Assembly (NCBI GenBank): GCA_029210625.1
Contig: JARGFU010000014.1
Coordinates: 1-36,400 of the forward strand
Origin: Deltaproteobacteria bacterium
Lineage (GTDB): Bacteria; Myxococcota; Myxococcia; SLRQ01
Length of the DNA stretch: 36,400 nt
Direction: 5' to 3'
Within the stretch, counting starts at the first letter, position 1; each line of letters opens with the position of its first letter. Below are positions 1 to 36,400 of this stretch, in pieces. A program made the position numbers and the translations under genes. The notes under the pieces were generated by a model. The model saw nothing but the letters and a program-made list of their open reading frames with translations, did not search any database and was not told the origin of the DNA.

Positions 1-1
1 G

Positions 2-74
2 CTCCGCAGGACGGACTTGAACCGCCGACCTAGTGGTTAACAGCCACCCGCTCTACCAACTGAGCTACTGCGGA
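2..74 (-). tRNA. tRNA-Asn (anticodon GTT)
   Basis: The reverse complement folds as a standard cloverleaf. The 7-bp acceptor stem pairs TCCGCAG (74-68) with CTGCGGA (9-3), with discriminator G at 2. A D-arm of the AGCTCAGTTGGTAGAGC type and a T-arm with GGTTCAAGTCC are present. The anticodon stem is GGTGG/CCACT around loop CTGTTAA, which puts GTT at 41-39 and so reads Asn codons AAC and AAU. Base 1 is C; whether the CCA end is encoded cannot be seen because the window starts here. A strong promoter lies just upstream (114-143). Confidence 0.97.
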
Positions 75-113
75 ATATTCGGGGATTCCGGCGCCGAAGC
101 GTCGGGGAAGGGG

Positions 114-143
114 CTTATACGGGAGCGGGGGCGGGGGTGTCAA
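114..143 (-). promoter_or_regulatory. sigma70-type promoter of tRNA-Asn
   Basis: On the minus strand TTGACA (143-138) and TATAAG (119-114) are separated by 18 nt, close to the sigma70 consensus. This predicts a transcript start near 107 and a leader of about 33 nt before the mature tRNA end at 74. The stop codon of the preceding minus-strand gene (TGA, 142-140) lies inside the -35 box, so the promoter starts exactly where that gene ends. Confidence 0.8.
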
Positions 144-1192
144 TCGACCTTTTCGGCCTGTGCGCCGGCCTGCGGCGCGCCCTCGGGGCCGGCCTCGGAG
201 AGGGGCAGCCACTGCTTGCCCGCCCAGACGAAGAGCTCGGGGGAGAGGCCGTAGGGGGCGGTCTGGTACATGCCCTTCGCCAGGATCTTCAGCGCCTCGA
301 CGCTGCCGTCGCGCTCGCCGGGGGTGGCGGTCTGCGCGGTATAGAGGATGAGGTCGCGGTGGGGGAAGGCGGCCACGAGGGGCCCGGGCATCCCGGCGGC
401 GATGGCCTCCCAGCGGGCGGTGAGGAGGGCCCGGGCGGCGCCGTAGCTGTCCTCGGTGGCGAGGCTCCAGAGCTCGGGGCCGCCGCCGGGCGCCAGGGCC
501 TTCGTGCCCATCCCCAGCTTCTCGGGCTTCGCCGGATCGATCGAGTCGACGGCCTCGAGGTTCTGGCGGGCGAGGGTGAAGGCGAACTCGGCGTCCATGC
601 CGAGGGCCTCGAGGTCCCCGGCGGTGGCCATCCGCAGGCTCTCGGGGAGGTCCACGACGAGCACGACCTTCAGCCCGCTCGAGGTGCCCCCGAAGGCCCG
701 GGTCACGGGGGCGTTCTCGGCGGCCTTCTCCGGCACCTCGGCGAGGCGGGCGGCGACCTCCGCGAGGTAGGCGTCGCTCTTGAGCGTGAGGCGCAGCTGC
801 TCGGGCCGGGGCGGGACCTCGCCCGTCGCGGCCCGCTTCACCTGCTCGACGAGGGCGGCGACATGGGCGTCCACGAAGCCCTCGCAAGCCTCGGGGTCGG
901 CGCCGCACTGGGCCACGAGGTTGTCGAGGAAGATCTGCGCCTCGGTCTCCTCGTTCACGACGAGGGTGAGCGCCCCCTCCCCCTTCACCTTCAGCTCGTG
1001 CTCCGGCAGCGCCGCGCGGATCTTCGCGGCGACGTGCTCGGTGAACGCCGCCAGGTCGACCTGGGCGACGGGGCCGCCGAGGGTGGTGGTCCCCCCGGCC
1101 ATCGGGGCGAAGGAGCTCCAGACCATGGCGCCGAGGGCGGCGACGATGACGAGGCCGATGAAGAGACGCTTCCCGTTGCGGCGGCTTTCCAT
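140..1192 (-). CDS. Membrane-anchored protein of unknown function (350 aa)
   Basis: I do not recognise this family. The chosen ATG (1192-1190) gives a basic N-terminus (ESRRNGKR) followed directly by one hydrophobic segment at about residues 10-28. The rest is then expected to face the periplasm, attached by this single anchor. The remainder is soluble, charged and Glu/Lys/Leu-rich, with no cysteine cluster or catalytic motif that I can name. The open frame extends upstream for another 94 codons, but that part is low-complexity and crosses a promoter whose -10 box is 7 nt before this ATG, so the shorter form is preferred. The gene is divergent from the acetyltransferase at 1347 and ends at the tRNA-Asn promoter. 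It is confidently coding from the membrane anchor and codon bias; the function is unknown. Confidence 0.75.
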   Translation of the reverse strand: MESRRNGKRLFIGLVIVAALGAMVWSSFAPMAGGTTTLGGPVAQVDLAAFTEHVAAKIRAALPEHELKVKGEGALTLVVNEETEAQIFLDNLVAQCGADPEACEGFVDAHVAALVEQVKRAATGEVPPRPEQLRLTLKSDAYLAEVAARLAEVPEKAAENAPVTRAFGGTSSGLKVVLVVDLPESLRMATAGDLEALGMDAEFAFTLARQNLEAVDSIDPAKPEKLGMGTKALAPGGGPELWSLATEDSYGAARALLTARWEAIAAGMPGPLVAAFPHRDLILYTAQTATPGERDGSVEALKILAKGMYQTAPYGLSPELFVWAGKQWLPLSEAGPEGAPQAGAQAEKVD

Positions 1193-1199
1193 GGGCCCC

Positions 1200-1228
1200 G
1201 CGATATCCAAGGGATCTCCGCGGCGCAA
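1200..1228 (-). promoter_or_regulatory. Promoter of the 350-aa membrane protein gene, probably leaderless
   Basis: On the minus strand TTGCGC (1228-1223) is followed after 17 nt by TATCGC (1205-1200). Only 7 nt separate the -10 box from the ATG at 1192, so transcription should begin at or next to the start codon. There is no convincing Shine-Dalgarno sequence between them. Confidence 0.5.
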
Positions 1229-1327
1229 GGGAGGCCGGGCTGGAGGAGTTTCCCGCGTGCGCGTGCGCGGTGGAGCCCCCTGCCCCGGAGTGAAAACCCG
1301 CCCCCTTCTCGAACCCCTTCGATTCTC

Positions 1328-1336
1328 TGCTAGCAT
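1328..1336 (+). promoter_or_regulatory. Extended -10 promoter element before the GNAT gene
   Basis: TGC followed by TAGCAT forms an extended -10 element (TGnTAGCAT) ending 10 nt before the ATG at 1347. The same nine bases recur at 35555-35563. The -35 region is poor, as often seen with extended -10 promoters. The leader would be 0-4 nt. Confidence 0.45.
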
Positions 1337-1346
1337 CACGGGATCG

Positions 1347-2162
1347 ATGATCGGCCCGGTCCCCCCCGCACGAACCCGGCAGCTGGAGGCGCTGCTGCTC
1401 GAGGACGTCTCGCCGCAGATGCTGACCCTCGGTCTGCTGCAGGCCGAGGGCCCCTCCCACTTCCAGGCCTGCATCCAGGACGACGCCGTGGTCGGAATTT
1501 TTTACCTCGGTCAGGACGGGGTGGCGGTGACGGCGGCGGTGAAGAGCCGGGCGGCGGCCATGGAGATCGGTGAGGCCCTGCGCAGGCGGGAGCTCCGCCG
1601 GCTGCTCGGCACCCAGCTGGCGGTGGCCGGGGTGATGGCGGGCCTGGAGCGCAACGGCGTGCCGAAGGTCGAGCTGCGCCTGCACCAGGTGACCCCGGAC
1701 GACATGGGGCCCTACGTGAACCCCTCCCTGCGCAAGGCGACCGGCGCGGATCTGCCCGACCTGCTGCAGTCCCTCGAGATGGCCGCGGCCGAGGAGCAGG
1801 AGCAGGGCCTCTCGATCACCCCCGAGCTCACGGGCGCCGAGATGGACCGGCTGCGCGAGCAGATCACCCGCGGGCGGATCTGGCTGGTGGACATCCCGGA
1901 TCAGCCCGGCGAGATCGCCTTCCGGGTGGAGGTGGAGGCGGAGAGCCGCCACGGCGCGCACCTCGGCGGCATCTACACGCACCCGGACGCGCGCGGACGG
2001 GGCCTGGCCTCCCTCTGCATGGGGCAGCTGGCCCGGCACATGCTGGCCCGGATGCCCCGGCTCTCGGCCTTCGTGCCGACCAGCAACCCGGCCGCCCAGC
2101 GGGTGGTCCGCAAGGTGGGCTTCGGCCCCGGCGTCACCTGGACCCAGGTCGAGCTCGGCTAG
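1347..2162 (+). CDS. GNAT-family N-acetyltransferase (271 aa)
   Basis: The C-terminal half is a GNAT acyl-CoA-dependent acetyltransferase domain. It has the motif A loop RGRGLA (residues 216-221), preceded by the strand GGIYTHPDA and followed by a helix and an NPAAQRVVRKVGF stretch typical of GNAT motif B. The N-terminal half (about residues 1-120) looks like the extra domain found in two-domain GNATs of the DUF4081 type; that subfamily placement is inference. The acceptor cannot be predicted. The ATG at 1347 follows an extended -10 box by 10 nt with no Shine-Dalgarno sequence; an upstream open extension is non-coding in character. Its stop TAG (2160-2162) and the stop of the convergent lipoprotein gene share the palindrome CTAG. 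Confidence 0.85.
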   Translation: MIGPVPPARTRQLEALLLEDVSPQMLTLGLLQAEGPSHFQACIQDDAVVGIFYLGQDGVAVTAAVKSRAAAMEIGEALRRRELRRLLGTQLAVAGVMAGLERNGVPKVELRLHQVTPDDMGPYVNPSLRKATGADLPDLLQSLEMAAAEEQEQGLSITPELTGAEMDRLREQITRGRIWLVDIPDQPGEIAFRVEVEAESRHGAHLGGIYTHPDARGRGLASLCMGQLARHMLARMPRLSAFVPTSNPAAQRVVRKVGFGPGVTWTQVELG

Positions 2163-2740
2163 TTGTCGAGCGCGCCCTCCTCGATCCAGAGCCGCAGCCC
2201 CTCGAGCTGGGCGGCGGTGAGCGGGGTCTGGTTGCGGGGCATCTGGACCCCACAGACCGCGGCCGAGAGCCCGGCGTCGGTGCAGGCCGACCCCTGGGTG
2301 CCCTCGACCTTCCGGTAGAGGTAGCTGTCGGCCGGGAAGCCCGGCTCGATGTAGCTCATCGAGGGGAGCTCGCCGGTGGCGACCCCCACCAGACCCGCGT
2401 AGACACCGCCGCCACTCAGGGTGGGGCTGTTGCCTCCACCATGGCAGCCGGCGCTGGCGCAGCGCGCCGAGAAGATCTGGCTCTGGAGCTCGGTGAAGGT
2501 CAGGGCGGTCGGGCCGCCGCCGCCATCGGTGGCTCCACCGTCGGTCCCGCCGTCGGTGACGCCACCGTCCACGAGGCCCCCATCCGCGACGCCGCCGTCG
2601 GTGTCTCCACCATCGATGCTGCCGCTGTCGTCCACCCCGCCGTCGCCGCCCTCGGGGTCGGGCCCGCAAGCGGGGGTGAAGGGGAGCAGGAGCGCCAGCA
2701 CGAGGCTGGCGAGGATCGTGGACCGGCTGGAGATCTTCAT
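2159..2740 (-). CDS. Secreted lipoprotein with a single cytochrome c-like CX4CH motif (193 aa)
   Basis: The ATG at 2740 starts a lipoprotein signal peptide: a basic start, a hydrophobic run, then a TPAC lipobox with Cys25 as the predicted lipid anchor. Residues 30-77 are a Gly/Asp linker of repeated DGG units, common in myxobacterial secreted proteins. The globular part (about 79-193) has C94-x4-C99-H100 followed by GGG, and a downstream QMPRN (Met167) before a helix ending WIEEGA. This resembles the class I cytochrome c pattern of a haem-binding Cys pair, proximal His and distal Met, but with four rather than two residues between the cysteines. The protein is probably an outer-membrane or periplasmic electron-transfer lipoprotein. 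Haem attachment is inference. The gene is divergent from the symporter at 2808. Confidence 0.75.
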   Translation of the reverse strand: MKISSRSTILASLVLALLLPFTPACGPDPEGGDGGVDDSGSIDGGDTDGGVADGGLVDGGVTDGGTDGGATDGGGGPTALTFTELQSQIFSARCASAGCHGGGNSPTLSGGGVYAGLVGVATGELPSMSYIEPGFPADSYLYRKVEGTQGSACTDAGLSAAVCGVQMPRNQTPLTAAQLEGLRLWIEEGALDN

Positions 2741-2752
2741 CACTTCCGGAAG

Positions 2753-2780
2753 AAGGTAGGCCGCGCTCCATGGGGCACAA
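2753..2780 (-). promoter_or_regulatory. Promoter of the CX4CH lipoprotein gene
   Basis: On the minus strand TTGTGC (2780-2775) and TACCTT (2758-2753) are 16 nt apart. The ATG at 2740 is 12 nt past the -10 box, so the leader would be only about 5-6 nt. The region also serves the divergent symporter gene, whose -10 element is at 2795-2800. Confidence 0.45.
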
Positions 2781-2791
2781 CCTCGCTCCCG

Positions 2792-2800
2792 TGCTATGAG
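2792..2800 (+). promoter_or_regulatory. Extended -10 element before the symporter gene
   Basis: TGCTATGAG at 2792-2800 reads as an extended -10 (TGn plus TATGAG) ending 7 nt before the ATG at 2808. An in-frame ATG at 2796 lies inside this box. If the box is real, the ATG at 2796 is upstream of the transcript and 2808 is the true start. Confidence 0.4.
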
Positions 2801-2807
2801 GACCCCC

Positions 2808-4184
2808 ATGCGCCGCAGCCGCCTCCACATCTGGATCCTGCTCGGCATGGTCCTCGGGGCCGGCTGGGGGACCGCCCTGAACCGCGTCCACTTCGAGACC
2901 TTCGAGGAGGAGGCGCGGGCCGAGGTCCTCGGCCCCGCCTGGACGGCGCCCGAGGCGATGGCCCGGCAGAAGCAGGTGCAGGGGGCGATCGACGCCCGCT
3001 TCGAGGCGACCTTCTTCGGGGGCGCCGCCTACGGCCTGGCGGCCCTCTTCCTCGCCCTCCTGAAGATGGTGGTGATCCCGCTGGTCCTCTTCTCCCTCGT
3101 CTGCGGAGTGGTGGGCCTGAAGGACTTCGGCCGCCTCGGCAAGATCGGCCTGAAGACCGGCGCCTGGTACCTGACGACCAGCCTGCTGGCGATCCTCACC
3201 GGCCTGCTGCTGGTGAACCTCCTCGGACCGGGGCGCGGCCTGACCCTGCCCCTGCCGGGCGGCGAGGCGGCCCCCGTCACCGAGGGCGCCGGCTTCTGGA
3301 AGATGATCGTGGAGATGGTCCCGGCGAACGTCGTGCAGGCGATGGCCGAGTTCGATCTCCTCTCGGTGATCGTCTTCGCCATCTTCTTCGGGATCTTCCT
3401 GCTCAAGCTCCCGGAGGAGAAGCGGGCGCCGGTGGAGCGCTTCTTCGAGGGCGCCTTCGCCGTGATGCTGGAGATGACCTCCTTCATCATCAAGCTCGCC
3501 CCCCTCGGCATCGCCGCCCTCATCGCCCGCCTGGTGGCGAGCACCGGCCCCTCGGTCTTCGTGGACCTGATGGGCTACGTGGGCACCGTCGGCCTGGCCC
3601 TCGCCCTCCACGCCTTCGTCACCCTCCCCTCGCTGATCTGGCTGGCCACCCGCCGGAACCCCTTCCGGGTGATGCAGGCCATGAGCCCGGCCCTGCTGAC
3701 CGCCTTCTCGACCGCCTCCTCCAGCGGAACCCTGCCGGTGACGATGGAGCGCCTGGAGCGGGGGGTCGGCGTCAGCAACAAGGTCTCGAGCTTCGTCCTG
3801 CCCCTGGGCGCCACCGTGAACATGGACGGCACCGCCCTCTACGAGTGCGTCGCCACCCTCTTCGTCGCCCAGGTCTTCGCCACCGCGCATCCCGAGTTCG
3901 CCCTGGGCTTCGGCGCTCAGCTGACCATCGTGACCCTCGCCCTGCTGGTGAGCATCGGCGCCGCCGGGATCCCCCACGCCGGCCTGGTGATGATGGTCAT
4001 CATCTTCGAGGCGGTGGGGCTCCCCCTCGAGCTGACCGCCCTGCTCTGGGCCGTGGATCGTCCGCTCGACATGATGCGGACGGCGGTGAATGTGTGGAGT
4101 GATTCTTCGGGGGCGACGGTGGTGGCGCATGTGGAAGGGGAGATCGGAACTCCGGAGCTCCACGGGGGTCCATCCAGAGCATGA
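2808..4184 (+). CDS. Dicarboxylate/amino acid:cation symporter, SDF (DAACS) family (458 aa)
   Basis: This is an inner-membrane secondary transporter that imports acidic amino acids or dicarboxylates with Na+ or H+. Family hallmarks are visible: the HP1 serine-rich hairpin SSSGTLP (residues 304-310), NMDGTA of TM7 (338-343), and the TM8 stretch with D421, R424, N428 and D432. R424 aligns with Arg397 of the archaeal GltPh transporter, which binds the substrate side-chain carboxylate, so aspartate/glutamate-type substrates are favoured over neutral ones (inference). A long polar insertion (about residues 28-68) lies between TM1 and TM2. The start at 2808 is preferred over the in-frame ATG at 2796 because the latter sits in a likely -10 box. 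The CHAT-like lipoprotein follows after an 86-nt gap that holds hexamer repeats. Confidence 0.92.
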   Translation: MRRSRLHIWILLGMVLGAGWGTALNRVHFETFEEEARAEVLGPAWTAPEAMARQKQVQGAIDARFEATFFGGAAYGLAALFLALLKMVVIPLVLFSLVCGVVGLKDFGRLGKIGLKTGAWYLTTSLLAILTGLLLVNLLGPGRGLTLPLPGGEAAPVTEGAGFWKMIVEMVPANVVQAMAEFDLLSVIVFAIFFGIFLLKLPEEKRAPVERFFEGAFAVMLEMTSFIIKLAPLGIAALIARLVASTGPSVFVDLMGYVGTVGLALALHAFVTLPSLIWLATRRNPFRVMQAMSPALLTAFSTASSSGTLPVTMERLERGVGVSNKVSSFVLPLGATVNMDGTALYECVATLFVAQVFATAHPEFALGFGAQLTIVTLALLVSIGAAGIPHAGLVMMVIIFEAVGLPLELTALLWAVDRPLDMMRTAVNVWSDSSGATVVAHVEGEIGTPELHGGPSRA

Positions 4185-4200
4185 GGCCCACGGGAGAAGC

Positions 4201-4230
4201 CGTGGACGTGTACGTAGACGTGCACGTGGA
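4201..4230 (+). repeat. CGTGNA hexamer repeat, copy A (5 units)
   Basis: Five tandem hexamers of the form CGTGNA: CGTGGA, CGTGTA, CGTAGA, CGTGCA, CGTGGA. The array begins 17 nt after the symporter stop codon. It is rich in CACGTG/GTAC palindromic steps and contains two 11-nt stretches of alternating purine-pyrimidine. It faces copy B (4279-4298) as an imperfect inverted repeat across a 48-nt spacer, so the mRNA could fold into a long hairpin. Confidence 0.85.
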
Positions 4231-4270
4231 CCGCGCGAACAGATCCCTGGGTGATGCACGGGTTCCTCGG

Positions 4271-5803
4271 ATGAGATCCGTACACGTACACGTACACGTC
4301 CTCGTGCTCGGCCTCTCCTTGCTCGCCGCCGGGTGCCCCGCGCACACCGTTTCCGCCCCCAGGCTCGAGCCGACCCCCACCACCACCCGCGAGCGGAGCA
4401 TCCCCTCCCTCTCCTCCGACCTCGACGCCCTCACCCACGACTGCCTCGGTGAGCTGCCCGAGGGCTACGACGACGCCGATCTCCTCCTCTCCCTCGAGCG
4501 CGCCTTCGACGAGCGGGATCCCCGCTGCTGGAGCGCCCGGGAGATCGTGCTGGCCGGCCACTACCTCGATCAGAACGATCCCGAGCTCCTGTCCCGGGCC
4601 GACCTCCACGCCCGGCAGGCGGAGATGCGCTCGACCCGGCAGGGACACGACGACCTGGGCGCCCTGGCCCGCCTGATGCGAGCCCGGATCGCGATGGCCG
4701 CCGGCGACGCGGCCGGCACGATCCATCACCTGGAGCGCGCCGCCACGGCGGCGGGGCTCTGGGCGGCGGTGGGCCTGGCCCCCGAGGCCCTGGACGCGAT
4801 CTACCTGCGCCTCTTCGTCGAGGCCCTGGCTCGCTGGGAGCAGGAGGGCCTGCCCGCCGACTACGGTCGGGCCGCGGCGGCGGCCACCCGCCTCCACGGC
4901 CGCGAGGCCCTGCGGGCCCTGCTGGCGGCCGGGGCGACCCCGGCCCAGCTGGCCGAGGTGGCCGAGAACGAGAGCGCCCGCGAGCGCCTGGAGGACCTGC
5001 GGAGCCTCACCGAGCGCAGCCGCCTGGCCTGGGGTACCGAGGTCCGCAAGCTGGCCCCGGGCCGCGCCGAGGAGGCCGAGGCCCTCGAGCAGGCGGGGCC
5101 GGGCTGGATGGCCGGCGCGCCCCTCCTCCTCGACTGGCTCCCCGGCGAGCTGGAGGCCCTCGACGACGCGGCCACGGCGGTGCTGGCCGGCCCCGAGGTG
5201 CTGCTGGTCTACGTGAGCGGCGAGGAGCACGGGGGGCTGCTGGTGATGACCGAGGAGTCCCGCACGGCCCATACCCTGGCCGGAGGGGACGAGCTGGAAG
5301 GGGCCATCGAGGCCTGCTGGGCCGCCTGGCCGGTGGCCGAGGATCCCCCGGCTCCGGAGCTCCCGGAGGCCTGCCAGAGGCTGGCGACGGAGTTGCTGCA
5401 TCCGGCGGCCGAGGTGCTGGAGAGCGCCCGGCAGGTCCTGATCGTCGGCCACGGGCCGGTGCACGGCGCGCCCTTCGAGCGGCTCCTGCCCGGCCACCGG
5501 GTCTACCGGGTGCCCTCCCTCCTGGGCCTGGCCGGGATCCGGCTGCGGGCCTGGCAGGGGCGCCCCCTGCCCCACCCGGCCGCCCGGGACCTGCTGCCCC
5601 GCCTCGAGGGCCGGACCGGGGTACCCGACACCCTCGGCCGGACCCGCCTGCACCTCTCGGCCGGGGAGAACGAGGTCGAGGCCCCGGTCGGAGGCCGGGG
5701 ACCCCGGGTGACCTGGGGAGTTCCCCTTACGGTCCCGGCCGCAATGGAAGCCGAATCCGAGGGGAGCCCATCGGCCCCCCCGGAAACCCCGGAGAACCCG
5801 TGA
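4271..5803 (+). CDS. CHAT-like lipoprotein, possibly catalytically dead or truncated (510 aa)
   Basis: The ATG at 4271 gives an unusual signal peptide: MRS, then a VHVHVHV run encoded by hexamer repeat B, then a hydrophobic core and lipobox LAAGC (Cys22). Residues about 40-300 are helical and charged, of unknown type. The C-terminal part resembles the first half of a CHAT (caspase-like) domain: a strand-rich region, then VLIVGHGPVHGAPFERL at about 388-405, which matches the usual 'dG.l..lPFeaL' segment, and a PSLLGLAGIR helix. Where CHAT proteins carry the catalytic His (HxxxH-type strand) there is LHLSAGENE at about 458-466, and no region with the catalytic Cys follows. The protein then ends in a Pro/Glu/Ser-rich tail. 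It may be a degenerate or truncated CHAT protein. Its TGA stop (5801-5803) lies inside repeat C. Confidence 0.6.
   Translation: MRSVHVHVHVLVLGLSLLAAGCPAHTVSAPRLEPTPTTTRERSIPSLSSDLDALTHDCLGELPEGYDDADLLLSLERAFDERDPRCWSAREIVLAGHYLDQNDPELLSRADLHARQAEMRSTRQGHDDLGALARLMRARIAMAAGDAAGTIHHLERAATAAGLWAAVGLAPEALDAIYLRLFVEALARWEQEGLPADYGRAAAAATRLHGREALRALLAAGATPAQLAEVAENESARERLEDLRSLTERSRLAWGTEVRKLAPGRAEEAEALEQAGPGWMAGAPLLLDWLPGELEALDDAATAVLAGPEVLLVYVSGEEHGGLLVMTEESRTAHTLAGGDELEGAIEACWAAWPVAEDPPAPELPEACQRLATELLHPAAEVLESARQVLIVGHGPVHGAPFERLLPGHRVYRVPSLLGLAGIRLRAWQGRPLPHPAARDLLPRLEGRTGVPDTLGRTRLHLSAGENEVEAPVGGRGPRVTWGVPLTVPAAMEAESEGSPSAPPETPENP
4279..4298 (-). repeat. CGTGTA hexamer repeat, copy B, inside the signal-peptide codons
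   Basis: On the plus strand this reads as three TACACG units (4281-4298) after CG, which is the reverse complement of CGTGTA, so it is inverted relative to copies A and C. The run 4279-4299 is 21 nt of strict alternating purine-pyrimidine. It codes in frame for the Val-His alternation at residues 4-10 of the CHAT-like lipoprotein. Confidence 0.85.
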
Positions 5804-5828
5804 ACGTGTACGTGCACGTGCACGTGCA
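5799..5828 (+). repeat. CGTGNA hexamer repeat, copy C (5 units)
   Basis: CGTGAA, CGTGTA and three CGTGCA units in tandem, in the same orientation as copy A. Bases 5804-5830 form 27 nt of uninterrupted alternating purine-pyrimidine with nested CACGTG palindromes, the best Z-DNA-prone stretch in the window. The stop codon of the CHAT-like gene (5801-5803) is within the first unit, so the repeat begins exactly at that gene's end. Confidence 0.85.
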
Positions 5829-5860
5829 CGGCCTTTCCGACGGGGCCCGGATTCCATTGA

Positions 5861-5889
5861 TTGACAGGGTGATTCCCTCCCGGTAGAAG
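5861..5889 (+). promoter_or_regulatory. Strong sigma70-type promoter of the spoVG-prs-rplY-pth operon
   Basis: A perfect TTGACA (5861-5866) is followed after 17 nt by TAGAAG (5884-5889). The predicted start is near 5896, giving a leader of about 170 nt before spoVG. The same -10 hexamer, also at 17-nt spacing, is used in front of rpsF (13092-13097). The leader holds a 6-bp hairpin (5954-5959 with 5966-5971) and a small ORF with a good ribosome site (5946-6116). Confidence 0.75.
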
Positions 5890-5945
5890 CCCCCGGTCTG
5901 CACCTCTCTCGGGCCCCCGGGTCCGCAGAGCGGGTCGGAGGTCCC

Positions 5946-6116
5946 ATGCGGGGTGCTCGCGTGAACGAGCAATGCCGGTGGAGCCGACGCAGATGGAACT
6001 GCAACGAGCACCGACACCACATCTGGCGGGAGTCTCTCCACCTCACGTGCCCGCCATCGGGGGAAACATGGAAATCACTGAAGTCAGGATCTTCCCGGTC
6101 CAGGAGGATCGCCTGA
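5946..6116 (+). CDS. Possible leader ORF upstream of and overlapping spoVG (56 aa)
   Basis: This short frame starts with ATG 4 nt after a perfect GGAGG (5937-5941), one of the best Shine-Dalgarno matches in the window, about 50 nt into the predicted spoVG transcript. It encodes a Cys/Trp/His/Arg-rich peptide (C10, C19, C35; W12, W17, W27, W42) and ends at TGA 6114-6116, 49 nt inside spoVG in another frame. Third-position G+C is lower than in neighbouring genes, which argues against a long-established protein. It could be a regulatory leader peptide, a lineage-specific small protein, or chance. No family is recognised. Confidence 0.3.
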   Translation: MRGARVNEQCRWSRRRWNCNEHRHHIWRESLHLTCPPSGETWKSLKSGSSRSRRIA

Positions 6117-6343
6117 AGGCCTACGTCACCATCACTCTCGATGGCTGCTTCGTGGTCCGGGACCTGAAGGTCGTGAAGGGACATGGCGGACTCTTCGTCG
6201 CCATGCCCGCCAAGCGCCGCAAGGACGGAACGTTCAAGGACATCGCCCACCCGCTCAACACCGAGACCCGCGCCTGGATGGAGAAGGCCATCCTCGACGC
6301 CTACTACGAGGAGTCGGGCGACCAGGACGGGGACGAGGACTAG
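6068..6343 (+). CDS. spoVG: SpoVG family protein (91 aa)
   Basis: SpoVG is a small nucleic-acid-binding regulator, named for stage V sporulation in Bacillus but widespread outside Firmicutes. The whole protein matches the family: MEITEVRIFP at the start, KAYVTITLDGCFVVRDLKV, and FVAMPAKRRKDGTFKDIAHP with a C-terminal helix. The length of 91 aa is normal. The ATG at 6068 follows GGGGGA (6059-6064) and is where the family homology begins; an upstream in-frame extension of 32 codons has no family resemblance. It is first in a four-gene operon with prs, rplY and pth, and the prs start is only 5 nt after its stop. Its target here is unknown. Confidence 0.95.
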   Translation: MEITEVRIFPVQEDRLKAYVTITLDGCFVVRDLKVVKGHGGLFVAMPAKRRKDGTFKDIAHPLNTETRAWMEKAILDAYYEESGDQDGDED

Positions 6344-6348
6344 GCTCC

Positions 6349-7299
6349 ATGCTCGCAGGCACCTACAAGGTCTTCGCCGGGAACTCGAACCCGAGCCTCG
6401 CGAAGGAGGTGTGCGCCTACCTCGACCGTCCGCTCTCCCGGGCGGAGGTCCAGCGGTTCTCCGACGGGGAGATCTCCATCGAGATCACCGACAACGTCCG
6501 GGGCACCGATGTCTTCATCGTCCAGAGCACCAGCGCCCAGGCGAACGACCACCTGATGGAGCTGCTCATCATGATGGACGCCTGCCGGCGGGCCTCGGCC
6601 GGGTCGATCACCGCGGTGATCCCCTACTACGGCTACGCGCGGCAGGACCGGAAGGTGCGGCCCCGCACACCCATCACCGCCTCGCTCGTCGCCCAGCTCC
6701 TCGAGACCGCCGGCGCCGACCGGGTCGTCTCGCTGGACATGCACGCCGGCCAGATCCAGGGCTTCTTCAAGGTGCCCTTCGATCACCTCTTCGCCATGCC
6801 GGTGCTCCTCGATCACATGCGCAAGCGCTTCGAGGACCCCGCCAACGTCGTGATCGTCTCGCCCGACGCCGGCGGCGTCGAGCGCGCCCGGGCCTACTCC
6901 AAGCGCCTGGGCTGCTCCATCGCGATCGTCGACAAGCGGCGGGTGAAGGCCAACGTCGCCGAGGTGCTGCACGTCATCGGTGAGGTCGAGGGCAAGACCG
7001 CCGTCCTCCTCGACGACATGATCGACACCGCCGGCACCCTGACCCACGCCGCCAAGGCCCTCAAGGAGCACGGCGCCCAGCGGGTCTTCTCCTATGCCAG
7101 CCACGGAGTCCTCTCCGGGCCGGCGATCTCGCGCATCCAGGAGAGCGAGATCGAAGAAGTCATCATCACCGACACCATTCCCCTCACCGCCGAGGCCCGG
7201 GCTTGCGACAAGATCCAGGTGCTCTCGGTGGCTTGGCTACTCGGAGAGGCCATCCGGCGCATCCACGCCGCCGATTCTCTCTCTTCACTCTTCGTTTGA
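6349..7299 (+). CDS. prs: Ribose-phosphate pyrophosphokinase (PRPP synthetase, 316 aa)
   Basis: This cytosolic enzyme makes PRPP from ribose 5-phosphate and ATP, feeding purine, pyrimidine, histidine, tryptophan and NAD synthesis. Class I PRPP synthetase features are all present: the N-terminal YKVFAGNSNPSLA strand, the flexible-loop YARQDRKVRPRTPI, the metal site SLDMHAGQIQGFF, the SPDAGGVERA segment, and the PRPP-binding loop LLDDMIDTAGT. The length of 316 aa is typical. It sits 5 nt after spoVG and about 28 nt before rplY. The prs-rplY-pth order is common in bacteria. A perfect 8-bp palindrome spans its stop codon (7290-7306). Confidence 0.98.
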   Translation: MLAGTYKVFAGNSNPSLAKEVCAYLDRPLSRAEVQRFSDGEISIEITDNVRGTDVFIVQSTSAQANDHLMELLIMMDACRRASAGSITAVIPYYGYARQDRKVRPRTPITASLVAQLLETAGADRVVSLDMHAGQIQGFFKVPFDHLFAMPVLLDHMRKRFEDPANVVIVSPDAGGVERARAYSKRLGCSIAIVDKRRVKANVAEVLHVIGEVEGKTAVLLDDMIDTAGTLTHAAKALKEHGAQRVFSYASHGVLSGPAISRIQESEIEEVIITDTIPLTAEARACDKIQVLSVAWLLGEAIRRIHAADSLSSLFV

Positions 7300-7327
7300 A
7301 ACGAAGGACCGACAGGAGACGTAAGAA

Positions 7328-8011
7328 ATGAGCACGCAGACCGTTCTCGCCGCCACGGCCCGGCCCCGCACCGGCAAGGGCTCCGCCCGCGCCGCCCGCC
7401 GCGAGGGCCGCATCCCCGCAGTCGTCTACAGCCACTTCTCCGATCCGGCCGCCATCTCGGTCGATCCGGCGGAGCTTCGCAAGATGGTGATGGGCTCCGA
7501 CCACCGCTTCAACACCGTGCTGACCCTCGACGTGGAAGGCAGCGAGAAGAAGACCGCCCTGCTGAAGGACTGGCAGGTCGATCCCGTGAGCCGCAAGCTC
7601 CTCCACGCCGACTTCGTCGAGATCCGCCTCGACCAGAAGCTCGAGGCCGATGTGCCGGTGAAGCTCGTCGGGACCCCGAAGGGCGTCACCAACGGCGGCA
7701 TCCTCTCGCAGATCCGGCGTGAGGCGACCGTGCGCTGCCTGCCCTCCGACATCCCCGCGATCCTCGAGGTGGACGTCTCGAAGCTGGACATCAACGACTC
7801 CCTGCACATCGCCGACGTGACGCCGCCCGAGAAGGTGGAGCTGGTCTTCCAGATCAACTTCACCCTCGCGGTCATCACCCCGCCCGAGAAGGAGGCTGTC
7901 GTCGCGACCGACGAGCTCGCCGGCGCTGCGCCCGTCGGGTCCGTGGCTGCCGCGGCCGCTGCCCCTGCCGAGGACGGCGGGGAGGCCGAGGGCGAGGGCG
8001 GCGACGCCTAG
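7328..8011 (+). CDS. rplY: 50S ribosomal protein L25, Ctc form (227 aa)
   Basis: L25 binds 5S rRNA in the large subunit. The long two-domain (CTC/TL5) form is seen here: an N-terminal 5S-binding domain (about 1-95, with RTGKGSARAARREGRIPAVVY) and a second beta domain (about 96-190, ending near VITPPEKE). A low-complexity Ala/Glu/Gly-rich tail (about 195-227) follows, which is common for this form in high-G+C proteobacteria. The ATG at 7328 follows AGGAG at good spacing. It lies between prs and pth, the usual order, with pth starting 18 nt after its stop. Confidence 0.97.
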   Translation: MSTQTVLAATARPRTGKGSARAARREGRIPAVVYSHFSDPAAISVDPAELRKMVMGSDHRFNTVLTLDVEGSEKKTALLKDWQVDPVSRKLLHADFVEIRLDQKLEADVPVKLVGTPKGVTNGGILSQIRREATVRCLPSDIPAILEVDVSKLDINDSLHIADVTPPEKVELVFQINFTLAVITPPEKEAVVATDELAGAAPVGSVAAAAAAPAEDGGEAEGEGGDA

Positions 8012-8029
8012 GCTCGCAGGTAGCGACCC

Positions 8030-8641
8030 ATGTACCTCGTGGTGGGCCTGGGCAACCCGGGCCCACGCTACGAAGACCACCGCCACAACGTGGGCTTCAT
8101 GGTCCTGGCGGCGGTGGCCCGACGTGCGGGCGCGTCCATCGACGCGGCCCGCTACGACGGGTACTTCGCCAAGACCACCGTGGCGGGGGAGACCACCGGT
8201 CTCCTCCTGCCGCAGACCTACATGAACCGCTCGGGCGACTCGGTCGCCCCGGCGGCTCGCTTCTTCAAGGTCCCCCCGGAGCAGATCCTGGTCGTCCACG
8301 ACGAGCTGGACCTGCCCTACGGAACCCTGCGGCTGAAGAGCGGGGGCGGCCTGGCGGGCCACAACGGCCTGAAGTCCATCGCCGAGCGCCTGGGCACCCA
8401 GGACTTCCTTCGCCTGCGCTTCGGGGTGGGCCGTCCCCCCCCTCCCCTGGACGCCGCCGCCTATGTCCTCTCGGCCTTCTCGGCCGAGGAGGCGCGCACC
8501 CTACCCGATCACCTGGACCGGGCCGCCGAGGCCGTGAGGCTGGTGCTGGCGGAGGGCCTGAAGGCCGCCATGTCCCACCTCCACGTTCGACAGAAGCCCG
8601 ATCCGGGCCTAGATCCGGGCCGCGAACCGCAAGGGTCTTGA
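8030..8641 (+). CDS. pth: Peptidyl-tRNA hydrolase (203 aa)
   Basis: Pth cleaves the ester bond of peptidyl-tRNAs that drop off ribosomes. It shows the family start [22 protein letters not shown] with Asn10 and catalytic His20-type residues, PQTYMNRSG with the substrate-binding Asn, and [20 protein letters not shown] with the catalytic Asp, then GHNGLKSI. The length of about 190-200 aa is normal. The last 14 residues are a polar tail that extends past the usual end. It is last in the spoVG-prs-rplY-pth operon; hppA follows after 97 nt with its own ribosome site. Confidence 0.97.
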
Positions 8642-8738
8642 ATTCCGACCCTTTCTCTGCAACATCCTCGCCCCGATGACGCGCCGCGGCGCGGCGCCCT
8701 CGAAGCTGGATCGACTTTCCCCCCAAAGGAGTCTCACC

Positions 8739-10858
<2,120 letters not shown>

Positions 10859-10865
<7 letters not shown>

Positions 10866-12961
10866 GCTCTCCGCCGGATAGCCAGCAGGCCCGTCAGCAC
10901 GAGGGCCCACAGCGCCCCCGCCGACCCGCTGCTCGACCCCGAGTCGCAGCCGGTTCGCGGGGGCGTCGTGCTTCCGTCGCCGGCGTCGACCGGGGTCTCG
11001 CCGCCGTCCGGCCAGGCCCAGCCGCCGTCGGGGGTGCCTCCCCCGTCGCTCAGGGCGCCTCCGTCGGGAGCGCCCCCACCGTCCGGCGTGCCACCGGCGT
11101 CCGGCGTGCCGCCCCCGTCCGGGGTGCCGCCGTCGGTGGCGCCGCCGCCGCCCCGCACCTCACCGAGGAGGCGCAGGCGCCCGAAGTAGCCGGGCACCTT
11201 GCCGTCGCCGATCCCGGGTCCGAGCTCCAGCCAGCCCTCCCGGCCGGCGCCGTCGTCCTCGTTGATCAGGAAGGAGAAGGCGACCTCGGCGCCCGCGGCC
11301 AGGGGGAGGCCGGGGAGCGCGGACTCCAGGAGCGCTATCTCGTAGATCGTGCGGGTGCCGCGCCGCTCGATGGCGAGCTCCCAGGCGTCGGTGGCCTGGG
11401 AGGGCCCCGTCCCCCGGTGGCCCAGCGGACCGGCCCCGCCCAGGGCGAAGGTGAGCTCGTGATCGTCCACTCCGTCGTAGCCGACGCCGCCGTTGCCCCC
11501 CAGGTCGAAGGCCAGCTGCAGGCTGTCGCCGGCCCAGAGGGTGTCGGGGCTCCGCTCGTTGACGTGCCGGTCGTCCTCGACCTCGAGGCCGAAGACCAGG
11601 CGGTCGGGGAGCCAGCGCACCCGCAGGGTGGCCGAGAGGTCCGCCGCGCCCGGCGCGCCGCTGCCCTGCCAGTCACCGGCGCCGAGGGCGAGCTCACCGC
11701 CCGCCCCGAGGTCCCCCAGGTCCCCATCGAGGATGTGCCCGGCCGAGCGGTAGACCTCCACGACGCGGGGCGGCGGATCGCCCAGCTCGTCCGCGTCGCC
11801 CGGCCCCGTGCAGCCCAGGTCCATCCCGTCCGTGAGGCCGTCCCCGTCGTTGTCGATCCCGTCCAGGCAGACGGGATCGGGCAGGCCGATCGCGGGGTGG
11901 GTGGCGACGTAGTCCCCCACCCCACCGAGGGCCGGCTTGAGGCGGAAGTCACCGGGGTAGCTGCGGCTGCCCGGCTGACCGGCGGTCGCCCGCATCAGCC
12001 CGTAGCCGTCGATGGTGCACCCCGGCTGGTCCGGGCCGCAGTCGCTGGACTCGTAGATGAAGGTGTTGGTCCACCAGTCCCGGGCGAGCTGGTAGTCGAA
12101 GACCAGGTCCAGGTGCTGCTTCTGCCGGCTCTCCTCGCCGGCGTCCCCCGGGGTGGCCCGGTAGCCGGTCTCGGTGATCCAGACCTCGCCGGTGTAACCG
12201 TGGGCGTCGAGGACCTGCCGCAGACCGCGCCGGGTCCAGGAGAAGCGCTGCTGCTCGAGGGCCTCGTGGAAGCGATCCCCGTCCCAGATCTGCTTACCCA
12301 TCTCCTGGAAGCCGTTGTAGATGTGGTGGGTCAGGATGTCGAAGGTCCCCGGGGGGGTGAGGGTCAGCACCCGGTCCAGGAAGTCGTCGCAGTCCCCGAC
12401 GTTCGCCAGGTCGGGCCCCAGGACCTTGCAGTCGGCGCAGGCGGCCCGCAGGGCCTCGGCCCCCGGCAGGAGGATGAGGCTGACGTACTCGTCGGCGTCA
12501 CCGTCGAAGAAGCCGTCGAGGTTCGGCTCGTTCCACATCCCGAAGTGGGTGACCCCCAGGGCACGGAAGTGGGTGACGGCGTCGGTGACGAAGTCCCGCC
12601 ACTCGGCGTCCCCCACCGGCACGTCGTTGTGGCTCCCCGCCTCGGCGCTGGGCCGGCGGGGCACCCACTCGGGGGTATAGGCCAGGGTGATGAAGACCTT
12701 CAGGCCCCGCTGGTGGGCGGCCCGGACGGCGTCCTCCAGGTAGCCCCAGCGGTACTGATCGTCGGCGGGCTCGTGGAAGAACCAGTTCCCATCGAGGCGC
12801 ACCCAGCCCAGGCCCATGTCGACGGCGGCGTCGAGGAAGGGCACGCGCCCGTCGTGGGCACAGATCCCGACCTCGTTGGGGGCGGCGGCGGCGGCTGGCG
12901 GGAGGGCCAGGCCGAGGAGGGCTGCGGTGATCGGGGCCCAGCGGAGTGCCCGGACGATCAT
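10859..12961 (-). CDS. Secreted glycoside hydrolase with CBM9-like domain and MYXO-CTERM anchor (700 aa)
   Basis: A signal peptide (about 1-27, ending AAAAA) precedes a clan GH-A type (beta/alpha)8 barrel (about 28-350). The predicted acid/base is Glu145 in MWNEPN and the nucleophile is Glu264 in WITETG, the spacing expected for GH39/GH5-like enzymes; the exact family was not decided. An Asp-rich calcium-type loop, [15 protein letters not shown] (367-381), follows. Then comes a beta-rich domain (about 400-600) resembling carbohydrate-binding module family 9, a DGG/PDGG linker (605-660), and a C-terminal signal with Gly-Cys672, a hydrophobic helix and RRR: a MYXO-CTERM signal processed by myxosortase. 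It probably degrades an external polysaccharide from the cell surface. The substrate is unknown. Confidence 0.85.
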
Positions 12962-13068
12962 GAGAGGAACTACCTTCGCGACCCGCTGTGAGACGCCCTT
13001 TTACCCGCCGGGAGGGCCCCCGGGAAGGAAAATCGACCTCCCGGGCCCCTGCCGCCGGATATCCGGCC

Positions 13069-13097
13069 TTTACAGCCCGCGCCCGGGACGATAGAAG
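13069..13097 (+). promoter_or_regulatory. Promoter of the rpsF-rpsR-rplI operon
   Basis: TTTACA (13069-13074) and TAGAAG (13092-13097) are 17 nt apart, with a predicted start near 13104. The -10 hexamer is identical to that of the spoVG operon, which also encodes translation-related proteins. The leader to the rpsF ATG is about 95 nt. The rest of the 12962-13068 gap shows no gene. Confidence 0.65.
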
Positions 13098-13125
13098 CGC
13101 CCCTTCCTGCAGGGAATACCCGGCA

Positions 13126-13162
13126 GGAGTCCCTCGCTCCCGGCACCTTGACCGGGGGCTCC
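13126..13162 (+). promoter_or_regulatory. Leader hairpin of rpsF, candidate S6:S18 autoregulatory site
   Basis: GGAG (13126-13129) pairs with CTCC (13159-13162), and an inner CCCGG (13139-13143) pairs with CCGGG (13152-13156) around a CACCTTGA loop. Many bacteria carry a structured rpsF leader bound by the S6:S18 complex. The position and the paired CCGG core fit that idea, but I could not confirm the consensus. Confidence 0.35.
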
Positions 13163-13198
13163 TCAAGCAATCTCGAGAGAACCGAGAGGAGACACTCG

Positions 13199-13759
13199 AT
13201 GCCGCGCATCCAGACGCCGGCGCATATGCGTCGCGAATACGAGGTCGTGTACCTCATCGACCAGGGCGTAGAAGAGCCCTCCGTCGACAAGATCGTCCAC
13301 CGCTACCGTGACCTGGTCGGCGAGCAGGGCGGGAAGGTCGTCAAGATGGACAACTGGGGCCTGCGCCGTCTGGCCTACCCCATCCAGAAGAAGGCCAAGG
13401 CCACCTACATCTACATGCAGTTCCTGGGTGGCAAGGAGCTCGTCAAGGAGATGGAGCGGAACATGCGCCTCTCCGAGGAGGTGATCCGCTGGCAGACCAT
13501 CATCCTCGACGACGCCGTCGACCCGGAGGCCCGCCCGGCCGTGACCGAGGCGACCAAGCACGTCGTCATCGAGGAGCGGGGCGACGCCCGCCGCGGCGAC
13601 CGTCCCTCTCGCGCCACCGCGCCGACTCCCGTCTCCCCGCCGCCGCGCGAGGACCGCGAGGATCGTGATGACCGCGACGACCGCGACGACCGCGATGGTG
13701 GTGGTCGGGGCCGTGGTGGCTTCCGGCGTGACCGCAACAACGACTACGGAGATCGCTAA
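13199..13759 (+). CDS. rpsF: 30S ribosomal protein S6 with long charged C-terminal tail (186 aa)
   Basis: S6 binds 16S rRNA with S18 in the small-subunit platform. The family fold covers about residues 10-105: [35 protein letters not shown], and [13 protein letters not shown]. The ATG at 13199 follows GAGAGGAG at 8-nt spacing. The protein is much longer than the common 95-135 aa. The extension (about 120-186) is rich in Asp-Arg dipeptides (repeated DRDD units) and ends in a Gly/Arg-rich [13 protein letters not shown] stretch, so it is probably disordered and RNA-binding. First gene of the operon; rpsR starts 2 nt after its stop. Confidence 0.97.
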
Positions 13760-13761
13760 TC

Positions 13762-13995
13762 ATGGCACCCAAGGGAAGAGGATTCAGCCGTCGCCGCTTC
13801 TGCCGCTTCTGCGCCGACAAGGACGCGAAGCTGGACTACAAGGACCCGTCGACGCTCAAGTACTTCATCACCGAGCGGGGCAAGATCATTCCCCGCCGGA
13901 TCAGCGGCAACTGCGCCAAGCACCAGCGCCACATGAGCACGGCGCTGAAGCGGGCGCGGATCATCGCCCTGATCCCCTACACCGTCACCGGCTGA
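13762..13995 (+). CDS. rpsR: 30S ribosomal protein S18 (77 aa)
   Basis: S18 is the partner of S6 in the 30S platform. It has the family core: a basic N-terminus, CRFCADK, the [20 protein letters not shown] segment, and a [21 protein letters not shown] end. The Cys14/Cys17 pair with a later Asn-Cys and KHQRH suggests the zinc-binding (C+) form. The length is normal. The ATG is 2 nt after the rpsF stop, with ACGGAGA inside the end of rpsF as a likely ribosome site, so translation is probably coupled. Confidence 0.98.
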
Positions 13996-14023
13996 CGCCG
14001 CTGCACTTCAAGGAGACCATGCA

Positions 14024-14467
14024 ATGAAGGTCATTCTCAGAGAGGACGTGCAGCACCTCGGCGACGTGGGCGAGATCGTCAACGTCAAGCCGGGCTTCGC
14101 GCGTAACTACCTCATCCCCCAGGGCCTCGCGGTCCAGGCGGACGAGAAGAACGTCAAGAAGATCGAGCACGAGCGTCGCCTCATCCGGCAGCAGCTGGCC
14201 AAGCTCCACGGCGCGGCCTCCGAGCTCAGCGCCAAGATCGAGGGCCTGCCCATCACCATCACCCGCAAGGTGGGTGAGCAGGACAAGCTCTTCGGCTCGG
14301 TCACCGCTCGCGACATCAACGAGGCCCTGCAGGCCGAGGGTCACTCGATCCAGCGCCGGCAGATCCGCCTCGCCGAGGCGATCAAGGATCTGGGCGTCTA
14401 CGAGGTGCAGGTCCGCCTGCACCCCGAGGTCAGCCCGAAGATCCGGGTGTGGGTCGTCGCGGAGTAG
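14024..14467 (+). CDS. rplI: 50S ribosomal protein L9 (147 aa)
   Basis: L9 joins two rRNA-binding domains by a long helix. The N-terminal domain (MKVILREDVQHLGDVGEIVNVKPGFARNYLIP type) carries the L9 signature, the connecting helix runs through about residues 42-75, and the C-terminal domain ends with VRLHPEVSPKIRVWVV. The length of 147 aa is typical. AAGGAG lies 8 nt before the ATG. Last gene of the rpsF-rpsR-rplI operon. Its last 38 nt overlap the 3' end of the convergent ferredoxin gene. Confidence 0.98.
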   Translation: MKVILREDVQHLGDVGEIVNVKPGFARNYLIPQGLAVQADEKNVKKIEHERRLIRQQLAKLHGAASELSAKIEGLPITITRKVGEQDKLFGSVTARDINEALQAEGHSIQRRQIRLAEAIKDLGVYEVQVRLHPEVSPKIRVWVVAE

Positions 14468-15035
14468 CCAGCACCGGCACCATCCGCATCGCCCGGGGTC
14501 GCTCCGGACAGCTGTAGAGGCAGTTCCCACAGCCCGTACAGCCGTCCGGGATGACCCCGGGTTTCAGTCCGTACTCCACCTTCTCCACGCGCATCGCGAT
14601 CTGGGGAAGGGGGCAGGCTCGGAAGCAGTCCAGACAGGCCTTCCCCTCCGCGTGGCGGCAGCGATCCTCGATGATCTCGGCCACCGCCATGCGCACCTCC
14701 TCCCGGGGCACCGGCGCCAGCACGCCCGAGGGGCAGGCCTGGATGCAGGGGAGGTCGTCGCAGAGGACGCAGGGGGCCTTGGTGGGGTCGATCAGGGGCG
14801 TGTGGTCGGGGCTGGCGCCCCGCTTCATCGGGAAGATCGACTCGCGGGGGCAGGCCTCGAGGCACGCCACGCAGTCCCGGCAGGCCTCGGTGCCCTTTCC
14901 GGTGAAGCCCGGGGGCCGCAGGAAGGCCAGCCCGCCGGCGGGGCGCGCCACGGCGACGGTGCGGTTGGCCACCTTCTCCACGCGGCGGCCGAAGACCCGG
15001 AAGAGGTCTCTCCGGCTGAGCTTTCGGTCGGCCAT
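14430..15035 (-). CDS. MauM/NapG-type polyferredoxin, four [4Fe-4S] motifs (201 aa)
   Basis: Four cysteine clusters are visible: CRDCVACLEACP; CVLCDDLPCIQACP with the C-x2-C-x4-C-x3-CP spacing; one with C-x7-C-x2-C-x3-CP ending FRACP; and CTGCGNCLYSCP. This order and the uneven second and third clusters match the MauM/NapG (and NapF) ferredoxin family, which passes electrons to periplasmic or membrane oxidoreductases. The N-terminus has SRRDLFR, a twin-arginine-like motif, but only a weak hydrophobic stretch follows. It may be Tat-exported, membrane-associated, or cytosolic like NapF. tatA lies immediately upstream on the same strand (25 nt), which supports a Tat link. No nitrate reductase subunit is nearby, so the partner is unknown. 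The 3' end overlaps rplI. Confidence 0.85.
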   Translation of the reverse strand: MADRKLSRRDLFRVFGRRVEKVANRTVAVARPAGGLAFLRPPGFTGKGTEACRDCVACLEACPRESIFPMKRGASPDHTPLIDPTKAPCVLCDDLPCIQACPSGVLAPVPREEVRMAVAEIIEDRCRHAEGKACLDCFRACPLPQIAMRVEKVEYGLKPGVIPDGCTGCGNCLYSCPERPRAMRMVPVLATPRRPTPGSSG

Positions 15036-15060
15036 GAGAGGGAGGGTCGGGAGGGGGACC

Positions 15061-15279
15061 TCAGGTCAGGAGCTTGGGGTCCTTCTCCTCGTCCTTCTTC
15101 TCCCCCTCGACCTGCTCGGCCTCCCCGGAGTCAGCCTGGGCCGCGTCAGCCTCGGCGATGCCCTTCTTGAACGAGCGGATCCCCTCGCCCAGGCCCTTGC
15201 CGAGCTCCGGGATCTTCTTCGCTCCGAAGAGGAGGAGCACCACGAGGACGACGACGATGAGCTCCCAGCCGTGAAGCAA
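15061..15279 (-). CDS. tatA: Twin-arginine translocase subunit TatA/TatE-like (72 aa)
   Basis: TatA forms the export pore for folded proteins with twin-arginine signals. The protein has a short N-terminal membrane helix ([15 protein letters not shown]), the hinge [23 protein letters not shown], and an amphipathic then acidic Lys/Glu-rich tail, all typical of TatA. The start is TTG at 15279 behind a strong AGGAGG. No ATG is available in the region where homology begins. It heads a two-gene unit with the ferredoxin downstream. tatB and tatC are not in the window, so this is probably an extra or unlinked TatA. Confidence 0.93.
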
Positions 15280-15390
15280 AACCTTTCCTCCTGCCGGCCA
15301 AAGCCATGGGCCAGCGTTGCTTGGGTATCCATAGCACCGCCGGCAGGGTGAGCCAACTACCTGATTTTCGGCCCCGAGGTGCGGATCATT

Positions 15391-15420
15391 CTGGATCCGA
15401 TCGTGCGCCCCGGGTACCTT
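15391..15420 (+). promoter_or_regulatory. Probable dnaB promoter
   Basis: CTGGAT (15391-15396) and TACCTT (15415-15420) are 18 nt apart. The -10 box ends 8 nt before the ATG at 15429, and no Shine-Dalgarno sequence is present. dnaB is therefore probably transcribed as a leaderless message from here, separately from the ribosomal-protein operon. Confidence 0.45.
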
Positions 15421-15428
15421 CGAGCCAG

Positions 15429-16781
15429 ATGAACCCCACCGGCCGCACCCTCCCCCACTCCCTGGACGCAGAACGGAGCGTCCTGGGCGGCGTCCTGCTC
15501 GACGCCGAGATCCTCGCGGACATCGAGGGCACGCTGACCCCGGGCGACTTCTACCGCCCCTCCCACGGCCGGATCTTCGAGGCGATGACCCAGCTCTCGG
15601 CGAACAACATGCCGATCGACCTGGTCACCCTCACCGAGTACCTGAAGGACCGGGACGAGCTGGACGCGGTCGGGGGCGTCGACTACCTCGCCGGCCTCGA
15701 CGCGGGGGTCCCGACCGCCTCCCACGCCGTCAGCTACGCCAGCATCATCCAGGAGAAGGCCGTCCTGCGGCGGCTCATCCAGGCGGCGGCCGACATCCAG
15801 ACCGAGGGCCTCGACAGCCCCTCGGACATCAAGGACTTCCTCGACCGCGCCGAGAGCCTGGTCTTCGGCGTGACCCAGGAGAAGCAGGACCGCACCCTGG
15901 TCCCGGTCTCCTCCGTGGCGCCGGAGGCCTTCAAGGTCCTCCAGGACCGCTTCGCCCAGCAGAGCGACATCACCGGCGTCTCGACCGGCTACCTCGACCT
16001 CGACAAGAAGACCGCGGGCCTCCAGCGCGGCGACCTCCTCATCCTCGCCGCCCGCCCCTCGATGGGGAAGACGGCCCTGGCCCTGAACCTGGTGGCGAAC
16101 GCCGCCCTGCGGGCCGAGCCCCGGGCGAAGGTGGCGGTCTTCTCCCTGGAGATGACGACCATCTCCCTGGTGATGCGGCTCCTCTCCGCCGAAGGAAGGG
16201 TGCGGGCCGACTTCCTGCGCACCGGCAAGATCCCCTCGGGGGACTGGAACAAGCTGGGCAACGCCGCCGAGCGCCTGAGCGGGGCCGGGATCCACATCGA
16301 CGACACGCCCTCGATCACCCTGACCCAGGTGCGCAGCAAGTGCCGCCGGATGAAGGCCAAGCACGGGCTGGACCTGATCGTCATCGACTACCTCCAGCTG
16401 ATGCGGGGCCCGCGCTCCGACAGCCGCGAGCAGGAGATCGCCTCCATCTCCCGGGGGCTGAAGGAGCTGGCCAAGGAGCTCGAGGTCCCGGTCCTCGCCC
16501 TCTCCCAGCTGAACCGCGGCGTCGAGCAGCGCAAGGACAAGCGGCCGATGATGTCCGACCTGCGGGAGTCCGGCGCCATCGAGCAGGACGCGGACATCAT
16601 CATGTTCATCCACCGCGAGGACCGGAACCCCACCGAGGGCGCCCCCTCCCCCGAGCGGGAGGGCATCGCGGAGGTGATCATCGCCAAGCAGCGAAACGGC
16701 CCCACCGGGACCGTCGAGCTGATCTTCTTCGAAGAGTTCACCCGCTTCGACAACTACGACCGTCACACCCACATCCCCTGA
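15429..16781 (+). CDS. dnaB: Replicative DNA helicase DnaB (450 aa)
   Basis: DnaB is the hexameric 5'-3' helicase that unwinds DNA at the replication fork and recruits primase. The N-terminal DnaB domain (about 1-110; [16 protein letters not shown]) is followed by the RecA-like ATPase: Walker [14 protein letters not shown] (about 200-212), the FSLEM motif, Walker [11 protein letters not shown], and [19 protein letters not shown] with the arginine finger region. The length is typical and no intein is present. The ATG at 15429 has no Shine-Dalgarno sequence and is 8 nt past a -10 box. The rpsF-rpsR-rplI-dnaB order is widely conserved; here a minus-strand tatA/ferredoxin pair is inserted. Its TGA overlaps the start of the next gene by 1 nt (TGATG). 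Confidence 0.98.
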
Positions 16782-17677
16782 TGGCTGGCGAGAAGGTCCT
16801 CATCGTCGACGACGACGACGCGAACGTCGCGCTGGTCTCCGAGCTCTGCCGGAGCCTGGGCTTCGTCGTGTCCTCCGCCCGCAGCGGCAAGGCCGCCGGC
16901 GACGCCATCGGCAGGGATCGCCCGGACGTCATCCTCCTCGAGATCGCCATCTCGGACGACGACGGCTTCGCGCTCCTCGAGTCACTGAAGTACGACCCCC
17001 GCTCCCGGGAGATCCCGGTCATCCTGGTGACCTCGATCTCGGACATCGACACCAAGCTGCGGGGCATCGAGCTGGGCGCCGACGACTTCCTGCCCAAGCC
17101 CTTCAAGCTCTACGAGCTCGAGACCCGGATCCGCTCGGCCATCCAGGTGGGGCTCTACCAGCAGAAGCTCCGCGAGGCCCAGGAGGCCCTGGCTCGCGGG
17201 GTGGGCACCGATCCGGTCACCGGCGCCGGGGTCTACGCCCAGCTCCACGCCCACCTCGATCACGAGATGACCCGCGCCCGCCGCTACGGCCGGCCGCTCT
17301 CGGCCGTCCTCTGCTCGGTCGAGAGCTACCACGAGGCCCGCGAGAAGCTGGGCAAGGACGCGAGCGACGCCGTCCTGCGCGAGGCCGTGAAGCAGATGCG
17401 GGAGACCATCCGCACCGTCGATCGGATCTTCCGCCTCGACGAGGCGGAGTTCGTCCTGCTCCTGCCCGAGACCGACCGCGCTGGCGCCGAGCTGGTCTCC
17501 CGCCGCCTCGGCGACGCCTTCGCCGAGGTGACCATGGCCGAGGGCGGCATCCACGCGGTCTTCGGGGTCGCCGCCTTCCCCGACGAGGACATCCGGGGCG
17601 GCGAGGACCTCCTGCGCTCCGCGCACAACGCGATGATGGCCGCCGCCCAGGCCACCGAGACGGCACCGGACGACTGA
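16781..17677 (+). CDS. Pseudo-receiver / degenerate GGDEF regulator (298 aa)
   Basis: Residues 1-125 are a response-regulator receiver fold with the acidic pocket VDDDD (9-13), Thr84 and Lys106 in LPKPF. The phospho-acceptor position is Glu54 (VILLEI) instead of Asp, so normal phosphorylation is unlikely and Glu may mimic the active state. Residues about 140-290 are a GGDEF domain starting TDPVTG, but the active site GGDEF is replaced by DEAEF (220-224), so diguanylate cyclase activity is not expected. An RxxD sequence (RTVD, 211-214) stands exactly five residues before it, matching the inhibitory c-di-GMP-binding site. It may be a c-di-GMP sensor or a protein-interaction platform. The ATG shares a base with the dnaB stop (TGATG), so expression is coupled to the helicase. 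Confidence 0.85.
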   Translation: MAGEKVLIVDDDDANVALVSELCRSLGFVVSSARSGKAAGDAIGRDRPDVILLEIAISDDDGFALLESLKYDPRSREIPVILVTSISDIDTKLRGIELGADDFLPKPFKLYELETRIRSAIQVGLYQQKLREAQEALARGVGTDPVTGAGVYAQLHAHLDHEMTRARRYGRPLSAVLCSVESYHEAREKLGKDASDAVLREAVKQMRETIRTVDRIFRLDEAEFVLLLPETDRAGAELVSRRLGDAFAEVTMAEGGIHAVFGVAAFPDEDIRGGEDLLRSAHNAMMAAAQATETAPDD

Positions 17678-17679
17678 CG

Positions 17680-18585
17680 CTACTCCGCGACGCTGTCCCG
17701 CGGCTTGAACTCGTCCCACCCGAAGAGCTCGGGATACTCGCGCCAGGGCCCCTCGCAGCGGTCGAGGTAGGCGCAGCCCTCGCAGGGAGGCCCGCGCACC
17801 TTGCCCTGATCCATCCGGTACTGACCGTAGTCGTCGATGGTGTGGTCGGCGTCGTAGATCAGCGTCTTGGGGATGATCTGCTCGGCGACGTGCTCCTCGT
17901 ACCCCTCCATCAGGCAGAAGGGGATCGCCTCGGTCATGCAGCGCACGCCGGCCGCCCGGCCGACGTCGAGGCCCTCGCGGACGTAGGGCATGATGTCGCT
18001 CTTCCGCGGCACGAGCCACTGCTGGTTCTTCTGGGCGCTGCCGAGGATGTGGACGAAGGCGAACTGGTATTGCACCACCCCGAGCTTCACCAGCAGGCGG
18101 GCCAGGTCGGGGAGCTGCTCGTAGTTCGCCGTGGTGATCACCGTGTTGGTGACCACCGGCTGGCCGAGCCGCACCAGGTTCTCGATGCCCGTGACCACCT
18201 GCTCGTAGGAGCCCGGCGCCTCGGTGAGCTTCTCGTGCACCTCGGCGGTCGAGCCATGGAGGGCGGGTGAGAACTCGGTGGCGCCGGCGGCGATCGCCGC
18301 CCGGCAGAAGTCCTCGTAGAAGAAGCGCCGGCCGTTCGACTGGATCTGGATGTTGGTGTAGCCGAGCTTCCGCCCGAGGCTGATCACCGAGAGCAGGTTC
18401 TTGTGGACCGTGGGCTCACCGCCGGTGAGCACCAGCTCGGTGGCCCCCTGCTGGCGCCCCACCTTCAGATCCTCCTCGATCTGCTCGGCGTTGCGCGGCC
18501 CGTGCTCCTCCCGCTTGTTGCCCTGCACGCAGAAGGCGCAGTGGTTGTTGCAGGCGAAGCCCAGCTTGAGATCGATGCGGTGCAC
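17680..18585 (-). CDS. Radical SAM protein paired with the HxsB-like maturase (301 aa)
   Basis: The CNNHCAFC motif (Cys12, Cys16, Cys19) binds the radical SAM [4Fe-4S] cluster, and LTGGEPTVHKN is the SAM-contacting GGEP motif. The barrel covers about residues 3-215. The C-terminal stretch CEGCAYLDRCEGPWREY with FGWDEF could bind a further cluster or close the site. The reaction is unknown. It starts with GTG at 18585, 9 nt after the stop of the HxsB-like gene, so the two are probably co-transcribed. It occupies the place HxsC takes in Hxs loci, but I could not establish HxsC identity from the sequence. The gene ends 2 nt from the convergent regulator gene at 17677. Confidence 0.85.
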   Translation of the reverse strand: MHRIDLKLGFACNNHCAFCVQGNKREEHGPRNAEQIEEDLKVGRQQGATELVLTGGEPTVHKNLLSVISLGRKLGYTNIQIQSNGRRFFYEDFCRAAIAAGATEFSPALHGSTAEVHEKLTEAPGSYEQVVTGIENLVRLGQPVVTNTVITTANYEQLPDLARLLVKLGVVQYQFAFVHILGSAQKNQQWLVPRKSDIMPYVREGLDVGRAAGVRCMTEAIPFCLMEGYEEHVAEQIIPKTLIYDADHTIDDYGQYRMDQGKVRGPPCEGCAYLDRCEGPWREYPELFGWDEFKPRDSVAE

Positions 18586-18594
18586 GTCGAACGA

Positions 18595-20094
18595 TCAGGC
18601 GTGGTCGGTGGCCGTGTGGAGGTAGTGGTCCCGGTTGCGGACCGAGGTCCAGCGCTTGAAGACCTCCATCACCTCCGGATCGTTCTCCCGGATCTTGCCG
18701 AAGAGGTAGTCCTGGATGCCCATGTGCGCCGCGCACCAGGAGGAGAGGCGCATCTTGCCGTGGATGGTGCCCTGGGTGGCGTAGGAGTGCACCGGGCAGA
18801 TCCCGCAGTAGGGGTTGTAGGCGCAGGACGAGCAGTCCGGGGCGGTGTCGAGGTTGGAGGCCGCGGTGAGGGCCCGCACCGTCTGGTGCTTCATCAGCTC
18901 CGGATAGCGGTCCTTGCCCGCCTCGCCGATCTTGAAGAGATCGTCGCCCGACTCGTGGAGCATCCGACCCTCGTCGCAGACGAAGAGGCCGCCGTCGTAG
19001 TTGTAGGCCATCTGGCCGATGCCGGCGCCGCAGGGCGAGCGGATGTCGAGGAAGTTGGGGTCGGTCTCCCCGAGGATCTTCGTCAGGAAGATGCCGGCGA
19101 AGCGCTCGAGGATCTTCGTGCCCTTCAGGTTGAGGCCGATGATGTAGTCGACCGACCGCGCGTAGAACTCGAGGAACTCCTGGGGGGAGTAGCCGAGCTT
19201 CGCCTTGGTCTGGGCCGCGAAGCCGAAGGGATCGAGGGGCCGCAGGAAGATCGCCTTGCAGCCGATGTCGACGAACTGATCGATCAGCGCCTCGGGGTTC
19301 TGGAGGGCGGCCCGGGTGACCGTGGGCAGGGCCTCCACGTGGTAGACCTCGCCGTCGAGGCCGATCTCCTCGTAGGCGGCGTTCAGCTTGCCGATCCACT
19401 GGAGGGCGGCGGCGTGCGAGTCGCCCCCGGGGAGGATGCGCTGCTTGTTGTGGATCTCGGCCGGGCCGTCGACCGAGGTGCAGACCTGCACCTTGTGCTT
19501 CACCAGGAAGTCGAGCTTCTCCTGGTCCATCTCGGCCAGGTTCGAGACCATGGTGAACTCGAGGCTCTTCTTGGCCTCCTCGTTCTTCTTCAGCGCGTAC
19601 TCGACGACGTGCTTCACGACCTCGTAGTTCACGAGGGGCTCGCCCCCCTGGAACTCGATGGTGATGCCCGGAGAGGTCGTCTCGAAGATGAGATCGACGA
19701 CCTTCTCCGCCGTCTCCTTCGACATGTCCTTCTCGGTGGCGCTCATGTCCGCCCGGCTGGCGTGGCAGTAGGCGCAGGTCTCGTTGCAGCGCAGCGTGAC
19801 CACCATGATGTGGAGGTTCGGGCCGTGGGCGAGGAAGCGCTTGCGGTCTCGCATCCGGCTGGAGAGGTCGTCGACGTCCACCTCGCTGCGGATGAAGTTC
19901 ATGCCGGCGAGCTTCTGGTAGAGCTCGCTCTCGGGCTCGAGCGCCCCGCGCTGGAAGGCGGCGTACTCCTCGTCATCGAGGAAGACGAACTGGCCGGCCA
20001 GGTTCGTGATCAGGTGGGCGCCGGCCACCTTGCGGTGACGGTGGAAGGCCGGAAAGGCGGCATCGAGCTCGGACTGGGCCACAGGCGTACTCAT
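18595..20094 (-). CDS. hxsB: HxsB-like radical SAM peptide maturase (499 aa)
   Basis: A radical SAM/SPASM-type protein. The N-terminal segment (about 15-70; HRHRKVAGAHLITNLAGQFV) resembles the recognition region of HxsB. The radical SAM core starts at NLHIMVVTLRCNETCAYCHA (Cys103, Cys107, Cys110), followed by IEFQGGEPLVNYE, TSVDGPAEIHNKQR and FLRPLDPFGFA. The C-terminal cluster region has DCSSCAYNPYCGICPV and a later SSWC, as in SPASM domains. These blocks match, from memory, the His-Xaa-Ser system maturase HxsB. HxsB acts with HxsC and HxsD on the repeat peptide HxsA; no HxsA or HxsD is visible in this window. The ATG at 20094 follows GGGGAGAGGGA. A second radical SAM gene lies 9 nt downstream. 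Confidence 0.72.
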   Translation of the reverse strand: MSTPVAQSELDAAFPAFHRHRKVAGAHLITNLAGQFVFLDDEEYAAFQRGALEPESELYQKLAGMNFIRSEVDVDDLSSRMRDRKRFLAHGPNLHIMVVTLRCNETCAYCHASRADMSATEKDMSKETAEKVVDLIFETTSPGITIEFQGGEPLVNYEVVKHVVEYALKKNEEAKKSLEFTMVSNLAEMDQEKLDFLVKHKVQVCTSVDGPAEIHNKQRILPGGDSHAAALQWIGKLNAAYEEIGLDGEVYHVEALPTVTRAALQNPEALIDQFVDIGCKAIFLRPLDPFGFAAQTKAKLGYSPQEFLEFYARSVDYIIGLNLKGTKILERFAGIFLTKILGETDPNFLDIRSPCGAGIGQMAYNYDGGLFVCDEGRMLHESGDDLFKIGEAGKDRYPELMKHQTVRALTAASNLDTAPDCSSCAYNPYCGICPVHSYATQGTIHGKMRLSSWCAAHMGIQDYLFGKIRENDPEVMEVFKRWTSVRNRDHYLHTATDHA

Positions 20095-20215
20095 TCGTTC
20101 CCTCTCCCCGAAGAGGCACGGGTGGGTGTTGGCAAAAGGATGGATAAGGTGGACGATCCGGGCGCTTGCCGCAAGTCCCGCAAGCCTTCGGAATCCGGAT
20201 GGAAATCTGCGGCGC

Positions 20216-20938
20216 TCAGCGGCCCCGCGCCGCGAGGACCAGGGCGTCGTAGATCCGCTGGTGGCTGGGGCAGCTCCCGGCGAGCAGCTCGGGGTGCCAC
20301 TGCACCCCCAGGACGAAGGGCTCGCCGGGGCGCTCGATGGCCTCGATCACCCCGTCATCGGCCCGGGCGCTCACCACCAGGCCCTCCCCCACCCGGGCCA
20401 CCGCCTGGTGGTGGGTGGAGTTGGCCCGGTGATCGGCCGGCGCCAGCAGCGCGTGCAGGCGCGTGCCCGCGGCGACCTCGAGGGGGTGGGAGGGCTGGCC
20501 TCGATCGCCCTCCTGCTCGTGGGGGTGGGCCCCGGGCAGCTCCTGGACGATGTCCTGCACGAGGGTGCCGCCGCAGAGGACGTTGAGCAGCTGCATCCCG
20601 CCGCAGACCCCCAGGAGCGGCAGCCCTCGCTCCAGCGCCAGGCGACCCAGCAGGGTCTCCGAGGCCGTGCGCTCCGGCAGCAACCTGCCCAGCCCCTCCC
20701 GGGGCGCCTCGCCGTAGGCCTCCGGGGGGACGTCGAAGGCCCCGCCGGTGATCACCAGGGCCGAGAGCCCGTCCAGGGCCGCCTCGACCTCGCCGGGACC
20801 CAGCCGGGGCAGGGCGATGGGCAGGCCGCCGGCCCGGCGCACCGCCTCGACGTAGCTGCCCTTGAGCCGGTAGCGCAGCTCGGCGCCCTCCCCCTCCTCG
20901 TCCAGGGTCAGCCCCACCCGCACGATCTCCTCGCTCAT
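20216..20938 (-). CDS. Gamma-glutamyl-gamma-aminobutyrate hydrolase family protein (PuuD-like, 240 aa)
   Basis: A class I glutamine-amidotransferase fold of the peptidase C26 type. It shows VGLTLDEEG at the start, LVITGGAFDVPPEAYG, the nucleophile elbow LGVCGGMQLLNVLCGGTLVQD, NSTHHQAV and the catalytic His-Glu of VQWHPE. Relatives such as PuuD hydrolyse gamma-glutamyl-GABA in putrescine degradation, but other C26 members act on other gamma-glutamyl compounds, and no putrescine genes are nearby. The start overlaps the thiE stop (ATGA). A 121-nt gap with no clear gene separates it from the HxsB-like gene. Confidence 0.88.
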   Translation of the reverse strand: MSEEIVRVGLTLDEEGEGAELRYRLKGSYVEAVRRAGGLPIALPRLGPGEVEAALDGLSALVITGGAFDVPPEAYGEAPREGLGRLLPERTASETLLGRLALERGLPLLGVCGGMQLLNVLCGGTLVQDIVQELPGAHPHEQEGDRGQPSHPLEVAAGTRLHALLAPADHRANSTHHQAVARVGEGLVVSARADDGVIEAIERPGEPFVLGVQWHPELLAGSCPSHQRIYDALVLAARGR

Positions 20939-21591
20939 GCCGAGCCCTCCAGGAAGTGACGCTCCAGCCCGGCGGCCCGGGCCGCGAGGTCCTCGTCGGC
21001 CTCGCCGAGCAGCTCCGAGATCAGGGCCACCGTCCGGGCCCCGGCCTCGCGCAGGGAGGGCAGCGCCTCCCGGCCGATCCCCCCGATGGCCACCACCGGC
21101 AGCGCGCCCGCGAGCGCCACGGCCTCGCGCAGCCCCTCGAGCCCGACCACGGGGTCCGGGAGGGCCTTGGAGCCGGTGGGAAAGATCGGGCCGAAGCCCA
21201 GGTAGTCCGGCCTCGCCGCGACCCCGGCGCGCACCTGCGCGGGGTCGTGGGTCGAGAGGCCGACCAGGGCGCCGGCGGGGAGCAGGGCGCGGGCCTCGGC
21301 CACGGGCAGATCGTCCTGGCCGAGGTGGACCCCGTCGGCGCCGGCGAGGGCGGCCACGTCGACCCGGTCGTTGACGATCAGGGGGACGCCGGCCGCGCGG
21401 GCCTCGGGGAGGAGGGCCTCCACCAGGGCGAGGAAGGGCCCGCCCGGCGCCCCCTTCCAGCGCAGCTGCAGGAGGGCGGGCCGGGCCGCCAGGAGGGCCC
21501 GGGCGGTGGCCTCGAGGGGGCGCCCGGCGCGGCGGCAGGCATCGGCGTCGGCGATGGCGTAGAGTCCACTTCTCACGGTGAGTCGCAACAT
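20935..21591 (-). CDS. thiE: Thiamine-phosphate synthase ThiE (218 aa)
   Basis: ThiE joins the thiazole phosphate and HMP pyrophosphate to make thiamine phosphate. The TIM-barrel motifs are present: LLQLRWKG, PLIVNDRVDVA, GVHLGQDDLP, LVGLSTHD, YLGFGPIFPTGSK and VAIGGI. The ATG at 21591 is inside a sequence that also reads as an extended -10 box (TGCTATGTT, 21595-21587). If that box is real, the start would be the in-frame GTG at 21576, which still keeps the whole domain. It overlaps the downstream hydrolase gene by 4 nt. No other thiamine gene or TPP riboswitch was seen. Confidence 0.92.
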   Translation of the reverse strand: MLRLTVRSGLYAIADADACRRAGRPLEATARALLAARPALLQLRWKGAPGGPFLALVEALLPEARAAGVPLIVNDRVDVAALAGADGVHLGQDDLPVAEARALLPAGALVGLSTHDPAQVRAGVAARPDYLGFGPIFPTGSKALPDPVVGLEGLREAVALAGALPVVAIGGIGREALPSLREAGARTVALISELLGEADEDLAARAAGLERHFLEGSA

Positions 21592-21606
21592 AGCAGCCCC
21601 GTCGCG

Positions 21607-21636
21607 TTGACACGTCGGGACCCGGGGACCTACAAA
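21607..21636 (+). promoter_or_regulatory. Promoter of the 60-aa protein gene
   Basis: TTGACA (21607-21612) and TACAAA (21631-21636) are 18 nt apart, with a predicted start near 21643 and a leader of about 27 nt holding AAGGAG. It is divergent from the thiE start region and the two promoters lie back to back. Confidence 0.7.
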
Positions 21637-21669
21637 CCGCCCCTGCTCCGAGACAGAAGGAGAAGCAGC

Positions 21670-21852
21670 ATGGCCATCCAGCGAAACGACGATCGTCTCC
21701 ACGACAAGCGACTCATCGAGCGCTTCCTGCGCGACGGCACCGTCGTGGACAAGGACCACGAGAAGTACCTCTCGAAGCTCCCCGACCTCGAGAAGGAGGC
21801 CGAGGTGATCGGCGTCGCCCTCGAGTCGGTCGGCGACCGCTCCGGCGAGTAG
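21670..21852 (+). CDS. Small conserved-looking charged protein (60 aa)
   Basis: I do not recognise this protein. It has a strong promoter and a well-placed AAGGAG (21657-21662) 7 nt before the ATG, so it is very likely expressed. The sequence is charged and helical, rich in Asp, Glu, Lys and Arg (for example RNDDRLHDKRLIERFLRDG), with no cysteines, signal peptide or membrane segment. A longer in-frame upstream opening is non-coding in character. It stands alone between thiE (divergent) and xth. It could be a small regulatory or scaffold protein. Confidence 0.75.
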   Translation: MAIQRNDDRLHDKRLIERFLRDGTVVDKDHEKYLSKLPDLEKEAEVIGVALESVGDRSGE

Positions 21853-21904
21853 CGCCGGTGGCCGCCCTCCCCTCGCGGTGTCGGGGGGCGCGCGGCGCGA
21901 CGTC

Positions 21905-22690
21905 ATGCGGGTCGTCTCCTGGAACGTGAACGGCCTGCGGGCCGCGGTGCGCAAGGGCTTCCACGAGTGGGTGCCCACCGCGCAGGCCGAGGTGATCGGC
22001 CTGCAGGAGGTGCGCGCCGATCTCGCGCAGCTCGAGAAGCTCGGGGCGGTGCCCGAGGGCTGGCACTTCCACCTCTCCGCGGCCGAGCGCCCGGGCTACA
22101 GCGGCGTCGGCCTGCTCTCCCGCCGCCCGCCGGATCGGGTGGATGTCAGCCTGGGCGAGCCCCGCTTCGACGAGGAGGGCCGGCTGCAGCTGGCCCACTT
22201 CGGGCGGCTGCTGGTGGCCAACGTCTACTTCCCCAACGGCAGCGGCAAGGAGCGGGACAACGGGCGGGTGCCCTACAAGCTCGACTTCTACCGCGCCCTC
22301 CTCGCGCGCCTGCAGGCCGAACGCCGCAAGGGCAAGCGGGTGCTGGTGATGGGCGACTACAACACCGCCCACCGCGAGATCGACCTGGCCCGGCCCAAGG
22401 CCAACCGCCAGACCAGCGGCTTCCTGGTCGAGGAGTGCGAGGAGCTCGACCGCTGGCTCGCCGAGGGCTACGTCGACACCTTCCGCCACTTCGAAAAGGG
22501 CGAGGGGCACTACAGCTGGTGGAGCCAGCGCCTCGGCGCCCGGGAGCGGAACGTGGGCTGGAGGATCGACTACGTGCTGGCCTCGCAGGCGGCGATGCCC
22601 TTCGTGAAGGGGGCCTTCATCTGGCCCGAGGTCATGGGCTCCGACCACTGCCCGGTGGGCGTCGACCTCGACCCCGGGATCACGGGCTGA
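21905..22690 (+). CDS. xth: Exodeoxyribonuclease III / AP endonuclease (261 aa)
   Basis: ExoIII cuts DNA at abasic sites and removes nucleotides from 3' ends in base-excision repair. The endonuclease/exonuclease/phosphatase fold is clear: MRVVSWNVNGLRA, LQEVRAD with the metal-binding Glu, GYSGVGLLSR, VMGDYNTAHREIDLARPK with the catalytic Asp and Asn, WRIDYVLAS, and GSDHCPVGVDL with the catalytic His. The length is typical. The ATG at 21905 is where homology begins; an in-frame GTG at 21878 would add nine residues. The DUF1844 gene follows after 50 nt with its own promoter. Confidence 0.96.
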   Translation: MRVVSWNVNGLRAAVRKGFHEWVPTAQAEVIGLQEVRADLAQLEKLGAVPEGWHFHLSAAERPGYSGVGLLSRRPPDRVDVSLGEPRFDEEGRLQLAHFGRLLVANVYFPNGSGKERDNGRVPYKLDFYRALLARLQAERRKGKRVLVMGDYNTAHREIDLARPKANRQTSGFLVEECEELDRWLAEGYVDTFRHFEKGEGHYSWWSQRLGARERNVGWRIDYVLASQAAMPFVKGAFIWPEVMGSDHCPVGVDLDPGITG

Positions 22691-22705
22691 AGGCGCCGCG
22701 AGGGC

Positions 22706-22734
22706 TTGCGGCCCCCCGGGGCCATGCCTACGCT
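22706..22734 (+). promoter_or_regulatory. Leaderless promoter of the DUF1844 gene
   Basis: TTGCGG (22706-22711) and TACGCT (22729-22734) are 17 nt apart. Exactly 6 nt separate the -10 box from the ATG at 22741, so the transcript should begin with the start codon itself. No Shine-Dalgarno sequence is present. Confidence 0.6.
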
Positions 22735-22740
22735 GGCGCC

Positions 22741-23154
22741 ATGGCAGCCGACGAGAAGAAGGCAGGCGAGGGCTTCACCGTGAACGACCGACGCCGCGTG
22801 CGCAGCGAAGCGCCCGAGGCGGCGCCCGCCCACGCAGAGGCGCCGAAGGAGAGCGAGGCGAACCCGGCGGAAGAGCACCGGCCCCGCAAGGGCGAGGGTG
22901 AGCTCCCGCCGGTCGACTTCAGCACCTTCGTCCTCTCCCTGGCCTCCTCGGCGCTGGTCCACCTCGGCGAGGTCGTCCACCCCGAGACCGGTGAGCCGGC
23001 CCGGAACCTCCCCCTGGCCCGCCAGACCATCGACATGCTGGCGATGCTCCAGGAGAAGACCAGGGGGAACCTCTCGAAGGACGAGGCGACCTACCTCGAG
23101 TCGATCCTCTACGATCTCCGGCTGCGCTGCGTTGCCGCGTGCCAGAGCAAGTAG
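22741..23154 (+). CDS. DUF1844 domain protein (137 aa)
   Basis: The first 55 residues are a low-complexity Ala/Glu/Pro-rich region. From about residue 58 the protein matches the DUF1844 family: DFSTFVLSLASSALVHLGE, a PETGE turn, NLPLARQTIDMLAMLQEKT with GNLS, and a final LYDLRLRCV helix. DUF1844 proteins are small helical proteins of unknown function found mostly in deltaproteobacteria and related phyla. The gene appears leaderless, with its -10 box 6 nt before the ATG. An AGCTCG-rich inverted repeat follows the stop codon. Confidence 0.92.
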   Translation: MAADEKKAGEGFTVNDRRRVRSEAPEAAPAHAEAPKESEANPAEEHRPRKGEGELPPVDFSTFVLSLASSALVHLGEVVHPETGEPARNLPLARQTIDMLAMLQEKTRGNLSKDEATYLESILYDLRLRCVAACQSK

Positions 23155-23158
23155 ATCT

Positions 23159-23224
23159 GGCTGCGAGCTGCGAGCTGAGCGACCGGCGCCGACAGCTCGA
23201 AGCTCATAGCTCGTAGCTCGAAGC
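23159..23224. repeat. AGCTCG-type intergenic inverted repeat
   Basis: The left arm (23159-23180) is built of GCTGCGAGCT units and the right arm (about 23202-23224) of AGCTCATAGCTCGTAGCTCG-type units. They pair over about 20 bp with small bulges and a loop centred near 23190. The right part alone repeats AGCTCG/AGCTCA four times at 7-9 nt periods. Located between the DUF1844 stop and the clpB promoter, it could end the upstream transcript or act as a dispersed repeat element. There is no T-run. Confidence 0.6.
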
Positions 23225-23240
23225 CCTTCCCGGGGTGCTC

Positions 23241-23268
23241 TTGATCCGCTGCTTCCAGTGATTAGCCT
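23241..23268 (+). promoter_or_regulatory. Leaderless promoter of clpB
   Basis: TTGATC (23241-23246) and TAGCCT (23263-23268) are 16 nt apart, and the ATG is 6 nt after the -10 box. The message should start at the AUG. No CIRCE (inverted TTAGCACTC) element is visible near the promoter. Confidence 0.6.
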
Positions 23269-23274
23269 GGGCGC

Positions 23275-25875
<2,601 letters not shown>

Positions 25876-26538
25876 TCAGCCCTCGCCTTGGGGCTCGTCC
25901 GGGACGACCTCGTCGTCGGAGAGGATGGCCTCCTCCTCCAGCGCCGCCTTCGCCGCGGCGATGGCCTCCTCCGAGAGGGGGGCGATGGTGCCGGCGCCCG
26001 GGGCGGGATCGCCCGGGGCCTTGCGCCGGCGGTCCTCGCTCATGGCCTCCAGCTGGACCTGGGCGTGAGCGCAGGCCCTCGCCGCCAGGAAGGCGATGCC
26101 CACCGCCAGCACCAGCTTGGTGATCACCAGCAGGGGCCGGGCGGTGAAGACCTGCACGCCGTCCCCCAGGTAGGAGACGAAGCCCATCCACACCTCGTGG
26201 AAGAGGGCCGCCCCGAGAGTCAGGGGAAGGGGGCGGCTGTCGAAGATCCAGCCGGCGGCCCAGGCCAGACCGGGCAGGACGATGAGGAGGGAGATCTGCT
26301 GGTAGACCGCCAGGATCAGATCCGAGGCGACGCCCGGCTCGAAGCCGATGGGCCGGTCCGAGAGCAGGGGCACCAGCACGTGCAGGGTGATCGCCCAGCG
26401 CAGCATCGCCGAGACCACCACCACGGCGAAGCCCAGGACCAGCACCCGGTTCATCGTGGCGACGGAGGCGCGCAGGCGCCCCACGCCCTCCTTCAGGCGA
26501 CTCGCCGGCCCCGTGGACTCTGGATGCTCTGCCCTCAC
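25876..26538 (-). CDS. Multi-pass inner-membrane protein of unknown function (220 aa)
   Basis: I do not recognise this family. There is a basic N-terminus, then four hydrophobic segments at about residues 30-55, 70-97, 103-125 and 130-155, followed by a cytosolic-looking polar tail rich in Glu and Ala (about 160-220). No catalytic or metal-binding motif is evident. The GTG at 26538 overlaps the truA stop (GTGA), so it is probably translated with truA. The stop codon abuts the clpB stop with no intervening base. Confidence 0.75.
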   Translation of the reverse strand: MRAEHPESTGPASRLKEGVGRLRASVATMNRVLVLGFAVVVVSAMLRWAITLHVLVPLLSDRPIGFEPGVASDLILAVYQQISLLIVLPGLAWAAGWIFDSRPLPLTLGAALFHEVWMGFVSYLGDGVQVFTARPLLVITKLVLAVGIAFLAARACAHAQVQLEAMSEDRRRKAPGDPAPGAGTIAPLSEEAIAAAKAALEEEAILSDDEVVPDEPQGEG

Positions 26539-27299
26539 GCCTCGTCCCTCGCGGCCCCATAGTACACGGCATCGAGGCAGAGGCCCTCCGGTCCGGCGGT
26601 CCGGCCGGCGACCGTGCGGTCCCGGGCCGCCAGGATCGCGGCGACGCTGGCCGCCGGGCGCCGCCCCTCTCCCACCTCCACGAGGGTGCCGACGAGGTTG
26701 CGGACCATGTGGCGCAAGAAGCCGCTGCCCTCGGCCACGATCACGATCTCCCCGCCGGCCTCACCCTCGACCGAGAGCCGGTCGAGGCGGCGCCGGGTGG
26801 TCTTCGCCGAGCAGCCGGCGGCCTGGAAGCTCTTGAAGTCGTGCTCGCCGACCAGGAGGGCCGCGGCGGCCACCATCGCCTCGAGATCGAGGGGGTGGCG
26901 CAAGAGCCAGTGGCTCCGCCGCAGGAGGGGCCGGCGGGAGGGGCCGTTCCAGATCCGGTAGACGTAGCGCTTCCCGGTGGCGTTGCGGCGGGGATCGAAG
27001 TCGGCCGCGGCGTGCTCGGCCCGCAAGACCGCCAGGTCCTCGGGGAGCGCGGCCTGCAGACCCGGATGGAAGGCCTTCAGCGGGAGCTCCAGGGGGTCGT
27101 CGAAGGCGACCACCTGACCCCGGGCGTGCACCCCGGCGTCGGTGCGGCCGGAGGCCTCGACCACCACCCGCTCCTCCTGGCGCAGGAGGACCCGCAGGGC
27201 CTCCTCCAGCACCCCCTGCACGGTGCGCTGCCCCGGCTGGAGCTGCCAGCCGGCGAAGTCCGTTCCGTCGTACTCGACGATGAGGCGGACGCGCAGCAA
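26535..27299 (-). CDS. truA: tRNA pseudouridine synthase A (254 aa)
   Basis: TruA makes pseudouridine at positions 38-40 of the tRNA anticodon arm. Recognisable parts are the N-terminal LIVEYDGTDFAGWQLQPGQRT region, the catalytic SGRTDAGVHARGQV with the nucleophilic Asp, KRYVYRIWNGP, HDFKSFQAAGC, and GFLRHMVRNLVGTLVEVGEG. The length is normal. The start is uncertain: TTG at 27299 is the first codon in the homologous region, and no ATG is available. It lies between the fused outer-membrane protein gene (18-nt gap) and the membrane protein (4-nt overlap). Confidence 0.95.
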   Translation of the reverse strand: MLRVRLIVEYDGTDFAGWQLQPGQRTVQGVLEEALRVLLRQEERVVVEASGRTDAGVHARGQVVAFDDPLELPLKAFHPGLQAALPEDLAVLRAEHAAADFDPRRNATGKRYVYRIWNGPSRRPLLRRSHWLLRHPLDLEAMVAAAALLVGEHDFKSFQAAGCSAKTTRRRLDRLSVEGEAGGEIVIVAEGSGFLRHMVRNLVGTLVEVGEGRRPAASVAAILAARDRTVAGRTAGPEGLCLDAVYYGAARDEA

Positions 27300-27316
27300 G
27301 GCGTGGGGCGCCGGTC

Positions 27317-28885
27317 CTAGAACTCGATGGCGAGCCCCAGGGACCAGGTGGTGTCCGAGAGGTCGAAGCCGGCCGAGCCGAAGCCGTCGATCTGCAGGCG
27401 CCGGTAGGCGAAGTAGAGGTAGCTGTTGTCCACGCCGGAGCTGCGCTCGAAGTCCTTGGCCAGCTGCGGGTCGAGGGCGTCGAGGAGCACCTGGAGGCCG
27501 AGCTCGTACTCGAAGCCCCAGCGCCCGCCCTGGGCCCGCTCACCGGCCGAGTCCACGGCCACCCCGCCCGTGCCGTCGAGGATCCACCACAGATCCCAGA
27601 CCAGCCCCGCCCGCAGGTAGGGCACCAGCGGCACCTGCCACTCCTGGGCGGCGTAGTCGAAGCGGTAGGAGACGGCCAGGTCGAAGGGCACCCAGTTGAA
27701 GACCGTGGTGTCCGGCGAGGGCGTGCCGTCGGGGTAGAGACCCTTGCCCACGTCCTGGCCGAAGCCGGCGCCGAGGCCGACCCCCACCTGGCCGAAGCCC
27801 TGCCAGATGGCGCGCTCCAGGCGGAGGCGGCCCAGGAGGGTCTGCTTGGTCCCGAAGACGTCGGCGTAGGGCGTGGCGGCCGTCTCGTCGTCGATCTCGG
27901 GGAAGTAGGGGCCGAGCTCCAGCTCGAAGTACCAGCCGCGGTCGTCCTCGACCCAGCCGGCGGCCCGGGCGCTGGCCGGCAGCAGGCTGGCCACCAGCGC
28001 GAGGAGGGCCAGCCCGCCCAGCAGGCGGCGCCGGCGCAGCAGACCGAGGCCCGGGAGGAGCAGGAGCAGCGCGGCGAGGCCGACCCGGGCGCCGCCGGCC
28101 GACGCGCAGCCGGCCTGCGCTCCGCCGCCGTCGCGGTAGTGCTCCCAGAAGTCGTCGCTCGCCCGCGGCGTGGCGGTGACCGAGGCCGAGCCCTCGCTCC
28201 AGTTCCCGAAGTCGTCTTTCGTTTGCACCCAGACCTCGTATTCCGTGTCGTTGGTCAGGCCCTCGACGGTGTAGTCGCTCACCGCGCTCGAGAGCTCGGA
28301 GGAGGAAGCCGACGCGTCGGCGGAGCCCACAGGCTGCCAGGAGACCCGGAAACCATCCAGGTCGCTCGGGCTCGAGCCATCGAAGCTCCAGCTCACCTTG
28401 ATGATCTGGTCTCCCCCGACCGCGCTCACCACCGGATCGGTGGGCAGCGCGGTGTCGAAGTCGATGGCCAGGGACCAGGGGTCGAAGTCGGTGAGGGCGT
28501 CGCCGGTGAGCTCGAAGCAGATGTAGCGGGTGTGATCCTCGATCGAGCCGCAGGTGCCCTCCAGGAGGTGGGTGCGGACCATCACCGTGGCGGTCTGCCG
28601 GGTGGCGACGGCCGTGCTCTCCTGGACGACGGCCAGGGCCGCGGTGGAGTTACACTCCTTGACGGTGTCGGTGTAGATGCGCACCGTCTGGCCGCTCTCG
28701 GGGGTGGCGTCCAGCTCCCAGGCCACGGTCAGGCTCTGATCGGCCTCGCACTCGGCGAGGTTGACCTGCGCGTCCGCGCCGCCGGAGACCATCAGCTGGG
28801 GTTCGACGAAGTCGGTGGCCTGGGCCAGGGCGGCGGCAGGCAGGAGCAGGGCGAGCGCGAGCAGGGCTGGGGCACGGAGGTTCAT
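27317..28885 (-). CDS. Fusion of MXAN_2561-like MYXO-CTERM protein and MXAN_2562-like outer-membrane beta-barrel (522 aa)
   Basis: Signal peptide at about 1-22. The first half contains a Cys-bearing beta domain (about 25-148), a fibronectin type III domain (about 149-240; DLDGFRVSWQP, TNDTEYEVWVQTKDDFGNWS), and then a complete MYXO-CTERM-type signal inside the protein: Gly-Cys260, a hydrophobic helix (268-283) and RRRR (284-287). Directly after it comes a second export-signal-like stretch ending ASARA (about 288-308), then a beta-barrel domain (about 310-522) beginning WYFELELGPYFPEID and ending WSLGLAIEF, whose final aromatic residue suits the Bam machinery. From memory these halves correspond to adjacent separate genes in M. 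xanthus. Here they are in one uninterrupted frame. No good internal start codon precedes the second signal. Confidence 0.8.
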   Translation of the reverse strand: MNLRAPALLALALLLPAAALAQATDFVEPQLMVSGGADAQVNLAECEADQSLTVAWELDATPESGQTVRIYTDTVKECNSTAALAVVQESTAVATRQTATVMVRTHLLEGTCGSIEDHTRYICFELTGDALTDFDPWSLAIDFDTALPTDPVVSAVGGDQIIKVSWSFDGSSPSDLDGFRVSWQPVGSADASASSSELSSAVSDYTVEGLTNDTEYEVWVQTKDDFGNWSEGSASVTATPRASDDFWEHYRDGGGAQAGCASAGGARVGLAALLLLLPGLGLLRRRRLLGGLALLALVASLLPASARAAGWVEDDRGWYFELELGPYFPEIDDETAATPYADVFGTKQTLLGRLRLERAIWQGFGQVGVGLGAGFGQDVGKGLYPDGTPSPDTTVFNWVPFDLAVSYRFDYAAQEWQVPLVPYLRAGLVWDLWWILDGTGGVAVDSAGERAQGGRWGFEYELGLQVLLDALDPQLAKDFERSSGVDNSYLYFAYRRLQIDGFGSAGFDLSDTTWSLGLAIEF

Positions 28886-29088
28886 CGAGGGGTTAGAAGA
28901 GCAAGGCCCGGGCCAAGTGCCCCGCCAGCGCCCCGGCCCCGCCAGGGCGCCGCAGGGGCCTCCTGGGAGCCGGATCCGCCCCCTGCGGTCCGGGCCGGAG
29001 ACCTGGGCCTCCCGGGAGGGCGGCCCGCCCGGGACAATTTGTCATCGCCCCGGACGGCCCCCACGGGCTCCTGCCAGATTGGCAAGCC
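28886..29088. other. Intergenic region between asd and the fused outer-membrane protein gene
   Basis: About 200 nt of G+C-rich sequence with no convincing gene. It holds a short 5-bp hairpin just after the asd stop (TGCCA/TGGCA on the minus strand) and a small palindrome GACAATTTGTC near 29035-29045. The fused gene has no clear Shine-Dalgarno sequence before its ATG at 28885. Confidence 0.4.
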
Positions 29089-30117
29089 TCAGACGCCGAC
29101 GAGGCCGCGCTCGATCAGCAGCTCGGCGATCTGGACGGCGTTGGTGGCCGCGCCCTTGCGGACGTTGTCGGCCACCACGAAGAGCTCGAGGCCCCGCGGG
29201 TGGGAGAGGTCCTTGCGGATCCGCCCGACGTGGGTGGCGTCGTCCCCGGCCGCGAGCAGGGGCATGGGGTAGATGCGCTGCGCCGGCTCGTCGAGGACCT
29301 CGACCCCCGGCGCCGCGCGGAGGGCCGCGCGCGCCGCTTCGGGCTCGATGGCCTCGCGGGTCTCGATGGTCACCGCCTCGGCGTGGCCGAAGAAGGTGGG
29401 CACCCGCACGCAGGTGGCGGTCACGGGCAGCTCGGGCAGGCCCATGATCTTGCGGGTCTCCTCGATCATCTTCTGCTCTTCCTTCGTGTAGCCGGAGTCG
29501 AGGAAGACATCGATGTGGGGGATGACGTTGAAGGCGATGCGGTGAGGGAAGGTCTCGGGGGTGACCTCCTGCGAGTTGAAGAGCGCCCGGGTCTGATCCG
29601 AGAGCTCCTCGATGCCCGACTGCCCGGCGCCGGAGACCGACTGGTAGGTCGCCACCCGGACCCGCTCCAGGGGAGAGAGCTGGTGGAGGGGCTGCAGCGC
29701 GACGACCATCTGGATGGTCGAGCAGTTGGGGTTGGCGATGATCCGCTTCGCCGCGAAGCCGGCGACGGCGTCGGGGTTCACCTCGGGCACCACCAGCGGC
29801 ACCTCGGGGTCCATCCGCCAGGCGCTGGAGTTGTCGATGACGATCGCGCCGGCCGCGGCGGCCTTCGGCGCCCAGATCTTGGAGGTGGCGCCGCCGGCCG
29901 AGAAGAGCGCGATGTCGACGCCCTCGAAGGAGCCCTCCTGGAGGCGCTCGACCTCGATCTCCTCACCCTTGAACTCGATCTTGGTTCCCTCGCTGCGCTC
30001 GCTGGCGAGCAGCCGCAGCGTCTTCACCGGAAGCTCGCGCTCGGCGAGGACCTCGATCATCTCCCGACCCACGGCGCCGGTGGCGCCGCAGACCGCAATG
30101 CAAAGACCTTCGGACAT
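29089..30117 (-). CDS. asd: Aspartate-semialdehyde dehydrogenase (342 aa)
   Basis: Asd reduces aspartyl phosphate to aspartate semialdehyde, the branch point to lysine/diaminopimelate, threonine and methionine. It has the NADP-binding start IAVCGATGAVGREMIEVL, LFSAGGATSK, the catalytic cysteine in NPNCSTIQMV, SVSGAGQSGIEEL, and the late substrate-binding VRVPTFFGHAEAV and GRIRKD segments. The length is typical. The ATG at 30117 follows GAGGAAGAG; an upstream in-frame ATG at 30144 would add nine unrelated residues. It lies 99 nt after the YdcH-like gene on the same strand, possibly co-transcribed. Confidence 0.97.
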   Translation of the reverse strand: MSEGLCIAVCGATGAVGREMIEVLAERELPVKTLRLLASERSEGTKIEFKGEEIEVERLQEGSFEGVDIALFSAGGATSKIWAPKAAAAGAIVIDNSSAWRMDPEVPLVVPEVNPDAVAGFAAKRIIANPNCSTIQMVVALQPLHQLSPLERVRVATYQSVSGAGQSGIEELSDQTRALFNSQEVTPETFPHRIAFNVIPHIDVFLDSGYTKEEQKMIEETRKIMGLPELPVTATCVRVPTFFGHAEAVTIETREAIEPEAARAALRAAPGVEVLDEPAQRIYPMPLLAAGDDATHVGRIRKDLSHPRGLELFVVADNVRKGAATNAVQIAELLIERGLVGV

Positions 30118-30216
30118 GGAGAGTCTCTTCCTCTCGAAACACAACTCGCGGGTCCTCTCACCCGAACGTGGGGCGAGAGCCCGCGAGTCGAACTGAAAGT
30201 GGGTCGGACGGTCGCC

Positions 30217-30426
30217 CTAGGCGACGGCGAGCCGCTGCTCCATCTGGAAGATCTGATCCTTCTTCTGGAGCTTCAGCTTCTTCAGCTGCTTGATTTCGGT
30301 CTGCTCGGCCACGCTGAAGCTGCTCTGGCCTTCGAGCTCTCGAATCCTGGAGTCGAGCTCCCGATGCTCTTCGCGCAGCCGAGTGAGGATTTCTTTGTCT
30401 TCTGCCGTCCCGAGATGCTGCTCCAT
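30217..30426 (-). CDS. YdcH family (DUF465) small coiled-coil protein (69 aa)
   Basis: A short, fully helical protein with the DUF465 pattern: REEHRELDSRIRELEGQ in the first helix and a second helix with EIKQLKKLKLQKKDQIFQME. The family's function is unknown. The ATG at 30426 follows an AGGA-containing site and matches the start of the homology. It has its own promoter (30510-30539), which begins inside the end of tsaB. Confidence 0.9.
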   Translation of the reverse strand: MEQHLGTAEDKEILTRLREEHRELDSRIRELEGQSSFSVAEQTEIKQLKKLKLQKKDQIFQMEQRLAVA

Positions 30427-30509
30427 GCGCGTCCTGCACTCCTGAAGGGCTCTCTTGTGCGGGTGTCTCGTGGCGTCCGTGGAGCCCGGTACGGGGCCAC
30501 TCACCGAAG

Positions 30510-30539
30510 ACGATAGGATCCTCGAAACCACCGCGTCAA
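30510..30539 (-). promoter_or_regulatory. Promoter of the YdcH-like gene, possibly also asd
   Basis: On the minus strand TTGACG (30539-30534) and TATCGT (30515-30510) are 18 nt apart. The tsaB stop codon (TGA, 30538-30536) is inside the -35 box, the same arrangement as at the tRNA-Asn promoter. The predicted leader is about 75 nt. Confidence 0.6.
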
Positions 30540-31345
30540 TCGATGTCTTCCCGGCCCGCTGCCGGAGGCCCGGCGGGGGCCGTCAGGCCCCGGATCTTGA
30601 GCTCTCCGGCCTCGAGTTTGCGCTCGGCCTCGGACTTCCGGGCGTAGGTGGGCAGGAGCGTCAGGGGATCGTCGCTCTCACCGGCCAGCAGCCGGGGGGC
30701 CGCCAGGACGATCAGGCCCGCCCCGGTGGGGTGCTCGGGCAGCGCGGGCCGCCAGGCGGGGCTCGCGGCGAGCTCGGGGTAGGCCTTTCCCCCGGGTCCG
30801 AAGAGGAAGAGGGCCTCGGTGGGATGCCCGGCGAGGGACTCGAGGAGCTCCGCCGGCGCGATGGTGCGGGCCCGCCCCAGCGGCTCCCGGAGGTCCCCCG
30901 CCGGCCCGCAGGTCGCGGCGTAGACCTCCGCCCGGCGGGCGTCGAGGCAGGGCACCAGGAGGGCCTCGGCGGGCAGCGCCTCGCCCCCGGCCTCGAGGGC
31001 GCGGGCGGCGTCCACGGCGTAGCCCGGCAGGGAGCCCACCCCCACGATCGGACAGCCCCGCCCGTAGGCCAGGGCGTTCAGGGTGGCCAGGCCGCTGCGC
31101 AGACCGGTGAAGGAGCCGGGCCCGAGGCCCACCACCAGGGCGTCGACCTCCTCCAGGCCCAGGTCGGCGTCGACCAGCAGCTCGAGGAGCAGATCGGGCA
31201 GGCGGCGGGCGTGCTGCCCTCCCCCCTCCTCTCCCCGGCCGAGGTGCAGGTCGGAGAGGGAGCCCGCGGCCTCACCCTCGGTCTCGAGGCGCGCGAGGGC
31301 CGCTCCCAGCTTCGGGGTGGCGCTGTCGAGGGCGAGGACCCACAT
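30536..31345 (-). CDS. tsaB: tRNA threonylcarbamoyladenosine biosynthesis protein TsaB (269 aa)
   Basis: TsaB is the partner of TsaD and TsaE in placing the universal t6A modification at tRNA position 37. It has the ASKHA-type start WVLALDSATPKLGAAL and the TsaB hallmark GLGPGSFTGLRSGLATLNALAYG, followed by PCLDARRAEVYAA. The length is normal for the high-G+C form. The ATG at 31345 is where homology begins; the frame extends far upstream through cdsA in another frame and that part is discounted. It follows cdsA by 8 nt as the last gene of the APP1-uppS-cdsA-tsaB unit. Confidence 0.94.
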   Translation of the reverse strand: MWVLALDSATPKLGAALARLETEGEAAGSLSDLHLGRGEEGGGQHARRLPDLLLELLVDADLGLEEVDALVVGLGPGSFTGLRSGLATLNALAYGRGCPIVGVGSLPGYAVDAARALEAGGEALPAEALLVPCLDARRAEVYAATCGPAGDLREPLGRARTIAPAELLESLAGHPTEALFLFGPGGKAYPELAASPAWRPALPEHPTGAGLIVLAAPRLLAGESDDPLTLLPTYARKSEAERKLEAGELKIRGLTAPAGPPAAGREDID

Positions 31346-31353
31346 GGCGACCT

Positions 31354-32208
31354 TCAGGTGAGGAGGGCGAAGGTCCAGACCAGGACCGCGTTGAAGAGGA
31401 AGGCGTCGATCCGGTCGAGGAAGCCGCCGTGACCGGGGATGAGCTTGCCCGAGTCCTTCACGCCGTAGGCCCGCTTGAAGAGGCTCTCGGCCAGATCCCC
31501 CACCGGCCCCAGGAAGCCGGCGAGGACCCCCAGCAGGAGGAGCAGCGGCACCGACAGGCCGATGGGCTCGGGGGCGATCATCGGCAGGGCTCCGGCCAGC
31601 CACCCCACCAGGAACGCTCCGGCGATGCTGGCGACGACGCCCCCGGCGAAGCCCTCCCAGGTCTTCTTGGGAGAGACGAAGCGGGAGAGGGGGTGTTTCC
31701 CGAAGGCCCGGCCGGTGAAGTAGGCGCCGGTGTCGTTGAGCCAGGTCACCGCCATCGTCAGCACCAGCCACCAGAGGCCGAAGCCCCGCACGTGGACGAG
31801 CACCGCGAAGAGGCCGCCGACGTAGACGATGCCCAGCACCGCCATCCCCGCCTGGCCCGGCAGCGCCTTCAGATCCTCGCGGGCGCCGAAGACCGCCAGG
31901 GAGAGCAGCCCGACCACGGTCCAGCAGGCGATGAGCAGCCCCTCCCGGGCCACGAGGGCCTCGCCGGCCCAGAGGTCGACGTAGAGGGGGAGCGCCACGG
32001 AGCCGAGGATCGTCACCCAGCGCAGCGTCGCCGGGGCTTCCTTGAGAGCGATCGAGCCGAACTCCCAGCCGCAGATCGCGGCGACCACCAGGATCAGCCC
32101 CCGGAAGGGCCAGCCCCCCCACCAGCAGAGAAAGAGGACCACCGGCAGGAGCACGAGCGCGCTGACCACCCGCAGCCCGGTGCCGCTCTTCTTCCCGGCC
32201 TCGCTCAT
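31354..32208 (-). CDS. cdsA: Phosphatidate cytidylyltransferase CdsA (284 aa)
   Basis: CdsA converts phosphatidic acid and CTP to CDP-diacylglycerol, the precursor of all bacterial phospholipids. It is an inner-membrane protein with about eight hydrophobic segments. The CDP-alcohol signature is intact near the C-terminus: SLFKRAYGVKDSGK, then PGHGGFLDRID (about 251-270). The SPKKTWEGFAGG segment is also typical. It overlaps the uppS stop by 4 nt (ATGA). The uppS-cdsA order is widely conserved. Confidence 0.97.
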   Translation of the reverse strand: MSEAGKKSGTGLRVVSALVLLPVVLFLCWWGGWPFRGLILVVAAICGWEFGSIALKEAPATLRWVTILGSVALPLYVDLWAGEALVAREGLLIACWTVVGLLSLAVFGAREDLKALPGQAGMAVLGIVYVGGLFAVLVHVRGFGLWWLVLTMAVTWLNDTGAYFTGRAFGKHPLSRFVSPKKTWEGFAGGVVASIAGAFLVGWLAGALPMIAPEPIGLSVPLLLLLGVLAGFLGPVGDLAESLFKRAYGVKDSGKLIPGHGGFLDRIDAFLFNAVLVWTFALLT

Positions 32209-32972
32209 GGCAGGTCTCCCTCGATCTGCTCGCCGGTGAGCCCGAAGCGCCGCTGCCGGCGCTGGAACTCTCGGATGGCGAGGAGGAACCCCTCCTCCCG
32301 GAACTCGGGCCAGGCGGTCTCGACGAAGACCAGCTCGGCGTAGGCGGAGCCCCAGAGGAGGAAGTTCGAGATGCGCTGCTCACCGGAGGTGCGCACCAGC
32401 ACCCCGGGCTCGGGCAGGTCACCGGTCCAGAGGGCCGCGCCGAGGACCCCGAGGTCGAGCGCCTCGGGATCGAGCTTTCCCGCGGCGGCCCGGCGGCAGA
32501 GCTCCCGCACGCCGGCGAGGATCTCCTCCTGGCCCCCGTAGGAGAGGCAGAGGGTGAGCACCATCGACTTGCAGTGCGCCGTGGCGGCGATGAGCGCGTC
32601 GAGGGGCGCTCGCACGAAGTCGGGCAGGCGCTCCAGCTCGCCGACCGCCGAGAGACGCACGTCGTTCTCGAGCAGTTCGTCGCGCTCGTTCTCGCAGTAC
32701 TCCTGCAGCAGCACCATCAGGCCGGTGACCTCCTCGGCTGGCCGGCCCCAGTTTTGGGAGGAGAAGGCGTAGAGGGTCAGGGCCTCGCAGCCGATGCGGC
32801 GCGCGGTCCGGGTCACGGCGCGCACGGACTCGGCGCCCTCTCGGTGGCCCTCGATGCGGGGGCGGCCCCGGGCGACGGCCCACCGGCCGTTTCCGTCCAT
32901 GATCACCCCGACGTGGCGGGGCACCTCGGCCGAGGCCACCTCGGCCTGGAGCGCGGCGAGCTCGGGCTTCAT
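32205..32972 (-). CDS. uppS: Isoprenyl transferase / undecaprenyl diphosphate synthase (255 aa)
   Basis: UppS makes the C55 lipid carrier for peptidoglycan and surface polysaccharides. The cis-prenyltransferase motifs are complete: HVGVIMDGNGRWAVARG with the catalytic Asp, GHREGAESVR, LTLYAFSSQNWGRP, and RTSGEQRISNFLLWGSAYAE with WPEF following. The length is typical. The start overlaps the stop of the phosphatase gene upstream and the end overlaps cdsA, each by 4 nt, so the three are probably translated together. Confidence 0.97.
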   Translation of the reverse strand: MKPELAALQAEVASAEVPRHVGVIMDGNGRWAVARGRPRIEGHREGAESVRAVTRTARRIGCEALTLYAFSSQNWGRPAEEVTGLMVLLQEYCENERDELLENDVRLSAVGELERLPDFVRAPLDALIAATAHCKSMVLTLCLSYGGQEEILAGVRELCRRAAAGKLDPEALDLGVLGAALWTGDLPEPGVLVRTSGEQRISNFLLWGSAYAELVFVETAWPEFREEGFLLAIREFQRRQRRFGLTGEQIEGDLP

Positions 32973-34009
32973 GGGGCCTTCTTCTCCTTCGGCCGGTACT
33001 CGGCGCAGGCCGGGTGCAGGAGCCCCGCCTCGATGAGGGTCGCGGCGGCGTCGGAGCCGTCGACGTAGCGCTTCATGCCCTCGAAGCGGGCAGGGCTCTC
33101 GTCCTCTCCCTCCACCTTCCGGATCAGGATCAGCTTCACCCGGTCGCCGAGCTGCTCCCGCAGCTCGCGGTAGACCTCGGGATCGTGCTCCCCCCCGTCA
33201 CCCATCAGCAGGATGGGGTAGCCCGGGAAGCGCGCGGCGATCTGGGCGATGCGCTCCTTCTTGTAGGGGCTCGAGTCGGAGAGGTTGTTCACCTCGAGGT
33301 GGCGCAGGTGGATCGCGCCGAGGGGGAAGCGGTGGCGGGTGAGGAAGGCCGAGAGCTTCCCGTGGAAGTTCACCGGGGAGGCGGAGAGATAGTGGATCGA
33401 GGTCGAGCGCTCGCCCCGGGCGCTGCGGCCGAGGGCGAGGCAGCGCATCAGCCCCGGCATCCGCGGGATCACCTCCAGGGAGCCGGCGTCTCGCAGGAAG
33501 ACGGACTCGAGGAACTTCCCCTTCGAGGTCACGTGGGTGTGCACCTGGGTGTCGTCGAAGTCGGTGATCACCAGCAGCTCGCCGGCGGCCGGCCGGATCA
33601 GGGCCAGCTCCTCACCGGAGGCCTCCTCGTCGCCCTTCCGGGCGCGGGCCACCACCTGCAGGCGCCCCGGCGCCGCCGGCGGCTCGAAGCTCAGGGTCAG
33701 GGCGAAGAAGCCGTCCTCGTCGGTGACCGCCTTCCCCTGCTGGCCGGCGGCCTCCACCACGACCTCGGCCCCTTCGATCTCGTCGGTGAGCAGGGCGCCG
33801 GCGTTCTTGCGCAGGGCCTCCCCCTTCGCCCCCTCCCCGGCGGGGATCGCGCCCGAGACCCGGTCCCGGTAGACCCGGCCGCGGAGCTCCAGCTGCTGCG
33901 GCGTGCCCGCCGCGCGGTAGACCTCCACCTCCAGCGGCGCTCCCCGTGCCGGGGCGGCGACGACGCCGGCCAGCGCCAGGCTGGCGAGGAGGGAGTGGTA
34001 GGCTCTCAC
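32969..34009 (-). CDS. Exported APP1-like phosphatidate phosphatase domain protein (346 aa)
   Basis: A signal peptide (about 1-23, ending ARGAP) precedes a beta-sandwich-like region (about 25-140, possibly a carboxypeptidase-regulatory-like fold). The catalytic part has the HAD-type DxDxT motif DFDDT (150-154), then YLSASPVNFHGKL, RHRFPLGAIHLR and LLMGDGGEHDPEVY, which match the APP1/LNS2 (DUF2183) phosphatidate phosphatase domain. The expected reaction is dephosphorylation of phosphatidic acid to diacylglycerol. It is translated upstream of uppS and cdsA with a 4-nt overlap, placing an enzyme that removes the CdsA substrate in the same operon; its predicted periplasmic location would let it act on a different leaflet. 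The start is GTG at 34009, 8 nt after a TAGGTT -10-like box. Confidence 0.85.
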   Translation of the reverse strand: MRAYHSLLASLALAGVVAAPARGAPLEVEVYRAAGTPQQLELRGRVYRDRVSGAIPAGEGAKGEALRKNAGALLTDEIEGAEVVVEAAGQQGKAVTDEDGFFALTLSFEPPAAPGRLQVVARARKGDEEASGEELALIRPAAGELLVITDFDDTQVHTHVTSKGKFLESVFLRDAGSLEVIPRMPGLMRCLALGRSARGERSTSIHYLSASPVNFHGKLSAFLTRHRFPLGAIHLRHLEVNNLSDSSPYKKERIAQIAARFPGYPILLMGDGGEHDPEVYRELREQLGDRVKLILIRKVEGEDESPARFEGMKRYVDGSDAAATLIEAGLLHPACAEYRPKEKKAP

Positions 34010-34017
34010 GAGCGAGC

Positions 34018-34023
34018 AACCTA
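34018..34023 (-). promoter_or_regulatory. -10 element of the APP1-uppS-cdsA-tsaB operon
   Basis: TAGGTT on the minus strand is 8 nt before the GTG start at 34009, consistent with a leaderless message. No good -35 box was found, so this is weak. The 64-nt divergent gap also carries the ribosome site of the gene at 34074. Confidence 0.3.
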
Positions 34024-34073
34024 CCCGAAGTCGGGGTGAACGTCGCCACCGTCGAAGAGAAAGGAAGCCCCGG

Positions 34074-35492
34074 ATGCCACTGCGCTACGCCTACCTGGCT
34101 GCGGTCCTCGCAGGCCTCGCGCTGATCCTGACCGCGCCGCAGCGGACGGCTGCCGCGGAGGGCGAGGGCCCCCTCGGCCTGCCCGAGGCGCGCGCGGCGC
34201 TCGGAGAGGGCAAGCCCGAGGAGGTCTACCTCTCCTGGTCGGCCCTCCAGCCCGGAGAGCACCCCGCCGGGGACGCCCCGGTCACCCGGGTCCTCGTGCT
34301 CGCCAGCCGCAAGGCCATGGACCAGAAGGACGCCGCCCTCTCCATGGGCCTGGCCGAGGTGGCCCTGCGCCTCGCGCCCCGCTCCCCCGAGGCGAGCCTG
34401 CGGATGGCCGAGGCGGCCCGCGCCCTGACCCTGCCGGGCGCCGCCGCCGCGACCCTCGACGAGTCGCTCGAGGCCCACCCGAAGCACGGGGAGCTGCTCT
34501 TCCAGCGGGCGGACCTGGCCGAGGAGGAGGGAGAGAAGGCGCTGGCCATCGCCCTCCTGGAGCGCATCCCTGGGAAGCACCCCCGCCGCGCCGAGGCCAA
34601 GCTCCGGCTGGCGCGGCTGAGGCTGCCCCGCAACGACGGCGAGGCCGTCGCGAGCGCCCGCCCGGCCGGGAGCGAGGCGGGGAGCCGGCCCCCGGCGGGC
34701 CCCGGAGCGGTGCCGATCCTCGTCGGCGATCGGGTCGTGACGACCCGGCCGGAGGAGACCGGGGTGGCGGGGATGGCCGCCCGCAAGAGCGACAACTTCC
34801 GGATCGTCTACAGCAGCGCCGGCAAGGACTTCGGGGCCCGCGCCCGCTACGAGGCGAAGGTGATGGGCATGTTCGAGGACGCCCATCGCCGGCTGGTGCG
34901 GCTCCTGGACTTCGAGCCCGGGCGGGTCTTCGAGGTGGTGCTCTACACCCGGGAGGAGTTCGAGCTGCACTTCGGCGGCCGCTTCGCCACCGGGGTGCTG
35001 GGCTTCTACCAGGGCAAGATCCGGATGAACCACTCCGAGGATCTGAGCGAGCGCTACTTCAGCACCGTGGTGCACGAGCTGACCCACGCCTTCCTCGACT
35101 CGCTCTGTGACGACGCCGGCGGCCGGCTGGCCACCTGGTTCAACGAGGGCTTCGCCGAGTGGGCCGAGTGGGAGATCACCAAGGACGGGGACCGCGGGGT
35201 CCGAGGCGATCGCTCCCTGCGCCAGATGCGCAAGCTGGCCCGCCAGGTCCCCCTCGCCCGCCTGCGCAGCGGCCCCATCAGCCAGCTCGGCAACTACACG
35301 ACCGCCGGCTACCTGAAGTCCCGGGCCGCCGTCTCGGTGCTCATCGGCACGGGAGGCGGCATCCGCCGCTTCGGGCAGATCTGCGCCGACGTGCGCTCGG
35401 GGCGGGACTTCGACCTCGCCCTGCGGGAGGCCTACGGAGACTCGATCGTGGATGGCCTCGAGGAGGACGCCAACGAGGTCCTGTCCCGCTGA
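34074..35492 (+). CDS. Secreted TPR-like protein with zincin metalloprotease domain (peptidase MA-like, 472 aa)
   Basis: Signal peptide at about 1-28 (hydrophobic core, ending TAAAEG). Residues about 35-205 are helical repeats of the tetratricopeptide type (for example LAEVALRLAPRSPEASLRMAEAARAL). The C-terminal domain (about 240-470) has the gluzincin zinc motif HELTH (334-338) and a downstream NEGFAEWAE (about 357-365) supplying the third ligand, as in the peptidase MA-like family. It is probably a periplasmic or outer-membrane-associated protease; the substrate is unknown. AAAGGAAG lies 6 nt before the ATG. A stem-loop follows the stop (35516-35553). Confidence 0.87.
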   Translation: MPLRYAYLAAVLAGLALILTAPQRTAAAEGEGPLGLPEARAALGEGKPEEVYLSWSALQPGEHPAGDAPVTRVLVLASRKAMDQKDAALSMGLAEVALRLAPRSPEASLRMAEAARALTLPGAAAATLDESLEAHPKHGELLFQRADLAEEEGEKALAIALLERIPGKHPRRAEAKLRLARLRLPRNDGEAVASARPAGSEAGSRPPAGPGAVPILVGDRVVTTRPEETGVAGMAARKSDNFRIVYSSAGKDFGARARYEAKVMGMFEDAHRRLVRLLDFEPGRVFEVVLYTREEFELHFGGRFATGVLGFYQGKIRMNHSEDLSERYFSTVVHELTHAFLDSLCDDAGGRLATWFNEGFAEWAEWEITKDGDRGVRGDRSLRQMRKLARQVPLARLRSGPISQLGNYTTAGYLKSRAAVSVLIGTGGGIRRFGQICADVRSGRDFDLALREAYGDSIVDGLEEDANEVLSR

Positions 35493-35515
35493 ACCAATTG
35501 GGTGTGATCGTCGGC

Positions 35516-35553
35516 CGCGCCGAAGAGTCCTCCTTGTGAGCCTCTTCGGTGCG
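35516..35553 (+). terminator. Stem-loop after the metalloprotease gene, overlapping the next promoter
   Basis: Bases 35516-35527 pair with 35542-35553 over 12 bp (11 Watson-Crick, one G-U) around a 14-nt loop. It lies 24 nt after the stop codon, which suits a terminator, but there is no T-run. The loop contains the -35 box of the next promoter and the right arm fills its spacer, so it may instead be an operator. Confidence 0.45.
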
Positions 35554-35563
35554 CTGCTAGCAT
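35534..35563 (+). promoter_or_regulatory. Promoter of the acidic Pro-rich protein gene
   Basis: TTGTGA (35534-35539) and TAGCAT (35558-35563) are 18 nt apart, and TGC before the -10 makes it an extended -10 identical to that at 1328-1336. The leader to the ATG at 35650 would be about 80 nt. A second, weaker -10-like TATTCC (35637-35642) lies 7 nt before the ATG and could give a leaderless transcript. Confidence 0.55.
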
Positions 35564-35649
35564 CGCGGCAGCCGGCAGGTGGCGATCGGGGCCGCTAGAG
35601 CCTCGAAATCCGTGATCATTTCCAGCCGAGCCAGCGTATTCCCTACGAC

Positions 35650-36400
35650 ATGTCCGACCTCGATCCCACCCAGGCGCTCTTGCAGGAGCTAGAGGCGCTG
35701 CGCTTCCAGCGAGACGCGGGGAAGCTGGACGCGGACGGACACCGGCGCCTCGCCGAGCTGGAGGTCATCCTCGAGGACGGCCCGCTCGAGCCCTACGAGG
35801 AGGAGGTCGGAGAGGTGACCGGGGCCTTCGACTCCATGTTCGGCGCCCCGGCGGCCGCGCCCCCCGCGCCGGCCGTCGAGGACGAGCCCGAGGAGATCGG
35901 CTTCGTGGACGCCGACGATGTCATGGAGTTCGCCGACGCGGACGACTTCGCGCTGGTCGACGAGGCGGCGCCCGCCCCGGAGCCCGCCCCCGAGCCCGGG
36001 CCCTCGCTCGACTCGGAGTTCCTCTCCCTCGACGAGGACGGGGCCTCTCCCTCCCGGACCGGCGGCGCGGCCGCGCTGGCGTGGGATGCCGTCTCGACGG
36101 GAGAGCCAGAGCTCCTCTCCCTCGACGACGCTCCGGAGGAGCCTGCCGCGACGCCGGAGGCCCCGCCGGCCCCCGCGCCACCGGCGCCCGCTCCGGTCAG
36201 CACCTTCTCCTCCCCCTTCGACGCGCCCGTGCCGGCGCTCGAGACGGTCGATGCCTCCGAAGAGGTGCCGGCCTTCGAGGAGTCTGCCCCTGCGCCGGAG
36301 CCCACGCCGGAGCTCGCCGCCTTCCCGGAGCCGGAGCCGGTGCCAGAGTTCGCGTCCTTCGAGGCGCCGGAGCCCGAGCCGATCCCGGCCGAGCCCGCGC
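35650..36400 (+). CDS. Acidic, proline/alanine-rich protein, 3' end outside the window
   Basis: An uninterrupted frame from ATG 35650 to the window end, at least 250 residues. Residues 1-50 form a charged helical region (ALLQELEALRFQRDAG, then HRRLAELEVILEDGP). From about residue 55 the protein is low-complexity: Glu/Asp/Pro/Ala-rich, with recurring short motifs such as FLSLDE, LLSLDD and PEPEP, so it is probably disordered. No signal peptide or membrane segment is visible. Similar acidic linkers precede TPR or PilZ domains in myxobacterial proteins, but the C-terminal part is not available, so no function is assigned. Confidence 0.8.
   Translation, partial: MSDLDPTQALLQELEALRFQRDAGKLDADGHRRLAELEVILEDGPLEPYEEEVGEVTGAFDSMFGAPAAAPPAPAVEDEPEEIGFVDADDVMEFADADDFALVDEAAPAPEPAPEPGPSLDSEFLSLDEDGASPSRTGGAAALAWDAVSTGEPELLSLDDAPEEPAATPEAPPAPAPPAPAPVSTFSSPFDAPVPALETVDASEEVPAFEESAPAPEPTPELAAFPEPEPVPEFASFEAPEPEPIPAEPA

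Follow-up and report, generated by a model that had tools for sequence, protein, structure and literature searches.

Internal copies of the MYXO-CTERM sorting signal occur in rare cases (PMC11980579). In MXAN_5598 of Myxococcus xanthus the signal is flanked by an adhesin region and a barrel/OmpA region, and the authors proposed that the N-terminal part is processed and that the protein possibly arose by gene fusion (PMC11980579); the protein is among the listed outer-membrane-vesicle proteins (PMC4158809). Experiments in the same species revealed Cys-dependent cleavage of the C-terminal MYXO-CTERM of TraA by the myxosortase MrtX, with the type II system serving the surface step (PMC11980579). 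TraA and TraB, i.e. a MYXO-CTERM surface protein and a partner from an overlapping ORF, have been compared in their combined architecture with MXAN_5598 (PMC11980579). A sorting signal in mid-protein is also suggested by the name of the family midcut-by-XrtH (NF033207), which belongs to an exosortase system. Bacterial polyproteins are uncommon; one of them, the FbcH cytochrome b/c1 precursor of Bradyrhizobium, is cut at an internal signal peptide.

The locus described here lies in a stretch of 36,400 nucleotides (the window) and joins homologues of MXAN_2561 and MXAN_2562 in one frame. It shares with MXAN_5598 an internal MYXO-CTERM and an adhesin-like part before an outer-membrane barrel; however, MXAN_5598 was described as one atypical protein, whereas here a different orthologous family is concerned, nine fusions are found in one genome and the distribution is phylum-wide, and a shared hairpin with a second signal peptide and an invariant alanine is recognised. 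The MXAN_2561/MXAN_2562 pair (NF045522, NF040596) comprises the same families in the same order, with split relatives at the same asd-adjacent place, and differs in being two genes in the split genomes rather than one frame. The parallel with TraA/TraB is only functional, these being separate genes with other domains, and FbcH has no sorting tag and consists of different proteins. The NF033207 model gave no match to the window protein and only 16.6 bits (cut-off 45) to a relative, L251. As MXAN_5598 is already published, the idea of an internal MYXO-CTERM is not new; a literature search on polyproteins with internal sorting signals, FbcH, midcut and CFI-box returned nothing usable. As far as the literature searched shows, what is new is the scale, the hairpin common to these proteins, the occurrence of orthologues in both fused and split form, and the exchange of tags.

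Architecture of the fused frame

The locus is laid out as follows, the two neighbours being named by recognition.

29089..30144, minus strand: upstream neighbour, aspartate-semialdehyde dehydrogenase-like (asd), with a homologue beside fused and split forms
27317..28885, minus strand: whole fused ORF, 522 aa from ATG plus stop
28823..28885, minus strand: N-terminal signal peptide, residues 1-21 (ALA/Q), from the sequence; A21 nearly invariant in aligned fused homologues
28166..28798, minus strand: two FN3-like domains, residues ~30-240, from Pfam FN3 (148-231), AlphaFold2 and a PDB fold search
28025..28114, minus strand: internal MYXO-CTERM-like signal, GC260, hydrophobic helix and RRRR 284-287; TIGR03901 18.2 bits; C260 invariant in 14 fused homologues
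27962..28036, minus strand: second signal-peptide-like segment, residues 284-308, with the Arg cluster as n-region and an AxA end at 306-308; R307 nearly invariant, A308 invariant
27320..27934, minus strand: MXAN_2562-family outer-membrane beta-barrel, residues 318-522, eight strands; NF040596 212 bits, AlphaFold2
26535..27299, minus strand: downstream neighbour, truA-like pseudouridine synthase, common to the sister genome and the fused loci of other classes

The first-pass annotation had claimed a MYXO-CTERM-like signal midway through the 522-aa frame, followed by a second export-signal-like stretch and a barrel, and these elements are all present. The protein reads GGGAQAGC260, then a hydrophobic helix, RRRR at 284-287, and another hydrophobic segment, of which SARA, up to residue 308, is the end; Gly259-Cys260 and the AxA at 306-308 stand in a single frame with no stop between them. 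The signal has the MYXO-CTERM set of features, viz. a Cys in a Gly-rich motif, a hydrophobic helix and an Arg cluster; the latter is followed by 235 residues rather than by the C-terminus, and the TIGR03901 score in the own-genome profile scan was just below the cut-off of 20. It appears to work like a MYXO-CTERM, as an internal variant. The signal-peptidase site at 308 was assigned by the AxA rule together with conservation.

The same annotation had proposed the two halves as matches to MXAN_2561 and MXAN_2562, and NCBIfam searches found homology to both families: NF040596 covers residues 318-522 well above its cut-off of 100, and NF045522 covers residues 8-287 (model positions 5-304 of 304) at 115.3 bits, which is below its equivalog cut-off of 150. 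AlphaFold2 predicts the two FN3-like domains, which resemble tandem FN3 structures in the PDB, then helices at 266-281 and 292-300 and, between 318 and 521, the eight strands of the barrel; pLDDT averages 86 but falls to about 50 or less, i.e. low confidence, across most of the hairpin.

Fused and split forms across the phylum

Homologues were sought in 147 genomes of the class and 195 of the phylum. Full-length homologues in one frame occur in 15 genomes of the class, including four families besides that of the window (both members of f1, ten genomes of f4, G032 of f6, G081 of f8 with two copies, and G145 of f10), and the rest of the class has two genes instead. Most of the split loci that were read have a 4-base overlap (ATGA or GTGA) between the stop of the upstream gene and the start of the barrel gene, and this is the arrangement in most genomes of families f2 and f3. 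Beyond the class, 14 of the 16 loci read are fused (families f11, f12, f14, f17, f18 and f19), mostly at the asd/truA place; of the other two, L252 has a separate barrel gene and L244 lies on a short contig. The asd-like gene adjoins the locus in fused and split genomes alike, and truA does so in f1 and in other classes. The comparison of relatives proposed by the first-pass annotation finds both forms at the same asd-adjacent place. A scan of named genomes with the f4 alignment found eight MAG contigs matching over both halves; the same scan with the window protein alone as query found no match. The second fused copy in G081 (C112, L055) is diverged from the first.

On ClpB trees, the fused or split state requires three changes within the class and five once the other classes are added. 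By our own count on these trees a fused and a split ancestor are equal in cost. A place to study loss or gain of the junction is a single genus in which G145 is fused and G143 and G144 are split (L060, L062, L063); the fusion in G145 is likely to be recent.

Cys260 and Ala308 are invariant in the 14 aligned fused homologues, all of which show the same order of signals. For the hairpin, dN/dS was ~0.14-0.5 in comparisons of five pairs of fused relatives from f4, similar in magnitude to that of the N-terminal domain, and on these rates the junction is under purifying selection. The conserved order and these rates exceed what chance would give. Together, the one-frame homologues, the shared locus and the hairpin dN/dS indicate that the junction is translated and selected.

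Predicted processing and its alternatives

The genome holding the window encodes a candidate enzyme for the first cut: the Mrt_core model scores 117.7 bits, and the MrtX model (NF040593) scores 186 bits against a cut-off of 180, identifying a cognate myxosortase, whose motifs EELFYR and HGFSN fit the published EExxxR and HxxxN. We consider it highly probable that the ORF is an inherited precursor polyprotein, from which MrtX and signal peptidase I would release two products, a surface lipoprotein and a barrel of the outer membrane. The first signal peptide would export the FN3-domain half, and the internal MYXO-CTERM helix would act as a stop-transfer sequence, with the Arg cluster remaining in the cytoplasm as a short loop. 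The second hydrophobic helix would then serve as an internal signal peptide, with the Arg cluster as its n-region, and export would resume with the barrel half. Signal peptidase I, whose presence is assumed, would cut after Ala308 and free the barrel for insertion into the outer membrane; MrtX would cut after Cys260, presumably lipidated, leaving the FN3 half as a surface lipoprotein that may reach the surface via a type II system, again assumed for this genome. A spent hairpin of ~48 residues would be left over, and the two products, which may act as partners, would be made one to one. In split relatives, the 4-base overlap would give similar coupling by translation.

Alternatively, translation might start internally in the fused frame and give the barrel its own signal peptide, in which case the fusion would be merely nominal. 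In a few members an ATG or GTG does lie in frame within the hairpin or close to it (ATG in L003, L189 and L190, GTG in C22); however, the position of such codons is not conserved, and no ATG, GTG or TTG lies between the Cys and the AxA in L042, L045 or the own-genome fusions on C1, C20, C27 and C56. In the window protein the single candidate in this interval is the GTG at Val298, which lies inside the second hydrophobic helix and would leave a leader of only 11 residues; moreover, the hairpin has stayed short and has retained its Arg cluster. Given the lack of a conserved start codon, the hairpins with none and the short leader from V298, we regard an internal start as unlikely.

A single, uncleaved multi-domain outer-membrane protein would be in keeping with the continuous frame, and cleavage is itself a prediction; however, two hydrophobic helices would anchor the uncut protein in the inner membrane and hinder insertion of the barrel, the orthologues function as two genes, and the AxA alanine, which an uncut protein would not need, is invariant, all of which makes this reading very improbable.

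Least credible, with a probability close to nil, is that two ordinary genes lost the stop/start junction between them, either through a mistake in sequencing or assembly or through a mutation of very recent date, as a single-base indel could bring about in the overlapping pairs of f2 and f3, since the same in-frame fusion recurs in the 15 genomes of the class and at the 14 loci of other classes and purifying selection runs across the junction. The first-pass annotation's own alternative, a recent loss of stop and start, fails on the same ground, and this assembly is not alone in being fused among relatives with two genes; on comparative evidence, then, the fusion is neither an assembly error nor a recent loss of a stop.

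Recurrence of the hairpin and exchange of the tag

The precursor polyprotein favoured above has counterparts in its own genome (G000). A TIGR03901 scan gave 61 matches, of which ~51 have the Cys motif by our own reading; low-scoring matches lacking it were set aside as chance. In eight of the ~51, the fused ORF included, the frame runs on directly into another hydrophobic stretch that has an AxA-like site, and a ninth fusion, at C4:231141, was found by homologue search. Judged by these frames, the genome has nine or more fusions of this kind, with unrelated partners. Apart from the fused ORF they are the following, with domain names confirmed by Pfam only for C27 and otherwise assigned by eye.

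C22 (L132), 3174-aa frame: Ig/NHL-like repeats (adhesin-like) and a CxxCH-rich multihaem part
C27 (L032), 1606-aa frame: CARDB/putative-Ig and a second such protein ending in its own MYXO-CTERM
C20, 1103-aa frame: matrixin-like and HEAT-like parts
C1, C16, C4, C61 and C56: propeller or FG-GAP-like part and FlgO-like domain, some with a barrel; C61 and C56 reach contig ends

With an internal hairpin and a terminal MYXO-CTERM, both halves of the C27 protein would be surface-anchored. In C22 a GTG just after the Arg cluster makes internal initiation possible. Members with the FlgO-like part are also present in G019, G081, G090, G093, G107, G111, G135 and G140. An alignment of 24 hairpins from several families, in which the Cys is invariant and an invariant Ala stands at the same position before the predicted cut, was used to build a hairpin profile. 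Long frames with full-length matches to it turned up in many genomes of the class, and a few outside it; the partial matches correspond to ordinary C-terminal MYXO-CTERMs, and the counts therefore do not amount to a census. Among the matches are an adhesin-plus-barrel fusion family (L211, L213, L216, L221, L222, L224 and L226), of which L211, L216, L222 and others resemble MXAN_5598 by description only, and an Ig-like pair fusion family (L219 and L223). That relatives throughout the phylum and no fewer than eight further genes of the genome share this build points to a recurring polyprotein design rather than a broken or misread gene pair.

Outside the class, the tag regions that were read are mostly CFI-box-CTERM, not MYXO-CTERM. 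Four fused proteins tested there (L242, L246, L255 and L256) score 70-82 bits with the CFI-box-CTERM model (cut-off 40), 198-209 bits with MXAN_2562 and 87-112 bits, below the cut-off, with MXAN_2561. Three further ones (L245, L250 and L254) show a GGFCF(I/V)ATAA motif by eye, and G158 (L251) has a Cys motif resembling MYXO-CTERM. After either tag come a basic loop and another signal-like helix. The presence of CFI-box-CTERM in orthologous fused proteins means that one type of precursor bears either of two sorting modules at one place, and suggests that the two may do the same job.

We lean slightly towards a general class of exported polyproteins in Myxococcota: the helix of a sorting tag would be merged with a signal peptide in one short cleavable hairpin, and one gene would deliver a surface lipoprotein and its partner (a barrel, a FlgO-like protein, a multihaem cytochrome or others), with the tag, MYXO-CTERM or CFI-box-CTERM, exchangeable between orthologues and the fused state perhaps the older. 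Should the predicted cuts take place, myxobacteria would have a standard route for exporting a pair of envelope proteins at a fixed ratio from a single gene, these precursors would escape any annotation in which MYXO-CTERM is taken to mark a C-terminus, and the fused pairs would reveal which barrel or periplasmic partner each surface protein works with. The action of a myxosortase on an internal signal also becomes directly testable.

About 4.5 kb from the C20 polyprotein lies a gene for a CPBP protease (C20:109531, L131) with weak similarity to the archaeomyxosortase MrtA (79.7 bits, cut-off 200).
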